Source of the DNA: Flavobacteriaceae bacterium F08102
GTDB taxonomy: Bacteria; Bacteroidota; Bacteroidia; Flavobacteriales; Flavobacteriaceae
Assembly (NCBI GenBank): GCA_023015935.1
Contig: JALKAY010000009.1
Location: 1 to 64,000 of the forward strand
Length of the DNA stretch: 64,000 nucleotides
Direction: 5' to 3'
Position 1 is the first letter of the stretch; each line of letters begins with the position of its first letter. This document shows, in pieces, positions 1 through 64,000 of the stretch. Under the pieces are notes generated by a model. The model had not been told where the DNA came from, did no database searches, and saw only the letters and a program-made list of their open reading frames with translations. A program made the position numbers and the translations under genes.

Positions 1-99
1 AAACAATCAATAGAAATATATAATCAGATGAGACCACATTGGGGACTAAACCTTAAAACACCTCAAGAAATGTATACAGTAAAACTAAAAACAGCATAA
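1..99 (+). mobile_element. IS3-family transposase, C-terminal end (cut by window edge)
   Basis: The window opens inside a reading frame that ends with TAA at 97-99. The 32 visible residues contain YNQMRPHWGLN followed by KTPQEMY, the pattern that closes the DDE (rve) integrase core of IS3-family OrfB transposases (N-x-x-RPH-x-x-LN-x-x-TP-x-x-x-Y). Everything upstream, including the DDE residues and OrfA, lies outside the window, so it cannot be said whether the element is intact. An IS-like terminal repeat follows 7 bases after the stop, which supports a real right end rather than a random fragment. Subgroup is not resolvable from this much sequence. Confidence 0.85.
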
Positions 100-105
100 A
101 CAAAC

Positions 106-125
106 TGTCAACCTATTTCAGGACA
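106..125 (+). repeat. Probable right terminal inverted repeat of the IS3-family element
   Basis: Read on the minus strand this 20-mer starts TGTCCTGAAATAGGTTGACA, which resembles the outer ends of IS3-family elements (beginning TG, ending CA on the plus strand). It lies just beyond the transposase stop, where the right end should be. The matching left end is outside the window, so the call rests on position and sequence type. Confidence 0.7.
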
Positions 126-135
126 TAACAGAGTT

Positions 136-163
136 GACTGAAGACTGTAGACTGTAGACTGAT
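136..163 (+). repeat. Four tandem heptamers (GACTGWW)
   Basis: GACTGAA, GACTGTA, GACTGTA and GACTGAT follow one another directly. The array starts 10 bases past the presumed IS end and lies between the IS and the glycosyltransferase stop. No function can be assigned; it may be a slippage-prone intergenic repeat. Confidence 0.8.
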
Positions 164-226
164 TACAATCAATAATTACATACGAACTTTTCTATTTGCT
201 CAATATCCTCTCCTTCTTACTCTCTT

Positions 227-1462
227 TTACTTTCCCATATTCTTCTCTTCGATCCACTTCGACAAATACTTGGTACTTTGTAGACGGTGATGCATCAGCA
301 TACTTCCTATAAAATTTTGAGCACGATGTGCGGCGAGATCTTCCCGAATTGCGTTAATTTTTTCAATAAATGGGGTCGCTTCTGACAGGGTAAATAATTG
401 ATTAATCAATTTAACCCCGTTGCGCTGGGCTTGTTCAAAAAGTACTTTTTCATTGTGCAAGACCACTGCTTTATCGGCAAAGTCTTGAGGATTGTCGGTC
501 ACATATCCATGCCAGGGCAAGTTCCCTGACATTCCCTCTGCACCAATTGACGTGGTAACACTCGGCGTCCCTACTTGCATTGCATCAATAAACTTACCTT
601 TGAGCCCTGCACCAAAGGCTAATGGCGCAATTAACACCCTAGCTTTAGACAACACTTCATGGGCATTTTCAGCCCTTCCTTTAATAATAAACCCGTCCTT
701 TTCACTGTGTAATTGCCTTACTTTTTCACTTGGATAGGCTCCATATACATTTAATTTAGCGTTTGGTAATTGAGCGCGAATTAAAGGCCAAATTTCCTTT
801 TTAAGCTGTACCACCGATTGCCAATTGGGTTCATGTGCAAAATTTCCCAACGAAATAAAGTCTTCACGTTGCTCAAAGCCCATACAGGTTTCAAGATGAT
901 TACTCGCCAATTGAGGTTCAAGAAATGGGAGATACTGTAACAATGCTCTGTCTATCTTAAAAACATCTTGTAATAGACCGATTTCTACCGAAGAAATAAA
1001 CAAGGTCAAATCACAGCGATAAAGACTGGCGATTTCTCTTTTAGCAATATCAAGGGTTAATAAATCACTCGGCTTAAAGGCTTTGCCTCGCTTAAACGCA
1101 GCCTGACGCCCTAGGCGTAAACTGTGAAAATCTTCGGTGTCTAAGATGCGAATGGCGGACGGACATTGGGCTGCCACGCGCCACCCATATTGTTCTTCGG
1201 CAACAAACCGATCAAAAATTACCACATCCGGTGCTAATCCTACCAAAGCAGCATCCACAGATGAATCGTTTAATGGAAAATCCATTTTTGCAACGCCCAA
1301 GGCAGATAAATCTACAGCATATGCTGTTGGTTCTGCACCACAAGCGAACGTTACCTCAGCTCCTGCTGATTGGAATAATTTAATGAGTTGAAGCATCCGT
1401 CTTCCCATTGCCGTAGACGTAGGTTCCGGAATAATTTGACCTATTATTAACACCTTTTTCAT
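227..1462 (-). CDS. Glycosyltransferase (GT4-like, group 1)
   Basis: This 411-residue protein has the two-domain GT-B layout. The N-terminus has a Rossmann-type start (KKVLIIGQIIPEPTSTAMGR) as in acceptor-binding domains. Around residues 270-310 the C-terminal domain carries ARVLIAPLAFGAGLKGKF followed by DAMQVGTPSV, the nucleotide-sugar binding region of group 1 glycosyltransferases. It probably transfers a sugar in surface polysaccharide or glycolipid synthesis; donor and acceptor cannot be predicted. It stands alone next to an IS end and a decayed fragment on the same strand, so it may be the leftover of a larger polysaccharide locus. The start at 1462 is supported by the Rossmann strand beginning at residue 4 and by a promoter directly upstream that leaves almost no 5' leader. 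Confidence 0.85.
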   Translation of the reverse strand: MKKVLIIGQIIPEPTSTAMGRRMLQLIKLFQSAGAEVTFACGAEPTAYAVDLSALGVAKMDFPLNDSSVDAALVGLAPDVVIFDRFVAEEQYGWRVAAQCPSAIRILDTEDFHSLRLGRQAAFKRGKAFKPSDLLTLDIAKREIASLYRCDLTLFISSVEIGLLQDVFKIDRALLQYLPFLEPQLASNHLETCMGFEQREDFISLGNFAHEPNWQSVVQLKKEIWPLIRAQLPNAKLNVYGAYPSEKVRQLHSEKDGFIIKGRAENAHEVLSKARVLIAPLAFGAGLKGKFIDAMQVGTPSVTTSIGAEGMSGNLPWHGYVTDNPQDFADKAVVLHNEKVLFEQAQRNGVKLINQLFTLSEATPFIEKINAIREDLAAHRAQNFIGSMLMHHRLQSTKYLSKWIEEKNMGK

Positions 1463-1467
1463 CCAAC

Positions 1468-1499
1468 CAAAGATACGAAGATAATCTACCTCCTTACAA
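1468..1499 (-). promoter_or_regulatory. Bacteroidota-type promoter for the glycosyltransferase
   Basis: On the minus strand TTG (1499-1497) is followed after 21 bases by TATCTTTG (1475-1468), a full match to the TTG / TAnnTTTG consensus. Only five bases separate the -7 box from the start codon, so the mRNA would be leaderless or nearly so. Confidence 0.75.
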
Positions 1500-1515
1500 C
1501 CATTCTACGCTTCAT

Positions 1516-1674
1516 TTATTTTAAGACCTGCCGATTTAAAAAAGTCGCTTTGGCACCCCAATCTGCTCTATCAGCGTACAGCCTTAAAAACATATCAATC
1601 ACCTTCTTTGCTTAGGATGCCATCCCCACCACACCACTTAAGCGAAGGAACAAAGGTGCTTTAAAAATCCCCAT
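1516..1674 (-). pseudogene. Possible decayed gene fragment
   Basis: A minus-strand frame runs from ATG at 1674 to TAA at 1516, broken by an in-frame TAA at 1614-1612. The two halves read as ordinary protein (for example LFLRLSGVVGMAS before the stop and MFLRLYADRADWGAKATF after it). It occupies most of the gap upstream of the glycosyltransferase and is on its strand. The other frames here also stay open for short stretches, so this could be chance. No family was recognised. The rest of the 1463-1790 gap holds only promoter-like sequences. Confidence 0.25.
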
Positions 1675-1691
1675 TATTGTCGTACAACGAC

Positions 1692-1725
1692 TTGTATTTC
1701 ATTAATTATTTTGGCCTTATCTTTG
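1692..1725 (+). promoter_or_regulatory. Candidate promoter for the 1791 gene
   Basis: TTG at 1692-1694 and TATCTTTG at 1718-1725 are separated by 23 bases, at the long end of the accepted spacing. A second TATCTTTG at 1766-1773 lacks an upstream TTG but is closer to the ATG at 1791. Either could serve. Confidence 0.45.
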
Positions 1726-1790
1726 TTTATGATTCACCGAGGAGTTTCTTCACTTCACCAACGTGTATCTTTGCTATACTTAATGCACAT

Positions 1791-3007
1791 ATGAAACTAC
1801 TACAGTTAATTCTCATCGGCTGTTTTCTCTTGGTTGCTATGGTCAAACCATTATCGAAGGCGCTGTTCATACAGAGGGAGAACCTTTACACAACGCTACT
1901 GTTTATTTAAATAATACCACGATTGGAAGCATCACGGATACCCTGGGGAAATTCCAACTGAACGTTCCAGCGGGGAGCTATGAACTCATTGTTTCGTATG
2001 TTGGATTTACAACAGCACAAGTGGCCTTTAACACAAACACCTATAGCAAACCCTTTGAAATTAACTTGACTGAAGATGCCAATGTGCTCGAAGAGGTTAT
2101 CATTAAACCACGCCATGATTCCTTGCGAAAATATCATTTAATAGCATTTCGTGAATCCTTTTTTGGCCGATCTGACTTAGCCAGAACCAGTCACATTTTA
2201 AATGAGAATGCATTGCAATTCAGCTATGATGCGAAAGCCAACATCCTCGAAGCAGCATCCTCAGTTCCTTTAAAAATTATCAATGAAGGACTAGGATATG
2301 AAATAGAATACGATTTAATCAGCTTTACACTATCCTCAAAAGCGTTAGCCTATTTGGGTAGAACACAATTTAAGCCCTCCAAAGGGGGAAAATTTAAACA
2401 AAAAAAATGGTCAAAAAAGCGAAAAGAAGCGTACCTCGGTTCTAAAACTCATTTTGTCAAATCCTTACGAACACATACATTAACCCAAGATGGCTTTATG
2501 GTTCATCAGTTCAAACGCGTTCCAAATCCAGGGCGACCCAACGATGCACAACTTGCATACGCACGAAATTTTATTAAAAACTACAAGGGAGCGTATAATT
2601 TTTCGAAGGACATAAAAATTCCAACAACGAAAATGGACACCATGATGCTCGCAGTACGGAAATCCTCCTTACCAAAAATGGTCGATTATTTGTATAAAAA
2701 AAATGTACCGTATAAAGACATGATTCATTCTAAAGGAAAGGATTCTATTTTAAAATTTGACGATTACCTCAGTATCATTTACACAAAAGCCTTAGAAGAA
2801 CCCAACTATCACCAAAATATATTTCAGCGGAACCAAACGAAGAGGGGGCCACAAACCTCTGCAATGGTACTCTTAACAGAACAAGCTATCTTAGATCCAT
2901 CTGGAGATATCATAAACCCACTCGATGTAATCGTGGACGGTTATTGGGGATTCACAGGGTTTGCGCAGGCCCTACCCCTTGATTACAGGCTCCCTGAAGA
3001 AAATTAA
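1791..3007 (+). pseudogene. Carboxypeptidase-like regulatory domain protein, frameshifted in the signal peptide
   Basis: An ATG at 1791 begins a good signal peptide (MKLLQLILIGCFLLVAM). At about 1838-1843 the frame must shift by one base to enter the frame that runs on to TAA at 3005-3007. Read across the shift, the protein continues GQTIIEGAVHTEGEPLHNA and has an N-terminal CarboxypepD_reg-like beta-sandwich (about residues 18-95, including GSITDTLGKFQL and YELIVSYVGF). A roughly 300-residue C-terminal region follows, of a kind found in many Bacteroidota secreted proteins, with FFGRSD and LGYEIEYDLISF. The first ATG in the downstream frame is at 2021, which would give a 328-residue protein without signal peptide or most of the first domain. 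Either the gene is inactivated or one base is missing from the read (GGGT expected where GGT is seen). Role unknown, probably envelope. Confidence 0.7.
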
Positions 3008-3067
3008 ACCAGCTGTATTATTCCCAAACCACGTAAAATTAACGGTCAATTTTGTAAATTAGGCCAT

Positions 3068-3967
3068 ATGAAAAAAATCATCCTCGCCGGTGGTAGTGGC
3101 TTTATAGGCAAAGCATTACATACCCATCTCAAGTCAAAAGGCTACCAGTTGATAGTCTTAACCCGTAGTCCTAAACACCCAGATGATGTACTTTGGGACG
3201 GTAAAACCTTGGGGGATTGGACAGCGCATATAGAGGGGGCTTTTGCCCTAATTAACCTGGCTGGAAAATCGATTAACTGTAGACATACTGAAGAAAATAA
3301 AAAAGCCATCCTTGCGACCCGTTTGGAAACAACGCAGGTACTGGGTAATGCAATAGCCGCCGCTACCCATCCTCCGCAAGTCTGGATGAATGCTTCTGCA
3401 GCAGGTATATACCCACATGATGCTACGCAGCCCTTATCAGAATATGACCTTCAGTACGGAACAGATTTTGTTGCAGAGGTTGCGATTGCTTGGGAAAAAA
3501 CCTTTCATGAGATTAACACCCCTCACACCCGAAAAATTGCCCTGAGAACCACCTTGGTTTTTGGTGATGATGGTGGCGCATTTATTCCCCTTAAAAAATT
3601 AAGTCAAGTGGGATTAGGAGGCAAGCAAGGCAGTGGAAAACAAAAAGTGAGTTGGATTCATCGAAAGGATTATGTAAAAGCGCTTAGTTTTCTCCTTGAA
3701 CACGAGGAACTGAGTGGCCCCATTAACCTCTGCGCACCCCAACCTACGGATAATCAAACCTTGATGGCGGCACTCCGAAAAGCTGTAAAAATGCCTATTG
3801 GAATACCACAACCCGCTTGGCTCTTGCGTATTGGCGCTCAACTTATAGGCACACCACCTGAACTCATTCTCCATGGGATGAATGTTATTCCAACACGATT
3901 AGTCGAAGCAAATTTCACCTATGAGTTTCCTTCCCTAGCCTTAGCGTTTGATGATTTGGTGAGGTAG
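3068..3967 (+). CDS. TIGR01777-family epimerase-like oxidoreductase
   Basis: The 299-residue protein begins KKIILAGGSGFIGKAL, the NAD(P)-binding GxxGxxG of extended SDR enzymes. It then has the TIGR01777 (YfcH/SDR39U1) hallmarks: INLAGKSINCRHTEENK, a WMNASAAGIYPH catalytic-region segment and an ALRTTLVFGDDGGAF stretch. The C-terminal third (GPINLCAPQPTDNQ, then the KAVKMPIGIPQPAW region) corresponds to the small DUF1731 domain. Length is normal for the family. Its substrate is not known in general. It is followed by an independent promoter for lpd, so it appears to be transcribed alone. The ATG at 3068 directly precedes the dinucleotide-binding strand and is certain. Confidence 0.9.
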   Translation: MKKIILAGGSGFIGKALHTHLKSKGYQLIVLTRSPKHPDDVLWDGKTLGDWTAHIEGAFALINLAGKSINCRHTEENKKAILATRLETTQVLGNAIAAATHPPQVWMNASAAGIYPHDATQPLSEYDLQYGTDFVAEVAIAWEKTFHEINTPHTRKIALRTTLVFGDDGGAFIPLKKLSQVGLGGKQGSGKQKVSWIHRKDYVKALSFLLEHEELSGPINLCAPQPTDNQTLMAALRKAVKMPIGIPQPAWLLRIGAQLIGTPPELILHGMNVIPTRLVEANFTYEFPSLALAFDDLVR

Positions 3968-4020
3968 ACGCTCTTTGATGAAGTTTACCATGAAGAAAGC
4001 CAAAAATTAGTCCTACGCAA

Positions 4021-4052
4021 TTGGTGAAATACACCTAAAAACCCTACTTTTG
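4021..4052 (+). promoter_or_regulatory. Bacteroidota-type promoter for lpd
   Basis: TTG at 4021-4023, a 21-base spacer and TACTTTTG at 4045-4052 match TTG / TAnnTTTG exactly. The start codon of lpd lies 23 bases downstream of the -7 box. Confidence 0.8.
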
Positions 4053-4075
4053 TGTCTCAATTTTAATCCATTTTT

Positions 4076-5482
4076 ATGAGTTCATTTGACGTAGCCATCA
4101 TTGGTTCGGGACCTGGGGGGTATGTTGCCGCCATCCGTTGTGCACAATTAGGCATGAAAACTGCCATAATAGAAAAATATGACACCTTAGGAGGTACTTG
4201 CTTAAACGTAGGTTGTATTCCTTCTAAAGCCTTACTTGATTCAACCCATCACTACCATGATGCCATTGCGCATTTTGAAGAGCACGGTATTGAAATATCG
4301 GGAGACATTAAGGCCAATTTGAAAAAAATGATTGATCGAAAACAACAAGTTGTAGATCAAAACACCGCGGGAATTAAGTTCTTAATGGATAAAAATAAGA
4401 TAGAAGTTTTTCATGGAATTGGATCGTTTAAAGACGCTACCCATGTGAATATTACAGCCAGCGACGGTACCATTCAAACCATTGAAGCAAAAAACACCAT
4501 CATTGCTACTGGATCAAAACCGTCTAGCCTTCCTTTTATCAAAATTGATAAAAAACGTGTGATTACTTCTACCGAAGCCTTGCGGCTTACTGAAATCCCT
4601 AAACACCTTGTCGTAATTGGGGGTGGAGTGATTGGATTAGAACTCGGTCAAGTATATCGTCGTTTAGGAGCTGAAGTTTCTGTAATTGAATATATGGATC
4701 GCATCATCCCAACCATGGATAGATCCTTAGCCAAAGAATTGCAAAAAGTTCTTAAAAAACAGGGTATTAAATTCTATACGAGCCATAAAGTAAACGGAGT
4801 TACAGCCAGTGCGAACGACGTTACCATTACTGCAGACAATAAAAAAGGTGAACCGGTTGAATTTAAAGGAGATTACTGCTTAGTTTCGGTAGGAAGAAGA
4901 CCTTATACGGACGGTTTAGCCCTTGATAAGGCTGGTGTAAATGTAAATGAACGCGGACAAGTTGAAGTTAACGAGCACTTACAAACAAATGTATCTAATA
5001 TTTATGCCATTGGTGATGTGATTAAGGGAGCTATGCTCGCACATAAAGCGGAAGAAGAAGGCGTATTTGTTGCCGAAACCATCGCTGGACAAAAACCACA
5101 TATTAATTATAATTTAATTCCAGGCGTGGTGTATACATGGCCAGAGGTTGCTGCTGTTGGAAAAACAGAGGACGAACTTAAAGAAGCAGGAATTGAGTAT
5201 AAAACAGGTCAATTCCCAATGCGCGCCTTAGGACGTTCTAGAGCTAGCGGAGACATCGATGGGTTTGTAAAAATTCTTGCTGATGCAAAGACTGACGAAG
5301 TCCTTGGAGTTCACATGTGTGGAGCACGGGTAGCAGACCTTATTGCTGAAGCTGTCGTAGCTATGGAATTTAGGGCTTCTGCCGAAGATATCTCACGCAT
5401 GAGTCATGCACATCCAACCTATGCGGAAGCTGTTAAAGAAGCTGCTTTAGCAGCTACCGATAACCGTCCGCTTCACAGTTAA
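4076..5482 (+). CDS. lpdA: Dihydrolipoyl dehydrogenase (E3)
   Basis: This flavoprotein reoxidises dihydrolipoamide on 2-oxoacid dehydrogenase complexes or glycine cleavage, with NAD+ as acceptor. The 468 residues show the FAD-binding GSGPGGYVAAIRCAQLG (11-27) and the redox disulfide in GGTCLNVGCIPSKALL (Cys42, Cys47). They also show the NAD site VIGGGVIGLELGQ near 182-195, the FAD-contacting YAIGDVIKGAMLAHKA, and the C-terminal HAHPTYAEAVKEA His-Glu pair that acts as the active-site base in the dimer partner. Length and all key residues are normal. It is not next to any E1 or E2 gene, as is usual for a shared E3. It has its own promoter and is followed 11 bases later by a small secreted protein. 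Confidence 0.97.
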   Translation: MSSFDVAIIGSGPGGYVAAIRCAQLGMKTAIIEKYDTLGGTCLNVGCIPSKALLDSTHHYHDAIAHFEEHGIEISGDIKANLKKMIDRKQQVVDQNTAGIKFLMDKNKIEVFHGIGSFKDATHVNITASDGTIQTIEAKNTIIATGSKPSSLPFIKIDKKRVITSTEALRLTEIPKHLVVIGGGVIGLELGQVYRRLGAEVSVIEYMDRIIPTMDRSLAKELQKVLKKQGIKFYTSHKVNGVTASANDVTITADNKKGEPVEFKGDYCLVSVGRRPYTDGLALDKAGVNVNERGQVEVNEHLQTNVSNIYAIGDVIKGAMLAHKAEEEGVFVAETIAGQKPHINYNLIPGVVYTWPEVAAVGKTEDELKEAGIEYKTGQFPMRALGRSRASGDIDGFVKILADAKTDEVLGVHMCGARVADLIAEAVVAMEFRASAEDISRMSHAHPTYAEAVKEAALAATDNRPLHS

Positions 5483-5493
5483 AAACAACCATC

Positions 5494-5949
5494 ATGAATG
5501 CAGTAAAACCCCTCATTCTTGCGGTATTAATCAGTCTGATTACGAATCCGCTTTGTGCCCAAAAAGTTTCTTCGGCTCAAGTTAAAAAAGATATACAGGG
5601 TATTACAAACATGCTGATGCAACAGACCAAAGATTGGTCTGCAGGTGATCTTGAAGCCTTTATGAATGGCTATATAAAATCAGATAAACTGTATTTTGTT
5701 GGTCGTAGCGGACTCACTTCAGGGTGGGCTAAGACCTTAGCTAATTACAAAAAAGGCTATCCAACGACTGACCATACGGGCACCTTAAAATTTGATTTAG
5801 AAAAATTTGAACCCTTGGCGCCAAATGTTTATTTAGTCATCGGACAGTTTCATCTAAAACGAAAAGTAGGAGATGCCGATGGATGGTTCTCACTGATTCT
5901 TAAAAGAATTGATGGGGAATGGAAAATTATTGCAGACCACTCCTCGTAA
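5494..5949 (+). CDS. Secreted NTF2-like (DUF4440-type) protein
   Basis: The 151-residue product has a signal peptide (LILAVLISLITNPLCAQ, cleavage near residue 22) followed by one SnoaL/DUF4440-like cone-shaped domain. The visible pattern is helix TKDWSAGDLEAFMNGYIKSD, then strands ending WFSLILKRIDGEWKIIADHSS, the standard C-terminal strand of this fold. Catalytic or binding residues cannot be assigned, and the family is functionally diverse. It starts 11 bases after the lpd stop on the same strand, so the two are probably co-transcribed, although secretion argues against a shared biochemical role. Confidence 0.8.
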   Translation: MNAVKPLILAVLISLITNPLCAQKVSSAQVKKDIQGITNMLMQQTKDWSAGDLEAFMNGYIKSDKLYFVGRSGLTSGWAKTLANYKKGYPTTDHTGTLKFDLEKFEPLAPNVYLVIGQFHLKRKVGDADGWFSLILKRIDGEWKIIADHSS

Positions 5950-5960
5950 ACACTACATGA

Positions 5961-6047
5961 AAATTGCCATAGCACAAACGATACAGAGTCTTAGAGATCT
6001 AACTACAAAGTGCTCTAACCATTTATCGCTTGTGCTATTCGCAATTT
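5961..6047. repeat. 87-bp imperfect inverted repeat / long hairpin
   Basis: The left arm 5961-5983 and right arm 6024-6047 are near-perfect reverse complements (AAATTGCCATAGCACAA against the complement of TTGTGCTATTCGCAATTT, continuing through CGATA / TATCG). Inside, TTAGAG (5991-5996) pairs with CTCTAA (6013-6018). The whole can fold as one long interrupted stem. It lies 11 bases past the DUF4440 stop and has no T-run, so it is not a standard terminator. The rest of the 5950-6280 gap shows only a weak 7-bp inverted repeat (GGGTATT 6223-6229 / AATACCC 6242-6248). A 123-codon open frame covering the gap has no protein-like character. Confidence 0.75.
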
Positions 6048-6280
6048 CCGAAGAGAAATCCCAGTTCGCCATATCGAATCCGAATACCCACTCCCATCAA
6101 TCACGTATGGTAAATAAAACTTCAATAAAGGAAGAACCACGAATACTTATTAATTTAAACTTTTTTCTATCTATTTGGAGGGATAATAATACGTTAGAAG
6201 ATAGAATGAATACGAAAACTACGGGTATTTTAATTAACAACAATACCCCCTTTAAAACACAAAAATTGTTCCTGAATTAA

Positions 6281-7597
6281 ATGCGACAAATTCAATACAT
6301 CCGCATCGATCACACCGCTCAATTCACTGAACAACTCCTTCTTTGGGCACAACAATACAAACAAGTTATTTGGCTAGACTCGAATAACTACCCACAGCAA
6401 TACGGATCATTTGAGGCCGTTTTAGCCGTAGATGCTGCTTCTTCGCTTCGCACCGACAGTACTGATGCTTTTGAAGCACTGAAGGCCTACCACACGAAAA
6501 TAAACGACTATATCTTCGGGTATTTATCATATGACTTAAAAAATGACACCGAAAAATTAAGTTCTAAAAATCAGGATGGATTGCAGTTTCCAGACCTGTA
6601 TTTTTTTCAACCTAAAAAGTTATTTTTTATTTCGAAAGACGCTGTTGAAGTTCACTATATGAATACTTGTGCTTCAGAAATTAAGAGTGACCTCAACGCA
6701 ATTCATCAAATTGACCTAACCACCCATACAGGAGAAGAAAATAAAGAAAATCATCCTGTAAAAATCAAAAAGAGAATCTCTAAATCTACCTACCTTAACC
6801 AACTGAATAAACTACAAGCTCATATTCTTCGCGGGGATATCTATGAAGTAAACTTTTGTCAAGAATTTTATGCAGAAAACACAGAAATTCATCCTCTGAC
6901 GGTGTACCAACGACTCAATGCTATTTCAAATGCTCCATTTGCCAGCTATAGTAAGCTTGAAGAACACTATATTCTCTGTGCTTCTCCAGAACGATTTATT
7001 CGAAAAAAAGGAGATGTAATCCTCTCACAACCAATCAAAGGCACAGCCAAGCGATTAAAGAATAAAAAAGCCGACAAGGCATTGGCTTTGAAATTGGAAC
7101 ATGATCAAAAAGAGCGTGCTGAAAATATTATGATTGTAGATTTAGTCCGCAACGACCTGTCTAAAATTGCACAAAAAGGAACCGTTCATGTTGAAGAACT
7201 TTGCAAAGTGTACAGTTTCGATCAAGTACACCAATTGATCTCTACAATTTCTGCTAGGGTAGCGAAAGAGGTATCTCCCATTTCTATAATCAAATCATTG
7301 TTTCCAATGGGAAGTATGACGGGAGCCCCCAAATTATCTGCCATGCAACTCATTGAGAGATATGAGGCAAGTAAAAGAGGGGTTTATTCTGGAGCCATAG
7401 GTTACCTTACGCCTGACGGGGATTTTGATTTTAACGTAGTTATTCGCAGCATACTGTACAATGCAAAAAACAAGTATTTATCTTATTCCGTAGGTGGAGC
7501 CATAACCGCCAAATCGATCCCCGAAAAAGAATATGAAGAATGCCTACTCAAAGCGATTGCTATGAAAAAATCCTTGGTAAAAAATACCAAGGACTAA
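6281..7597 (+). CDS. pabB: Aminodeoxychorismate synthase component I
   Basis: It belongs to the chorismate-binding superfamily and would aminate chorismate to 4-amino-4-deoxychorismate for folate synthesis, with ammonia from a PabA amidotransferase. The 438-residue protein carries YEVNFCQEFYAE, SPERFIRKKGDVILSQPIKGT (Lys near residue 252), a DLVRNDL metal/substrate segment and MGSMTGAPK near 343-351. The PIKGT motif, rather than the PIAGT of anthranilate synthases, points to PabB. The weakly conserved first 170 residues, including YIFGYLSYDLKND, form the usual N-terminal domain. No pabA, pabC or trp gene is adjacent. The ATG immediately follows the preceding gap and no better start exists. 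Anthranilate synthase is the alternative. Confidence 0.88.
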   Translation: MRQIQYIRIDHTAQFTEQLLLWAQQYKQVIWLDSNNYPQQYGSFEAVLAVDAASSLRTDSTDAFEALKAYHTKINDYIFGYLSYDLKNDTEKLSSKNQDGLQFPDLYFFQPKKLFFISKDAVEVHYMNTCASEIKSDLNAIHQIDLTTHTGEENKENHPVKIKKRISKSTYLNQLNKLQAHILRGDIYEVNFCQEFYAENTEIHPLTVYQRLNAISNAPFASYSKLEEHYILCASPERFIRKKGDVILSQPIKGTAKRLKNKKADKALALKLEHDQKERAENIMIVDLVRNDLSKIAQKGTVHVEELCKVYSFDQVHQLISTISARVAKEVSPISIIKSLFPMGSMTGAPKLSAMQLIERYEASKRGVYSGAIGYLTPDGDFDFNVVIRSILYNAKNKYLSYSVGGAITAKSIPEKEYEECLLKAIAMKKSLVKNTKD

Positions 7598-7758
7598 ATT
7601 TTCTTCAAGCTTTATGCTACAGACCCTTTGACCATTTTTCGTTAAATATCGACTCATCACTCATCACAACCCTGAAACAGAATTTTTCATTCAGCCGCAA
7701 GAATTCTTTACAAGACCTTTATCACGTAGTAAGCCGATATAAAATCGTCAATAAATCA

Positions 7759-8283
7759 CTATTTCTCCGCAAACTTTGCAGCAATTTCAGCAATTTCATT
7801 CTTTTTTAGTTTAGACGTAGTTTTCAATATACGTGCAAACTCTTCAATTTCTTCTGGTTGAGCTGGACAACCAATGTTTTTCATGTCTGAATTGAATGAA
7901 TCTTCTAATAATTCTCCGGCTGGGTTAAAGATTAAAAAGAAGGGAATTCCAGATCGATTCGCCTTGTATTTTGCCATTAACTCAGAAGCTCCTGGATTTT
8001 CTAGATTTTTTTTATCTGGAGCCTCCAATACCACTAAATGATCGATTACGTAATTATCGTCAAAATATGATTTTATTGCAGGATCAGCCATCTTTGCATC
8101 CATTTTTTTACACCACCCACACCATGAAGCGTGAAAAATAATAAATACATTTTTATTTTCCTTTGCTGCTTTGGCTGAAGCCGCTTTTAAAATAGCATCA
8201 GCACTTTTTGGAGCTGCTTCCGATTGACAAAACCCTGTATTTACAAAAAAGATGAGGGCACAAATTGTTATAATTTTTTTCAT
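7759..8283 (-). CDS. Secreted thioredoxin-fold protein (thioredoxin_7 type)
   Basis: From the ATG at 8283 the protein has 174 residues and a signal peptide (KKIITICALIFFVNTGFCQ). A thioredoxin fold follows, with active site WCGWC (Cys55, Cys58) in FIIFHASWCGWCKKMD and the cis-Pro loop in SGIPFFLIFNPAGE. It would act in the periplasm as a disulfide reductant or isomerase. A longer frame starts at ATG 8364, but that would put 27 extra residues in front of the signal peptide and read through a palindrome, so 8283 is preferred. A -7-like TACATTTG lies at 8315-8308 (minus), 24 bases upstream of this start. It sits downstream of the arginine operon on the same strand and is probably separately expressed. 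Confidence 0.85.
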   Translation of the reverse strand: MKKIITICALIFFVNTGFCQSEAAPKSADAILKAASAKAAKENKNVFIIFHASWCGWCKKMDAKMADPAIKSYFDDNYVIDHLVVLEAPDKKNLENPGASELMAKYKANRSGIPFFLIFNPAGELLEDSFNSDMKNIGCPAQPEEIEEFARILKTTSKLKKNEIAEIAAKFAEK

Positions 8284-8331
8284 TACCTTGATTTTATTAA
8301 GTTCTCTCAAATGTATAAAAAATAATTGCAC

Positions 8332-8353
8332 ACCTGACAGGTACCTGTCAGGT
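8332..8353. repeat. Perfect 22-bp palindrome between argH and the thioredoxin gene
   Basis: ACCTGACAGG (8332-8341) is followed by its exact reverse complement, giving a 22-bp palindrome with GGTACC at the centre (8340-8345). It begins 12 bases past the argH stop in the direction of transcription and lies upstream of the thioredoxin -7 box. It can form a hairpin or cruciform and may limit readthrough from the operon, although no T-run follows on the minus strand. Its symmetric form also suits a protein-binding site or a dispersed intergenic repeat. Confidence 0.85.
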
Positions 8354-8364
8354 ACCAAATTCAT

Positions 8365-9648
8365 TTATTTTTGTGCCGCTTGCATTTTCTCTCGAATTTC
8401 TTTTAAACACAAATTACCGATACTTCCTTCATGCCGATGCTGTACGTTTTTATGAGCTTTAAACGTACCGTCTTGAACCATTGCCCCCACTTGCTTATAT
8501 GCATCTCTAAAGGGAACCCCACGTTGAACTAAGGCATTAACTTCTTCCACCGTAAATAAATAATCATATCGAGGGTCATCTAAGATTTTCGTATTTACCT
8601 CTACACTTTTTATGGCAAAAATCATCATTTCCAAACACGATTTCATCGTTTGGATAGCAGGGAGTAAGCACTCTTTAAGCAATTGTAAATCTCGGTGATA
8701 ACCACTGGGTAAATTGGTTGTAAGCAACATTAATTGATTTGGTAAATTCTGGAGCACATTACACTTTCCGCGAATTAACTCAAACACATCTGGATTTTTC
8801 TTATGTGGCATAATACTCGATCCGGTTGTAAATTCATCTGGAAAACTGATAAAATTAAAATTCTGACTCATGTACAAACAAAGATCCATAGCCATTTTTG
8901 AAACAGTACCCGCCACCATCGCAATAGCACTAGCCACCGCCTTCTCGGTTTTACCACGACTCATTTGTGCAGCAACAACATTGTACTTTAAGGTTTCAAA
9001 TCCTAACAACGAAGTCGTAAAGGTTCGGTCTATCCCAAAAGAACTTCCATAACCAGCAGCAGAACCTAAAGGGTTTTGATTGACAATTTTGTAAGCCGCA
9101 TTCAAGAAGTACACATCATCAATTAGACTTTCTGCATAGGCCGAAAACCACAATCCGAAAGAAGATGGCATGGCAATTTGCAAATGTGTATACCCTGGCA
9201 ACAACACCTCCTTATACCTATCTGCTTTTCCCATTAACTCCTCAAATAATTCGAAAATTTCTGATTTGATTAAATCGATCTCATCTTTTAGGTACAGATG
9301 CATATCTACTAAAACTTGATCGTTCCTTGAACGTGCGGTATGAATTTTTTTTCCTGTATCTCCCAACATTTCTGTCAGTAAAAATTCCACCTTTGAATGC
9401 ACATCTTCAAATTCATCTTCAATAATAAAATTTCCTTTTTCTATATTGTTTAAGATTCCCTTTAGGGTAGCCTCAATCCGTTTAATTTCATTATCCGTGA
9501 GAATTTCAATTTTATGTAGCATTTTGGCATGTGCTAATGAGCCTATTACATCGTATTTAGCCAAAACTAAATCGAGCATTCGATCATTACCCACGGTAAA
9601 AATATCTATTTTTTGATCTGTACTAAATCCTTTATCCCAAAGTTTCAT
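8365..9648 (-). CDS. argH: Argininosuccinate lyase
   Basis: It cleaves argininosuccinate to arginine and fumarate, the last step of the pathway. The 427-residue protein shows the fumarase/aspartase superfamily regions: HTARSRNDQVLVDMHLYLKD, PGYTHLQIAMPSSFGLWF, NPLGSAAGYGSSF and the signature TGSSIMPHKKNPDVFE with the catalytic serine loop. It is somewhat shorter than the roughly 460 residues of proteobacterial enzymes, with no missing active-site segment. It is the last gene of the arginine operon, 22 bases after argE. A perfect palindrome lies just past its stop. Confidence 0.96.
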   Translation of the reverse strand: MKLWDKGFSTDQKIDIFTVGNDRMLDLVLAKYDVIGSLAHAKMLHKIEILTDNEIKRIEATLKGILNNIEKGNFIIEDEFEDVHSKVEFLLTEMLGDTGKKIHTARSRNDQVLVDMHLYLKDEIDLIKSEIFELFEELMGKADRYKEVLLPGYTHLQIAMPSSFGLWFSAYAESLIDDVYFLNAAYKIVNQNPLGSAAGYGSSFGIDRTFTTSLLGFETLKYNVVAAQMSRGKTEKAVASAIAMVAGTVSKMAMDLCLYMSQNFNFISFPDEFTTGSSIMPHKKNPDVFELIRGKCNVLQNLPNQLMLLTTNLPSGYHRDLQLLKECLLPAIQTMKSCLEMMIFAIKSVEVNTKILDDPRYDYLFTVEEVNALVQRGVPFRDAYKQVGAMVQDGTFKAHKNVQHRHEGSIGNLCLKEIREKMQAAQK

Positions 9649-9670
9649 AATTTCTTATTTTTTTAATGAC

Positions 9671-10732
9671 TTAAAGTGTTCTTTCCAATAAGTCAATATA
9701 CAACTGTATTCCTTCTTCAATTTCATGAAGGTAAATAAACTCATCTGCGGTATGTGATCGTAACGAATCACCTGGCCCCATTTTTAAGGATGGACAGCTT
9801 AAAACGGCTTGATCTGACAAAGTTGGCGAACCGTAGGTTTCTCTTCCTAACGCAATCCCTGCTTTTACCAAATCGTGATCCATAGGAATCGACGATGAAT
9901 TTAAACGAAGTGAACGTTCTTTTACCTCTACATTAACCGATGATTTTACAAAATCTAACACCTCTACATTACTGTATTCATCCGTAATCCGGATATCTAC
10001 CACAAAATGACACTCCGCTGGAATAACATTGTGTTGACTTCCTGCATTGATTTGCGTTACGGTCATTTTAATTTTCCCTAACGTTTTCGATACTCGAGGA
10101 AACTCAAAGGATTTAAACCAATGAATAGCATCAACAGCTTTATAAATAGCATTCTCTCCCAATCCGTGCGCAGCGTGTCCAGCCGTTCCGTGCGCATAAC
10201 AATCTAACACCAACAATCCCTTTTCTGCAACCGCGAGTTGCATTTGGGTAGGCTCTCCTACGATAGCGACATCTATAGGTGGTAAGTTTGGCAATACACT
10301 ATTTAATCCGTTACTCCCTGAATTTTCTTCTTCCGCGGAAGCGACAATCACCAAGTTATAGCGCAACCCTTTACGCTTATAAAAATACGTAAATAAAACA
10401 ATTAATGAAACGAGGCAGCCCCCAGCATCATTTGACCCTAGCCCATAAAGCTTCTCATCTTCAATAATAGGCTCAAACGGATCTTTGGTATACGCCGAAT
10501 TTGGTTTTACTGTATCGTGATGAGAATTTAACAAAAGCGTTGGCTTGGCTTCGTCAAAATCTTCATTAAACGCATAAATGTTATTTCCTTGCTGCTGATA
10601 TGGAATTCCGTAGGCTTCAAACCAACCTGCAATGATTTTTGCCGTAGATTCCTCTTCACCCGAAAAAGATTGCGTAGCAATCAACGTTTTTAATAATTCA
10701 ATAGCCTCTTGGCTAAGTTTTTGTATATTCAT
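9671..10732 (-). CDS. argE: N-acyl-ornithine/-citrulline deacylase (M20 family)
   Basis: This M20 metallohydrolase would remove the N-acyl group in the arginine pathway. Metal ligands are visible in LLNSHHDTVKP and GLGSNDAGGCLVS, and the catalytic acid in ASAEEENSGSNGL; the dimerisation lid follows (QINAGSQHNVIP). The length, 353 residues, is normal. Because the operon encodes the argF' carbamoyltransferase, which acts on acylated ornithine, the natural substrate is probably acyl-citrulline rather than acyl-ornithine. Whether the acyl group is acetyl or succinyl cannot be settled here. Its ATG overlaps the argB stop by 4 bases, implying translational coupling. Confidence 0.9.
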   Translation of the reverse strand: MNIQKLSQEAIELLKTLIATQSFSGEEESTAKIIAGWFEAYGIPYQQQGNNIYAFNEDFDEAKPTLLLNSHHDTVKPNSAYTKDPFEPIIEDEKLYGLGSNDAGGCLVSLIVLFTYFYKRKGLRYNLVIVASAEEENSGSNGLNSVLPNLPPIDVAIVGEPTQMQLAVAEKGLLVLDCYAHGTAGHAAHGLGENAIYKAVDAIHWFKSFEFPRVSKTLGKIKMTVTQINAGSQHNVIPAECHFVVDIRITDEYSNVEVLDFVKSSVNVEVKERSLRLNSSSIPMDHDLVKAGIALGRETYGSPTLSDQAVLSCPSLKMGPGDSLRSHTADEFIYLHEIEEGIQLYIDLLERTL

Positions 10733-11514
10733 GAGTGCAAAAATAAGGTGGTTCTAGGGTACAGTACATCATTTAACATTGGGGTACTTCCAATACAAAC
10801 ACGTGAAACTCCGCGGTGTAATGCATCAAAACTATTCGCTAATTTTGGCAACATCCCATCAGCTATTCGTTTTTCTTTTTTGAGTTGCTCATAGCTTGTT
10901 TGATCAATCCGTTCAATCAAAGAATTTTCATCACTTACCTCCTTTAAAACACCTTTTTTATCAAAACAATAAAATAGGGTAGTTTCATATTGAGATGACA
11001 TAGCTACAGCAATCTCTGCTGCAATAGTATCTGCATTGGTATTCAGCAATTGTCCATTTGTATCATGGGTAATTGCACAAAAAACAGGTATCATTCCAAG
11101 GGTTAACAACCCTTCAATACCCATTGCATCAACCTTTGTTACATCTCCCACAAAACCAAAATCAATAGGGTCTTTCGGACGAATAGTGGCTTGGATAAGA
11201 TTTGCATCAGCCCCCGTAAGTCCAATGGCATTACATTTCATTCCTTGCAGCTGTGCCACTATCTTTTTATTGACAAGTCCCCCATAGACCATGGTAATTA
11301 AGACTAAACTTTCTTCATTAGTAACTCTTCTACCATTGACCATTTCAGTAACAATTCCCATTTTATTACCAAAATCTGTCGCCATTTTTCCTCCTCCGTG
11401 AACGAGTAATTTCGCTCCTTCTAAATGTGTAAAGGCCTGTAATAAGGCATTAAGCTTTTTAGTATCTTCAATAACCCCTCCTCCAATTTTCACTATGTGT
11501 AACGTTGGTTTCAT
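10729..11514 (-). CDS. argB: N-acylglutamate kinase (acetylglutamate kinase family)
   Basis: It phosphorylates the gamma-carboxyl of N-acylglutamate with ATP. The 261 residues show the amino-acid kinase fold: HIVKIGGGVIED, LLVHGGGKMATDFGNKMG, VNGRRVTNEESL, and NTNADTIAAEIAVAM followed by a DKKGVLKE loop. There is no N-terminal helix of the kind associated with arginine feedback inhibition in hexameric enzymes, so feedback control here may be weak or absent. It overlaps argF' upstream and argE downstream by 4 bases each. Confidence 0.94.
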   Translation of the reverse strand: MKPTLHIVKIGGGVIEDTKKLNALLQAFTHLEGAKLLVHGGGKMATDFGNKMGIVTEMVNGRRVTNEESLVLITMVYGGLVNKKIVAQLQGMKCNAIGLTGADANLIQATIRPKDPIDFGFVGDVTKVDAMGIEGLLTLGMIPVFCAITHDTNGQLLNTNADTIAAEIAVAMSSQYETTLFYCFDKKGVLKEVSDENSLIERIDQTSYEQLKKEKRIADGMLPKLANSFDALHRGVSRVCIGSTPMLNDVLYPRTTLFLHS

Positions 11515-12455
11515 GCGCCTAAAATTTTTGACAGCACTACTTGCGCTGCATAGGTTCTATTATTTGCCTGATCTATCACTACCGAATAGTCGCTGTCCAG
11601 TACAGCATCCTCTACCACTACATTTCTTCGTACTGGCAAACAATGCATAAATTTAGCTGAATTTGTCTTTTCCATTTTAGCCGCAGTAACCGTCCAATTT
11701 CGATCAACCGAAAGCACCTTTCCATATGACTCAAAAGCACTCCAATTTTTTGCATAGACAAAGTCGGCTTGTTCAAATGCTTTATCCTGATCATATTCAA
11801 CCCTAGATTCCTTCACTATATCAGGAGACAACTCATAACCTTTTGGGTGGGTAATTACCAATTCTACGTCCATTTTTTGCATCATTTCTACAAACGAATT
11901 AGCGACCGCTTGTGGCAATGCTTTTGGATGCGGAGCCCAAGTCAACACGACTTTCGGTTTAGGACTTGAAAGGTGTTCTTTTATGGTAATGGCATCGGCT
12001 AAGGCTTGAAGCGGGTGACCCGTAGCGCTTTCTAAGCTTAGAATCGGTACAGAAGCGTATTTTATAAATGCTTTAATAACCTTCTCTTCATAATCATCCT
12101 GTTGATTTTTCAACTGTGCAAAAGCTCTTACTGCAATAACATCGGCGTACTGTGAAACTACCTGTGCCGCTTCTTTTACATGTTCTGCCGCAGTATTTTC
12201 CATGATCGAACCATCCTCAAACTCCAATATCCACCCATCCGAAGAAATATTCATGGTAATAACATGCATACCTAAGTGCAAAGCGGCCTTTTCAGTACTC
12301 AACCGTGTACGGAGGCTTGGATTAAAAAACAGCATTACCAAGGTTTTATTTTTCCCCAGTGCCTGTAAAGCATAAGGTTCTTTTTTTAATTCAATAGCCG
12401 ATTGTACTAGTTCATTTAAATTGGTTATATCGGCAACGCGCGTATAATTTTTCAT
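11511..12455 (-). CDS. argF': N-acyl-L-ornithine carbamoyltransferase (ArgF' type)
   Basis: It transfers carbamoyl phosphate to N-acylated ornithine, not to free ornithine. From ATG 12455 it has 314 residues. The carbamoyl-phosphate site reads FFNPSLRTRLSTEKAAL (43-59), where ordinary enzymes have STRTR, and HCLPVRRN lies near the end. Both resemble the succinylornithine enzyme of Bacteroides fragilis. The residue known to separate succinyl (Pro90) from acetyl (Glu) users appears as Ala90 here (in MENTAAEHVKEA, 85-96), so acyl preference is uncertain. A start at 12482 is possible, but 12455 gives the 4-nt ATGA overlap with argD seen at other junctions in this operon. Confidence 0.92.
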   Translation of the reverse strand: MKNYTRVADITNLNELVQSAIELKKEPYALQALGKNKTLVMLFFNPSLRTRLSTEKAALHLGMHVITMNISSDGWILEFEDGSIMENTAAEHVKEAAQVVSQYADVIAVRAFAQLKNQQDDYEEKVIKAFIKYASVPILSLESATGHPLQALADAITIKEHLSSPKPKVVLTWAPHPKALPQAVANSFVEMMQKMDVELVITHPKGYELSPDIVKESRVEYDQDKAFEQADFVYAKNWSAFESYGKVLSVDRNWTVTAAKMEKTNSAKFMHCLPVRRNVVVEDAVLDSDYSVVIDQANNRTYAAQVVLSKILGA

Positions 12456-13576
12456 ACTAAATCTTTTAAGGCGATTATACATTGATCAATGTGGTTCTTT
12501 TTTATTGTGAGTGGAGGTAAAATTCGAAGGAGGTTTTTATTCGTGGCCCCTCCTGTAAAAATATGTTTATCATAAATCAATTTTTTACGCAATGTAGCCA
12601 CCTCAACGTCAAATTCAAGTCCGAGCATTAACCCCCTGCCTTTAATTTGTTTCACCCCCTTGAGTTGTTGCGCTTGTTGTATAAAATAGGTGGACATCGC
12701 TTGGGTATTTTCTAACAAGGCCTCTTGTTGAATTACTTCGAGCACAGCAATTGCTGCAGCACACGCCAAGTGATTTCCTCCAAAGGTAGTTCCTAACATA
12801 CCGTGCTTGGCTTCAATATGTGAGCCTATGAGAATCCCGGCAATAGGAAAACCATTCCCCATTCCTTTAGCTACCGTAATAATATCGGGTTCTATATCAT
12901 GTGCTTGAAACGAAAAGAAATGACCGCTTCGTCCATACCCTGATTGAATTTCATCTACAATAAACAAGGCTTCGTGTTCCTTACACAAACGTTCAACACC
13001 TTTAAAAAAGGCAGAAGTTCCTTCATCTAAACCGCCTACGCCTTGAATTCCTTCAATGATAACAGCACTTACCGTTCCTTTTCGCAGTTCATTTTCAAGA
13101 AGGTCTAACTGGTTTAGTGGTAAAAAAGTGGTGGGATTACATTGATTAATTGGTGCTTGTATAATGGGATTATCAGTTACTGAAACGGCAGCCGAAGTTC
13201 TCCCATGAAAGGCATTCTTAAACGCAATAACCCGTGATTTACCAGTGACAAAAGAGGCTAGCTTTAACGCATTTTCAACTGCTTCTGCACCTGAATTACA
13301 CAAAAATAATTGATCCGTTTCTCTTCCGGATACTTTACCGAGCAGGGTTGCCAGTTTTTGTTGCAAAGGGTTTTGGATAGCATTGGAATAAAAGCCAATT
13401 GCATTTACCTGCTCTGTGATTGCATTCGTATAGTGAGGATGGCTATGGCCAATAGAGATTACTCCATGACCACCGTATAAATCTAAGTATTCTACTTCGT
13501 TTTGATCATACACATACATATCCTTCGCCTTGACGGGTGTTACATCGTAAAGTGGATAAACATCAAATAAATTCAT
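12452..13576 (-). CDS. argD: Acyl-ornithine aminotransferase
   Basis: A PLP-dependent class III aminotransferase that interconverts N-acylglutamate semialdehyde and N-acylornithine with glutamate as amino donor. Visible features over 374 residues are LDLYGGHGVISIGHSHP, FLCNSGAEAVENALKLA (phosphate-binding loop), FIVDEIQSGYGRSG (PLP-ring Asp) and the Schiff-base lysine in DIITVAKGMGNGFPIAG. Like proC, argF' and argB it joins its neighbours by 4-nt overlaps. Its length is slightly below the roughly 400 of E. coli ArgD and normal for Bacteroidota. Confidence 0.94.
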   Translation of the reverse strand: MNLFDVYPLYDVTPVKAKDMYVYDQNEVEYLDLYGGHGVISIGHSHPHYTNAITEQVNAIGFYSNAIQNPLQQKLATLLGKVSGRETDQLFLCNSGAEAVENALKLASFVTGKSRVIAFKNAFHGRTSAAVSVTDNPIIQAPINQCNPTTFLPLNQLDLLENELRKGTVSAVIIEGIQGVGGLDEGTSAFFKGVERLCKEHEALFIVDEIQSGYGRSGHFFSFQAHDIEPDIITVAKGMGNGFPIAGILIGSHIEAKHGMLGTTFGGNHLACAAAIAVLEVIQQEALLENTQAMSTYFIQQAQQLKGVKQIKGRGLMLGLEFDVEVATLRKKLIYDKHIFTGGATNKNLLRILPPLTIKKNHIDQCIIALKDLV

Positions 13577-14373
13577 AAGTTTGCTTGATTTAATTGGTTA
13601 ATTTTTTGGTAGGAGCTCACGATTCCTTTGATTAAAGAAGAACTCAATCCACTGTGCTCCATTTGATTCAAACCTTCAATCGTACAACCTCCAGGCGTGG
13701 TTACCCGATCTATTTCTTCTTCTGGATGTTTTCCTGAGCCTTCCAATAATGTGGCAGCTCCCAAACAAGTTTGCATCGCCATTTCCTGTGCAATTTTAGC
13801 TTCAAACCCCAACTGTATAGCTCCTTGTGTGGTAGCCCGAATTAATCGCATCCAAAAGGCGATACCACTTGCACAAATCACGGTAGCCGCCTGCATTTGT
13901 TCCTCGTTAATTTGCACCGTAGTTCCCAAGCGGTCAAAAACAGCCTTTGCAATAAGAATACGATCTTTCCCTCGTTGATTCGCACACATACAGGTAATCG
14001 ATTTCGCAACGGCAATAGCCGTGTTTGGCATTGCTCGAATGATAAATTTATCGGATCCGAGCAGAGCCTCAAGGTTCTGAATTTTAAATCCAGTAATTGT
14101 TGAAATCAACACGTGTTTATCCGTAAGCAAATCTTTTATTTCAAATAAAATATGCTCAATATGACGCGGTTGAACAGTAAAAATCAAAATATCCGATTGT
14201 TTAACAGCCTCTTTATTCTCGGTAGTGACTTGTACATTTTTATATGCTGCCCAACTTTCAAGATCATCTATGTTGCGCTTAGTAAGGAAAAGACTGGTAT
14301 AGGCATTATTAACAATTAATCCTTTGGCAATAGAACGTCCTAAATTACCTGCTCCTATGATGGCTATCTTCAT
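13573..14373 (-). CDS. proC: Pyrroline-5-carboxylate reductase
   Basis: It reduces P5C to proline with NAD(P)H. The 266 residues begin IAIIGAGNLGRSIAKGL (dinucleotide-binding), continue with DILIFTVQPRHIEHIL and IIRAMPNTAIAVAKSI, and end with the family signature TTPGGCTIEGLNQMEHSGL. It sits between argC and argD in an otherwise complete arginine operon, so proline synthesis would be made under arginine-pathway control. This gene order recurs in related bacteria as far as I know. The alternative is a role inside arginine metabolism through glutamate semialdehyde, which cannot be decided from sequence. Confidence 0.93.
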   Translation of the reverse strand: MKIAIIGAGNLGRSIAKGLIVNNAYTSLFLTKRNIDDLESWAAYKNVQVTTENKEAVKQSDILIFTVQPRHIEHILFEIKDLLTDKHVLISTITGFKIQNLEALLGSDKFIIRAMPNTAIAVAKSITCMCANQRGKDRILIAKAVFDRLGTTVQINEEQMQAATVICASGIAFWMRLIRATTQGAIQLGFEAKIAQEMAMQTCLGAATLLEGSGKHPEEEIDRVTTPGGCTIEGLNQMEHSGLSSSLIKGIVSSYQKINQLNQANL

Positions 14374-14382
14374 ATATTCAAT

Positions 14383-15357
14383 TTAAAAATAAGTTGCTTT
14401 TAATTGTAACCCAAGATCCTGTTCAAATCCAAATATAAGATTCATGTTTTGAACCGCTTGTCCAGAGGCTCCTTTTACCAAATTATCAAGTATTGAGGTC
14501 ACCAATAAATACCCTTCGTGTTGATGTAAGTGTAAATGGCACTGATTGGTATTTACTACTTGTTTTAAATGAATCTCTTCTCTTGATACCTGTGTAAAAA
14601 TTGCATTTTTATAAAAATGTTCATAGAGTTCATAGGCCTCATTCAAAGATCCTGAATACCGCGTATATGCAGTAGTAAAAATACCACGAGTGAAATTTCC
14701 CCTACTAGGTAAAAACAACAAACGACCGGTAGTACCTCCCACCTGTGATAAACTTTCATTAATTTCTCCTAAGTGCTGATGAGTAAAGGGTTTATACCAA
14801 GAAACATTGCCGTTTCTCCAACTAAAATGCGTACTATTTGACGGTTGAACTCCTGCTCCTGTACTGCCTGTTACTGCATTTATATGAACTTCTTGGTTTA
14901 ATTGTCCCGCCTTCGCTAAAGGTAACAAAGCCAATTCAATGGCCGTTGCAAAACACCCTGGATTAGCGATATATTGTGCTTTTTCAATGGCAACTTTATT
15001 TAATTCTGGAAGCCCATATATAAATTCCATTCCTTCAAAATTCGCATCTTTTTTTAACCGAAAATCATTACTCAAATCAATAATTATTGTATTAGGATCA
15101 AAATCGTATTTCAATAAAAATTGAGTTGAATTACCATGACCTAAGCATAAAAAAAGAACATCAACATCTGCGTGAATTTCATCCGAAAACACCAAATCTG
15201 TCATCCCTAATAAATCAGGATGGGCATGACTAATAGGTTTCCCTGCTTTGGTAGTACTATAGACAAAATCAATTTCTACAGCAGGATGGTTCAACAAGAT
15301 ACGGATAAGTTCACCCCCTGTATAGCCAGAGCCCCCAACTATTCCAATTTGTTTCAT
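14383..15357 (-). CDS. argC: N-acyl-gamma-glutamyl-phosphate reductase
   Basis: It reduces N-acylglutamyl phosphate to the semialdehyde with NADPH. The 324-residue protein has GIVGGSGYTGGELIRIL at the N-terminus and the catalytic cysteine in ANPGCFATAIELALLP. It also has TGSTGAGVQPSNSTHFSWR and KPFTHQHLGEI, containing the catalytic histidine region. It overlaps the argG stop by 4 bases and is separated from proC by 9 bases. Confidence 0.95.
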   Translation of the reverse strand: MKQIGIVGGSGYTGGELIRILLNHPAVEIDFVYSTTKAGKPISHAHPDLLGMTDLVFSDEIHADVDVLFLCLGHGNSTQFLLKYDFDPNTIIIDLSNDFRLKKDANFEGMEFIYGLPELNKVAIEKAQYIANPGCFATAIELALLPLAKAGQLNQEVHINAVTGSTGAGVQPSNSTHFSWRNGNVSWYKPFTHQHLGEINESLSQVGGTTGRLLFLPSRGNFTRGIFTTAYTRYSGSLNEAYELYEHFYKNAIFTQVSREEIHLKQVVNTNQCHLHLHQHEGYLLVTSILDNLVKGASGQAVQNMNLIFGFEQDLGLQLKATYF

Positions 15358-16541
15358 AAATTTTGATTTACGTAATTATAGATTTTATTTGCATTCGAAG
15401 AGATTTTAATAAACCCTTTTGCATCCTCGGCGGTCCAGCCGTTATTCATTTCTCCATAAACTCCAAAAGATCCACTCATCAAATCATGAGGCGATTCTAT
15501 CCCGTTTAATTCAAATCGGTATGGATGTAAAGTGACACTCACTTCTCCGGTAACATTTTTCTGCGTATCGGTTAGAAAGGCTTCAATATTACGCATAACT
15601 TCATCTAAATAGTTCCCTTCATGTAAGAGCATTCCGTAAAATGTTCCCAGTTGATCTTTTTGGAATTGTTGCCACTTGGTCAAAATGTGTTTTTCTAATA
15701 AATGATGGGCCTTAATAATAAGTATTGGCGCCGCGGCTTCAAATCCAACCCGACCTTTAATACCAATAATAGTATCCCCAACATGAATGTCTCGTCCAAT
15801 AGCATAGTCTGCAGCCAAGTCATTTAACGCAATTATTAAAGACACAGGATCAGTGACTTTTCCGTCAATAGCATTTAATTCCCCATTTTTAAAACCCAGT
15901 TTTATCGTTACGGGGGTTGTCTTTTTAAGGGGGCTTGGATAGGCTTCCTCTGGCAAAGGCAAGTGAGAAGTTAAAGTTTCCTCTCCCCCAACAGAGGTCC
16001 CCCACAGTCCTTTATTTATAGAATATTTTGCTTTTTCCCAAGAATAATTAATTCCATGTGCTGTTAAATACTCAATTTCAGCTTTTCTAGACAGTTGTTG
16101 ATCTCGAATTGGGGTAATGATCGTTATTTCAGGTGCAATAATTTGAAAAATCATATCAAACCGTACTTGATCATTCCCTGCCCCAGTACTTCCATGGGCA
16201 ATATGTGTAGCGCCTATTTTTTTTGCGTATTTTACAATTTCTATGGCTTGTACGATTCGCTCAGCACTTACTGAAAGCGGATAAGTATTGTTTTTTAATA
16301 CATTCCCAAAAATGAGAAACTTAACTACCTTGTCGTAAAAAAGTTGAACAGCATCAATAGAAGTATATGATTTTGCACCTAAAGCCAACGCTTTTTCATG
16401 AATTTCTTTAATTTCTTCGGTCGAAAAGCCTCCTGTGTTTACACTCACAGCATGCACTTCAAACGCATGTTCAGTTGATAAATATTTGGCACAGTACGAA
16501 GTATCAAGCCCTCCACTATAGGCTAAAACTAATTTTTTCAT
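15354..16541 (-). CDS. argG: Argininosuccinate synthase
   Basis: It joins citrulline and aspartate with ATP hydrolysis to give argininosuccinate. The 395 residues start with the PP-loop LAYSGGLDTSYCAKYL. HGSTGAGNDQVRFDMIFQII (aspartate/citrulline region), IRDQQLSRKAEIEYL and YSINKGLWGTSVGGEE follow. It is the second structural gene of the operon, which here runs in the order GNAT, argG, argC; its ATG overlaps the GNAT stop by 4 bases. Confidence 0.95.
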   Translation of the reverse strand: MKKLVLAYSGGLDTSYCAKYLSTEHAFEVHAVSVNTGGFSTEEIKEIHEKALALGAKSYTSIDAVQLFYDKVVKFLIFGNVLKNNTYPLSVSAERIVQAIEIVKYAKKIGATHIAHGSTGAGNDQVRFDMIFQIIAPEITIITPIRDQQLSRKAEIEYLTAHGINYSWEKAKYSINKGLWGTSVGGEETLTSHLPLPEEAYPSPLKKTTPVTIKLGFKNGELNAIDGKVTDPVSLIIALNDLAADYAIGRDIHVGDTIIGIKGRVGFEAAAPILIIKAHHLLEKHILTKWQQFQKDQLGTFYGMLLHEGNYLDEVMRNIEAFLTDTQKNVTGEVSVTLHPYRFELNGIESPHDLMSGSFGVYGEMNNGWTAEDAKGFIKISSNANKIYNYVNQNL

Positions 16542-17164
16542 TTTTTTCTGTTTTTAAGGAAGATCGTTTGTTTTATATTTTTAAGTCGTTCGAGCACTTT
16601 TCGATTATATGGATGCTTTACATCTTTTTTAGGAACCGTTACCTTAGAGGGATCATAAAGCATTCCCGTACACAAACACATTTTGCGTTCAGTTCTGGTC
16701 AAAATATCAAAGTTTTTACAAGTTTGACAACCTGCCCAAAACTGAGGGTCGTCGGTTAGTTCAGAAAAGGTTACTGGTTTATATCCCAATTCATAATTTA
16801 TTTTCATTACGGCTAAGCCCGTAGTGATTCCAAATATTTTAGCATCGGGATACTTTTCTTTAGAATATTCGAAAATGACCTTTTTAATTTTTTTAGCCAA
16901 GCCCAAATTTCTAAAATCAGGATGGACTATCAAGCCCGAATTAGCTACAAACTTACCGTGACCCCACGCTTCTATATAACAAAACCCCGCGAATTTATCG
17001 CCCTCTAATGCAATGACGGCATTTTTATTCTCCAGCTTTTTAATAATGTATTCAGGAGTTCTTTTTGCGATTCCAGTACCGCGCTGTTCGGCAGAGACAG
17101 CAATGGTTTCACATATGATATTTGCATAACGCGTATGCGATTTATCAGCAATGATAATATCCAT
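16538..17164 (-). CDS. GNAT acyltransferase; candidate first enzyme of arginine synthesis
   Basis: This 208-residue GNAT protein has the fold's acyl-CoA loop in FRNLGLAKKIKKVIFEYSK and a preceding VANSGLIVHPD strand. It is the first gene of an arginine operon that has no argA or argJ, so it is the natural candidate for making N-acetyl- or N-succinylglutamate; that is inference from position. C-terminal to the GNAT core are two cysteine pairs, GCQTC and CLC, within a tail unusual for GNATs, which could bind a metal or sense redox state. The start is taken at ATG 17164, directly before the first beta-strand IIIA; ATG 17173 is possible. It lies about 100 bases downstream of an Arg-rich leader peptide. 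Confidence 0.85.
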   Translation of the reverse strand: MDIIIADKSHTRYANIICETIAVSAEQRGTGIAKRTPEYIIKKLENKNAVIALEGDKFAGFCYIEAWGHGKFVANSGLIVHPDFRNLGLAKKIKKVIFEYSKEKYPDAKIFGITTGLAVMKINYELGYKPVTFSELTDDPQFWAGCQTCKNFDILTRTERKMCLCTGMLYDPSKVTVPKKDVKHPYNRKVLERLKNIKQTIFLKNRKK

Positions 17165-17219
17165 ATTAAACATGAATTATGTTAACTACAATTGGTAAAC
17201 TACTAAGATGATTTGAGGC

Positions 17220-17327
17220 GGAACCGGACTCACCTAAGTTCCATAATAAGAAGACACCCTTACGGGCGACGGAAACCGCGAATGCGGTTAATTGGAGTGA
17301 TGATATGTGTTATCATTAATTTCACGC
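17220..17327 (-). promoter_or_regulatory. Putative arginine attenuator RNA
   Basis: Minus-strand RNA 5' to 3' can form several hairpins. One around the leader start pairs GTGA (17325-17322) with TCAC (17300-17297) and TGATA with TATCA. Hairpin A, AACCGC-ATTC-GCGGTT (17289-17274), contains leader Arg codons. Hairpin B, GCCC-GTAA-GGGT (17267-17256), contains the stop codon in a GNRA-type loop. Hairpin C pairs GGAAC (17242-17238) with GTTCC (17224-17220). The GGAAC arm can instead pair upstream with GGTTTCC (17277-17271) on the Arg-codon hairpin, so A and C have mutually exclusive partners. No U-run follows hairpin C, so the output may be translational, Rho-linked or pause-based rather than intrinsic termination. 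The remaining gap to 17496 is AT-rich with no clear gene. Confidence 0.55.
17260..17316 (-). CDS. Arginine operon leader peptide (18 aa)
   Basis: ATG at 17316 opens an 18-codon frame, MITHIITPINRIRGFRRP, ending in TAA at 17262-17260. Four of the last eight residues are Arg (codons CGC, CGC, CGT, CGC at positions 11, 13, 16, 17). It is the only such frame in the 5' region of the arginine operon, on the operon's strand. Its Arg codons lie exactly in the stem of a hairpin and its stop codon in the loop of the next. This is the layout of amino-acid attenuator leaders (his, trp, leu), here with the product of the operon as the repeated residue. A weak -7 box, TACTATTG (17337-17330), would place transcription start just upstream. 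No homology support is available here. Confidence 0.7.
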   Translation of the reverse strand: MITHIITPINRIRGFRRP

Positions 17328-17496
17328 TACAATAGTACAAAATTTTTCAAAAAAAGAACACTCTCATGTAATAAAATCGCATAAATTTTACAAACTACTG
17401 ACAATCTGTAAGTTAATATGATAGTTTTTAGTTTTAATTAACAAAATTACACGGATCAGCATCGTATTTAATATTTTTAAGCACTTAAAAACCCCT

Positions 17497-18870
17497 ATGA
17501 AAGAACTTTTTTTTAGTTTAGTACTGTTCAGTGTCACCGTTGGAGGGGCTCAATCGATAGAAATCCCCTCGAGTGAGATGTTTGCTTCTGCAGACATTCC
17601 ATCTCTTGCGACTAGTTCATCTACATACGAACCCAGTGAAAAGTTCACATCAACGCTCTTAGCCGAACGCCTTGCTACCCTTAACGACAACACGCCGTTT
17701 AATGTTCCTTATAATGCCACTGTAGAACGTTTTATACGCCTTTATTTAAAAACTAAAAGGGACTTCTATTCAGACTTAATGGGAAGATCAAAGCGTTATT
17801 TCCCAATTTTTGAAGAGCATTTAGACAAGCATAATTTACCCCTCGAGTTAAAATACCTCTCCGTGGTAGAATCAGCCCTCCTACCTACTTCTAAATCAAG
17901 AGTAGGTGCTTCAGGACTTTGGCAGTTTATGTATCATACTGCACTTGAAAACGGGCTAAAAATAAATTCGTACATAGATGAACGAGCCGATCCGATAAAA
18001 TCTACAGAAGCGGCTTGCAATTACCTTTCGTATCTACATAAGCGTTTTGGTGACTGGGAATTGGCTCTTGCCGCATACAATGCAGGCCCAGGCAATGTTT
18101 CAAAAGCTATTCGTCGTGCCGGTGGTCAACGTAATTATTGGAATATTAGACAATATTTACCCGCAGAAACTAGAGGTTATGTCCCTGCTTTTTATACCAG
18201 TCTATATTTGTTTTCTTATGCAGATGAACACGGTATATACCCAACAAGTATTCCTCGAAAATTTAGGGAAACAGACACAATCCAGGTGCATGAAAAAACC
18301 TCTTTTGCTTCTATTTCAGAAAAACTAGCAATACGTCTTGAAGATCTTATAGAGTTAAATCCTCAATATAAACTTCATACAATTCCAAAAAATTACGTCC
18401 TCACTTTACCAAAGAATAAGATCGAAGCCTATTTAGACATTCCAAGCGACCAATTATTTGCAAAATCGGTTGAAAAGGCTACCTATATTCGCCCTAATGA
18501 ATACAATAGTCACCTTGTTAAAGCAGGAGATAATTTGCGTAAAATTGCTGCTAAATACGCAATTACAATTGAACAACTTAAGAAATGGAACGGACTACAA
18601 ACTGACTATTTAATTGAAGACCAACGTCTTGTGATTACCGATCAAGAAATAGCCAATCCGATAAAACCAACGGCTAACATGGTTATTAAACCACAACTGC
18701 CTAAGGTAGCGTATACATCTTATACAGTACAAGAAGGAGATTCTCTTTTCTTGATTTCTAAAAAATTTAATAATGTTACTGTAAACGACCTTAGAGAATG
18801 GAACAATCTCTGGGATTCATCGTACGTTAAACCCGGAACCACCCTTCAAATTTTAACAAAAAATAAATAA
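17497..18870 (+). CDS. Lytic transglycosylase with two LysM domains (MltD-like), copy 1
   Basis: It should cleave peptidoglycan to 1,6-anhydro-muropeptides in the periplasm. After a signal peptide (LFFSLVLFSVTVGGAQS) the 457-residue protein has an SLT domain at about 100-230. The catalytic Glu125 lies in VVESALLPTSKSRVGASG, followed by LWQFMYHTA, DERADPIKSTEAACNYL and LALAAYNAGPGNV. Two LysM modules follow, near 345-390 (VKAGDNLRKIAAKYAI) and 408-453 (YTVQEGDSLFLISKKF). It is the first of two adjacent paralogues, 137 bases apart. The start at 17497 is the only one that preserves the signal peptide. Confidence 0.93.
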   Translation: MKELFFSLVLFSVTVGGAQSIEIPSSEMFASADIPSLATSSSTYEPSEKFTSTLLAERLATLNDNTPFNVPYNATVERFIRLYLKTKRDFYSDLMGRSKRYFPIFEEHLDKHNLPLELKYLSVVESALLPTSKSRVGASGLWQFMYHTALENGLKINSYIDERADPIKSTEAACNYLSYLHKRFGDWELALAAYNAGPGNVSKAIRRAGGQRNYWNIRQYLPAETRGYVPAFYTSLYLFSYADEHGIYPTSIPRKFRETDTIQVHEKTSFASISEKLAIRLEDLIELNPQYKLHTIPKNYVLTLPKNKIEAYLDIPSDQLFAKSVEKATYIRPNEYNSHLVKAGDNLRKIAAKYAITIEQLKKWNGLQTDYLIEDQRLVITDQEIANPIKPTANMVIKPQLPKVAYTSYTVQEGDSLFLISKKFNNVTVNDLREWNNLWDSSYVKPGTTLQILTKNK

Positions 18871-18951
18871 TTTTTCAGGCTACATTCCGTTGATATAGAC
18901 ATCCGTAAACACCAAAGAAGTACTGAAATAATTCCCTTATTTTTATTTTCA

Positions 18952-18959
18952 TATTTTTG
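18952..18959 (+). promoter_or_regulatory. -7 box (TATTTTTG) upstream of the second transglycosylase
   Basis: An exact TAnnTTTG match lies 48 bases upstream of the ATG at 19008, in the gap between the two paralogues. No TTG is found at the -33 spacing, so this is a partial match. It suggests the second gene can be transcribed independently. Confidence 0.4.
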
Positions 18960-19007
18960 TCTTTTAGACCCTAATATTATTGTAACGTTAAATATAAAAA
19001 ATTTGGC

Positions 19008-20561
19008 ATGTTAAAATCCCTATATATTTGCCTTTTACTAATGGTCGTTAATTCGTTTGCACAAGAAAACGAGAAACAGTTAAAAGACAACGGCAAAAAC
19101 GAAACAAAACCCATTGAAATTACCGAAGAACTTATTCAACAAGACACATTACAGTTAATAGATCATGAGGATGTTGCTAAAATGGATAGCCTTTGGTTAG
19201 CGTATTTGAACAATTCACCTTTAAACGATGATCAACCATTTGTAAATCCTGAGGAAATTCCATTGGACACCCTTGTAAATGAGGTATCAACAGAAGTGCT
19301 AAAAGAACGACTCGCTCATTTAGATAGTCAAACTCCCTTTAATGTTGCCTATAATCCTTCATTAGAAAGTGTTATAAACTACTATTTAAAAAATCGAAAA
19401 GAAACGTTAGCAAATTTAATGGGAAAAGCAGCCTATTATTTTCCAATGTTTGAAGAATACCTAGATAAATACAACATTCCTTTAGAAATCAAATACTTAG
19501 CAATTGTCGAATCTGCATTAAGACCAAGAGCTCGTTCTCGTGCAGGAGCCTCTGGCTTATGGCAATTTATGTATTATACAGGTAAACAATTTAATTTAGA
19601 AGTAAATTCCTACGTGGATGAACGTCACGATCCAATACGATCAACAGAAGCAGCTTGCCAGTTTTTATCATCGCTTTACAACACTTTTGGTGATTGGGAT
19701 TTAGCCTTAGCTGCATACAACTCAGGGCCTGGAAATGTAAACAAAGCCATTAGACGCTCTGGAGGAAATAAAAACTACTGGAATATCAGACGTTATTTAC
19801 CACGTGAAACCGCAGGATATTTACCCGCTTTTTACGCGACTTATTACATTCTTGAATATGCTGAAGAATTGGGCATATACGGAACACCAATTGACACGAA
19901 GCGATTTGAAACTGACACAATCGTAGTTAAACATCAAATTACTTTTGACCAAATTAATAAGCTATTAAATACAGATAATACCTTGTTAGAATTTTTAAAT
20001 CCGCAATATAAACTCAATGTAATTCCTTATGTAAAAGGTAAAAATTACACCTTGCGATTACCTACGCACCTTATTGGAAAATTTGTTTCTAATGAAGAAA
20101 AGATTTACGCATTCGCGAAAGCAGAAGATGCTAAACGCGAAAAACCTTTACCCAAATTCACAACAGAACCTGAACGTATTGTTTACCGTGTTCGAAATGG
20201 AGACTATTTAGGTAAAATCGCGCAACGATATGGAGTTGGTATTTCAAAAATTAAACAATGGAATAATTTAAGATCTAACAACCTTAGAATTGGACAACGT
20301 TTGATCATTTATCCTAAAAAATTTGCTTCGAATAGCACAGTAAATAAATCGAAAAATTCCACAGCAGTTGCTTCAACTAAGGGACGTAAATCGACCCCAA
20401 AAGGCTCATATACAACCTATACGGTTCAAAAAGGAGATTCACTATGGATTATTTCTAAAAAATTTCCGAAAGTTTCTGTAGATCAACTTAAAGATTGGAA
20501 CAATATTTGGAGTGTTAAAAATCTAAAACCAGGTACCAAACTTAAAATCTACAAAAGCTAA
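19008..20561 (+). CDS. Lytic transglycosylase with two LysM domains (MltD-like), copy 2
   Basis: A 517-residue paralogue of the preceding gene with the same order: signal peptide (LYICLLLMVVNSFAQ), SLT domain with catalytic Glu168 in IVESALRPRARSRAGASG, LAAYNSGPGNVNKAIRRSGG, then two LysM modules (VYRVRNGDYLGKIAQRYGV and YTVQKGDSLWIISKKF). It differs by a roughly 40-residue acidic N-terminal extension after the signal peptide and a Ser/Thr/Lys-rich linker between the LysM modules. The acidic extension may set localisation or protein contacts. The DUF4837 lipoprotein gene begins 4 bases after its stop and is probably in the same transcript. Confidence 0.93.
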   Translation: MLKSLYICLLLMVVNSFAQENEKQLKDNGKNETKPIEITEELIQQDTLQLIDHEDVAKMDSLWLAYLNNSPLNDDQPFVNPEEIPLDTLVNEVSTEVLKERLAHLDSQTPFNVAYNPSLESVINYYLKNRKETLANLMGKAAYYFPMFEEYLDKYNIPLEIKYLAIVESALRPRARSRAGASGLWQFMYYTGKQFNLEVNSYVDERHDPIRSTEAACQFLSSLYNTFGDWDLALAAYNSGPGNVNKAIRRSGGNKNYWNIRRYLPRETAGYLPAFYATYYILEYAEELGIYGTPIDTKRFETDTIVVKHQITFDQINKLLNTDNTLLEFLNPQYKLNVIPYVKGKNYTLRLPTHLIGKFVSNEEKIYAFAKAEDAKREKPLPKFTTEPERIVYRVRNGDYLGKIAQRYGVGISKIKQWNNLRSNNLRIGQRLIIYPKKFASNSTVNKSKNSTAVASTKGRKSTPKGSYTTYTVQKGDSLWIISKKFPKVSVDQLKDWNNIWSVKNLKPGTKLKIYKS

Positions 20562-20565
20562 TCAT

Positions 20566-21531
20566 ATGAAAACTTCCCTATTGACCGCATTTTTAGTAAT
20601 TACCTTAATTTCATGCGGCGATAAAAATGCCAAACCAACCTTAACCAGCTCTTCAGGTCGAATAAATCATTTAACCATTGTTATGGATAACGACCTATGG
20701 AAGGGAAATGTTGGTGATTCTTTAAGGGATATCATCGCAGAACCTCTTCTTGGTTTACCTCAAGAAGAAACTCAGTTTTCAATCACACAAGTTCCTCCTC
20801 AAACGTTTGGAAAATTATTTAAAAACAATAGAAACTTACTCATCATCGGTCTTGGTGATAAAAATGGCTTCGGAATGAAGTCAGACGTCTATGCATCACC
20901 ACAAATTGTAATGAATATTCGAGGTACAGATGAAGAACAACTTATCGCAGAAATAAAAGCACATAGAGACCATATTATAGACACCTACAGAGAATCTGAT
21001 CTCAAGATGTATCAAAAAAAGATTACCTATGACCACTGGAACTCAAAGGACATTAAAACCTTAACGAATTTTGGTGTTGATTTGAAAATTCCAAGAAGTT
21101 ATGCCAAAGTTGATGATACGGGCGATTTTATATGGTTTAGAAAAGAAATTAGCAAAGGAAGCATGAATTTAATTGCCTATGCATTGCCTTTAACAGATCG
21201 CGACAGTATTGCAAATAACATTGCAAAGGAGCGAAATGCCATTGGTAAAAAATACATTCCAGGCCAGTTTGATGGAACCTATATGATTACTGAAGCTGCC
21301 TATACCCCTTATACAAATCCTGTCGATTTTAATGGATTTCCTGCATTTGAAACTCGTGGAAAATGGGAAGTAAAAGACGACTTTATGGCCGGCCCATTTC
21401 TCAATTACACAATTATAGATGAACCAAATAATCGAGTACTCGTTTTTGAAGGATTTACCTACGCGCCTTCTATTAAAAAAAGAGATTATATGTTTGAACT
21501 AGAAGCCATCATCAAAACCCTTAAAATTTGA
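20566..21531 (+). CDS. DUF4837 family lipoprotein
   Basis: The 321-residue protein has a lipoprotein signal ending LISCGDK (lipid-modified Cys near residue 17). The body matches the DUF4837 family of Bacteroidota: HLTIVMDNDLWKGNVGD near the N-terminus, NIRGTDEEQLIAEI, DFIWFRKEISKGSMN and a C-terminal RGKWEVKDDFMAGPFLN. No function is established for the family. Its position directly after a lytic transglycosylase suggests an envelope role connected with peptidoglycan turnover, which is inference only. Its 3' end overlaps the convergent apbE coding sequence by 33 bases. Confidence 0.9.
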   Translation: MKTSLLTAFLVITLISCGDKNAKPTLTSSSGRINHLTIVMDNDLWKGNVGDSLRDIIAEPLLGLPQEETQFSITQVPPQTFGKLFKNNRNLLIIGLGDKNGFGMKSDVYASPQIVMNIRGTDEEQLIAEIKAHRDHIIDTYRESDLKMYQKKITYDHWNSKDIKTLTNFGVDLKIPRSYAKVDDTGDFIWFRKEISKGSMNLIAYALPLTDRDSIANNIAKERNAIGKKYIPGQFDGTYMITEAAYTPYTNPVDFNGFPAFETRGKWEVKDDFMAGPFLNYTIIDEPNNRVLVFEGFTYAPSIKKRDYMFELEAIIKTLKI

Positions 21532-22515
21532 TGTTACGTAATGGTTTAGACTTCCATCAGGTTCACTGAAAATTAAAATAGCCATTAAATCGGGCCTCCT
21601 AGCAAGAAAGGCTTTGGCCTTTTCGAACCCCATTGCTAAAATTGCCGTTGCATAACCATCCACGTCAGCACAGTCAAGTTGCGCTATAACAGAAACACTC
21701 AACAAATTGCTTTCTGAAGGATACCCTGTTTTGGGATTAATAATATGTATGAACTTTTTCCCGGTTATGGAATCCTCTTTAAATTTACGATACCCTCCTG
21801 AAGTTGCCATAGATTGATTTTCTAAGCGAATAACCCGATCTATAGATCGTGTCCCATCAAAATTTGGCTTTTCTAAAGCAATACTCCATGCTTTATTTTT
21901 TGCCAATTGCTTACCTCGAGCCCTAATTTCACCGCCAATTTCAATGAGGTAATTATCTACGTTAATTTTTTCGAGATATCTCCCTGCTAAATCAAGTGCA
22001 AATCCTTTCGCAAGGGCATTAAAATCAAAATATACGGAATCCTGTTTCTGAATTTTACCATCGTGTAAGGTTACTTTATCAAAACCCATATTATCCAGCA
22101 ATCGTATTACTTCTGTACTATCTAATTCCTTAAGGTTTTCCTTGGGACCAAACCCCCATGCATTTACTAAGCCACCAATAGTTGGATCAAAAACTCCATC
22201 CGTTTCGGCATAAATCTTTTTTGATTTTAAAAACACTTCTTTAAAAAGGGTATCTACAATTACGGTAGTATCTCCTTTGTTAATTTTAGAAATATCTGAA
22301 TTGGGAATATAGGTCGACAGGGACTGATTTAATGCTTCAAACAAGGCACATATCTCTTCCGTTACTTTCTCCTCATTTTCATCCCCCGCAAAATAGGTGA
22401 TATTAAACGTGGTACCAAATTCTTTTCCGTGGAGTACATGAGGTTCATTGTTCATTGGTTCAGTACAGGACTGTAAAATGAGACAAAAACAAAGGAGAAA
22501 TCTTACTACGTTCAT
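21499..22515 (-). CDS. apbE: FAD:protein FMN transferase (ApbE)
   Basis: It attaches FMN covalently to Thr in the D-x-x-(S/A)-G-A-T motif of exported flavoproteins, in the periplasm. The 338 residues include a lipoprotein signal (LLCFCLILQSCTEP). They also include GTTFNITYFAG, NALAKGFALDLAGRYLEK (FAD/Mg region), NYLIEIGGEIRARGK and FIHIINPKTGYPSES. NqrB and NqrC, the classic substrates, are encoded 14-16 kb away in this window. A -7-like TAATTTTG (22551-22544, minus) lies 28 bases upstream, without a clear -33. The C-terminal coding region overlaps that of the convergent DUF4837 gene. Confidence 0.95.
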   Translation of the reverse strand: MNVVRFLLCFCLILQSCTEPMNNEPHVLHGKEFGTTFNITYFAGDENEEKVTEEICALFEALNQSLSTYIPNSDISKINKGDTTVIVDTLFKEVFLKSKKIYAETDGVFDPTIGGLVNAWGFGPKENLKELDSTEVIRLLDNMGFDKVTLHDGKIQKQDSVYFDFNALAKGFALDLAGRYLEKINVDNYLIEIGGEIRARGKQLAKNKAWSIALEKPNFDGTRSIDRVIRLENQSMATSGGYRKFKEDSITGKKFIHIINPKTGYPSESNLLSVSVIAQLDCADVDGYATAILAMGFEKAKAFLARRPDLMAILIFSEPDGSLNHYVTSNFKGFDDGF

Positions 22516-22652
22516 ACGATTGATCAGAATTACAAAATTGCACCAAAATTAATCTATTTTAAACTGAAAAATCCCATAATTTATATAAAGACGTGGATTT
22601 TTTTTAATAACTTCGTAGCATAATTATCATTTAAAAAATACCCTCTAAGATT

Positions 22653-23522
22653 ATGAGAAAAATACTTTACCTCACAATTATTACAACCGTTTTATTAAGT
22701 TCATGTGTATCGCAAAAGAAATATGCGGACTTAGAAGCTCAATTTAATGCTGCACAGACCCAATTAGCTGAGGCAAAGGCCAAAGTGTTAGAGTGCCAAG
22801 TAGATAAAGATAAATTTGCCAACCAAGTTGAAAGCTTAAAAGCACAAAATAAATTCTTACAAGACAGTAGAGAAAATGATATTCGTCAAATTGAAAGTTT
22901 AACAACGTTATCGCAATCTGCAAACAGTAACATTAAAGATGTTGTTGCGCAGTTAAGTGAAAAAGATAAGTACATCAATGGCATTAGAGGTGCTATGTCT
23001 AGAAAAGACTCTCTTAACCTTGCCCTTGCTGTAAACCTAAAAAGTGCGTTATCCGATGGGATCCAAGATGAAGATATTATTGTTAACGTAGACAAAACAG
23101 TTGTTTACGTTGAAATTAACGACAAACTTTTATTTAAGAGTGGAAGTTCCGTAATTTCATCTAAAGCAAAATCAATCTTGGAAAAAGTAGCTACCGTTAT
23201 TGCTTCACGACCAGAAATGGAAGTAATGGTAGAGGGATATACTGATAATAAACCAATTAGCACAGCCACTACTAGAGACAACTGGGATTTAAGTACACAA
23301 CGTGCTACGTCAGTTGTAAGAGTACTTCAAAATGATTTCAATATCAATCCTAAACGCTTAATCGCTGCGGGAAGAAGTGAATATTTACCACTCGCTTCCA
23401 ACGATACTGCGGAAGGAAGAGCTAGAAACAGAAGAACTAGAATTGTTATTTTACCTAAATTAGATCAATTTTTTGATATTTTAGAGCAAAAACCTGATGG
23501 TACACCAGCAAGTGGAAAATAA
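22653..23522 (+). CDS. OmpA-family peptidoglycan-associated lipoprotein
   Basis: A lipoprotein signal ends LLSSCVSQ (Cys near 18). Residues about 25-100 form a coiled coil (LEAQFNAAQTQLAEAKAKV and following). The C-terminal OmpA domain (about 145-275) shows LLFKSGSSVISSKAKS, VEGYTDNKPI, the peptidoglycan-contacting NWDLSTQRATSVVRVL, and AEGRARNRRTRIVI. The 289-residue protein would tether the outer membrane to the peptidoglycan. It is monocistronic, with a terminator directly after its stop. A near-consensus TAACTTCG (22608-22615) upstream may be its -7 box. Confidence 0.94.
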   Translation: MRKILYLTIITTVLLSSCVSQKKYADLEAQFNAAQTQLAEAKAKVLECQVDKDKFANQVESLKAQNKFLQDSRENDIRQIESLTTLSQSANSNIKDVVAQLSEKDKYINGIRGAMSRKDSLNLALAVNLKSALSDGIQDEDIIVNVDKTVVYVEINDKLLFKSGSSVISSKAKSILEKVATVIASRPEMEVMVEGYTDNKPISTATTRDNWDLSTQRATSVVRVLQNDFNINPKRLIAAGRSEYLPLASNDTAEGRARNRRTRIVILPKLDQFFDILEQKPDGTPASGK

Positions 23523-23534
23523 ATCAATAATTCA

Positions 23535-23568
23535 AAAAAAACCGTCACGTTGAAGTGGCGGTTTTTTT
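23535..23568. terminator. Bidirectional terminator between ompA-like and hydrolase genes
   Basis: ACCGTCAC and GTGGCGGT pair (one G-U) around a GTTGAA loop, flanked by A-run and T-run. It serves the plus-strand OmpA gene (stop 23522) and the minus-strand hydrolase (stop 23603). Confidence 0.9.
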
Positions 23569-23602
23569 TGAAATATACCTGTGATTATACACCAAAACCA
23601 CG

Positions 23603-24400
23603 TCAATTTAAAATCAACTTCATCTTTTCTCTATATTTATCAAAATAGGTAAGGTTGTGATGATTTCCTGATTTAAGAAGCACAAACTCAGTCTGTTTTT
23701 TATTTGACATCTCAAATAATCTTTTCCCAGATTCTACGGGTACAATGGCATCACAATCTCCGTGAAATATAACCGTTGGAACCTTAACTTGCGGTATGAT
23801 TTCATGCGATTTGAAAGGAAATTTAAGCAAATATGGATACGGTAATAAAGGAAATTTATGACGAATAACTTCCAAAAGACTGTTAAACGGAGCTTCTAAC
23901 ACCAGTTGCTTTGGTGAATTACCTGAAGCCACCCACAAAGCAAACGTACAGCCCAAAGACCTTCCATAAACCACAATCTTGTCTTCCTCATAGTTTAAAT
24001 CGGACTGGACGTAATCATACACGGCTTTAGCATCGTTGTACATAAGACTTTCACTTCGTTTTCCAGTACTTTTTCCATACCCTCTATAATCGACTACCAA
24101 CACGTCGTATTCATAAGCCGTATACGGAGCGACAAGCTTCTGCCAACGCTGTAAGTTTCCCTTATTTCCATGAAAATAAACCAAGATTCCTTTTGAATTT
24201 TTTACTTTGCAATATATCCCGTGAATTTGCCCACCTCCTAAAGTCTGCACAAATATTTCTTCCCACTTTTTAAGCCTCGTTAACCTTGTGTTTGACGCTA
24301 ACTTTTTAGCTCGAAAAATGATGTTTTCCTGAAAAAAATAAAAACCTAATGCGACCAAAATATACATCGCCCCAAATAGTAAAATACTCACTTTAATCAT
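23603..24400 (-). CDS. Membrane-anchored alpha/beta hydrolase
   Basis: From ATG 24400 it has 265 residues: an N-terminal membrane segment (VSILLFGAMYILVALGFYFF) and an alpha/beta-hydrolase fold. Visible are the oxyanion-hole HGNKGN, nucleophile loop VVYGRSLGCTFALW (Ser), acid in FHGDCDAIVP and catalytic His in KSGNHHNLTYF. The layout resembles the ABHD13/YfhR type of serine hydrolase, whose substrates are unknown. The frame is open up to 24655, but the added 85 residues are not protein-like and precede the membrane anchor. The space 24401-24689 shows no other gene. Confidence 0.85.
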   Translation of the reverse strand: MIKVSILLFGAMYILVALGFYFFQENIIFRAKKLASNTRLTRLKKWEEIFVQTLGGGQIHGIYCKVKNSKGILVYFHGNKGNLQRWQKLVAPYTAYEYDVLVVDYRGYGKSTGKRSESLMYNDAKAVYDYVQSDLNYEEDKIVVYGRSLGCTFALWVASGNSPKQLVLEAPFNSLLEVIRHKFPLLPYPYLLKFPFKSHEIIPQVKVPTVIFHGDCDAIVPVESGKRLFEMSNKKQTEFVLLKSGNHHNLTYFDKYREKMKLILN

Positions 24401-24689
24401 ATAATGGATAATTATTAATGGGTTGAAAAAAAACACACCCCTTCTCCTTCTAAACCTATTGTTATACAAATAACATATTTTCAATTTTATAGGTGATTGT
24501 TGTGCTATCAATGAAGTTAACCTTACAATATAATGATTGGAATTCAAGAAAAGAATGCTTTTTTTGTATTCTTTAATCACGTAAATAATTAAACTCTTGG
24601 ATAAAAAGAAAGATAGGGTTCTATTAACGCCCTCAAACGAACCCAAAATAAACAAAGGAGTTTACTGAACTTAACACTGAATAATTCAT

Positions 24690-26429
24690 TTATTCAACCG
24701 TAAAGAGATGGTTTACAACAACAGGAATACCATCTTCGGTATACCCTTTAATCGAAATAGTAAAATCGCCTGAAATATCAGACGTATAAAAACTAAAGTT
24801 GTTCTCTTCTGCACTAATATCAACATTAGGTTTCCATAACAACTGATTTCTAAAATCGGGAATACGCTCTGTCTTCGCTTTCAATGTAGGGTCATATCGT
24901 TGTACAAAATAATGTTTTTGGAGGGAGGGCGAGAATAACTCTTTTGTTATTATGGATTGTCCATTACTTCTCATTTGATAATTTCCTTCAATGGTTTGAA
25001 TAACAAGAATCCCGTCAAACACATTAAATCCAAATACATATTTTTCGCGTATTACTCCAATGCTTTGTACTTTTCGTGCATCAAATTCCATTAACTGATC
25101 TTGATCCTGCACCAACACTCCGTCAACAAGCACTAGTGGCTTGAGTTCTCCAAAATCTTGAACTATTTCATTGCTCGTTGCCAAACCTCGAATACGGAAT
25201 TCATAGCGCCCTTTTCGCTTCACGGCCCAAACATTATTTACAACTTCAACCAACGTTTCTTTTATGGTTTCAAATCGCGTATAATCATCTAAATTGTATA
25301 CTACCATATTATCGTGGTCGAACGAATACGTCGGCGTGTTTACAATCACAGAATCAGGCTTTAAATTAAAATAACTATTTTCAATTTGAGTGTAAATACT
25401 ACGCGTTAAAATTTCATCCTTTAATTCATCAGAAATATAGAATTTATTAAATTTCAAATCAGATAAATCTGGCCCAACCAACGAATCAAACGTTATAGCA
25501 AAACGGTCTTTATCATCTGAAACCACCTGAAATACAGCACTTTTAGTATTGTACTTTTCATCAACATTAAAATAAAATGTTCCATCAGATTTGGTCTTTG
25601 ATAATTTCACAATATACCCTTCTTGATTTGGAATGGAAAGGGATACGGATATATTTCCGAGAAAAATACTATCATGGACGGCAGTAATTTTACCGCTTAT
25701 TAATTCCCCTCGTAATTCAGGAAGTATCAACTGATCCTTATAACGTCGTACCTTCACAACATCACGCATGTCTTCACCAGGACGAACACCTACATGAGAT
25801 TTTATTGGACTCACATGACGTACTGACACCGTCAATTCTCCTTTAATACGCTTGGTATTCCTTAAATTAAACGTAACCTTACTTCGCTTACCGTAGGTAG
25901 TTCCATCAATTTCAATCTGTAAACCGTGATTTGAAGTTAATTCACCTGTTGGCACATCTTCGGTAAAATCACGCTCACCTAAAATTGCCTGCTGATTTGA
26001 TTGATAAGGATTTATAATACTGATATCATCACTAAAATATGCATTGAAATTTAACATCCACTTTGTATATCCAATTATTTTGTAATTGCCCGACGGCAAC
26101 GTAACAGGAATAAAAATATCTCCTTGCGCCTTACCTTTGTTCAATCTCAATTTCTGACGAAAAAGCACTTTTTTATCCTCATTTATTAAATCTACATACC
26201 CCATAGTGCTTACAGTGCTTGGGGTAGAAGTTTGTTCTTCTAAACAATTAAATGAAAAATACAAATACTCTCCCACAAACAACAATTGAGTGTTTGTATT
26301 TATATAGACTTTTTCTCTTGGAATTGCAGATATATATGCTTCATCTTCTGTATCAACATGGACAACCTGGCCTGTACCGGGCCAAATGGAGCACACTATT
26401 GCAATAAATAGAATAACCGTATTCTTCAT
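24690..26429 (-). CDS. Secreted protein with macroglobulin-like and TonB-plug-like regions
   Basis: The 579-residue protein has a signal peptide (ILFIAIVCSIWPGTGQ) and an N-terminal MG2-like region (AIPREKVYINTNTQLLFVGE, LPSGNYKIIGYTKWMLNF), as in Bacteroidota proteins that resemble alpha-2-macroglobulin fragments. Near residues 420-490 there is a plug-like segment (LKPLVLVDGVLVQDQDQLME, QSIGVIREKYVFGFNVFDG). It would lie in the periplasm or on the outer membrane, but its function is unknown. It is the last gene of the TonB-receptor operon, 12 bases after the DUF4249 gene, and may handle the imported or surface-bound substrate. Confidence 0.75.
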   Translation of the reverse strand: MKNTVILFIAIVCSIWPGTGQVVHVDTEDEAYISAIPREKVYINTNTQLLFVGEYLYFSFNCLEEQTSTPSTVSTMGYVDLINEDKKVLFRQKLRLNKGKAQGDIFIPVTLPSGNYKIIGYTKWMLNFNAYFSDDISIINPYQSNQQAILGERDFTEDVPTGELTSNHGLQIEIDGTTYGKRSKVTFNLRNTKRIKGELTVSVRHVSPIKSHVGVRPGEDMRDVVKVRRYKDQLILPELRGELISGKITAVHDSIFLGNISVSLSIPNQEGYIVKLSKTKSDGTFYFNVDEKYNTKSAVFQVVSDDKDRFAITFDSLVGPDLSDLKFNKFYISDELKDEILTRSIYTQIENSYFNLKPDSVIVNTPTYSFDHDNMVVYNLDDYTRFETIKETLVEVVNNVWAVKRKGRYEFRIRGLATSNEIVQDFGELKPLVLVDGVLVQDQDQLMEFDARKVQSIGVIREKYVFGFNVFDGILVIQTIEGNYQMRSNGQSIITKELFSPSLQKHYFVQRYDPTLKAKTERIPDFRNQLLWKPNVDISAEENNFSFYTSDISGDFTISIKGYTEDGIPVVVNHLFTVE

Positions 26430-26441
26430 CTTTTTAATTTC

Positions 26442-27668
26442 TTAGTCAATCCAAAAATCAGGTTTTATATTGGTTCCAAATAGCGTACAATCACCACATC
26501 GTGGGGCAACCACCTCGTAAGGACCTTGAGGTAATGAAAAATCACAATCTTCTGGCGGTGGAGACATAAGACATTCATTATCTTGATAATACACTACTCT
26601 ACCTGTCGTTAATAATCGAACTAACTCTTCTAGTTCCGGTTTTAGAATAGTACATTCAACTGGGAGCTCCGGTGGATTCTCATTGGGGAATAAATCCCTA
26701 AAATTGAAAAATACTCTTTTTGAAGAAACCGAAGAAACATCAAAAAAACCAATAACCTTCAATGCTTCATTCTCTGCCCGAATATTCCCATCAATAAAAC
26801 CCGTTTGGACTTGTGTAAATAAACTTCCATTTGAAGAGAATTGTTTCAATAAAGAATAAAACGTGTTAGCAGCTCTCGAAATACTGTGTTGTTTGACAAG
26901 TATACTGTATCTATTGGCTATTAAATAGTCATCTTTTCTTATAAATTTTATTGTTGTTTTTCGACTTGTACTATTATTCAATTTTACAGAAGATTGTAAA
27001 ATCACCCCATCGTCCGTATTGGTATTGTAACAATACTTGTCTTGTTTTGTTTTTAATTGCAGGTTCACCTTTGGCGGAAATTGAGATTCGACCACTAATT
27101 CCATACGAGACCACCGCGGGGCGATGATTAAATTTGTTTCTTCGTATGAATACCTGTAAAATTTAGAATTATCACTAGATACTGTAGTTAGCGCACTGAT
27201 TTCAACCCCTTCTTTCCCTTCTTTGTTTAGCGTTTTTTCGATTTTAACATCCTCAATATCATCACCAACAATTAAGGTTGTTGGACTAGACTTATATACT
27301 TTTTGGTCACTGGTTACAATTGACAGGACATATTCAGTATCTGGTTGCGCACTAAATTCAATCGTAGATTTATAAACTCCTGGACTAACTTCATTAAATG
27401 GATAGGAATTATTATGATTATCACTTATTAGAACATCGGCATTCTCTTCAGGTAGCGCTCCCGCTTGTTCAAAACGAAATGTTCTACTCAAAAGTACCTC
27501 TTGTACTTTATATTCATCCGTAATACCTGCTTCAACAACCAATATACTTTCAAACGACTCTGTTGTAGCATTAAATTCTTCAATACAGCTTGAAGCCATA
27601 AGAAGTAAGCCTACTAAAAATAGAAAGACCTTCGATTTTAGAGCCAATGCAAGAATAATTTTTTTCAT
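26442..27668 (-). CDS. DUF4249 family lipoprotein
   Basis: The lipoprotein signal ends LLMASSCIEEF. The 408 residues follow the DUF4249 pattern: ESILVVEAGITDEYKVQEV near the start, beta-sandwich strands such as GVYKSTIEFSAQPDTEYVL, and a Cys-rich end (PRCGDCTLFGTNIKPDFWID) typical of the family. DUF4249 proteins are usually encoded beside TonB-dependent receptors, as here (7 bases after the receptor stop), and are thought to be their surface or periplasmic partners. No ligand can be predicted. A C-terminal insert with CLMSPPPEDCDF gives four to five cysteines that could form disulfides or bind metal. Confidence 0.88.
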   Translation of the reverse strand: MKKIILALALKSKVFLFLVGLLLMASSCIEEFNATTESFESILVVEAGITDEYKVQEVLLSRTFRFEQAGALPEENADVLISDNHNNSYPFNEVSPGVYKSTIEFSAQPDTEYVLSIVTSDQKVYKSSPTTLIVGDDIEDVKIEKTLNKEGKEGVEISALTTVSSDNSKFYRYSYEETNLIIAPRWSRMELVVESQFPPKVNLQLKTKQDKYCYNTNTDDGVILQSSVKLNNSTSRKTTIKFIRKDDYLIANRYSILVKQHSISRAANTFYSLLKQFSSNGSLFTQVQTGFIDGNIRAENEALKVIGFFDVSSVSSKRVFFNFRDLFPNENPPELPVECTILKPELEELVRLLTTGRVVYYQDNECLMSPPPEDCDFSLPQGPYEVVAPRCGDCTLFGTNIKPDFWID

Positions 27669-27675
27669 AGATAAC

Positions 27676-30447
27676 TCAAAATTTTAAATTATAAGAAATG
27701 GATGGAATTGGAATTGAAAATATTGAGCTCTTATATGCCTTTACATTGCCATTTTCCGTTACAAAAAATACGGAGTAAGGATTATTCCTTCCCAAAACAT
27801 TATACACTGAAATATTCCAAAAGCTGTGCGCTAATTTTTTTAACTTGTGATTCCCTTCTACATTAAAACTTAAATCTAACCGATAATAGTCTGGAATTCT
27901 AAATTTATTTCGATCACTATAAATTACATATGTATCCCCCTGATAATTAAAATTACCAATAGGATAAGTTACCGGCCTTCCGGTTTGATAATCGAAATTT
28001 GCTGAAAAACTAAACCGTCTAGTTACCTTAAAATTAGCAACCAAACTTACGTTGTGAGGTTTATCATAATTTGAAGGAAAATAGTTGCCATTATTAATGC
28101 GCTCTTCGTCAAACTGACTGTCTAATTTCAGCATAGAACGAGAATAAGAATAACCTAACCAACCATTAAGTTTTCCTGAATTTTTACGAACTAAAAATTC
28201 GAGACCATAGGACTTCCCTTCACCTTGCAAGATTTCAGTTTCAACATATTCATTTAGAAGCAATTGTGCCCCCGTCTTGAAATCAGGTACATTCTTTGAC
28301 TTTTTATAATAGCCTTCAAGGCTGATTTCATACTCATTTAGGTTAATATTTTTAAAAATACCCAGTGCAATTTGCTGTGATCGCTGTGGTGCTATATTGT
28401 AGTCTGAAAGTTTCCACGTGTCAATTGGAGAAAGGGTTGTTGTATTTGATAAGGTGTGAATATACTGATACATACTATTATATCCTGCTTTCAACGACAC
28501 ATCCTCTCCCAAAAAATAGCGCCCTGAAATTCTAGTTTCTAGCCCGCCATAATTTTTAATCGTTTCGTTTTTACCAAATTCTAACGTGTTAATAACAGTT
28601 TCGTCATTTCGTGGTTGACCTGACGCGTACCTTCGTTGAGTTGCACTACCCAAGGCTTGAAAATTTGAATAACGCAAGCCAACATTGACCAATAATTGAT
28701 CATTCACTTTAAAGTCATCTGCTATATATAAGGCTGCTTCCAGCCCTTGTTCATTGGGTAAAGTTACGGGCGTAACCGCTGAACGTTGCCCTACGGGTTT
28801 AATCTCACCAGGCTGAACACTGTATTTTTTAATTGAACCCCCATAGGTAAAATTATGCTGATCGTTGTACAAATAATTAAAGTTTAATTTTGCACCGATT
28901 TCATCTATCCCATAATGAAATCTGAAATTATCATTTGAATCAGCTTCATACCCCACCTTAAAAGCATATTGACTATTCGATAATGACAGGTTCGCACTGT
29001 GCTTTTCGGCAAGCTTTCTTTTCCAATTTAATGAAAATAAAACATTGTCATATCCGTAAATAGAATCCGAAGTAATGCTGAAATTATCCTTACTGTAATA
29101 AGCTGTAGCTTGAATAGCATTGGAACTATCAATCTTTGCATTTACCTTGGCAATCAAATCGTAAAAAGTAGCTTTACTATTTTTTAGAGACGTTTCATCA
29201 AGTGATTTTAAAATCCAATCAGAATAAGTACTTCTTCCACCTAAAATTACACCTACCTTATTCTTAATGAGTGGTAGCTCCAAAGCGATATTATTTGTAA
29301 CAGGACCTATTGAGGCTTCTCCTTTAATTTTATCTAGGCTTGGATCCTTTGATTCGATTTCAAATACGGACGACAACCGCCCTCCAAATTTAGCAGGCAC
29401 ACTGCCTTTATAAATTTTTATACCTTTTGTAGTAAAGGGATTTAAAGCTTGAAAAATTCCAAAAAAATGTGTCGGATTATATAATACAGCATTGTCTAAA
29501 AGTATCAAGTTTTGATCTGTTTTCCCTCCTCTTACATTAAATCCAGCGGATCCCTCACCAGCTGTTGTGATACCTGGTAGTGAAGTGGCTACTTTTAAAA
29601 TATTTCGTTCTCCCATCACCATAGGTATGTTCTTTGACTCTTCAGAATTCACTTCATTTGACCCTATTTCCACCTCATCCACATTAGTAGAACGTCTACT
29701 TGAAACGATCACCTCATCCAGTTCTTCAATTTCTTCAGACAGTTCAAAATCTAAAGAACCATCATTAAAAATAATTAGGTTTTTAAGTACCCTTGAAAAG
29801 CCCAAAGAACTTACTTCAAGTGTATTTAACCCTTTATTCAAATTTAGTTTATACTGCCCCTTTTGATCGGTAACGACACCCGTAGGAGAATTCACCAATT
29901 TAACCGTAACATTAGACAAAGGTTTTCCTGTTTTAATCGCTCTTACAAAACCCCGTAAACTAAATTTTGATCTTTTATCTCTCAGGTCTTCCTTACCTAT
30001 ACGAACTGTTTCTATCACACTCTTTTTTACCGATTGCTGTTTTCCATATAACACAGGACTTGCGACTTCTTCCTCAACCGTTTCAATTTCCTTCTCCGCT
30101 GTTGATTTACCAAAAAATTCTTCTGGCAAATCACCATAAATAACCCTATTCTGGGTAATCACAACCTGATTATTTTGAAGGATAAAATAATTTAAATCAG
30201 TCGTATTAAAAATTGCATCTAATAGGGTTGAAAGCTCAACTTGATGGTAATTACCTCGAATGGTTTCGTCATTAGCAAACCACTCTTCTTCATAAAAAAA
30301 ACGTACATCAGCAATATCTTCTAGTTGCTTAAGCACATCGAGTCTTGTTGAATTTTCAAAAGCAATCGTAACGAGATTTTTCTTTTCTTGGCCTTGTATT
30401 AAATTAATGAATACAAAAAAAACCGCGGTTAGAACTATTCTATTCAT
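27676..30447 (-). CDS. TonB-dependent outer-membrane receptor with STN domain
   Basis: This 923-residue receptor would import a ligand across the outer membrane using TonB energy. Order: signal peptide, STN (secretin/TonB short N-terminal) domain about 25-105, CarboxypepD_reg domain about 170-245 (FVRAIKTGKPLSNVTVKL, GVVTDQKGQYKLNL), plug about 265-390 (GFNVRGGKTDQNLILLD) and a beta-barrel ending in SISYNLKF with terminal Phe. STN domains usually signal to a FecR anti-sigma factor, but no fecI or fecR gene is in the window. It overlaps the upstream 249-residue gene by 8 bases and is followed by DUF4249 and the macroglobulin-like protein. Confidence 0.93.
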   Translation of the reverse strand: MNRIVLTAVFFVFINLIQGQEKKNLVTIAFENSTRLDVLKQLEDIADVRFFYEEEWFANDETIRGNYHQVELSTLLDAIFNTTDLNYFILQNNQVVITQNRVIYGDLPEEFFGKSTAEKEIETVEEEVASPVLYGKQQSVKKSVIETVRIGKEDLRDKRSKFSLRGFVRAIKTGKPLSNVTVKLVNSPTGVVTDQKGQYKLNLNKGLNTLEVSSLGFSRVLKNLIIFNDGSLDFELSEEIEELDEVIVSSRRSTNVDEVEIGSNEVNSEESKNIPMVMGERNILKVATSLPGITTAGEGSAGFNVRGGKTDQNLILLDNAVLYNPTHFFGIFQALNPFTTKGIKIYKGSVPAKFGGRLSSVFEIESKDPSLDKIKGEASIGPVTNNIALELPLIKNKVGVILGGRSTYSDWILKSLDETSLKNSKATFYDLIAKVNAKIDSSNAIQATAYYSKDNFSITSDSIYGYDNVLFSLNWKRKLAEKHSANLSLSNSQYAFKVGYEADSNDNFRFHYGIDEIGAKLNFNYLYNDQHNFTYGGSIKKYSVQPGEIKPVGQRSAVTPVTLPNEQGLEAALYIADDFKVNDQLLVNVGLRYSNFQALGSATQRRYASGQPRNDETVINTLEFGKNETIKNYGGLETRISGRYFLGEDVSLKAGYNSMYQYIHTLSNTTTLSPIDTWKLSDYNIAPQRSQQIALGIFKNINLNEYEISLEGYYKKSKNVPDFKTGAQLLLNEYVETEILQGEGKSYGLEFLVRKNSGKLNGWLGYSYSRSMLKLDSQFDEERINNGNYFPSNYDKPHNVSLVANFKVTRRFSFSANFDYQTGRPVTYPIGNFNYQGDTYVIYSDRNKFRIPDYYRLDLSFNVEGNHKLKKLAHSFWNISVYNVLGRNNPYSVFFVTENGNVKAYKSSIFSIPIPSISYNLKF

Positions 30448-31189
30448 TTATTGATGAGTGTTTTGACATTAATAAATTTAACCGGGTTAAATAAGTGCGA
30501 ATATCATCTGAAGCAGTAGCTTTATGAATTTTAAATGCACGCATTTCCGTTTTGTAGGAGGGAAACAACCGTATAAGATCTCGTTGTTTTGTAATCGGGT
30601 AAAAATCGCCTTGATAATAGAGGAGGTTTTTGCTAAAATCCTTATATCTGACTTTCACCATTAAGTCTTCAATATGTTCTGAGCGCTTTTTCCCATATTT
30701 TGTAAAAAAAATAAAAAAAGGGCTAGAAAATTTAACCTCTGCAAACCCAACTAGTTTTTCATTTTTTGTAGGGTAATTCTTTAAATTCACAAAATCGCGA
30801 TTATTAATAGTAAAGCCATCAACGCTTCTTTTAAGCGGTTTAATTTTTAAAATAAAGCCATTACTATTAATCAGATTAAGCAATAATTCATCTTTATATA
30901 AATCATACTTCAATTGTATATTGCGATAGGTTTGACCATCATACGTAATAGAACCTTCAAAAAAATTAAAGCTATCTAAATATCGTTGCGAACCGTCATA
31001 AGATTTATTGCGTTCTGCTGTTCCTTCACCATCATCAAAATATCCGTTAAACAAAGCCGTGTTTTCCAATCCAATTTTTTGATCAAACCACGTACTATAA
31101 TCAACATTTGTTTGTGAAATGCTCAGCAACGGCAATAAAAAACACGCCGAATAGACAACTAGAATCCAAGGAGTTATTTTTGTTCTCAT
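30440..31189 (-). CDS. Secreted protein of unknown function, first gene of TonB operon
   Basis: The 249-residue protein has a signal peptide (ILVVYSACFLLPLLSISQ, cleavage near residue 26). It then has a beta-rich body with no family I recognise; visible segments are FFEGSITYDGQTYRNIQLKY, DELLLNLINSNGFILKIKPL and a C-terminal basic helix (FKIHKATASDDIRTYLTRL). The repeated pattern of short strands with charged turns suggests a soluble periplasmic or surface protein. It overlaps the receptor start by 8 bases, so the two are translated together, and a role in receptor assembly or signalling through the STN domain is plausible. Confidence 0.75.
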   Translation of the reverse strand: MRTKITPWILVVYSACFLLPLLSISQTNVDYSTWFDQKIGLENTALFNGYFDDGEGTAERNKSYDGSQRYLDSFNFFEGSITYDGQTYRNIQLKYDLYKDELLLNLINSNGFILKIKPLKRSVDGFTINNRDFVNLKNYPTKNEKLVGFAEVKFSSPFFIFFTKYGKKRSEHIEDLMVKVRYKDFSKNLLYYQGDFYPITKQRDLIRLFPSYKTEMRAFKIHKATASDDIRTYLTRLNLLMSKHSSINE

Positions 31190-31287
31190 ACTAAGTAAAT
31201 ATAATCAAAAAAACAATTCCTTTGCAAGTTACCCTAAACGATTGACAAAAATTTTAGCAAAGACAGCATAACCAACGTGCTTATGCC

Positions 31288-31653
31288 TTATTCAATAACT
31301 TTCACAAACTCATCAAAGGAAACGTAATATGGTTGATCTCTAAAAACAGGCATTTCAATACTTTCAGCATTTGCTATGCCCACCCCAGCAAACCAGACCT
31401 TTGCCTTTTGCTCTATGGCATGTTGTTTGAAAGTTTCCATCCACCCTTCGTCATATAAATGGGTTTGTTCTAAATTGGAGGTAACTTTTACCAGAACAAA
31501 AATAGTCGGTTCCCCTTTTTTATAGAGAACAAACTGAGGATGTCTCTTGAGCTTACTGTTGATAGCGACAAATTCATACCCCATCTCTTGTAACTTTTCA
31601 CCGACAATATTCATCCCTAAGTTGTGAAGTTCCTGCTCTGTTAATGGTTTCAT
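31288..31653 (-). CDS. Small conserved protein often labelled NqrF, not a true NqrF
   Basis: The 121-residue protein begins TEQELHNLGMNIVGEKLQEM and contains FVAINSKLKRHPQFVLYKKG, IFVLVKVTSNLEQ and KAKVWFAGVGIANAES. As I recall, this family in Bacteroidota is widely annotated as Na+-translocating NADH:quinone reductase subunit F, but it has no ferredoxin cysteines, FAD or NADH motifs. The real nqrF lies at 32536-33843. The alternating strand/helix pattern with NSKLK...PQFVL...IFVLVKV is reminiscent of a small nuclease-like fold with a degenerate core; that is a guess. It is divergent from dps. No signal peptide, so cytoplasmic. Confidence 0.75.
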   Translation of the reverse strand: MKPLTEQELHNLGMNIVGEKLQEMGYEFVAINSKLKRHPQFVLYKKGEPTIFVLVKVTSNLEQTHLYDEGWMETFKQHAIEQKAKVWFAGVGIANAESIEMPVFRDQPYYVSFDEFVKVIE

Positions 31654-31832
31654 ATAAACTTTTTTAACCCTAAGGGCTTAGAAATTTTAGACTACAACGC
31701 AGTTCATTATAGAATAAAACGAAATAAAATAGCTTTTCTTTATACTCATATAAAAACTATCAATTTGTTTTATACTTATAAATACCCGAACTTTGATGTA
31801 AATAAAATACGATTTTACTAAAATATAAAAGT

Positions 31833-32300
31833 ATGAAAAATGCCATAGGAATTGACAAAAATTTAGCAAAAGAATTAAATAAATCATTGAATGAATTGCT
31901 CGCAGATTACCAATTGTTCTATCAAAATTTACGTGGACTTCACTGGAATATTAAAGGAAGTAACTTTTTTGAATTACACCTAAAGTTTGAAGAGTACTAT
32001 AATGACGCTATTTTAAAAATTGATGAAATTGCCGAACGAGTTCTAACTTTAGAAGGCACTCCATTACATGCCTTTAGCGATTACCTGGCGACTTCTAAAA
32101 TAAACGAAGAAAAGGGCATTCACGACGGAAAAAAAGGCGTACAGATTGTAATGTCAAACTTGAGCACCATTATAGCTAAAGAAAGACAGATTCTACAATT
32201 AGCATCAGATGCAAATGATGAAGGAACCGCAAGCTTAATGAGTGATTATCTCTCTGAAGCGGAAAAAACAATGTGGATGTTGCGTTCGTATTTGGGTTAA
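31833..32300 (+). CDS. dps: Dps-family ferroxidase / DNA-protection protein
   Basis: The 155 residues form a ferritin-like four-helix bundle. Ligands of the inter-subunit ferroxidase centre are present: His in GLHWNIKGSNFFELH, and Asp/Glu in NDAILKIDEIAERVLTLEG. The protein would store iron oxidised by peroxide and may bind DNA; it would form a 12-mer. The N-terminus is short and has few lysines, so direct DNA binding is less sure than ferroxidase activity. It lies between convergent nqr and the divergent small gene. The 150 bases upstream are AT-rich without an exact promoter match, and no OxyR-type box is evident. Confidence 0.92.
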   Translation: MKNAIGIDKNLAKELNKSLNELLADYQLFYQNLRGLHWNIKGSNFFELHLKFEEYYNDAILKIDEIAERVLTLEGTPLHAFSDYLATSKINEEKGIHDGKKGVQIVMSNLSTIIAKERQILQLASDANDEGTASLMSDYLSEAEKTMWMLRSYLG

Positions 32301-32486
32301 TCACTTGATGGAAAAACAAGCTCATTTAATCAATGAAGTTTCTATTATCCACCCTTTTTGCAATACGAAATTTCTCCTTGTTTTTCCTCAAAATTTAATA
32401 TAAAATACATTAAACAAAAACCAAATACTCATCTCAAACATTTAGATTAAAATGAGTATATCATAGATAAACAACACCTATTTACA

Positions 32487-32520
32487 AAAAAAAAGACCGA
32501 TACAAATCGGTCTTTTTTTA
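32487..32520. terminator. Bidirectional terminator between dps and nqrF
   Basis: AAAGACCGAT (32492-32501) and ATCGGTCTTT (32506-32515) form a perfect 10-bp stem with loop ACAA, flanked by A- and T-runs. It ends the nqr operon on the minus strand (stop at 32536) and also dps on the plus strand. An 8-bp inverted repeat (ATACTCAT 32425-32432 / ATGAGTAT 32452-32459) lies in the same gap, function unknown. Confidence 0.92.
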
Positions 32521-32535
32521 TTTCTTAGTGAAGTA

Positions 32536-33843
32536 TTATCCTCCAAAATCATCAAAACGAATATTTTCGTCGGGGATTCCAAAATCTTCACCCATTTTTT
32601 GTACGGCCTTATTCATTAAAGGCGGCCCACAAAAATACAATTCAATATCCTCAGGAGACTCGTGATGACTTAAGTAGTGCTCAATAACACAATTGTGTAC
32701 AAATCCAACAAAACCATCTCCAGGAGCATCTAAACTCTCTTTTACTTTCCAATTGTCCTCTTCTAAAGGTTCAGACAAGGCTAAATAAAATTTAAAATTT
32801 GGGAAATCTTTTTCTAATTGGAAAAAGTGATCTAAATAAAACAATTCACGTTTAGATCTACCTCCATACCAGTAAGTTACTTTTCTACCAGTTTTTAAGG
32901 TTTTAAAGAGATGGTATAAATGCGACCGCATCGGCGCCATTCCTGCACCTCCACCAACATAAAGCATTTCGGCATCAGAATCATTGATAAAAAATTCACC
33001 GTACGGTCCTGAAATAATCACTTTATCACCCGGTTTTTGATTAAAAATATACGAAGAAGCTATCCCTGGATTTACATCCATCCAAGCATTTTTATTTCTA
33101 TCCCATGGCGGTGTTGCAATTCGAACATTAAGCATAATCTCTCTACCTTCGGCAGGATACGAAGCCATTGAATATGCTCGCTCTACGGTTTCTGTATTTT
33201 TCATTACTAAAGACCACAATCCAAATTTATCCCATTCTTTTTGGAATTTATCAGGGGTTTCGTGTTCTTCAGGATGCGCTGTGATATCAATATCTTTATA
33301 GTTTACAGTACATGGGGGAATTTCAATCTGAATATAACCACCCGCTTTATAGCCCATATCTTCAGGAATTTCAACCACAAATTCTTTAATAAAAGAAGCC
33401 ACATTATAATTTCTAACCACCGTTGCTTCCCATTTTTTTATTCCAAATACTTCTTCTGGAATTCTTATATCCATATCTTGTTTAACCTTTACTTGACAGG
33501 CTAAACGAGCTCCATTCTTTAATTCATTTCTCGTAAAGTGAGGCGTCTCTGTTGGTAACGCTTCTCCTCCACCTTCAAGTACGCGACATTCACATTGGAT
33601 ACAAGTACCTCCTCCTCCACAAGCAGAAGGTAAAAATATTTTTTGTGCTCCTAAAGTAGATAATAGTGAATTACCAGAAGGCACTTCAATTTCTTTTTCT
33701 CCATTAATGGTGATTTTTACAGGACCCGACGGCGATAATTTTTGTTTTACAAATAATAAAAGGCCCACCAAAAATAAGGTGATGGTCAAAAAAGCCACAA
33801 CGGTTGCGACAATGGTCCCTATGGTGCTAACTGCTAAGATCAT
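32536..33843 (-). CDS. nqrF: Na+-translocating NADH:quinone reductase subunit F
   Basis: NqrF takes electrons from NADH through FAD to a [2Fe-2S] cluster. The 435 residues show one N-terminal membrane helix (VATVVAFLTITLFLVGLLL). A ferredoxin domain follows, with cluster ligands Cys75, Cys81, Cys84 and Cys116 (SACGGGGTCIQCEC, ARLACQV). The FNR-type FAD/NADH domain has RAYSMASYP, GGAGMAPMRSHLYHL and a terminal FDDFGG. Last gene of nqrABCDEF, one base after nqrE. Confidence 0.97.
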   Translation of the reverse strand: MILAVSTIGTIVATVVAFLTITLFLVGLLLFVKQKLSPSGPVKITINGEKEIEVPSGNSLLSTLGAQKIFLPSACGGGGTCIQCECRVLEGGGEALPTETPHFTRNELKNGARLACQVKVKQDMDIRIPEEVFGIKKWEATVVRNYNVASFIKEFVVEIPEDMGYKAGGYIQIEIPPCTVNYKDIDITAHPEEHETPDKFQKEWDKFGLWSLVMKNTETVERAYSMASYPAEGREIMLNVRIATPPWDRNKNAWMDVNPGIASSYIFNQKPGDKVIISGPYGEFFINDSDAEMLYVGGGAGMAPMRSHLYHLFKTLKTGRKVTYWYGGRSKRELFYLDHFFQLEKDFPNFKFYLALSEPLEEDNWKVKESLDAPGDGFVGFVHNCVIEHYLSHHESPEDIELYFCGPPLMNKAVQKMGEDFGIPDENIRFDDFGG

Positions 33844-33844
33844 A

Positions 33845-34576
33845 CTATTGATTTAAGGCTGTTTTTTGTTCAACTACTTCTTTTTCTTTTTTATTTTTAT
33901 CAAGTTGTTTTAGATGTTCAACTTGTTCTTTTGCTGGCTCTTCTTTAGCTCCATCATCTCCACCAGTCAACATCCCACCAAAACTCATAAACCCAATGGC
34001 CATTAATCCAGTAAGGATAAACGTAATTCCTAAACCACGAAGTGGTGCAGGAACTGATGAATACCGTATCTTTTCACGAATAGCAGCAATCGCTAATATT
34101 GCTAAAAACCATCCAATACCAGAGCTTATTCCATAATTAAAAGCCAAGCCCAAACTTGGGATATCTCGAGATTGCATAAAAAGTGAACCACCTAAAATGG
34201 CACAGTTAACAGCAATTAGAGGGAGGAAAATACCCAGTGAATTATACAAAGAGGGAGAAAATTTTTCTACGACTATTTCTACCAATTGCACCATGGTTGC
34301 AATGGTTGCAATAAATAAAATAAATGATAAAAAACTTAAATCATAGCTCGCATATTCAGGACCTAACCAAGCTAATGCGCCTTCTCTCAATACGTATTGA
34401 TCTAAAAGCCAGTTCATTGGAACCGTTACCGCCAATACAAATATTACTGCCGCACCCAATCCTATTGCAGTAGAAACTTTTTTAGACACTGCCAAGTATG
34501 AGCACATCCCCAAAAAGGTGGCAAATACCATATTGTCTATAAAAATTGATTTAAAAAATAATTCTACGTGTTCCAT
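33845..34576 (-). CDS. nqrE: Na+-translocating NADH:quinone reductase subunit E
   Basis: A six-helix membrane subunit. From ATG 34576 it has 243 residues; the longer frame to 34627 would start at TTG and adds no conserved sequence. Cys25 ([13 protein letters not shown]) and the Cys in [11 protein letters not shown] correspond to the pair that, with NqrD, holds the intramembrane iron centre on the Na+ path. Compared with the roughly 200-residue proteobacterial protein it has a charged C-terminal tail of about 40 residues (rich in Lys/Glu, ending VEQKTALNQ) on the membrane edge, which as I recall is usual in Bacteroidota. Confidence 0.95.
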
Positions 34577-34627
34577 AATATATATTCTTCCGTGTAACAA
34601 GGCGTCTTTCGCTACCTTACCCCACAA

Positions 34628-35317
34628 TTAATCTTCTATTAATGCTTTATTTCTACTACGTTGTACCCAAATGATCAAACCTACAACGATCAACGCCATT
34701 GGAGACAATAACATAAACCCGTTATTTTCATAACCAAAAGCATATAACCCTGTTTTTTCAATAGGATCTCCCAATACAGGTATTCCTAATAAAGTTCCAG
34801 ATCCTAATAACTCTCTGAAGAACCCAACAATAACTAAAATCAATCCGTATCCTGCCGCATTTCCAATACCGTCTAAGAACGATTTCCAGGGACCATTTCC
34901 TAAGGCAAACGCTTCAAAACGTCCCATAATAATACAGTTGGTAATAATTAAACCAATAAATACTGAAAGTTCTTTACTCAACTCATAAGCAAAAGCTTTT
35001 AAAACTAAATCCACAATAATTACCAAAGAGGCAACCACAATGAGTTGAACGATGATACGGATTTTAGATGGAATAATATTTCGCATTAGCGAAATAACCA
35101 CATTCCCCACTCCTAACACGAATAGTACGGAAACTGCCATAACAATTGACGCCTTTAATTGCGCGGTAATTGCCAAAGCCGAACAGATTCCTAATACCTG
35201 AATGGTTATCGGGTTATTATCGGTTAATGGATCGGTAATGAGCTTTCTGTTTTTCTTCGAAAACAAGGGCTCTTTAGGTACTTTTACTTTTTCTTCTTGT
35301 TCTGCTACTTCTGCCAT
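34628..35317 (-). CDS. nqrD: Na+-translocating NADH:quinone reductase subunit D
   Basis: A six-helix membrane subunit homologous to NqrE in inverted topology. The conserved cysteines are in IQVLGICSALAIT and FIGLIITNCIIMGRFEAF, the other half of the NqrD/NqrE iron site. The 229 residues include an N-terminal charged cytoplasmic extension of about 25 residues (AEVAEQEEKVKVPKEP) before LITDPLTDNNPI. It follows nqrC by 53 bases and precedes nqrE by 51 bases. Confidence 0.95.
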   Translation of the reverse strand: MAEVAEQEEKVKVPKEPLFSKKNRKLITDPLTDNNPITIQVLGICSALAITAQLKASIVMAVSVLFVLGVGNVVISLMRNIIPSKIRIIVQLIVVASLVIIVDLVLKAFAYELSKELSVFIGLIITNCIIMGRFEAFALGNGPWKSFLDGIGNAAGYGLILVIVGFFRELLGSGTLLGIPVLGDPIEKTGLYAFGYENNGFMLLSPMALIVVGLIIWVQRSRNKALIED

Positions 35318-35370
35318 TTCAGGTTGTTTATTAAATAAAGGTATGCTTCTTTGAATCCGTCTTATATTTT

Positions 35371-36144
35371 TTAATTCACTCTATTTTTTAATGAATTGAA
35401 AAAAGGTAAGTACATGGCTAAATCTTTTTTAATCATTGCCGTCACTCCGTTTCCAGTAATCGTTGCTCCCGCAATCGCATCAACTTCGTGATCGGATTTA
35501 TCTAAATTTTTTGGGTCGGCATTTCCTTTTGCTACCGTAATTCCTTTAAATTGGTCACCATCAAAAAGTTCTTCTCCTTTAAAGTCGTTATAAAAATAAG
35601 GCTCTTTAATATTTGCTCCTAAGCCTGGGGTTTCCCCTTTATGATCAAAATAGGCACCTTTAACCGTTCTTAAGTCTTCACTTAAAGCGATATACCCCCA
35701 AATTGCATCCCATAACCCAGCGCCTCTTACCGGAATAATATAAAATTTTTCATTGTCCTTTTCACCGATGAAAACAGGTAATTTTCGTTGGTAATTAGGG
35801 TCCTTAGCTTTTTCTGTTTCCTTTTTCAAATCGATAAGATATGCCAAGCTATCTGGTGTCACTTTATCACCTTCAATAACTAATTGCTCTTTGATATATT
35901 TCTTGAATATACCTGTCACTTCTTTTGCAGGAACAAAGGTATTAACATCTGCTTCATCATTCGTTAATGTTGCTTCGTTAATCCCCATCGAGAATAAAAT
36001 ATTTTGTTGTTTTTCCAATTTTTTATTCAACGAAATTTGCGGATTGAATACAGAGGCCGAAAAAGCCAATAATGATCCAACCACGAGTACCATTCCAATG
36101 GCAAATAGTACTGTATACGTATTGCTATCTGTTTTATTCGCCAT
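35371..36144 (-). CDS. nqrC: Na+-translocating NADH:quinone reductase subunit C
   Basis: A 257-residue protein with one N-terminal membrane helix (YTVLFAIGMVLVVGSLLAF) and an FMN-binding domain. The ApbE target motif is D222-A-I-A-G-A-T228; FMN should be phosphoester-linked to Thr228. Other conserved parts are GAGLWDAIWGYIALSEDLR and GETPGLGANI. The required ApbE is encoded at 21499-22515. It overlaps no neighbour; nqrB ends 3 bases upstream. Confidence 0.96.
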   Translation of the reverse strand: MANKTDSNTYTVLFAIGMVLVVGSLLAFSASVFNPQISLNKKLEKQQNILFSMGINEATLTNDEADVNTFVPAKEVTGIFKKYIKEQLVIEGDKVTPDSLAYLIDLKKETEKAKDPNYQRKLPVFIGEKDNEKFYIIPVRGAGLWDAIWGYIALSEDLRTVKGAYFDHKGETPGLGANIKEPYFYNDFKGEELFDGDQFKGITVAKGNADPKNLDKSDHEVDAIAGATITGNGVTAMIKKDLAMYLPFFNSLKNRVN

Positions 36145-36147
36145 AAC

Positions 36148-37374
36148 TTAAACTGTTTTTGCTTTTAATCTCTTTTCTCTCTTTTTAATATTGCCTTGCA
36201 CAACGAAGTGATCAATGGTTGGGGCAAATACATTCATTAATAGAATAGCTAGCATTACCCCTTCTGGATAGGCTGGATTAAACACCCGAATCATAACCGA
36301 CAAAAATCCGATCAAAAATCCGTAAATCCATTTACCCTTATTCGTTTGAGCTGCCGTCACAGGATCTGTAGCCATATAAACAATTCCAAACGCTAACCCT
36401 CCAATCAATAGGTGTTGCCAGAATTCAAGACTCATTAAACCGAAAAACTTACTTCCACTTGTAATAACATCTGCATCAACTACCATATTGAAAATGTATC
36501 CCATAACCAAGGCACCTAATACAGCACTTAGCATAATTCGCCAACTACCAATTTTGGTAAAGATGAGAAAGAGTGCGCCTAATAAGATGAGAAAGGTAGA
36601 GGTTTCTCCTATTGATCCAGGAATAAAACCAAAGAACATATCCCAAGTTGAATAGTGTAAAGGTTGTGATTGTGCTAAACTTCCTAAAATGGTTTCACCT
36701 GAAATCGCATCAACGGTCGCGCCATCAGCAAGCTGCTGTGCTCTTTCAACCGCACCATGTACCCACACTTTATCTCCACTCATCCAAGTTGGATAAGCAA
36801 AGAATAAAAAAGCTCTTATTGTTAGGGCTGGATTTAACACATTCATCCCCGTACCTCCAAAAACTTCCTTACCGATTACCACACCGAAAATTACAGCTAC
36901 GGCTAACATCCAAAGGGGAATATCAATAGGTACAATGAGCGGAACTAACATTCCCGTTACTAAATACCCTTCTTCAACTTCATGTCCTTTTACTACAGCA
37001 AATATAAATTCAACTGCTAACCCTACACCATACGAAACAATCATCAAAGGAAGAATTTTAGTCAACCCAAGCCACAAGTTATCCAAATTCCAAAAGGAAC
37101 CACTAAAAAAACTGTTTGCAACCGCCGAAACCTCTCCTGTTGCTAAATGATGTTGATAACCTGCATTAAACATTCCAAATATCAAACAGGGGATTAAGGC
37201 CATAATCACGATATTCATCGTTCTTTTAAGGTCATCCGCTGCTTTAATATGTGTTCCTCCTTGTGTGGTTTCATTTGGTAAGTATAAAAAAGTATGAATC
37301 GCATTAAATGCGGGAGCCATTTTAGTTCCTTGATACTTTTCTTTTAATTTATGTAATTTTTGTTTTAAACCCAT
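36148..37374 (-). CDS. nqrB: Na+-translocating NADH:quinone reductase subunit B
   Basis: A polytopic membrane subunit of 408 residues that carries covalent FMN and riboflavin and lies on the Na+/quinone path. Conserved parts include THIKAADDLKRTMNIVIMAL, GKEVFGGTGMNVLNPALT and YMATDPVTAAQTNKGKW. The flavinylation site reads D222-A-I-S-G-E-T228: the acceptor Thr is kept, but Glu replaces the Ala of the usual SGAT motif. FMN transfer is still expected, yet the change deserves attention. Confidence 0.95.
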   Translation of the reverse strand: MGLKQKLHKLKEKYQGTKMAPAFNAIHTFLYLPNETTQGGTHIKAADDLKRTMNIVIMALIPCLIFGMFNAGYQHHLATGEVSAVANSFFSGSFWNLDNLWLGLTKILPLMIVSYGVGLAVEFIFAVVKGHEVEEGYLVTGMLVPLIVPIDIPLWMLAVAVIFGVVIGKEVFGGTGMNVLNPALTIRAFLFFAYPTWMSGDKVWVHGAVERAQQLADGATVDAISGETILGSLAQSQPLHYSTWDMFFGFIPGSIGETSTFLILLGALFLIFTKIGSWRIMLSAVLGALVMGYIFNMVVDADVITSGSKFFGLMSLEFWQHLLIGGLAFGIVYMATDPVTAAQTNKGKWIYGFLIGFLSVMIRVFNPAYPEGVMLAILLMNVFAPTIDHFVVQGNIKKREKRLKAKTV

Positions 37375-37386
37375 GGTGTTGATTAT

Positions 37387-38736
37387 TTAGCCAATTTCTT
37401 CTATCATTAAATCTAATCCCTGTCTGATTATTTCTTGATGGGGTTGTTTTGATACACAAATAAATTCAGTCAACGCAAAATCCTCTGGTGCAACCTCATA
37501 CATCCCTAACGCTTCCATTTCATCCAAATCTTTGTATATACAAGCTTTGAGGATTTGCAAAGGATAAATATCTAGCGGAAACACCTTTTCATAATTCCCA
37601 GTCAACACAAACGCCCTGTGCTCACCATTCGTATTGGTGGTAAGATCATATTTCTTATTTGGTGTTAACCACGAAAATGTCAAAGCTCTTGAATTTGATA
37701 TTTTATTAAAAATTGGCTTATTCCACCCAAAGAACTCATAATCATTTCCTTCTGGAATAGACGTAATTTGATTATCGTAATACCCAAAAAAGTCTTGTTT
37801 TGAAACCTGTGTACCAGTCAAGACATTCCCACTGATGATTCTAGAATCTTTCTCCGTAACTTGCCCTTCAACCAACGCATCAATAGGCGCTCCTATAAGT
37901 GCCTCTACATAACTTGGGTTATCCACTCTTGACCCCGTCAAAGCAATGGTTCGTTTTGCATTAAACTTACCTGTCAACAACAATTCACCAATAATCACAA
38001 GATCTTGAGGAGTCACTACCCACACAACTTCTCCTTTATTAATAGGATCAATTTTCGCAATTTGAACACTCACATTTCCTGCTGGGTGCGGCCCTGTAAC
38101 ACGGTGAATTTCGGCGTTTTTCAAATCTCCTAACGGAGATTTTTCTCCTTTTCCAACACAGATATGCACTTTTCCTTTCGTCATTTTTGACAGCGCAGTA
38201 ACTGCCACTTGCAATTCAGCTTCTTTACCCGACAAAGCATAATTTAAATCGGTCGCTAATGGAGCTGTTGCATACGCCGAAATAAAAATTGCCTTAGGAT
38301 CATCCGTTGGATCTGCAACAACATCGTAAGGTCGTCTTTTTATAAACGGCCAACATCCTGAAGCTAATAAGTGTTTTTTAACTTCCTCGCCATCGAGTTG
38401 GGAAATTTCCTTTTTCCCAAAATCTTGATAACGCTGCTCTTTATCCGCCAAAACCTTAATCGCTAAAACCTTACGTTTAGCACCACGAACAATCTCCACA
38501 ACCTCCCCACTCACTGGAGAAGGAAATAAGATTTGCTCATTCGACTTCGAGTAAAACAACGCTTCGCCTGCTTTAACATCGCTGCCTACTTTTACAATAA
38601 GTTTGGGGGTGATTTTATGAAAATCATCAGGCTTAACGGCATAAACACTAGCAACTGGAAGTGGTGTAGTTTTTTTATCTGCCTCGCCCACAAGCTTAAT
38701 ATTTAAGCCCTTTTTGATACGAATGTCTTGTGACAT
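37387..38736 (-). CDS. nqrA: Na+-translocating NADH:quinone reductase subunit A
   Basis: The peripheral cytoplasmic subunit, 449 residues, without cofactor. It shows IRIKKGLNIKLVGEAD at the start, SGEVVEIVRGAKRKVLAIKV, RPYDVVADPTDDPKAIFISA and AEIHRVTGPHPAGNVSVQ, all typical of NqrA. It is the first gene of the operon. A -7-type TAAATTTG (38779-38772, minus) lies 35 bases upstream with no clear -33 TTG. The gene pairs divergently with the DUF5103 gene across a 265-base spacer that shows no other feature. Confidence 0.96.
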   Translation of the reverse strand: MSQDIRIKKGLNIKLVGEADKKTTPLPVASVYAVKPDDFHKITPKLIVKVGSDVKAGEALFYSKSNEQILFPSPVSGEVVEIVRGAKRKVLAIKVLADKEQRYQDFGKKEISQLDGEEVKKHLLASGCWPFIKRRPYDVVADPTDDPKAIFISAYATAPLATDLNYALSGKEAELQVAVTALSKMTKGKVHICVGKGEKSPLGDLKNAEIHRVTGPHPAGNVSVQIAKIDPINKGEVVWVVTPQDLVIIGELLLTGKFNAKRTIALTGSRVDNPSYVEALIGAPIDALVEGQVTEKDSRIISGNVLTGTQVSKQDFFGYYDNQITSIPEGNDYEFFGWNKPIFNKISNSRALTFSWLTPNKKYDLTTNTNGEHRAFVLTGNYEKVFPLDIYPLQILKACIYKDLDEMEALGMYEVAPEDFALTEFICVSKQPHQEIIRQGLDLMIEEIG

Positions 38737-39001
38737 ATTATGGTTTTATTTTTTTGTCCTTAAAAGCGGTGCAAATTTAAATATTTTACACTTGATTTTT
38801 ACCTTTTTACACGACTCTATTGTTATTTATATCAATTCTAAATAAGAGTGAGATGGTTTCTGAGAATACAACCAATTTTTACCCATCTTATTGTCTACTA
38901 ACCCACTTATTTTTTTGTAAGGTTTCATTAAAATTAAGTAGCTTAGCCTAGCCAAATCCGCACGAAATTTTACAGTTTAACTTTTGTTTGTATTCACATC
39001 A

Positions 39002-40255
39002 ATGAAAAGATTAAGTACCCTTTGGATTGCCAATTTATTTTACCTGGCATGCTCATACGCACTTCACGCTCAACTCGACGTACTCGTCGATCCTCCAGCG
39101 CATATTAAATCGATCACCTTTCACAATCAATACATCAATGACTTTAGTCCGATGGTTAAACTTGGAGATCAATTTACCATTTCGTTTGATGATCTTGGCG
39201 AAAATCAACAGGATTACACCTATCGTATCACGCATTGTGATTACAATTGGGAACCATCGAAACTTTCCAGCACAGAATTCATTGATGGGTATAGCGCTGA
39301 TCGCATTAGAGATTTTGAAAGCTCTTTTAATACATTTCAACCATATACACACTATTCTTTTAGCATCCCAAATGAACATACCGCACTTAAAATAAGCGGA
39401 AACTACATTGTTTCAGTACTCAACGAAGATGACGAAATAGTGTTTAGCCGCGCATTTATGGTGTATGAGCCACTTGTGTCCGTTGCAATAAGCGCACATA
39501 AAAGCAAAACAATTTCCGACATCAACGCGGTACAACGGTTAGAAGTTTTAGTTGACTATCCCAACCTGAGAATTAACAACCCCAATAAAGAAATTAAATT
39601 AGTCATCATTAAAAATTACGATTGGCATGAACAAATAAAAAATATAGTACCACAATACCATCGAGGAACACAACTCATTTACAATCAAAATGAACTTACA
39701 TTTGGTGGAGGAAATGAATTTTTATATTTCGACACCAAAGAGATCAGAAATCCTGTCAATAAAATTGCTAGGGTTCAATTGGATGATATTTTCAATACAT
39801 ATCTTTACAGTGATGAGCCAAGAGCTGATGTTCCATACACGTATTACCCAGACATCAATGGTAATTTCTCCATTCGCACTATTGACAGCGATGATAGCGC
39901 ATTAGAAGCAGACTATTCTAAGGTTCATTTTTCCTTACAGACCACAGCATATCCACATCAAGATCTGTACGTTTATGGCAATTTCAATAATTGGAAATTA
40001 ACTGAAGAAAATAAGATGACTTACCATCCCACTGAACAAAGATACACAGCCACCTTGCTATTAAAGCAAGGGTTTTACAACTACACCTATATAGCTCAAG
40101 ATAAACAAAAAAATGTACATCACGAATTGGTAGAAGGTTCTTTTTATCAAACGGAAAATGACTACGCTGTCTTTGTTTACCATCGTCCGTTTGGAAGTCG
40201 CTACGATCGAATTATTGGAGTTGGAAAAACGAAAGTTGAAAAATTACGCAACTAA
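39002..40255 (+). CDS. Type IX secretion plug-domain protein (DUF5103)
   Basis: From ATG 39002 the protein has 417 residues and a signal peptide (STLWIANLFYLACSYALHAQ). The body matches DUF5103: VDPPAHIKSITFHNQY, YRITHCDYNWEPSKLSSTEF, SFNTFQPYTHYSF, PEEP-like strand segments and a C-terminal carbohydrate-module-like part with YVYGNFNNWKLTEENKM. Members of this family have been described as the plug of the SprA translocon in type IX secretion. An alternative TTG at 38984 lies inside a promoter-like TAACTTTTG and is rejected. It is followed 80 bases later by apaG, an order I believe is common in this family. Confidence 0.88.
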   Translation: MKRLSTLWIANLFYLACSYALHAQLDVLVDPPAHIKSITFHNQYINDFSPMVKLGDQFTISFDDLGENQQDYTYRITHCDYNWEPSKLSSTEFIDGYSADRIRDFESSFNTFQPYTHYSFSIPNEHTALKISGNYIVSVLNEDDEIVFSRAFMVYEPLVSVAISAHKSKTISDINAVQRLEVLVDYPNLRINNPNKEIKLVIIKNYDWHEQIKNIVPQYHRGTQLIYNQNELTFGGGNEFLYFDTKEIRNPVNKIARVQLDDIFNTYLYSDEPRADVPYTYYPDINGNFSIRTIDSDDSALEADYSKVHFSLQTTAYPHQDLYVYGNFNNWKLTEENKMTYHPTEQRYTATLLLKQGFYNYTYIAQDKQKNVHHELVEGSFYQTENDYAVFVYHRPFGSRYDRIIGVGKTKVEKLRN

Positions 40256-40300
40256 TTATTGGTTTTTGCATCCTACATTTAATTAATCACAAAAGATTAA

Positions 40301-40308
40301 TATTTTTG
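40301..40308 (+). promoter_or_regulatory. -7 box (TATTTTTG) upstream of apaG
   Basis: An exact TAnnTTTG match ends 27 bases before the apaG ATG at 40336. It also covers the TTG at 40306, which makes that codon an unlikely start. No -33 TTG is seen. Confidence 0.45.
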
Positions 40309-40335
40309 TTTTACACCTATAGAAGGAAATACACG

Positions 40336-40722
40336 ATGGTTCAACAAGTTACAAACGGTATTAAAATCTCCGTCAAGTCAAAATTTGAAGGCACTGCCTA
40401 CAAAAACTTGCGTAAATATTTTTCTTTTAGCTACAGTATTACTATTGAAAACCAGAGCAATGACTCCGTACAATTGGTCAGTAGACACTGGAAAATTTTT
40501 GACGCGCTCAAAAAACTAGAAATAGTTGAAGGAGAAGGGGTTATTGGAGAAAAACCCATCCTAAAACCTAAAAAATCATACACCTACAGTTCTTATTGCA
40601 ACCTCACATCTCCAATAGGATCTATGAAAGGTTTTTTTAATATGATAAACTTTACGACGACTCGAAAACTTAAAGTTCTCATCCCTTCATTTCAATTGAG
40701 CGTTCCAGCGATTTCTAATTGA
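40336..40722 (+). CDS. apaG: ApaG domain protein
   Basis: A 128-residue single-domain ApaG protein (fibronectin-III-like fold). Conserved pieces are TNGIKISVKSKFEG, FSYSITIENQSNDSVQLVSRHWKIFD, VEGEGVIGEKPILKPKKSY and GSMKGFFNM. ApaG has been linked to Co2+/Mg2+ efflux in enterobacteria, but the biochemical role is not established. The stop codon falls in a short stem (CTAATT / AATTAG, 40715-40731) followed by CTTATTTTT, a possible weak terminator. Confidence 0.92.
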   Translation: MVQQVTNGIKISVKSKFEGTAYKNLRKYFSFSYSITIENQSNDSVQLVSRHWKIFDALKKLEIVEGEGVIGEKPILKPKKSYTYSSYCNLTSPIGSMKGFFNMINFTTTRKLKVLIPSFQLSVPAISN

Positions 40723-40745
40723 GAAAATTAGCTTATTTTTAAACC

Positions 40746-41780
40746 ATGCTTGCATGGTTTAGCAAAAAGAAAAAAGAAAACGCAATTATTCGCCAAAAAG
40801 GAAATGTTTGTCTTAATTGCCAAACTATCCTTAATGGAGAGGAGAACTTTTGCCCCAATTGTGGCCAACGAAACAACATCAATCCACTTAATTTCAAAAT
40901 CGTAATTGATGAATTTTTCGGCAATCTTTTTGCCTACGATTCTCGCTTATGGAGAACCTTAATCCCCTTATTAATTAGCCCAGGAAAAACGGCTTATCAA
41001 TATATTTACGGCAAACGACAACATTTTGTCAATCCATTTAGAATCTACCTAGCCATTTCATTAATCTTCTTCGTTTTTATAGGCATTATAGACACTATTG
41101 TCTCAATTGAAAACGAAGACAAATTCACCTTGCATTTAGTAAAAACCGATTCGACTGGTTTATACAAAATATACAAAGGCCCCCAACTCAATTCTTTTAA
41201 CGACTCATTAGCTACTTCCTTAAAAAATACCCCAGGCTTTCGAAAAAAAGTTCAAATCCTTTTTCAATACCATCGCCACAACCCACCTCAAAGCACCAAA
41301 GAAGTATTCGAAACACTCCATTTACCACCCACTTTTTGGAATCGATTTATCCAAGATAAAATTTTAAACTTTACAAAAATTCTTGAAGGCGAATCACAAT
41401 TTGAAAAAAAGTTGTTCTCTGGACTATCCCTTACCATTTTTTTATTACTTCCCTTATTTGCCATAGTCCTAAAGTTGCTATATATCAGACGAAAGTACTC
41501 CTACATGGAACATCTCGTGTTTGTGTTTTACACACAATCCGTTTTTTTCTTGTTTTTACTTCTCTTTACTCTAATCTATTATGGTTTTGGACAGCATTCA
41601 TACGTTTACCTCTTATTTCTATTCCTTTTCGGGATTTACCTGTATCTTGCTATGCGTAGATTTTACAATCAAGGAATCGTAAAAACGTGGATTAAATTTA
41701 GCATAGCCAATATGGCATTCCTATTCATCTTAGGGGTAGGGATTTTCGTATTGACCATCATTTCATTTATCCTGTATTAA
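40746..41780 (+). CDS. DUF3667 membrane protein with zinc ribbon
   Basis: The 344-residue protein begins with a zinc ribbon (VCLNCQTILNGEENFCPNCGQ: two CxxC pairs). The DUF3667 core follows (NPLNFKIVIDEFFGNLFAYD, RTLIPLLISPGKTAYQYIYG, KRQHFVNPFRIYLAISLIFF) and about four more hydrophobic segments toward the C-terminus. Function unknown; a membrane protein with a cytoplasmic metal-binding head. Its stop lies 1 base from the stop of the convergent downstream gene, with no terminator between. Confidence 0.88.
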   Translation: MLAWFSKKKKENAIIRQKGNVCLNCQTILNGEENFCPNCGQRNNINPLNFKIVIDEFFGNLFAYDSRLWRTLIPLLISPGKTAYQYIYGKRQHFVNPFRIYLAISLIFFVFIGIIDTIVSIENEDKFTLHLVKTDSTGLYKIYKGPQLNSFNDSLATSLKNTPGFRKKVQILFQYHRHNPPQSTKEVFETLHLPPTFWNRFIQDKILNFTKILEGESQFEKKLFSGLSLTIFLLLPLFAIVLKLLYIRRKYSYMEHLVFVFYTQSVFFLFLLLFTLIYYGFGQHSYVYLLFLFLFGIYLYLAMRRFYNQGIVKTWIKFSIANMAFLFILGVGIFVLTIISFILY

Positions 41781-41781
41781 A

Positions 41782-43128
41782 CTAAGGACGAATCAATTGA
41801 GCTAAAAAATTACGATAGGCATTGCGCAATTCAATATTTCCACGGACTTCATTTTCCTGAGTCACTTCTAATTCCAGCTCAGAAATCAAAGTCAATATAC
41901 GCTTACATTGACTTGACATAGGAATATCCAAAGGGTGCTCTAAGTAATCCTTCACCCGAAACTTCCAGTAAAATTTAGTGGGCTGAGTCCATTGAATTGG
42001 ATTTAACGCCCCTATACTCAATACAACTTCATTTTCGGTCTGAGTGGCATTAATTGTATACAACGGAATTGGGGTAAATACACATTTGCCATCAATCTCT
42101 TGAATCGCCCCTTTCCGCATAAAATATTCAATTAACCTCACTTCCTTTTTCAGCCCCATTTTCACGCCTAAATATGGAACGGTGGCTCGCTGTATAGATC
42201 GCGTCTCCACTTTATTAAAATCGTCGTCATACGTATACGTAACAATGGTGTCAAAAACAGTTCCCACTGCACTTAAGCGAAAAGAAAACCGCCCATCTAA
42301 ATTTGGCAAAATGCTATCGACAGAAAGGTGTGTAAACTTTTCGAAATCGTCTATAAAGGACCTATCCTCCGAACGAACCTCTTCAAGACACCTTGGATTC
42401 AACTGAAAACTAAGATCAAAAAGGTCGTCTGCGCTAGCCGATCTATCCACAAGGAGTAAGGCATCAAAATAATCGGAAAGTTTTCCTGAAATCTTAAAAG
42501 CCCCTTTTTCGAAATCACCTGTAATGAAATCACCTTGATCTGACACAATGGTGAGATCTGAAGAAGAATGTATCAGCACCTTAACAATAGCATCTTGACT
42601 GGTCAACACTGCTTTTGACTCAAAAAGCAAACGACAATTCTCTTGTAAGGGCTTTTTCGAATAACCGATAACAAACGCATCTTCATACAGATAAAAATGA
42701 AATTGTTGTTGGCTGTACACCAACACATCCGTAGTCATTACCTTATGAAAACCTGATTCCTCTAAAAACTCCGTAAATTTTTTTCGATTTGACAATTGAA
42801 TTGCAAGACTGTACCATCCTGGATATTCGTCACTTGTATAAAAATACAGTGCTTTCGGTATTGACAAACCTTTTGTAAGCGATTTAATTTTACGCTGAAT
42901 TGAGTCTGCCCGTTTCTTTCTTTCACCTATATACTTAAGCGGATGGCCTAATACATCAAATATGATGTCTTTTTCTAACTGCCTCAAATTTACCTGTAGC
43001 ACTTTCGTCGCATTGGCAGGAATGGTTGTTGGAGCAGATAGACCGGTGTAATACCTATAAACAACCACCAGCACAAGCACCATCCCTACGGCTAAAGCAA
43101 TCAAAAAATAGCCCTGTTTTCTTCGCAT
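41782..43128 (-). CDS. Membrane-anchored protein of unknown function, third gene of envelope module
   Basis: The 448-residue protein has an N-terminal membrane helix (GYFLIALAVGMVLVLVVVYRYY) and a large extracytoplasmic part. The region TTIPANATKVLQVNLRQLEKD resembles the start of DUF4836/DUF3352-like proteins, in which a helix-strand unit is repeated (also VAIQLSNRKKFTEF... in the next gene). The family cannot be assigned with certainty. It is cotranscribed with the next two genes: its ATG lies 2 bases after the stop of the 564-residue gene. Probably periplasmic, tethered to the inner membrane. Confidence 0.7.
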   Translation of the reverse strand: MRRKQGYFLIALAVGMVLVLVVVYRYYTGLSAPTTIPANATKVLQVNLRQLEKDIIFDVLGHPLKYIGERKKRADSIQRKIKSLTKGLSIPKALYFYTSDEYPGWYSLAIQLSNRKKFTEFLEESGFHKVMTTDVLVYSQQQFHFYLYEDAFVIGYSKKPLQENCRLLFESKAVLTSQDAIVKVLIHSSSDLTIVSDQGDFITGDFEKGAFKISGKLSDYFDALLLVDRSASADDLFDLSFQLNPRCLEEVRSEDRSFIDDFEKFTHLSVDSILPNLDGRFSFRLSAVGTVFDTIVTYTYDDDFNKVETRSIQRATVPYLGVKMGLKKEVRLIEYFMRKGAIQEIDGKCVFTPIPLYTINATQTENEVVLSIGALNPIQWTQPTKFYWKFRVKDYLEHPLDIPMSSQCKRILTLISELELEVTQENEVRGNIELRNAYRNFLAQLIRP

Positions 43129-43130
43129 AC

Positions 43131-44825
43131 TTAACGCAATATCTCTTCAAAGAAATCCATCAATAATTGCAATGAATTTTTGGAAGTATCTGGCGAGGTA
43201 ATGGTAAAATCGCTATAAATTTTATTCCCCTTTAATTTCGATGAAGTCAAGGTTGCACTCTTTAAATTCTTCGTGATTAATCTCCCTTTCTCATCACTCA
43301 AGCCCATTTCTTTTAAAGGAATTGTTTGTATAATTTTCTCAATATCTAAATGCCAAATCATTCCATTTTTATCGATTGTTTTTTGAAGTGACCCAAGGGT
43401 GCCTTTCGCTTTGTCATTAAATCGTTTATCTGAGGTGCTTAAAATAATGGCATCGTCTGTTAATGTGAGGTACATCGGTAAAGGGAAGTCTGAACTAGAC
43501 GCTATTTTAAAGCGATTTGAACTGCCTGTCAAGGCTTCGTATTTCACCCCTAAATTTGCCAATTTAACGGCCAAATCTTTACGCTTTGTCCCAACAATTA
43601 ACGTGAAATCAGGCAAAATTTCCTTTTTACTTTTAGTCACTTTTGTCTCATTGTACTCTTCGTCATATTCGTATGTTACATACGTTACGTCTTTTTCACT
43701 AATATCTTCCAAAACCAATAAAACATTTCCTGTCAATAATTCCCCAATTGCTTTTTCGTCGAGAATGGTTTTCAACAAATCAGCAACGATATCCATTTCT
43801 TGCACGTATCCTGGAAACATTCCCCCGTACATCCCTGTCAATAAACCAGGGTATTCTTTCAACATGTTTTCCGTATTTAATGAATAACTCATATAACCTA
43901 AGGCAGAATTTAGATGCACATATGAATAAAATGATTTATTCATTTTTTGCTTATAAATCTTCTTTATACGGGTTTTCAGCTCATCACTAAATTCCATTTC
44001 ACTGCTAATTTGCATACGTCCATTCTTAAAATAAAGATGAGCAGACATAGCACCCAATCCAATATGAGACAAGTCAGGATTAGTCTTAGCGGGCCGCTTT
44101 CCACTAAATTGATATCCGTATATCATTTTATAATAATTCGTCATTACTCCTCCATAGTTACGAATCCACATACTCACAACTGCATCCTTATCAAGACTCG
44201 ATTTATATGATTTATTGATCAAAATTGATTGAGGAGAACGATAATTTTCTTTAGCCTTAGTAAACAAAAGTTCTTTACTTACGACTCGCTTCAATTCATA
44301 TGTTTCGAGGTTAGGATATTTCTTTATAAACTCTTCTTTATTTTCTTCAATATAGGCATAGGGCACTTCCGCAAAGCAAAACTGTACCGTTTCTTCATCA
44401 AAAATGATAACTGCATCACTTTCGACCAATACGGTCTTACCATTCCAACTTTCAACATTTTCCAAATCTGTCATTTTCGCAAAAAACGAAGAAAATTTAG
44501 TGTGATCTTCAAGTCCAAAAAGCACAGAAAAATAACTAATTTCACCATCCACTTGATAGTAAAAATGTGCTTTATCCATCAAGTTAATTCCAAAATCTTC
44601 AAGACCATTAAAGACCGGTAATTCTCGTTTCATTTCCTCCGTTATTTTTTGACCAAACTGAGAATTATTAAATTTATCTATCGACAAAATAGAAAATAAT
44701 TGTCCCCCATTTAGACTAACAACCGCTTGAGCAGAAGACGGGATTCGTTGATCCAAATGTTGAGCGAATCCAACAATTGAAAAGAGGCATAAAACGGTTA
44801 AAATTGATTTTTGAAAAATTTTCAT
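43131..44825 (-). CDS. Secreted DUF4836-like protein, second gene of envelope module
   Basis: A 564-residue protein with a signal peptide (SILTVLCLFSIVGFAQ). The N-terminal region RIPSSAQAVVSLNGGQLFSI resembles DUF4836 proteins of Bacteroidota. It has several sections with a recurring layout (strand-helix-strand with NSALGYMSYSL, DYLT-type segments, a Tyr/Glu-rich patch DVTYVTYEYDEEYNETKV, and MYLTLTDDAIILSTS). No catalytic motif is visible. Start codon overlaps the stop of the lipoprotein gene by 4 bases, so the two are translationally coupled. Role unknown. Confidence 0.7.
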   Translation of the reverse strand: MKIFQKSILTVLCLFSIVGFAQHLDQRIPSSAQAVVSLNGGQLFSILSIDKFNNSQFGQKITEEMKRELPVFNGLEDFGINLMDKAHFYYQVDGEISYFSVLFGLEDHTKFSSFFAKMTDLENVESWNGKTVLVESDAVIIFDEETVQFCFAEVPYAYIEENKEEFIKKYPNLETYELKRVVSKELLFTKAKENYRSPQSILINKSYKSSLDKDAVVSMWIRNYGGVMTNYYKMIYGYQFSGKRPAKTNPDLSHIGLGAMSAHLYFKNGRMQISSEMEFSDELKTRIKKIYKQKMNKSFYSYVHLNSALGYMSYSLNTENMLKEYPGLLTGMYGGMFPGYVQEMDIVADLLKTILDEKAIGELLTGNVLLVLEDISEKDVTYVTYEYDEEYNETKVTKSKKEILPDFTLIVGTKRKDLAVKLANLGVKYEALTGSSNRFKIASSSDFPLPMYLTLTDDAIILSTSDKRFNDKAKGTLGSLQKTIDKNGMIWHLDIEKIIQTIPLKEMGLSDEKGRLITKNLKSATLTSSKLKGNKIYSDFTITSPDTSKNSLQLLMDFFEEILR

Positions 44826-45490
44826 TGTAAAATGATTTGGTTTTTTATTGATTTTTGACGATTGATTAAATCCTTTGCCGACACCTTTAACATGATTGCT
44901 TGCCGGCTAGTTGAAATTTTTGCTTGTTTATTTTTAGAAGATTTAATCGGAGTTTTAAAACGATATATGGTCGTCATTGAAGCATTTTCAATTACTTCTC
45001 TGTCTTCCAATTTAACTTTATTAAATTCCTTTTCAAAGTCATAGGGATAATTCCTACGAAAGGTTTTTCTTTCTTTATCAAAGCTAAAATGCTTTTGTGC
45101 AAGTCCTTTTGACACTTGCTTATCACGATTAAATTTTGTAATTACGGTATTGAGTGCATCTACATCAGCAAAGTCACAAGCAATTGAAAATATATATTCG
45201 TCAAAATTCATTTCATAATCCACCTTTATAATACCTGGTGTTGCTCGAACTTGACTAACCATTTCCTCAAATTCTTTTTTAAACTCAGCTTCCGTTGGGA
45301 TTTTATAATCGTTGATACTATCTAACAGACGTAACGAATTAATTTTGGTTTTACTTCGACTCAAATTTAACGTCAAATTTACATGTCCAGAGCCGTCATC
45401 ATTCAAACTAACTTCCTCAATAATCTCAAAACAACTTGAACAAATCAGCAGTAGGCCTAAACAACAAATGTAGATACTTTTCTTAATCAT
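44822..45490 (-). CDS. Lipoprotein of unknown function, first gene of envelope module
   Basis: The 222-residue protein has a lipoprotein signal ending LLICSSCFEI. The body starts EEVSLNDDGSGHVNLTLNLS, a beta-hairpin pattern seen in several bacterial lipoproteins, then alternates helices (EAEFKKEFEEMVSQVRAT) and strands (YIFSIACDFADVDALNTVI). It ends in a basic tail (RQAIMLKVSAKDLINRQK). It heads a three-gene minus-strand operon with the two proteins above, all exported. A -7-like TAATATTG (45509-45502) precedes it with one mismatch. Function unknown. Confidence 0.75.
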   Translation of the reverse strand: MIKKSIYICCLGLLLICSSCFEIIEEVSLNDDGSGHVNLTLNLSRSKTKINSLRLLDSINDYKIPTEAEFKKEFEEMVSQVRATPGIIKVDYEMNFDEYIFSIACDFADVDALNTVITKFNRDKQVSKGLAQKHFSFDKERKTFRRNYPYDFEKEFNKVKLEDREVIENASMTTIYRFKTPIKSSKNKQAKISTSRQAIMLKVSAKDLINRQKSIKNQIILQ

Positions 45491-45648
45491 AGGAGTCGGT
45501 GCAATATTACTAAACTATCCGCTTTTAATTACGATATCCATTACTTTTATTCCTCCCATAATGCTGCTGCTTACCTTCATCAATTCACCTAAAAAATCAT
45601 CCAAAAAAACCTTCTATTCATTGGCTTCGACATACCGGAGTAAGCTTT

Positions 45649-46359
45649 CTAGGAAGTATAGGTTAGTTGTGATTTCTGACCGTTTGTTACATCCTCATAG
45701 CTAAAAACCAACTGCGCACCTCTTTTTTCCACACAAGATATGCTTACAGTACCACCTGTGATTCTATCCATCATTACATCGATCGTTGGATCACCTATTC
45801 CGGCTGTATGATGAAATCTCAAGATTGAACCTACATCAAACGTATTTGCTGACAACCAAGCCTTAAACCAATCTTTTCGCAATTGTTTAATGGCGGGTTC
45901 ATAAAGTGTAGATGAGGACCAAATTCTAGGTTCAAGGGGTAAGGCGGTAACATGTTTAACAGAGCCATCCCAGACAAACTCATATAATTTGAGGTCTTTC
46001 AACCAATCTACAATAACAATCGTAAACTGCTCAACTCCGTTTAGATCAATACCATTGACAGCGGTCATTAAATCATCCGCTTTTAGCAATTCTTTCACAA
46101 TTAACCCACGGCTTCTAACATAGGATTCTAGGGGAACGTGATTGACAAATCCTCCATTCAACAAACAGAGTAACCGTTGCTTTTCACTTGTTCCAATCCA
46201 TGTTCCACCTGCTTTCCCATCTTTCGGATAAACCAATGTGACTCCATCTTCCTCATACTGTTTTGGAATTGCAGCTTTTTTACGTTCATAAGGGATATCT
46301 CTATTAGAAGTAAAAATAAAATCATTCCCTGTTAAGGGCAAAAAGGTTACTGTACACAT
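45649..46359 (-). CDS. TANGO2 / NRDE-family protein
   Basis: A 236-residue member of the NRDE superfamily (transport and Golgi organisation 2 homologue). The N-terminal Cys2 in MCTVTFLPL and the SNRDIPYER segment (NRDI in place of the name-giving NRDE) mark the Ntn-hydrolase-like fold. KAGGTWIGTSEKQRLLCLLN and ESYVRSRGLIVKELL follow. Eukaryotic and bacterial homologues have been linked to haem or lipid handling, but the activity here is unknown. It is divergent from pruA across 60 bases and has a full-consensus promoter inside that gap. Confidence 0.88.
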   Translation of the reverse strand: MCTVTFLPLTGNDFIFTSNRDIPYERKKAAIPKQYEEDGVTLVYPKDGKAGGTWIGTSEKQRLLCLLNGGFVNHVPLESYVRSRGLIVKELLKADDLMTAVNGIDLNGVEQFTIVIVDWLKDLKLYEFVWDGSVKHVTALPLEPRIWSSSTLYEPAIKQLRKDWFKAWLSANTFDVGSILRFHHTAGIGDPTIDVMMDRITGGTVSISCVEKRGAQLVFSYEDVTNGQKSQLTYTS

Positions 46360-46384
46360 ATAAATAAATCGTAACTTCGCGGTT

Positions 46385-46416
46385 CAAAATTAGTTGAATT
46401 AATTAAAAGAACACAA
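46385..46416 (-). promoter_or_regulatory. Bacteroidota-type promoter for the TANGO2-like gene
   Basis: Minus strand: TTG (46416-46414), 21-base spacer, TAATTTTG (46392-46385); an exact consensus match. The region lies directly upstream of the pruA start codon at 46420, and a near-match TAACTTCG (46372-46379, plus) for pruA overlaps the 5' end of the TANGO2 transcript, so the two genes share a compact divergent promoter. Confidence 0.7.
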
Positions 46417-46419
46417 GAA

Positions 46420-48048
46420 ATGGCAAGTGGATTTTATCAAGTACCGAAAGCGGTAAACGAACCTGTTAAATCGTATTTACCCAACAGTCCAGAAAGGATT
46501 GAGCTCCTCGAGACGTATAAAAAAATGTATAATGAACAAATAGACATTCCTTTTTATATCGGAGGAAAAGAAATTAGGACTGGCAATACAGTATCTATTC
46601 GACCTCCACATGATCATCAGCATACGGTTGGTCAATACCATCGGGCTGAAAAAAAACATGTAACTGAAGCGATTGAGAACGCATTAGCTGCCCGTGAAGC
46701 ATGGGCTAAAACATCATGGGAACACAGAGCTGCCATCTTTTTGAAAGCTGCAGAATTATTAGCAGGCCCTTATAGAGCTCGTATGAATGCAGCTACTATG
46801 ATTGCTCAATCTAAAAATGTTTTCCAAGCAGAAATTGATGCCGCATGTGAATTAATCGATTTCTTTAAATTCAATGTTGAATTTATGACAGAAATTTACA
46901 GCAATCAACCAGAATCTGCCCCTGGAATTTGGAATCGCATGGAGTACAGACCTTTAGAAGGCTTTGTCTATGCAATCACACCATTTAATTTCACTTCTAT
47001 TTGTGCAAATTTACCAGCTGCCCCAGCAATGATGGGGAATGTATGTATTTGGAAACCATCTAATACACAGGTATATTCTGCAAAAGTTATTGTTGATCTT
47101 TTTAAAGAAGCTGGAGTTCCTGATGGTGTCATTAACGTAGTTTATGGAGATGCAAAAATGATTTCTGATACGGTTTTGTCACACAGAGAATTTTCAGGAA
47201 TTCACTTTACAGGATCTACAAACGTATTTCAATCTCTTTGGAAACAAATTGGTGAAAATATTCACAACTATAAATCGTACCCAAGAATTGTTGGTGAAAC
47301 TGGGGGGAAAGATTTTATTTGGGCACATGCTTCTGCAAATCCACAACAAATTGCAACAGCTATCGTTCGAGGAGCTTTTGAATATCAAGGACAAAAGTGT
47401 TCTGCAGCTTCCAGAGCCTACATCCCTAAAAGCATTTGGAATGAAGTAAAAGAAACCATGCTTAACCAATTAAAAACAATAAAAATAGGATCTCCTGAAG
47501 ACACTTCAAATTTTATCAATGCGGTAATCCACGAAAACTCATTTGATAAGATTGCACGCTATATCGATGCTGCAAAAGAAGATGACGAGGCTACTATTAT
47601 TGCAGGTGGAGGTTATGACAAATCTAAAGGATACTTTATTGAGCCAACGGTTATTGTAACAACTGACCCAAAATACACAACAATGTGTACAGAATTATTT
47701 GGTCCAGTTATTACCATTTATGTTTATGAAGATGCTACTTGGAAAGAATCGTTGACCTTGGTAGACGAAACTTCGGAATATGCCTTAACTGGTGCTATTT
47801 TTAGTGGGGATCGCTATGTCATTGATTACGCTACTGATGCATTAGAAAATGCTGCAGGAAATTTCTACATCAATGACAAGCCAACAGGTGCTGTTGTAGG
47901 ACAGCAACCTTTTGGAGGAGCTCGTGGTTCTGGTACAAATGATAAAGCTGGATCTGTTTGGAATCTTTTACGATGGTGTTCAAACAGAACCATCAAAGAG
48001 ACCTTTGTTCCAGCTACGGATTATAAATATCCTTTTTTAGAACAATAA
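46420..48048 (+). CDS. pruA: 1-pyrroline-5-carboxylate / glutamate-semialdehyde dehydrogenase
   Basis: It oxidises glutamate gamma-semialdehyde to glutamate with NAD+, the last step of proline degradation. The 542 residues show the aldehyde-dehydrogenase features: ITPFNFTSICANLPAAPAM, HFTGSTNVF, catalytic Glu in VGETGGKDF and nucleophile Cys327 in FEYQGQKCSAASRAYIP. Also visible is FGGARGSGTND near the end. The length fits the long bacterial/mitochondrial P5CDH type without a proline dehydrogenase domain. No putA-type gene is adjacent. Confidence 0.95.
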   Translation: MASGFYQVPKAVNEPVKSYLPNSPERIELLETYKKMYNEQIDIPFYIGGKEIRTGNTVSIRPPHDHQHTVGQYHRAEKKHVTEAIENALAAREAWAKTSWEHRAAIFLKAAELLAGPYRARMNAATMIAQSKNVFQAEIDAACELIDFFKFNVEFMTEIYSNQPESAPGIWNRMEYRPLEGFVYAITPFNFTSICANLPAAPAMMGNVCIWKPSNTQVYSAKVIVDLFKEAGVPDGVINVVYGDAKMISDTVLSHREFSGIHFTGSTNVFQSLWKQIGENIHNYKSYPRIVGETGGKDFIWAHASANPQQIATAIVRGAFEYQGQKCSAASRAYIPKSIWNEVKETMLNQLKTIKIGSPEDTSNFINAVIHENSFDKIARYIDAAKEDDEATIIAGGGYDKSKGYFIEPTVIVTTDPKYTTMCTELFGPVITIYVYEDATWKESLTLVDETSEYALTGAIFSGDRYVIDYATDALENAAGNFYINDKPTGAVVGQQPFGGARGSGTNDKAGSVWNLLRWCSNRTIKETFVPATDYKYPFLEQ

Positions 48049-48062
48049 ATAAAATGCCTTTC

Positions 48063-48089
48063 AAACCCCATCCTTACGATGGGGTTTTT
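48063..48089 (+). terminator. Terminator after pruA
   Basis: AAACCCCATC (48063-48072) and GATGGGGTTT (48078-48087) form a 10-bp stem around CTTAC, followed by a T-run. It lies 14 bases after the pruA stop. Confidence 0.92.
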
Positions 48090-48153
48090 AGGCCTATTTA
48101 CCCTCCCTTCTGGGAAAGGTTACCATCGCAATTACCTTAAAAATACAGCACAT

Positions 48154-48882
48154 ATGAAAAAATTTATCCTAGTCGCCTTTCTTGGACTAACCATAAGTAT
48201 ATCTGCTAAACAAGCAAATAAAGTTCATTTTAATACGAAGGATGGAATTAAAATTGCAGCGACCTACCAACTCCCTCAATTAAGTAGTGGGAAAATTCCC
48301 GCTGTTATCTTAATTCACCAAGGAGGATCAAATCGGAACGAATGGAAATCTCTTCCAATTTGGAATAACTTAATTAAAGCAGGGTATGCCATTCTCGCCT
48401 ATGATATACGACAACACGGCGAATCTGAAAAAGACCAAGGAGACATGAATGACCTATTCAACAACCCCAACCGAGCACCGTTGGATGTATTGGCTGCCAT
48501 TTCTTTTTTAACCAAAGACACCCGTATAGATTCACAGCGAATCGGAATTATTGGAGCTTCTATTGGCGCTAACTTAGCCTGTGTAGCAGCCTCTTCCAAT
48601 GCTTACCAAGTAAAAACAGTCGTTGCCCTTTCTCCTAAAACGACAGCAGCACAAAACTTAAGCGGGAAAAACCAACCCATAAAGCTAAAAAACGCCTTGT
48701 TTATTGCCTCAGAAAAAGAGCAAAATGGAATGCGAAAAAAATGGGCCAAGCAATTGTATGAAATGACATCTGGAAATAGACTAGTAGGTATTTCCCCTGG
48801 AAACCTGCACGGGTCATTTATCTTAAAAGAAGATTCAAAAATGAATACTGTGGTAGAAGAATGGATTAAAAACACCCTTTAA
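48154..48882 (+). CDS. Secreted alpha/beta hydrolase (dienelactone-hydrolase-like)
   Basis: From ATG 48154 the protein has 242 residues and a signal peptide (FILVAFLGLTISISAKQ). It has the alpha/beta-hydrolase fold with HQGGSNRNEWK (oxyanion region), AYDIRQHGESE, nucleophile loop IGIIGASIGANLAC (Ser) and His in NLHGSFILKED. It resembles prolyl-oligopeptidase or dienelactone-hydrolase-type enzymes; substrate unknown. The frame is open back to 48079, but that part overlaps the pruA terminator and precedes the signal peptide. The DUF502 gene starts 10 bases after its stop. Confidence 0.88.
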   Translation: MKKFILVAFLGLTISISAKQANKVHFNTKDGIKIAATYQLPQLSSGKIPAVILIHQGGSNRNEWKSLPIWNNLIKAGYAILAYDIRQHGESEKDQGDMNDLFNNPNRAPLDVLAAISFLTKDTRIDSQRIGIIGASIGANLACVAASSNAYQVKTVVALSPKTTAAQNLSGKNQPIKLKNALFIASEKEQNGMRKKWAKQLYEMTSGNRLVGISPGNLHGSFILKEDSKMNTVVEEWIKNTL

Positions 48883-48892
48883 CCTTTTAGCT

Positions 48893-49513
48893 ATGAGTGG
48901 TACTAAAAAATTAATCAATTATTTTTTACAAGGAATTCTTTATATAGCTCCAATTGGACTTACATTATTTATCATCTATTACATTTTTTCGCTCGTCGAC
49001 GGACTCGTACAAAAGTTGCTCTTACATATTTTTGATGCAGAAATACCGGGTCTTGGATTTCTCACCTTTATTTTGGTATTGATTTTAGTAGGTTACCTCG
49101 GTCGTACATTTATTGCCGAGCCTATAAAAAAAGTTTTTAAAAACATCTTAGTTAGAGTTCCTTTACTCGATTTTATCTATACGGCCTTTAACGATCTTTT
49201 TTCAGCTTTTGTTGGAAAGGAAAAAAAATTCAACCAACCTGTGATGGTTCGTGTAAACCTCAATTCAGACCTCGAAAAACTAGGATTTATTACTGAAGAA
49301 AACCTAGAAATTTTAGGAGAATTAGATAAGGTTGCCGTTTATTTCCCTCATTCCTACAATTTTTCTGGAGAATTATTTATTGTGCCCAAAGCAAACATTA
49401 GACACTTAGATGTCAACTCTGGAGAAGTAATGAAATTTGTAGTTTCGGCAGGGCTTACCGGATTAGATAAATCACAGGAGCAAGAGCGAAATCAAGAAAA
49501 AGTTACTGAATAA
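48893..49513 (+). CDS. DUF502 membrane protein
   Basis: A 206-residue protein with two N-terminal membrane helices (YFLQGILYIAPIGLTLFIIY and GFLTFILVLILVGYLGRTFI) and a conserved cytoplasmic or periplasmic region: VPLLDFIYTAFNDLFSAFVG, KKFNQPVMVRVNLNSDLEK, VYFPHSYNFSGELFIVP. This matches DUF502, a family of unknown function. Probably co-transcribed with the preceding hydrolase; convergent with rsmG. Confidence 0.9.
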   Translation: MSGTKKLINYFLQGILYIAPIGLTLFIIYYIFSLVDGLVQKLLLHIFDAEIPGLGFLTFILVLILVGYLGRTFIAEPIKKVFKNILVRVPLLDFIYTAFNDLFSAFVGKEKKFNQPVMVRVNLNSDLEKLGFITEENLEILGELDKVAVYFPHSYNFSGELFIVPKANIRHLDVNSGEVMKFVVSAGLTGLDKSQEQERNQEKVTE

Positions 49514-49536
49514 CAGAACTCCTTATTCACCAATTT

Positions 49537-50166
49537 TCACGGTCTATATTTTATAGGGAGATAGACAATTTTTTTTGTTTCAAAAAATTCTTCCGTAAAA
49601 AAAGTACGCAAATCAGTGATTTGCGCAGAAGGAAAATTGCGTAACTCTTCCGTTAAATCGCCACCTTTTAAGTACAAAATCCCATTTTTTATGGAATGTT
49701 GCTGTTTTTTGGCGATTTTTTTACGCACCCATTTCACAAAATCATCCATATTAGTTACAGCACGACTTACTATAAAGTCGTAATTCCCTTTTATCTTTTC
49801 AACGCGACCATGCGTGGTTTTTACATTGGTTAATCCTATCGCTTTAACCACCTCATTCACCACGGTGATTTTTTTTCCAATGGCATCCACCAAATGAAAA
49901 TTTACCTTTGGAAATAGGATGGCTAAAGGTATTCCTGGAAATCCACCACCTGTACCTACATCTAAAATCGATGAACCTTCCTCAAAGCGAAGCCGCTTTG
50001 CAATTCCCAACGAATGTAAAACATGACGTTCGTATAGCGCATCAATATCCTTCCGAGATATCACATTAATCTGTGCATTCCATTCACGATACAACCCCTC
50101 TAGAGCATCAAATTGTGCGATTTGTTTTGGACTGAGATTCGCAAAATATTTTTTTACTATTTCCAT
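49537..50166 (-). CDS. rsmG: 16S rRNA (guanine-527-N7) methyltransferase
   Basis: It methylates G527 of 16S rRNA using S-adenosylmethionine. From ATG 50166 it has 209 residues. Motifs: LYREWNAQINVISRKDID, HVLHSLGIAKRL, SAM-binding SILDVGTGGGFPGIPLAIL, VDAIGKKITVV and DFIVSRAVTNMDDFVKW. A TTG at 50181 is possible in frame, but it lies in a TAGTTTTG (50186-50179, minus) -7 box, so ATG 50166 is chosen. Confidence 0.95.
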   Translation of the reverse strand: MEIVKKYFANLSPKQIAQFDALEGLYREWNAQINVISRKDIDALYERHVLHSLGIAKRLRFEEGSSILDVGTGGGFPGIPLAILFPKVNFHLVDAIGKKITVVNEVVKAIGLTNVKTTHGRVEKIKGNYDFIVSRAVTNMDDFVKWVRKKIAKKQQHSIKNGILYLKGGDLTEELRNFPSAQITDLRTFFTEEFFETKKIVYLPIKYRP

Positions 50167-50249
50167 AATTTTAGGCAACAAAACTAACCTTTATTGTCAT
50201 TTTAACGTTATTTTTTGAATCAAAATATGCAATCAACGCCAAAATTATG

Positions 50250-50257
50250 TAATTTTG
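50250..50257 (+). promoter_or_regulatory. -7 box (TAATTTTG) upstream of the desaturase
   Basis: An exact TAnnTTTG match 27 bases upstream of ATG 50285. It covers the TTG at 50255, ruling against that as the start. No -33 TTG at the right spacing. Confidence 0.45.
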
Positions 50258-50284
50258 TACCATATAATCAGACTAAAAATACAT

Positions 50285-51385
50285 ATGTCAAATATAACTG
50301 TTAAATTTTCAAGGGTTGATTCTGCTAAGTTTTTTAAAACACTTAACAAGAGAATCAATTCTTATTTCAAAGAAAATAATTTAAAAAAGACCGGTAATTG
50401 GAAATTATACCTGAAAACCGCGATTATGTTTACTATTTTCTTATTACCCTATTTTTTAATCCTCACCTTAGACATGCCCCAATGGCTTCAATTATTATTG
50501 ACTGTCGTTATTGGAATTGGAATGGCAGGTGTTGGAATGAACGTAATGCACGATGGTAACCACGGATCCTACTCTAGTAAGAAATGGGTCAATAACCTTA
50601 TGGGAAGTAGTATCTACATCTTGGCAGGTAATGCTTTTAACTGGAAAGTTCAGCACAACGTATTACACCACACATACACCAATATTCAAGGCCACGATGA
50701 AGATATTGATGCGGGTAGAATCATTCGATTCTCCAAACATGCCGATTGGCATAAAATGCATAAATATCAACAATATTATTCCATCTTTTTATATGGACTT
50801 CTAACTATAAATTGGGCTATTACAACAGATTTCAAACAAATGTACAACTACCTAAAACGTGGGTTGTCTTATGGGAAATCACCTAATAAAACATGGCAAT
50901 GGACAATTTTAGCCATCTCCAAAATAGTTTACATCACCATTTGGATTGTTATTCCAATTTTAGTATTGAGTATCGCTTGGTGGAAAGTATTAATTGGATT
51001 CTTCGTAATGCACTATGTGGCAGGATTAATTTTAAGTGTAACTTTTCAACTAGCACACGTTATGCCTGATACAGCCGTTGTTGTACCTGATGCTGACGGA
51101 AATATGAAAAATACGTGGGCTATTCACCAATTGTTTACCACTGCCAATTTTGCGCCAAAAAACAAGTTAGTTGGTTGGTTTACAGGAGGGTTAAATCGTC
51201 AAATTGAGCACCATTTGTTTTCTCATATTAGCCACATTCACTATAAAGATTTGGCGAAAATTGTCAAATCAACAGCGAAGGAATTCAACCTTCCTTACAA
51301 TGAATACAAAACAACACGTGAGGCAATTCTATCGCACTTTAGACAATTGAAGGAACTAGGAAAAAAACCGACGGTTACTGCCTAA
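50285..51385 (+). CDS. Membrane fatty-acid desaturase (acyl-lipid/acyl-CoA, front-end type)
   Basis: From ATG 50285 it has 366 residues, with pairs of membrane helices and three histidine boxes that bind the di-iron centre: MHDGNHGSYS (HxxxH), HNVLHHTYTN (HxxHH) and QIEHHLFSHISH (QxxHH). The QxxHH box is typical of front-end desaturases such as linoleoyl-CoA (delta-6) desaturase, here without a fused cytochrome b5 domain, so it needs a separate electron donor. It would introduce a double bond into membrane fatty acids; regioselectivity cannot be read from the sequence. Confidence 0.92.
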   Translation: MSNITVKFSRVDSAKFFKTLNKRINSYFKENNLKKTGNWKLYLKTAIMFTIFLLPYFLILTLDMPQWLQLLLTVVIGIGMAGVGMNVMHDGNHGSYSSKKWVNNLMGSSIYILAGNAFNWKVQHNVLHHTYTNIQGHDEDIDAGRIIRFSKHADWHKMHKYQQYYSIFLYGLLTINWAITTDFKQMYNYLKRGLSYGKSPNKTWQWTILAISKIVYITIWIVIPILVLSIAWWKVLIGFFVMHYVAGLILSVTFQLAHVMPDTAVVVPDADGNMKNTWAIHQLFTTANFAPKNKLVGWFTGGLNRQIEHHLFSHISHIHYKDLAKIVKSTAKEFNLPYNEYKTTREAILSHFRQLKELGKKPTVTA

Positions 51386-51433
51386 CGCTAGTGTCTAACC
51401 TACTTCTTATCAACACCTAGCTATAACATCACT

Positions 51434-51793
51434 ATGGGGATTATTAAAGTAAAAAATATTCGCATATATGCCTATCATGGATGTTTAGACGAAGAAGGGA
51501 AAATAGGATCTGAATATCGCATCGACCTCAAAGTTCATGCTGATTTAAAAAAATCAGCGAAAACAGATGAATTAGAAGACACGGTTGATTATGTACACCT
51601 CAATAAAATTGTTAAGGAGGAAATGGGAATTCGAAGCAAATTACTCGAAACCGTTGCCGATAAAATTTTAACACGAATCTTGGACGAAATTGCGATGGTT
51701 AAAAAAGCTGCTGTTTCTGTTTCCAAAATCAACCCTCCAATTGGAGGAAATGTGGCCATGGTAACCATTAAAATGTCGAAGAAAAGAGCTTAG
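51434..51793 (+). CDS. folB: Dihydroneopterin aldolase
   Basis: Folate pathway enzyme that cleaves dihydroneopterin to 6-hydroxymethyl-dihydropterin and glycolaldehyde. The 119 residues begin IIKVKNIRIYAYHGCLDEEG (GC/YHG motif with pterin-binding residues). DTVDYVHLNKIVKEEM, the Glu in KLLETVADKI, and a Lys in the KINPPIGGNV segment follow. The ArnT-like gene begins 1 base after its stop, so they are probably translated from one mRNA. Confidence 0.93.
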   Translation: MGIIKVKNIRIYAYHGCLDEEGKIGSEYRIDLKVHADLKKSAKTDELEDTVDYVHLNKIVKEEMGIRSKLLETVADKILTRILDEIAMVKKAAVSVSKINPPIGGNVAMVTIKMSKKRA

Positions 51794-51794
51794 C

Positions 51795-53411
51795 ATGAAA
51801 TTATCATCTACGTATTATTTGATATTTCTATTAGGCATTTGCTTACTGCTATTCTTTTCAAACTTAGACGTTATCTATGTCAATATCATGGAGGCTCGAA
51901 ATTTTATCAGTGCGCGTGAAATGTTGACCCATAACCACTGGATACACACAACCCTCAGCCTAGAACCTCGCTATGAAAAACCACCACTTCCAACGTGGCT
52001 AACTGCAATTTCTGCATCTATCTTTGGCTTAGATAGTTTAGTTGGACTGCGATTACCCGCAGCTATGGCAGCAACATTGATGATCATAAGTTCCTATTTA
52101 GTTTCTCTAAAAATCATTGCCGATAAAAGACATGCTTTTGTAAATGCATTGGTTTTGGCTTCTTCCTTTTTTGTTGTATTCTCTGGAAGAAATGGTCAAT
52201 GGGATATTTTTTGCCATGCTTTTATGCTCTTTGCCATATATAAACTCTTACAAGCATTTGAAACATCCAAGCCCCGTTGGCGTTATTGGTTGACAGCCGG
52301 TTTATTTATGGGGTTATCATTTATGAGTAAAGGACCCGTTTCATTTTACGCCCTACTTTTTCCTTTTTTAATTGCTTATGGCATTATCTACAAATTCCGC
52401 TTCTTCAAAAAGAAAAGGCTTCCATTACTCGCTGCAATCCTCATATTTGCGGGGGTGGGATTAACTTGGGGGCTATATATTTACCTGACCAATCCAGGGG
52501 TCGCCAAAGCAATTGCAGATAAAGAAACACTGGCTTGGGCAGAACGGAATGTTCGACCTTGGTACTACTATTGGAGTTTTTTTACTCAATCAGGTATTTG
52601 GACATTTTTTGCATTTATTGGCCTACTTTATCCGTTTATCATTAATCGTATACCGTATAAAAAAGCCTATCGATTTACTATTTTATGGACACTTATAGGG
52701 GTCGTTCTTCTCTCCATAATCCCAGAAAAAAAATCGAGATACCTGCTCCCTATCCTCATTCCTTTGGCCTTAAATACTGGATTCGTTTTTAACTACCTAA
52801 TCCAACAAGGAAGAAAATTAAAATACCCTGAAATCATTATTCCCAATGTTGGTTTTGGTTTAATTGCATTCATATGCTTAGCCTTTCCCATTGGAGGATA
52901 CCTGTATTTTAATGGAGAACTTGAAGGCTATTGGACCCCATACATCTTAACATCAATTTTCCTGATATGTATTGGTGGAATAATCATTTGGCAACTATGG
53001 AAAAAAAACTATAAAATTGTCTTTTATACCACCAGTTTTATGTTACCTGGCCTCATGCTTTTAGGCTTTCCAATGGCCCCTTTATTCTATGGTAATGATC
53101 AATTCAACTCAACGGCAATACTACGAACCCTACCTCAATTACAAGAAATACCTATTTACGGCCACGAAGTAACGCCAGAATTAATCTGGGAATTAGGGGA
53201 GCCTTTACAAGTTATTAACGATTTATCCCAACTTCCAGATGAACAAACTTCATTTGCAATACTAGTTAATCAAGAATTACCTGCCACCTTTCTAAATGAG
53301 CATCAGCTTCAGTTTGTCACAAAATTTGACCTCAATTATGTCAACAAGGGTAAAAAGGGCTATAAAAATAGATTGACTAGTAGATTGTATGTAAAATACC
53401 CAAATCCTTAA
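51795..53411 (+). CDS. ArnT/PMT-family membrane glycosyltransferase
   Basis: A 538-residue GT-C type protein with about 11-12 predicted membrane helices. In the first periplasmic loop it has the acidic start NIMEARNFISAREM and EPRYEKPPLPTWL, the family signature near the polyprenyl-phosphate-sugar site. It would move a sugar (in ArnT, aminoarabinose) from a lipid carrier to lipid A or another surface acceptor. The C-terminal soluble region is short, as in many Bacteroidota members. It shares a transcript with folB, and substrate is unknown. Confidence 0.85.
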   Translation: MKLSSTYYLIFLLGICLLLFFSNLDVIYVNIMEARNFISAREMLTHNHWIHTTLSLEPRYEKPPLPTWLTAISASIFGLDSLVGLRLPAAMAATLMIISSYLVSLKIIADKRHAFVNALVLASSFFVVFSGRNGQWDIFCHAFMLFAIYKLLQAFETSKPRWRYWLTAGLFMGLSFMSKGPVSFYALLFPFLIAYGIIYKFRFFKKKRLPLLAAILIFAGVGLTWGLYIYLTNPGVAKAIADKETLAWAERNVRPWYYYWSFFTQSGIWTFFAFIGLLYPFIINRIPYKKAYRFTILWTLIGVVLLSIIPEKKSRYLLPILIPLALNTGFVFNYLIQQGRKLKYPEIIIPNVGFGLIAFICLAFPIGGYLYFNGELEGYWTPYILTSIFLICIGGIIIWQLWKKNYKIVFYTTSFMLPGLMLLGFPMAPLFYGNDQFNSTAILRTLPQLQEIPIYGHEVTPELIWELGEPLQVINDLSQLPDEQTSFAILVNQELPATFLNEHQLQFVTKFDLNYVNKGKKGYKNRLTSRLYVKYPNP

Positions 53412-53536
53412 ATCACCATCAACCACCCCCACTTGTCAAATGTAGTAAAGCCCTTTCTTTATCCATCGTTACTACATGCGCGAATTGACCCGAGTGTAAA
53501 AATAGGATTTCACTAATAAAAAATAAAGGGTTTAAA

Positions 53537-53566
53537 TTGTAAAGCTTAATTATTTGCTTAAATTTG
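53537..53566 (+). promoter_or_regulatory. Bacteroidota-type promoter for tRNA-Cys
   Basis: TTG 53537-53539, spacer of 19, TAAATTTG 53559-53566: exact consensus. Transcription would start about 20 bases upstream of the mature tRNA. Confidence 0.75.
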
Positions 53567-53590
53567 CAAACCTGTAAACAAACAGGAAAT

Positions 53591-53661
53591 GGCGTCGTGG
53601 CCGAGTGGCTAGGCTGGGCTCTGCAAAAGCTCCTACAGCGGTTCGAATCCGCTCGACGCCT
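53591..53661 (+). tRNA. tRNA-Cys (GCA)
   Basis: A 71-base cloverleaf: acceptor GGCGTCG (53591-53597) pairs with CGACGCC (53654-53660), discriminator T at 53661. The anticodon arm GGGCT-CTGCAAA-AGCTC gives anticodon GCA. The T arm AGCGG-TTCGAAT-CCGCT is complete, and the D arm GCC/GGC is present. The CCA end is not encoded. It has its own consensus promoter and a terminator 4 bases after its 3' end. Confidence 0.97.
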
Positions 53662-53664
53662 CAA

Positions 53665-53692
53665 AAAAAGGTTGCAAAAAGCAACCTTTTTT
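53665..53692 (+). terminator. Terminator after tRNA-Cys
   Basis: AAAAAGGTTGC (53665-53675) pairs with GCAACCTTTTT (53681-53691) around AAAAA, with a trailing T-rich stretch. The following gap to 53922 shows no gene. Confidence 0.9.
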
Positions 53693-53922
53693 ATTTTATT
53701 ACTTTTTCCACTACGACATCCATTCATTATTTCCAAATTCGTCAAAGAATTCACGCTGACAATATCATCAAATTATACAACGTTCATTCATCTAGATTCA
53801 ATTACATAAATACCATGCCTCAACAAAGAATTTGACAAATGTTTAACATTCAATTCCTGAAATTTTAGCTGTTATTACACATATTTTCAGCATCTTTGTA
53901 GCTTGTTTTTTTAATCCTAACT

Positions 53923-54783
53923 ATGAAGATTTATCCTATAGAAACAGGGAATTTTAAACTAGATGGTGGAGCCATGTTCGGGGTCGTTCCTAAAACTATA
54001 TGGCAGCGAACCAATCCAGCTGACAACAACAATTTAATTGATATGAGTATGCGCTGTTTACTTATTGAAACATCGCGACGACTTATCTTAATTGATACTG
54101 GGCTCGGAAATAAACAATCTGACAAATTTTTTAGTTATTATTATCTTTTCGGGGATTTTTCATTGGACAGTTCATTGGCTAAATTTGGTTTTAGCAGAGA
54201 TGACATTACCGATGTCTTTTTAACCCACTTACATTTTGATCACTGTGGTGGTTGTATTGAGTATAATAAAGATCATACCTTTTTACAACCCGCATTTAAA
54301 AATGCAACCTTTTGGTCGAATGAGGCACACTGGTTGTGGGCAACTGAACCTAACCCTCGTGAGAAAGCTTCTTTTTTGCCAGAAAACATCTTGCCCATTC
54401 AAGAAAGTGGACAATTGAAATTTATTCCTACTGGTTTGAATGACTATCTCGACACTACCGAATTAGGGTTTGGCATCCTATTTGCCGATGGTCACACGGA
54501 TAAACAAATGATTCCACACATTCGCTATCAAGGAAAAACTATCGTTTTTGTGGCTGATTTATTACCGACGGTTGGACACATCCCTCTACCTTATGTGATG
54601 GGGTATGACACCCGCCCACTCTTAACGATGAACGAAAAAGAAAAATTTTTACGAAATGCTGCAGATAAGCAGTATTACTTATTTTTAGAACACGATCCAA
54701 TACACGAGCTCTGTACGGTTAAACATACAGAAAAAGGAGTTCGATTGGATCAAACTTATACCTTTAACGAACTATTTAATTAA
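53923..54783 (+). CDS. Metallo-beta-lactamase-fold hydrolase
   Basis: A 286-residue cytoplasmic protein with the metal site VFLTHLHFDHCGGC (HxHxDH), VIDTGLG-like strand (LILIDTGLGNKQSD), LFADGHTDKQMIP and FVADLLPTVGHIPL. The fold is that of the MBL superfamily (lactonase-, phosphodiesterase- or hydrolase-like). The EHDP segment near the C-terminus supplies the last metal ligand. No signal peptide. The S8 lipoprotein gene starts 6 bases after its stop, so both are likely in one transcript; the link is unclear. Confidence 0.88.
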   Translation: MKIYPIETGNFKLDGGAMFGVVPKTIWQRTNPADNNNLIDMSMRCLLIETSRRLILIDTGLGNKQSDKFFSYYYLFGDFSLDSSLAKFGFSRDDITDVFLTHLHFDHCGGCIEYNKDHTFLQPAFKNATFWSNEAHWLWATEPNPREKASFLPENILPIQESGQLKFIPTGLNDYLDTTELGFGILFADGHTDKQMIPHIRYQGKTIVFVADLLPTVGHIPLPYVMGYDTRPLLTMNEKEKFLRNAADKQYYLFLEHDPIHELCTVKHTEKGVRLDQTYTFNELFN

Positions 54784-54789
54784 TCTAAC

Positions 54790-56484
54790 ATGAAATTTAA
54801 CACAATTATCAAATCGCTAGTCGCTGGCCTAATTTTAATGGGCTGTGGTGCGGCAAAAACAACAACCACACAAACTACAACCCCTAATCCAGTCATTGAA
54901 AAACCAGCCGTAACAGCTCCATTGATGACTGCTAAAAAGGCGAAACTAACTGAACAACAATTACGCACTTGGCCACATGCCGATTTGATGACTGATTCAC
55001 TACCTGGTATGAGCCTTCAAAAAGCATATCAGTTTATTCAAAATAAACAAGGTCGTACAGTTATTGTTGGGGTAATTGATTCAGGAATCGACATTGAACA
55101 CGAAGACCTAAAAAATGTACTTTGGACAAATGAAAAAGAAATACCAAACAACGGCAAAGACGACGATCGTAATGGCTATGTTGATGACGTTCACGGATGG
55201 AACTTTTTAGGAGGTAATGCAGGTCAAGCGGTTCCAGAGCAACTTGAAGTCGCACGATTAGTAAAAGCGTGGAAGCCCAAATTTGAAGGAAAAACTGAAG
55301 CAGAAATTGACCCCAAAGACAAAGCTGATTTTGAAGAATACAATCGCTTAACTGCACTCATTAAAGAAAAAACCGAAAATGCGAACAAAATTATCGCACA
55401 ATACGCTCCAGTTAAAGAAATTTTAGAGAAGTCATATAAAACAATCAAAGAAAAACTTGGCGATAAGCCAATGACTTTGGCGTCTTTAAATGACCTTAAA
55501 TTTGATGATGAAACCTTAGAAAAAGGTCGTATGATTTTTATGAATGCAATCAATCAAGGTTCTAAACCTGAAGATGCAATAACTGAAATCAATGAATACT
55601 TAAACCATTATAAAAACCAAGTAGAATCTCAGTATAACATTGATTTTAATGGAAGACTAACTAATGATGACCCTGAAGATTTTAATGACAAAGACTATGG
55701 TAACAACCTCGTAATTGGAAGTAAAGAAGATGAAATTCACGGTACACATGTTGCTGGGATTATTTTAGCAGAACGCGGAAATGGTATTGGCATTGACGGT
55801 GTTGCAACAAATGCAAAATTAATGGCAATTCGTGCAGTTCCTGACGGAGATGAGCGTGATAAAGATGTTGCCTTAGCTATTCGTTATGCCGTAGACAATG
55901 GTGCAAAAGTAATTAATATGAGTTTTGGAAAGAGCCACTCTCCAAATGCAGAATGGGTATTTGACGCGATTAAATACGCCGCCAAAAAAGATGTATTATT
56001 GGTGAATGCTGCTGGAAATGACGCTGCTGATTTAGATGTAACTGATACTTTCCCTACCGATTCAAAAAATAAAATCGATGAAATTTCAGACAATGTAATC
56101 ACTGTTGGCTCAATCACAAGACAATATAACGAAAATTTAGTTTCTAGTTTTTCAAATTACGGACAGAAAAACGTAGATATTTTTGCGCCAGGTTCTGAAA
56201 TATATTCAACTATTCCTATGAACAAATACAAATACTTACAAGGAACCTCAATGGCAGCCCCAGAAGTAGCAGGAGTAGCAACATTAATTCGTTCTTATTA
56301 CCCAAAATTAACGGCAAGTCAGGTAAAACATATCTTAATGAATTCAGGTACGCCATATAATGCAGAGGTTAAACTTCCTCGAAGCAAAACAGAACGTGCT
56401 AATTTTAGTAACTTATCTGTTTCTGGTCGAATCTTAAATGCTTATGAGGCTCTTAAAATGGCTGATGAAATGTCCAATAAATAA
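54790..56484 (+). CDS. Subtilisin-like (S8) serine protease lipoprotein
   Basis: The 564-residue protein has a lipoprotein signal ending LILMGCGAAK (Cys19), a Thr-rich linker, and an S8 catalytic domain with Asp97 in GVIDSGIDIEHED, His317 in HGTHVAGIIL and Ser487 in QGTSMAAPEVAG. Between Asp97 and His317 there is a large insert of about 160 residues, rich in charged helices (GKTEAEIDPKDKADF and following) that also occurs in other Bacteroidota cell-surface subtilases. It is probably on the outer membrane and degrades or processes proteins. Confidence 0.93.
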   Translation: MKFNTIIKSLVAGLILMGCGAAKTTTTQTTTPNPVIEKPAVTAPLMTAKKAKLTEQQLRTWPHADLMTDSLPGMSLQKAYQFIQNKQGRTVIVGVIDSGIDIEHEDLKNVLWTNEKEIPNNGKDDDRNGYVDDVHGWNFLGGNAGQAVPEQLEVARLVKAWKPKFEGKTEAEIDPKDKADFEEYNRLTALIKEKTENANKIIAQYAPVKEILEKSYKTIKEKLGDKPMTLASLNDLKFDDETLEKGRMIFMNAINQGSKPEDAITEINEYLNHYKNQVESQYNIDFNGRLTNDDPEDFNDKDYGNNLVIGSKEDEIHGTHVAGIILAERGNGIGIDGVATNAKLMAIRAVPDGDERDKDVALAIRYAVDNGAKVINMSFGKSHSPNAEWVFDAIKYAAKKDVLLVNAAGNDAADLDVTDTFPTDSKNKIDEISDNVITVGSITRQYNENLVSSFSNYGQKNVDIFAPGSEIYSTIPMNKYKYLQGTSMAAPEVAGVATLIRSYYPKLTASQVKHILMNSGTPYNAEVKLPRSKTERANFSNLSVSGRILNAYEALKMADEMSNK

Positions 56485-56495
56485 TAAAGGTATTT

Positions 56496-56526
56496 TTGTA
56501 AAAGAATATTGTATTTAGTACCTTTC
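56496..56526 (+). promoter_or_regulatory. Near-consensus promoter for the M1 peptidase
   Basis: TTG at 56496-56498, 20-base spacer, TACCTTTC at 56519-56526 (one mismatch to TAnnTTTG). It lies 22 bases before the ATG at 56549 and after the S8 stop, suggesting separate transcription. Confidence 0.45.
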
Positions 56527-56548
56527 AGGTTTAATCAAAAATGTACCC

Positions 56549-58369
56549 ATGAAAAAACAAATTGGATTCTTAATTTACCTTTGTACCTTGACCCTATTTG
56601 GGCAACAAACAGGGTATTGGCAACAACATGTAGACTATAAAATGGATATTGACATGAATGTTGAAAACTATCAATATCATGGTAAACAACAATTAGTCTA
56701 CACGAATAATTCTCCAGATGAGTTGAATCAAGTTTTTTATCACCTATTCTTTAATGCATTTCAACCAGGGAGTGAAATGGATATTCGCTTACAAAACATC
56801 CCAGATCCTGATGGTAGAATGGTTAATAATATAGGGACAAAAACAGAGCGAAAGTTTGAGAGCAGAATCGCTAAATTATCACCAGATGAAATTGGTTTTA
56901 TTAAAGTGAATAGCTTAAAACAAGATGGAGTGGATGTGAAATATGAAACCATTGGTACGATATTAAAAGTTACTTTAAACAAACCTATTTTACCTGGCGA
57001 ATCTACCACCTTTGATATGGATTTCTTAGGTCAAGTTCCTCTACAGATTAGACGTTCTGGAAGAAATAGTGCTGAAGGAGTAGATTTATCAATGTCACAA
57101 TGGTACCCTAAAATGGTTGAATACGACCATGAAGGGTGGAATGCTCTAGCCTATATTGCAAGAGAATTTCATGGTGTTTGGGGAAATTTTGAAGTTAACA
57201 TTACGATTGATAAGGACTATATAATCGGTGGAACAGGTAAATTACAGAATCCGAATGAAATTGGGTATGGTTATGAAACTGGAAAGGTTAAAAGGCCTAA
57301 GGGAGATAAACTAACTTGGCGTTTTAAAGCAGAAAATGTGCATGATTTCACCTGGGCTGCTGATACAGATTATGTGCATGACATCTACGACGCGGCTAAT
57401 GGTGTAAAACTTCACTTTTTGTACCTCAATAAACCTGAACAATTAGATAATTGGAAAAAATTACAACCAGTTACTGCTCAGTTGTTAGACTACTACACTA
57501 AACATATTGGACCCTATCCCTATGAGCAATACTCTGTTATTCAAGGTGGAGATGGCGGAATGGAATATGCACAGTGTACACTCATTACAGGGGGTAGAAC
57601 GTTAAGTGGATTAATTGGCGTTACCGCTCATGAACTAGCACATACTTGGTTTCAATTTCTATTGGCGTCAAATGAATCAAAACACGAATGGATGGATGAA
57701 GGGTTTACCACCTATATCTCTGGCTTAGCTTTAAATGAAATTGCTGGTCGAAATCAAGAAAACCCTACTGCGAATGCTTATAAGTCGTATATTAGTTTAG
57801 CAAAGTCAGGCTATGAAGAACCACTAACAACCTATGCCGATCATTATGATCTCAATCAGGCTTACAGTGTTTCTGCCTATAATAAAGGTGCCGTATTTTT
57901 AGCACAATTAGGATATGTTATTGGAGAAGATAACTTAGCGAAAACCATTAAAAAGTTTTTTGATGATTTTAAATTCAAACACCCAACTCCAAATGACATT
58001 ATGCGGACAGCTGAAAAAGTATCAGGACTTCAACTGGATTGGTACCTTAATTATTTTGCGCAAACAACGGCACAAATTGATTATGCCGTAACATTAGACA
58101 GTGAGCAACAAATTACGGTGAAACGAATTGGTAAAATGCCAATGCCTATCGATTTAAAGGTAACCTATACAGATGGGACGGTTGAGAATTTTTACATTCC
58201 TTTACGGATGATGTTAGGCGAGAAACCTACCGAAGCCACAATCTTGAATGACTGGCCATGGGTACAACCTTCCTATACCTTCAAAACATCAAAACCAGTA
58301 CAGTTTGTACTCCTAGACCCTAAAAATAGGATGGCAGATGTCAATAAACTTAACAATACCACTGAATAA
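56549..58369 (+). CDS. Secreted M1-family metallopeptidase
   Basis: The 606 residues have a signal peptide (GFLIYLCTLTLFGQQ) and an M1 (gluzincin) domain with zinc site H361-E-L-A-H365 and Glu384 (HExxH-x18-E), plus the DGGMEYAQCTLITGG stretch that takes the place of the exopeptidase GAMEN motif (here GGMEY). The N-terminal beta-sandwich (MDIDMNVENYQYHGKQQLVY) is typical. The C-terminal helical domain seen in aminopeptidase N is absent or short. It is likely a periplasmic or cell-surface aminopeptidase acting with the neighbouring S8 protease. Confidence 0.94.
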   Translation: MKKQIGFLIYLCTLTLFGQQTGYWQQHVDYKMDIDMNVENYQYHGKQQLVYTNNSPDELNQVFYHLFFNAFQPGSEMDIRLQNIPDPDGRMVNNIGTKTERKFESRIAKLSPDEIGFIKVNSLKQDGVDVKYETIGTILKVTLNKPILPGESTTFDMDFLGQVPLQIRRSGRNSAEGVDLSMSQWYPKMVEYDHEGWNALAYIAREFHGVWGNFEVNITIDKDYIIGGTGKLQNPNEIGYGYETGKVKRPKGDKLTWRFKAENVHDFTWAADTDYVHDIYDAANGVKLHFLYLNKPEQLDNWKKLQPVTAQLLDYYTKHIGPYPYEQYSVIQGGDGGMEYAQCTLITGGRTLSGLIGVTAHELAHTWFQFLLASNESKHEWMDEGFTTYISGLALNEIAGRNQENPTANAYKSYISLAKSGYEEPLTTYADHYDLNQAYSVSAYNKGAVFLAQLGYVIGEDNLAKTIKKFFDDFKFKHPTPNDIMRTAEKVSGLQLDWYLNYFAQTTAQIDYAVTLDSEQQITVKRIGKMPMPIDLKVTYTDGTVENFYIPLRMMLGEKPTEATILNDWPWVQPSYTFKTSKPVQFVLLDPKNRMADVNKLNNTTE

Positions 58370-58373
58370 CAAA

Positions 58374-58399
58374 AAAACCGCTCGAAAGCGGTTTTTTTT
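58374..58399 (+). terminator. Terminator after the M1 peptidase
   Basis: AAAACCGCT (58374-58382), loop CGAA, AGCGGTTTT (58387-58395) and a T-run to 58399. It lies 4 bases after the M1 peptidase stop. Confidence 0.92.
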
Positions 58400-58407
58400 G
58401 CCTTTTG

Positions 58408-58620
58408 TCAATAAGAGGGATCATTACTAAAATCTCCATTCAATAGGCACAGTGCACTGGCTTTAACTCCATTTAGTTGTGCTGAACCAGCAGAAGGATG
58501 GTTTATTATAGATCGGATTTCAGCTGTGTCCCCTTTAACAATTTAGTTGTTCATGGCAGCAATTAAAGCACTTGGATTATGAGACGAAAGCAACCAGCAT
58601 CCACATCGATGCCTTTCACC
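58408..58620 (-). pseudogene. Possible decayed gene fragment
   Basis: In the 440-base gap between the M1 peptidase and the peroxiredoxin gene, one minus-strand frame reads like protein over about 70 codons: LLSSHNPSALIAAMNN, an in-frame TAA (58545-58543), then GDTAEIRSIINHPSAGSAQL and a run ending NGDFSNDPSY and TGA at 58410-58408. Other frames are stop-rich. No family is recognised and the composition could be chance. The rest of the gap (58621-58752) shows nothing. Confidence 0.25.
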
Positions 58621-58752
58621 CTAATTAAAGTACCTCAACCTTCAAGTTACCCCATAATACAGCATTACAATAACAGCATGCCCGATAAATTAACGACTGA
58701 ATTGAAATCCCCAATTAAAAATCCTTTAGCGCGTTAAATCAGCTTGAATTTC

Positions 58753-58780
58753 AATAAAAAAAGCCGCAAATTGCGGCTTT
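58753..58780 (-). terminator. Terminator of the peroxiredoxin-like gene
   Basis: On the minus strand AAAGCCGC (58780-58773) and GCGGCTTT (58767-58760) form a stem followed by a T-run (58759-58754). It lies 29 bases after the gene's stop at 58810. Confidence 0.88.
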
Positions 58781-58809
58781 AATATTTTAGAGAAGAAGTT
58801 TTTAACTAT

Positions 58810-59490
58810 TCACTCTACACTATTCAGTATATCGTCAACACTGGCTCTATTTTTATAATTTACATCAAAATGACTGAATTTTATCTCTCCTTTTCTATTT
58901 ATCACATAGGTCGCAGGAACCGGTAATTCTGCTTTCTTGTTTGCATTATTCGCAGCAATTGACGCATTCAAATTATCTTCAATTTTAGCCGCATAGCTAT
59001 TGGTCACAACAAAATCAACATCAAAGGCTTTTTGAATAGATCCATCCACATCTGAGACTATGGTAAAATTAGCTCCTGTCTTTTCTCTCATTTTATCAAT
59101 TCCTGATGAATCTTCAGGAGTTATAGCAATTAACTTAATACCTTTTGCTGTTAAATCTTTAGCCCGTTCAGTGAAATCTGATAAATGTTTATTACACACT
59201 GGGCACCAATTTCCTCTATAAAAGAACAAGGCAATGGTTTGATCCTTGTATAAGGCCGAAAGCGGTGTTTTTACACCTTCTATAAGCAAATCTATCGCAG
59301 GGGCTCTATCTCCTTTTTTAAGACCATACGGAACGTCTTCTTCAACCATTCCAAATTTACTGTAGTCTGGTGCCACTTTTTGCTCTTGCTGGTTATTCTG
59401 TTTTTTTCCCGTTGTTTTCGATTCATTCTTACAGGAGAGTAGCGCCAAAATCACCATGGCACTAAACACTAAAAGCCTTTGTATATTCAT
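58810..59490 (-). CDS. Peroxiredoxin-like (AhpC/TSA) lipoprotein
   Basis: From ATG 59490 the 226-residue protein has a lipoprotein signal ending LALLSCKNES and an AhpC/TSA domain with GDRAPAIDLLI, FYRGNWCPVCNKHLSDF (peroxidatic-type Cys in a WCPVC motif) and PATYVINRKGEIKFSHFD. It would reduce peroxides or act as a thiol oxidoreductase in the periplasm. The frame is open to 59541, but the added 17 residues precede the lipoprotein signal. It is independent of infB, which has its own terminator upstream. Confidence 0.88.
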   Translation of the reverse strand: MNIQRLLVFSAMVILALLSCKNESKTTGKKQNNQQEQKVAPDYSKFGMVEEDVPYGLKKGDRAPAIDLLIEGVKTPLSALYKDQTIALFFYRGNWCPVCNKHLSDFTERAKDLTAKGIKLIAITPEDSSGIDKMREKTGANFTIVSDVDGSIQKAFDVDFVVTNSYAAKIEDNLNASIAANNANKKAELPVPATYVINRKGEIKFSHFDVNYKNRASVDDILNSVE

Positions 59491-59529
59491 TATAACAATT
59501 TGTTCATTATACCCATTAAAATCAGCAAA

Positions 59530-59554
59530 AAACCCAAACAAAAAGTCTGGGTTT
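59530..59554 (-). terminator. Terminator of the infB operon
   Basis: On the minus strand AAACCCA and TGGGTTT form a 7-bp stem around GACTTTTTGTT, followed by TTTT. It lies between the infB stop (59580) and the next gene start (59490). The T-run in the loop makes it weaker than the other terminators. Confidence 0.7.
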
Positions 59555-59579
59555 ATAGATTATTATAGGGTGGTTAAAC

Positions 59580-62354
59580 TTATTTCAATTTTTTCTTAAC
59601 GGCAACCTCTTGATAGGCTTCAATAACATCTAATTCTTTAATATCATTAAAGTTCTTAATTTGAATACCACAATCATATCCTTTTGCAACTTCTTTAACA
59701 TCATCTTTAAATCGCTTTAACGAAGCTAGTTCACCATTAAAAATCACCACGCCATCACGGATGATTCTAATTTTGGAATTTCTATAAATTTTCCCATCAG
59801 TTACCATACAACCTGCAATGGTACCTACCTTAGAAATTTTATACGTTTCTCGTATCTCAGCATTACCGGTAATTTCTTCTTTCATCACTGGAGATAGCAT
59901 ACCTTCCATCGCATCCTTAACATCATTAATAACATCATAAATAATGGCGTAATTTCTGATATCAATTTCTTCCTTTTCAGCTAACTGTCTTGCATTTGCA
60001 GAAGGTCTAACGTTAAACCCTAAAACAATAGCATCAGATGCCGAAGCTAGAAGTACGTCAGACTCAGTAATAGCACCGACTCCTTTATGAATAATATTCA
60101 CTTGAATCTCTTCGGTTGATAATTTTTGTAGCGAATCTGTTAAGGCTTCTACAGAACCATCCACATCCCCTTTAAGAATGATATTGAGTTCTTTAAATTC
60201 ACCTAACGCAATACGACGACCAATTTCGTCAAGCGTAATGTGTTTCTGAGTTCTGACCGATTGCTCACGTTGTAATTGATCGCGTTTTGCTGCAATTTGT
60301 TTTGCTTCGCGTTCGTCGTCAAAGACTCTAAACTTATCACCAGCTTGTGGAGCACCGTCTAACCCAAGAATCGAGACTGGAGTTGATGGGCCCGCTTCTT
60401 TGATTGGATTTCCACGTTCGTCATGCATCGCCTTAATCTTACCACTGTGTCTACCTGCAAGTAAATAATCTCCAATATGTAAAGTACCAGCCTCGACAAG
60501 GATGGTAGATACATATCCTTTACCTTTATCCAAGAGCGCTTCTACCACGGTTCCAACGGCATTCTTTTTCGGATTCGCTTTTAATTCTAACAACTCTGCT
60601 TCTAACATTACCTTTTCAAGTAGTTCATCGACCCCAGTTCCAACTTTTGCAGAAATATCATGTGATTGTACTTTCCCTCCCCAGTCTTCTACCAACAAGT
60701 TCATTTGTGCCAATTGTTCTTTTACCTTTTCAGGATTAGCATCTGGCTTATCTATTTTATTGATGGCAAAAACGAGCGGAACCCCAGCTGCTTGTGCATG
60801 ACTAATGGCTTCTTTTGTTTGTGGCATGATAGAATCATCGGCTGCAATCACAATGATGACAATATCTGTTACTTGTGCTCCACGTGCACGCATAGCCGTA
60901 AAGGCTTCGTGACCAGGCGTATCTAAAAACGTTATTTTTTGTCCATCCTTTAAAGTAACACTATAGGCACCAATATGCTGTGTAATTCCACCAGACTCTC
61001 CTCCAATAACGTTAGCATTTCTTATGTAATCTAAAAGTGACGTTTTACCATGGTCAACGTGTCCCATAACGGTCACAATAGGTGCTCTAGGCTCCAAATC
61101 TTCTGGATTATCCGCTACTTCTTCAACAGCTTCTTCCACTTCAGCCCCTACAAATTCAACCGTAAATCCGAATTCTTCAGCAACAATGGTCAAGGTTTCA
61201 GCATCGAGACGTTGATTCATCGTAACCATCATACCCAACGACATACACGCCGAAATAATCTGAGTCACAGACACATCCATCATTGTAGCTAATTCACTAG
61301 CAGTCACAAATTCGGTAGCCTTTAATACTTTGCTTTCTGCTTTTTGTTGTTCAAGGTCTTTTTCACTTTGTTGGCGGTGTAAATCTCTTTTCTCTCTACG
61401 GTACTTTGCTCCTTTACCTTTTTTAGATTTCCCTTGTAACTTTTCAAGCGTCTCTCTTACTTGTTTTTGTACTTCTTCTTCAGAAGGTTCTGCTTTTACA
61501 ACGTTTTTTCTTCCGCCCCGTTGGCCTGGACCACTTGACCTAAAATTTGAAGTTCCAGATCCAGCTCGTCCCGTATTTGGATTAACAGGTTTGTTAATTC
61601 GTTTACGTTTCTTTTTAGCATCATCTGAATTGGCTGTTCTTGCTACTGGCTTTTTCTTTGGCTTTTCAAATTGTTTAAGATCAATTTTTTCACCCACCTG
61701 TTTAGGTCCAGTAAGTTTTTGATATCTTGTTTTAATAACCCCAGGCGTTGATTCTAATTCAGATGTAGTTTTTTCTTCCTTCTTATCCTCTTCTTTAGCT
61801 TTCGGTTCTTCCTTTTCAACTTCTTTCTTTACAGGAGCTTCTTCCTTAGGCTGAGCTGCCTTCACAGGCACTTCTGGCTTTTCACTCTTCGCTTCAACAG
61901 GTTTCTCTGCCGGAGTTGTTTCTTTTGCCTTTGTAGGAGCCAGTTCCACTTTTGGTTTTTTCTCAACTGGAGTTTCTGGCGCACTTTTTTTCGATGGTTT
62001 AGGGTCAATATCAATTTTCCCTACCGTTTTAATCTGTACTTTTTCAGATACTGGCTTATAGATTTCACGCTTTGCTTCTTCCAAACGCTTTCTTTCTAAT
62101 TCTTTTTCTTGTGCAATTCGTAAAGCCTCTTTTTCCTTTCTTTTTTCCTCTCCTACTTCCTTAGAGGCCACCTTTTTACTTTTATCCGTTTGAAATTCAT
62201 CCAAAAGCACATTGTAAACTTCGTCAGAAATTTTAGCTGTAGGTCTCGCCTCAATCTCATATCCCTTACTAGACAGATGCTCTACCGCCCTGTCTAAAGA
62301 AATATTCAATTCTCTTAAAACCTTATTAAGTCTCAATGTTTTTGTCTCAGCCAT
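59580..62354 (-). CDS. infB: Translation initiation factor IF-2
   Basis: The 924-residue GTPase positions initiator tRNA on the 30S subunit. N-terminal helical IF2-N segment (LNKVLRELNISLDRAVEHL), a long Lys/Glu/Pro-rich linker (about 60-340), then the G domain with G1 GHVDHGKTS near 430, G3 DTPGHEAF and G4 NKID. Domains II-IV follow, with ILKGDVDGSVEALTDSL and YDCGIQIKNFNDIKELDVI at the end. The linker is longer and more charged than in E. coli. It follows nusA by 40 bases. Confidence 0.97.
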   Translation of the reverse strand: MAETKTLRLNKVLRELNISLDRAVEHLSSKGYEIEARPTAKISDEVYNVLLDEFQTDKSKKVASKEVGEEKRKEKEALRIAQEKELERKRLEEAKREIYKPVSEKVQIKTVGKIDIDPKPSKKSAPETPVEKKPKVELAPTKAKETTPAEKPVEAKSEKPEVPVKAAQPKEEAPVKKEVEKEEPKAKEEDKKEEKTTSELESTPGVIKTRYQKLTGPKQVGEKIDLKQFEKPKKKPVARTANSDDAKKKRKRINKPVNPNTGRAGSGTSNFRSSGPGQRGGRKNVVKAEPSEEEVQKQVRETLEKLQGKSKKGKGAKYRREKRDLHRQQSEKDLEQQKAESKVLKATEFVTASELATMMDVSVTQIISACMSLGMMVTMNQRLDAETLTIVAEEFGFTVEFVGAEVEEAVEEVADNPEDLEPRAPIVTVMGHVDHGKTSLLDYIRNANVIGGESGGITQHIGAYSVTLKDGQKITFLDTPGHEAFTAMRARGAQVTDIVIIVIAADDSIMPQTKEAISHAQAAGVPLVFAINKIDKPDANPEKVKEQLAQMNLLVEDWGGKVQSHDISAKVGTGVDELLEKVMLEAELLELKANPKKNAVGTVVEALLDKGKGYVSTILVEAGTLHIGDYLLAGRHSGKIKAMHDERGNPIKEAGPSTPVSILGLDGAPQAGDKFRVFDDEREAKQIAAKRDQLQREQSVRTQKHITLDEIGRRIALGEFKELNIILKGDVDGSVEALTDSLQKLSTEEIQVNIIHKGVGAITESDVLLASASDAIVLGFNVRPSANARQLAEKEEIDIRNYAIIYDVINDVKDAMEGMLSPVMKEEITGNAEIRETYKISKVGTIAGCMVTDGKIYRNSKIRIIRDGVVIFNGELASLKRFKDDVKEVAKGYDCGIQIKNFNDIKELDVIEAYQEVAVKKKLK

Positions 62355-62394
62355 ATAATATTAATCTATTTACTCTTATTTTAAACCTACGATA

Positions 62395-63642
62395 CTATTC
62401 TTCAAATTCTGCTCTTAAAATTCGTTGAACTTCAGCTACTGTTTCTTCTTCTAAATCAGTTCTTTTTACCAAATCAGCGATTTCTAAATCAAGAATACTT
62501 TTTGCCGTATCTAACCCGATATTTTTAAACTCATCTATCACCCATTGTTCAATTTCATCAGAAAATTCGGTCAATTCAACATCCTCATCTCCAACGCCTT
62601 CACGTTGAACATCCAATTCATACCCAGTCAATTGACTTGCTAATCTAATATTAACGCCTCCCTTACCAATTGCTTTAGAAACCTCTTCAGGTCTTAGAAA
62701 AACATCAACTCTAGGTTTTTCTCCTTCTGCAGCCTCATGAATTTCCATAGAAACCACTTTAGCAGGACTTAAGGCTCTTGCAATAAATATTTTGTCGTTT
62801 TTCGTAAAATTAATTACGTCAATATTTTCATTCCCTAACTCACGTACAATTCCGTGAATTCTAGACCCCTTCATTCCGACACAAGCGCCAACAGGGTCAA
62901 TTCTATCATCATAGGAATCTACCGCTACTTTTGCTTTTTCTCCAGGGATTCGTGCAACGCGTTCAATCGTTATTAATCCATCAAAAACTTCTGGAATTTC
63001 TTGTTCAAACAATTTAACCAAAAATTCAGGAGCTGTTCTAGACATAATAATTGCTGGCTTATTACCTCTTAACTCTACCAATTTAATGATTCCTCGAACA
63101 GATTCTCCTTTTCTAAAATAATCCGATCTAATTTGCTCACTTTTCGGTAGAATAATTTCATTGCCATCATCATCCAATAATATTACCGCATTATGTCTAA
63201 TATGGTGTACTTCTGCACTGTAAATTTCACCTTCAAGCTCTTTAAACTGCTTAAATATGTTCGTATTGTCGTGTTCGTGAATTTTAGAAATTAAATTTTG
63301 TCGTAAGGCTAAGATAGCTCTTCTTCCTAAATCTTCTAATTTCACCTCTTCTGATACATCTTCACCTACTTCAAAATCTGGTTCAATTTTAATTGCTTCA
63401 GACAATGAAATTTCTTCATTAGGATCTTCTACTTCCCCATCATTCACAACTACCCGATTTCTCCAGATTTCTAAATCTCCTTTATCAGGATTGATAATAA
63501 TATCAAAATTATCATCCGACCCATATTTTCTTTTTAATGCCGATCTAAACACTTCCTCTAGGATCGCCATAAGGGTAACCCTATCAATACTTTTGTCGTC
63601 TTTAAACTCTGAAAAAGAGTCAATTAAAGCAATGTTTTCCAT
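62395..63642 (-). CDS. nusA: Transcription elongation/termination factor NusA
   Basis: It binds RNA polymerase and nascent RNA. The 415 residues begin with the NusA-N domain (LIDSFSEFKDDKSIDRVTL). An S1 domain (GEIYSAEVHHIRHNAVILL), KH1 (VDPVGACVGMKGSRIHGIVR) and KH2 (EVSKAIGKGGVNIRLASQL) follow, with a short C-terminus. It lacks the E. coli acidic repeats, as is normal outside gammaproteobacteria. It lies between rimP (10 bases upstream) and infB. Confidence 0.97.
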   Translation of the reverse strand: MENIALIDSFSEFKDDKSIDRVTLMAILEEVFRSALKRKYGSDDNFDIIINPDKGDLEIWRNRVVVNDGEVEDPNEEISLSEAIKIEPDFEVGEDVSEEVKLEDLGRRAILALRQNLISKIHEHDNTNIFKQFKELEGEIYSAEVHHIRHNAVILLDDDGNEIILPKSEQIRSDYFRKGESVRGIIKLVELRGNKPAIIMSRTAPEFLVKLFEQEIPEVFDGLITIERVARIPGEKAKVAVDSYDDRIDPVGACVGMKGSRIHGIVRELGNENIDVINFTKNDKIFIARALSPAKVVSMEIHEAAEGEKPRVDVFLRPEEVSKAIGKGGVNIRLASQLTGYELDVQREGVGDEDVELTEFSDEIEQWVIDEFKNIGLDTAKSILDLEIADLVKRTDLEEETVAEVQRILRAEFEE

Positions 63643-63652
63643 GCTTGCGTAC

Positions 63653-64000
63653 TTAAAATTTTAATTTCACTTTTGCTTGTTTAATTTGCTCGTAAGGAAT
63701 GTCTACAGTTTTTATTACTGTAACTTTTCCTTTACCTACCGGTTTTGGCTCTCTTGCTTTCCAAGTCAACGTAATATGGTCTGCTAAAACCTCCGTAAGT
63801 TCTCCTTCAAATTTATTTTCTTCAGTTCGTACATTTAGTGTTTTTCCTAAATTCTTCTTGTACTGCCTGTTGTTCACTATAGGCTCGGTGGCCCCAGGAG
63901 AGGTGACTACTAACGAAAAATCTGTGGATTCTCGATCGAGATTATGCTCAATATGCCTACTGATTCGCATACATTCTTTCAAGTTAACCCCTTCATCTCC
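63653..64000 (-). CDS. rimP: Ribosome maturation factor RimP (5' end outside window)
   Basis: The frame is open to the window edge (116 codons visible; the full protein has about 150). The visible part starts GDEGVNLKECMRISRHIEHN. It continues with FSLVVTSPGATEPIVNNRQY (the RimP VSSPG-type motif) and KVTVIKTVDIPYEQIKQAKV. A TTG at 63982 is in frame but is not the start. RimP assists 30S assembly and is regularly encoded upstream of nusA and infB. The promoter and start are beyond 64000. Confidence 0.95.
   Translation of the reverse strand, partial: GDEGVNLKECMRISRHIEHNLDRESTDFSLVVTSPGATEPIVNNRQYKKNLGKTLNVRTEENKFEGELTEVLADHITLTWKAREPKPVGKGKVTVIKTVDIPYEQIKQAKVKLKF

What the first reader, a model, noticed from the sequence alone, without database searches (positions are those of the whole stretch)
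17174..17340. Arg-rich leader peptide and switchable hairpins upstream of the arginine operon
An 18-codon frame (17316-17260, minus) encodes MITHIITPINRIRGFRRP, with four Arg in its last eight residues. It sits 5' of a nine-gene arginine operon on the same strand. The Arg codons lie in one hairpin (17289-17274), the stop codon in the GNRA loop of the next (17267-17256), and a third hairpin (17242-17220) shares an arm that can pair upstream instead. This is the architecture of ribosome-mediated attenuation, as known for his, trp and leu operons. I do not know of a described arginine-specific version in Bacteroidota. No U-run follows the last hairpin, so the output step may be unlike classic attenuation.
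Basis: partly seen in the sequence, partly recalled or inferred. Interest (0 to 1): 0.88.

Follow-up and report, generated by a model that had tools for sequence, protein, structure and literature searches.

The report
Arginine-sensing leader peptide upstream of arg operon
Many bacteria of the flavobacteria family seem to control arginine synthesis with a tiny arginine-rich peptide and two conserved RNA hairpins at the front of the operon, a sensor whose final on/off step does not look like any textbook version.

Summary
The Arg-rich frame is the 5' part of an element: leader ORF ending Arg-Arg-Pro-stop, hairpin 1 with the stop codon in its loop, hairpin 2 with a near-invariant UGNGU loop. A covariance model matches 184 of 299 genomes of the window's family; all 134 matches whose GNAT position was printed lie 36-95 bases before that gene. 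It stays before argG in two genomes with another first gene. Over 122 distinct loci the Arg frame has no stop in 14 codons; the other frames have 112 and 73. The arginine repressor domain was found in 0 of 60 genomes searched. Corrections: the conserved start is GTG (17325), not ATG; hairpin 2 covaries across species but is not in the predicted fold of the window's own sequence; the U-rich stretch follows hairpin 1, not hairpin 2; no alternative pairing was found. I read it as ribosome-mediated sensing of Arg-tRNA supply. The sensor is well supported; the output step is not shown. It works like classic attenuation but lacks the classic terminator: a new variant of a known kind.

The parts
17330..17337 (-). 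candidate -7 promoter box TACTATTG (one mismatch to TAnnTTTG)
   Evidence: sequence; consensus named in a PMC9723704 passage; a similar box before the GTG in close relatives. Inference, no TSS data
   Evidence: frame open in 122 of 122 distinct loci
17274..17289 (-). upstream hairpin AACCGC-AUUC-GCGGUU holding two Arg codons; local to close relatives, position shifts
17255..17268 (-). hairpin 1 CGCCC-GUAA-GGGUG: last Arg codon and Pro codon in the 5' arm, stop codon in the loop
   Evidence: inner pairs at probability 0.5 or more in 101 of 122 loci
17243..17254 (-). U-rich linker (UCUUCUUAUUAU); with hairpin 1 the only terminator-like site that the scan of 17000-17500 reports
   Evidence: at least 5 T in 8 in 76 of 122 loci
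17220..17242 (-). hairpin 2 GGAAC-UU-A-GG-UGAGU-CC-G-GUUCC with covarying stem and near-invariant GG-UGNGU-CC tip
   Evidence: not in the predicted fold of the window sequence alone
17217..17274 (-). full match of covariance model R1 (73.6 bits, the only match in this genome at E 0.01)
17174..17219 (-). G-poor tail between hairpin 2 and the first gene
   Evidence: G 5.3% over 122 loci against 12.6% upstream of 21 other window genes
16538..17173 (-). first gene, GNAT acetyltransferase
8365..16541 (-). argG, argC, proC, argD-like, N-acetylornithine carbamoyltransferase, argB, argE/dapE-like deacylase, argH

Best explanation
It is an arginine-sensing, ribosome-mediated leader-peptide attenuator. 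The mRNA begins close to a short ORF whose last codons include several CGU/CGC Arg codons. When charged tRNA-Arg is short the ribosome halts on these codons; the last of them form the 5' arm of hairpin 1, so hairpin 1 cannot form. When arginine is plentiful the ribosome reaches the stop codon in the loop and leaves, and hairpin 1 with its U-rich linker can form as a pause or weak terminator. Whether RNA polymerase goes on into the operon then depends on this state together with hairpin 2. Shown by comparison: ORF, Arg codons, hairpins, linkage to the arginine operon, no ArgR domain in the genomes searched. Inferred: promoter position, stalling, direction of control, a transcriptional rather than translational output, and any role of hairpin 2.
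For: Arg frame open in 122 of 122 distinct loci over 14 codons, other frames 112 and 73 stops; Arg up to 62% at a codon position against at most 10% in the other frames; mean 4.1 Arg in the last 14 residues against 0.84 per 14 codons in the other frames. Arg codons before the box are CGU/CGC in 228 of 265 cases against 71 of 188 in 15 window ORFs. Of the 11 loci without the exact box, 10 keep an Arg-rich frame when read by eye, some with hairpin 1 rebuilt; the eleventh, L051, is cut by a contig end. Stop-to-loop spacing 27-30 nt in 117 of 122. One match per matching genome except G150, whose second is weak. 134 of 134 printed matches with a printed GNAT place are on the same strand 36-95 bases upstream. 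Still before argG when the first gene is another one. ArgR domain PF01316 in 0 of 60 genomes, seen in 9 of 14 controls, among them a Bacteroides. Hiding the 5' arm of hairpin 1 does not change the accessibility of the first gene's start (120 loci, median change -0.001), which speaks against sequestration.
Against: Hairpin 2 has a U-rich tail in only 24 of 122 loci, is weak (median -7.4 kcal/mol) and is not in the predicted fold of the window's own sequence. No covarying antiterminator helix. A ribosome resting on the stop codon would also block hairpin 1, and one halted at codons -4 or -5 would leave it free, so a simple hairpin-1 terminator does not give clean control. 115 of 299 family genomes have no match at E 0.01. 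The leader's N-terminus and start vary: an in-frame ATG in 82, ATG or GTG in 106, and one of ATG, GTG, TTG in 122 of 122. No expression data.
Confidence: 0.7

Rival explanations
1. Rho-dependent attenuation: the halted ribosome shields the RNA, and when it leaves, Rho loads on the G-poor tail and ends transcription.
For: Tail after hairpin 2 has C 17%, G 5%; control upstream regions C 15%, G 13%; most loci have no U-run after hairpin 2.
Against: Only 21 control genes from one window; hairpin 2's conserved loop is not explained; no Rho data.
Confidence: 0.3
2. Hairpin 2 is a recognition site for a protein (or for RNA polymerase itself), and the leader peptide only controls access to it.
For: GG-UGNGU-CC tip nearly invariant while the stem covaries; no alternative RNA partner; of 9 AGGTGNGTCC sites in the genome only this one lies in such a stem, judged by eye.
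Against: No candidate factor; relatives without R1 keep Arg leaders with other hairpins; a few loci have changed tips (L022, L059, L253, L255).
Confidence: 0.3
3. Nascent-chain arrest (as in TnaC or SpeFL, recalled): the peptide itself senses arginine or ornithine and halts the ribosome at the stop codon.
For: Arg-Arg-Pro-stop ending in most loci; the codon after Pro is TAA 102, TAG 15, TGA 1, no stop 4 of 122.
Against: The stop codon lies further downstream in several loci (endings such as RRPLGR, RRTFVRA, RRPFGGI); the Pro codon is explained by hairpin 1.
Confidence: 0.1
4. A pure RNA regulator (riboswitch or protein site) whose conserved CG-rich sequence only happens to read as Arg codons.
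For: Both hairpins are conserved at RNA level.
Against: Arg codons outside hairpin 1 are enriched in one frame only, that frame has no stops, and it survives when hairpin 1 is rebuilt; no Rfam match.
Confidence: 0.05

Closest known systems
Ribosome-mediated attenuation of his, trp, leu operons (recalled)
   Same: short leader ORF rich in codons for the end product, control codons in one hairpin arm, stop codon at that hairpin's loop, biosynthetic operon downstream
   Different: arginine; no U-run terminator after the last hairpin in most loci, no antiterminator pairing found, last hairpin has a conserved loop
Leader-peptide attenuation reported for amino-acid operons of Flavobacterium psychrophilum (PMC9723704, section 19 and passages read)
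   Same: same broad group of bacteria, leader peptides before amino-acid biosynthesis operons; pheA and hisG 5' elements said to occur in other genera
   Different: arginine operon not named in what I read; no genome of genus g161 (unnamed; Flavobacterium is my guess) matched R1 (17 are listed as without); six of eight g161 loci share another leader with 2-3 Arg
rbfL arginine-sensing leader peptide of Staphylococcus aureus (PMC13009471, passages read)
   Same: Arg codons in a leader peptide sense arginine supply by ribosome pausing
   Different: controls translation of a biofilm regulator by covering its ribosome binding site; AGA and rare AGG codons
TnaC and SpeFL arrest peptides (recalled)
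   Same: halting near a stop codon next to Pro or Arg
   Different: those depend on fixed nascent-chain residues; here only Arg codons are kept and the stop can move
Arginine repressor ArgR (PF01316)
   Same: a usual regulator of such operons (recalled)
   Different: 0 of 60 genomes searched have the domain

Membership tests
classic ribosome-mediated transcription attenuation | short ORF directly upstream of a biosynthetic operon | tested here: met
   122 distinct loci, no stop in frame; translation itself not tested
classic ribosome-mediated transcription attenuation | ORF enriched in codons for the operon's end product | tested here: met
classic ribosome-mediated transcription attenuation | control codons lie in an RNA hairpin arm with the stop codon at its loop | tested here: met
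   in 4 of 122 loci the frame runs on past the loop
classic ribosome-mediated transcription attenuation | last hairpin is an intrinsic terminator with a U-run | tested here: not met
   not in the window; 24 of 122 loci have at least 5 T in 8
classic ribosome-mediated transcription attenuation | mutually exclusive antiterminator pairing | tested here: inconclusive
   no such helix covaries; invariant segments cannot covary
classic ribosome-mediated transcription attenuation | derepression on starvation for the amino acid | not testable with these tools
   needs reporters
arrest peptides (TnaC, SpeFL) | fixed nascent-chain residues relative to the stop codon | tested here: not met
   shifted stops and C-terminal extensions
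Rho-dependent attenuation | Rho-dependent 3' ends in the leader | not testable with these tools
   only composition is suggestive
known RNA families (T-box, riboswitches, Flavo-1) | match to an Rfam covariance model | tested here: not met
   whole window at gathering score, (one tRNA only); leader at lax threshold; six further loci
ArgR regulon | ArgR encoded in the genome | tested here: not met
   0 of 60 genomes, own genome included

The most novel reading that the evidence does not exclude
A new form of leader-peptide control: the ribosome's position on Arg codons is read out not by a terminator/antiterminator pair but through a dedicated RNA hairpin with a near-invariant UGNGU tip that recruits or directly engages a factor (an RNA-binding protein, a NusG-like protein or RNA polymerase), and this has taken the place of ArgR in a bacterial family.
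Probability: 0.3. Interest if true: 0.82.

Novelty: new variant of a known kind. Interest (0 to 1): 0.64.

Why it matters
It gives bacteria in which no ArgR domain was found a testable arginine regulator, adds arginine to the amino acids that biosynthetic leader peptides may sense, and supplies a conserved hairpin whose reader is unknown. With 184 of 299 sampled family genomes carrying it, the element is a ready case for finding how attenuation works in Bacteroidota. Here the stretch from the putative promoter box to the first gene is about 165 bases, so reporters are easy to build.

Tried and rejected
Intrinsic terminator at hairpin 2: rejected for most loci, 24 of 122 with a U-rich tail; some relatives (for example L002, L003, L057) do have one. 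Pseudoknot between hairpin 2 loop GGUG and Arg codons CGCC: L058 fits as a double change, L022 and L263 contradict it. GNRA tertiary docking: the loop is not GNRA in several loci. Sequestration of the GNAT start: no change in accessibility. Shine-Dalgarno reading of AGGUG: does not explain the GU kept after N (sequence argument). AGGTGNGTCC elsewhere in the genome: 9 sites against 3 for the reversed control; the other eight are not in the stem context by eye. Marginal R1 hits outside the family: 10 genomes, 11 matches, E 0.013 to 0.096; tblastn found none of the nine arginine proteins in those loci, so I took them as chance. Second R1 match in G150: 26.1 bits, not followed. Histidine leader as a comparison: no ORF with at least 4 His near hisG in the window's genome, left there. 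GNAT as the thing regulated: rejected, since G159 and G226 have another first gene.

Rows dropped: of 88 GNAT-positive relatives 82 were fetched; G115, G124, G125, G132, G139 and G146 were not then (part of G124 was read later). Three of the 82 (L064, L072, L074) gave no anchor. A1 uses 58 loci; L006 and L007 (near-copies of L005) and L051 (contig end) were left out of those showing the element. The 122 rows leave out 11 loci without the exact box and merge duplicates. The 80 loci overlap in part with genomes used to build R1. One search looked for the tip by text pattern and missed L249; the model finds it there.

Full report
WHAT IS THERE. On the minus strand a promoter-like box (TACTATTG, 17337-17330) is followed after four bases by a GTG that opens a 21-codon frame, MKLMITHIITPINRIRGFRRP-stop (17325-17260). 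In 14 loci with the same layout (L001-L012, L047, L061) the GTG is shared and an in-frame ATG downstream of it is present in two (L001, L004), so GTG is the likelier start. Then come hairpin 1 (17268-17255, CGCCC-GUAA-GGGUG), a U-rich linker, hairpin 2 (17242-17220), a G-poor tail and the first gene. The operon is GNAT, argG, argC, proC, argD-like, N-acetylornithine carbamoyltransferase, argB, argE/dapE-like deacylase, argH (argG falls just under the TIGR00032 cut-off and argD under TIGR00707, both pass Pfam). The leader folds better than 196 of 200 shuffles (z -2.6). Rfam has no matching family.

CONSERVATION. The GNAT protein was found in 88 of 149 relatives. Upstream stretches of 82 were fetched and 79 could be anchored. 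An exact Arg-Arg-Pro-stop frame ends upstream of the gene in 52 of these 79, 48 of them 73-92 bases before it; the other 27 are variants, cut contigs or other families. An alignment of 58 (A1) folds by RNAalifold into hairpin 2 plus two pairs of hairpin 1, 8 of 10 pairs with changes on both sides. With the structure given, 39 cells show double changes against 10.6 in shuffles and at most 16 in slid versions; further pair types are 18 against 15.3, reached by 13 of 500 shuffles. Of 80 matches aligned to the model, 55 against 21.3, slid versions at most 11 (that alignment is fitted to the model, and neither shuffle corrects for relatedness). Hairpin 1 varies little and gains only weak support from covariation; its rebuilt forms (L026, L166) speak for it. 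Hairpin 2's tip: U, G and G of UGNGU are the same in 58 of 58 rows of A1 and the last U in 57. Against this, the predicted fold of the window's own leader does not contain hairpin 2, and over 122 loci its stem reaches four expected pairs in 64.

SPREAD. Model R1 matches 184 of 299 genomes of the family; GNAT is found in 197 of the same 299. Comparing the printed tables by eye, 179 genomes have both, 5 have R1 alone (two strong: G159, G226; three weak: G149, G241, G328) and 18 have GNAT alone. Of the 150 R1 places printed, 134 have a printed GNAT place, and all 134 lie on the same strand 36-95 bases upstream of it, median 44. In G159 and G226 another gene stands between the element and argG: ArgG and ArgC of the window match there, GNAT does not. 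The element thus goes with the arginine operon, not with the first gene. In a draw of 296 genomes of the phylum 13 family members match at E 1.8e-5 or better and 10 other genomes marginally; the loci of the latter encode none of the nine arginine proteins. All 80 loci (Winogradskyella, Maribacter, Zobellia, Arenibacter, Muricauda, Gillisia, Capnocytophaga, Polaribacter and others) carry it on the same strand upstream of GNAT (25 to 76 bits; partly the same genomes as the training set).

THE FRAME IS CODING-LIKE. In 122 distinct loci with the box CG-N-CGCCC (a few CC-N-CGCCC) the 14 codons before the box contain no stop in the Arg frame; the other two frames contain 112 and 73. Arg reaches 62% at the codon before the box and 43% at codon -5, against at most 10% at any position of the other frames. 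Arg count in the last 14 residues: median 4, minimum 2. Of the Arg codons in the 12 codons before the box 228 of 265 are CGU or CGC, against 71 of 188 in 15 ORFs of the window. By recalled decoding rules these two are read by one tRNA. Where hairpin 1 has been rebuilt or the stop moved, the Arg-rich frame persists (10 of the 11 loci without the exact box, by eye; L264 and others). The N-terminal part is not conserved and the start codon differs between groups.

SECOND LEADER. By a loose rule and without a control, 43 of 122 loci have a further Arg-rich ORF with an ATG (such as MKNLKNKIRCTVPGFPVRFRRRY) upstream; in such loci the second ORF often appears as a longer frame of about 30 codons (by eye). 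Two sensors in series are an open question.

NO REPRESSOR FOUND. The ArgR DNA-binding domain is found in 0 of 60 genomes, the own genome included; the same search rings in 9 of 14 control genomes, among them a Bacteroides. Of 20 R1-negative GNAT genomes looked at, 12 lie outside genus g161: nine carry an Arg-rich leader (G185, G214, G343, G254, G292, G302, G156, G049, G081), G290 a weak one by eye, G288 and G085 none seen. Four of them hold a weak R1-like match on closer search (L237, L230, L228 and, at E 0.053, L240). Of 8 genomes of g161 six share a different leader with two or three Arg (MNKTSLHITSLSRTNRPTTSPEVRML-like, by eye), two none seen. In other families of the order, f2, f15, f9 and f3 show Arg-containing leaders with other hairpins, f5 does not (partly by eye).

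HOW IT MAY WORK. A ribosome waiting at the last Arg codons would cover the 5' arm of hairpin 1; one that has finished leaves it free. This is the geometry of the first hairpin of classic attenuators (recalled). After that the likeness ends. Hairpin 2 sits where a terminator should be, yet only 24 of 122 loci have a U-rich stretch after it, whereas 76 of 122 have one after hairpin 1, and the terminator scan picks hairpin 1 (1 found, 0.3 expected). Hairpin 2's tip hardly varies while its stem varies freely. Where the GG/CC pairs change they change together in L058 and L263; in L022 one pair is kept and one broken. In a scan for covarying columns the best paired columns are hairpin 2's own; weaker isolated pairs between upstream columns and hairpin 2 (up to 0.19 against 0.51) do not line up as a helix. 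Hiding the 5' arm of hairpin 1 does not change the accessibility of the GNAT start (120 loci). So a transcriptional output is likelier than a translational one: pausing or weak termination at hairpin 1, Rho in the tail, or something that reads hairpin 2. I cannot choose among these.

WHAT IS KNOWN. Eight full-text searches listed no paper on an arginine leader peptide in Bacteroidota. PMC9723704 states strong clues for leader-peptide attenuation before amino-acid biosynthesis operons in Flavobacterium psychrophilum and names pheA and hisG among elements found in other genera (section 19); arginine may be in its supplement, which I could not read. PMC7366714 mentions short ORFs reminiscent of leader peptides in Bacteroides 5' UTRs (passages). 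PMC13009471 describes an arginine-sensing leader peptide controlling translation in Staphylococcus (passages). PMC4833913 (passages) treats leader genes generally.

VERDICT. Sensor part about 0.85 likely; transcriptional output about 0.6; best explanation overall 0.7 (unchanged by the checks). New variant of a known kind.

Noticed in passing
L016, L022, L028, L055 and 39 other loci, roughly 200-350 bases upstream of GNAT: A second, upstream Arg-rich leader ORF (MKNLKNKIR..RRR type) in 43 of 122 loci by a loose rule; its stop codon region can fold into a small hairpin.
   Followed up: partly
L267 (G124:C1:338300-340300): In a 0.6 Mb genome of family f16 GNAT and ArgG lie in one continuous open frame, a likely fusion, in line with a role of this GNAT in arginine synthesis.
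   Followed up: partly
L224, L225: Another first gene takes the place of GNAT between the RNA element and argG in two genomes.
   Followed up: yes
L231-L234, L236, L238: Genus g161 has a different leader (MNK..LSRT..P..SPEVR) about 320 bases upstream of GNAT, with a conserved TCTCCCGAAGTACGGA segment.
   Followed up: no
window 17262-17260 and the same codon in 121 other loci: The codon after Arg-Arg-Pro is TAA or TAG in 117 and TGA in 1 of 122 loci.
   Followed up: no
window 13573-14373: proC lies inside the arginine operon.
   Followed up: no
L062, L065, L069, L246, L228: Loci without a good R1 match have a 3' hairpin with loop UACGU, UCCGU or GACGU in place of UGNGU, perhaps one loop type (by eye).
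   Followed up: no
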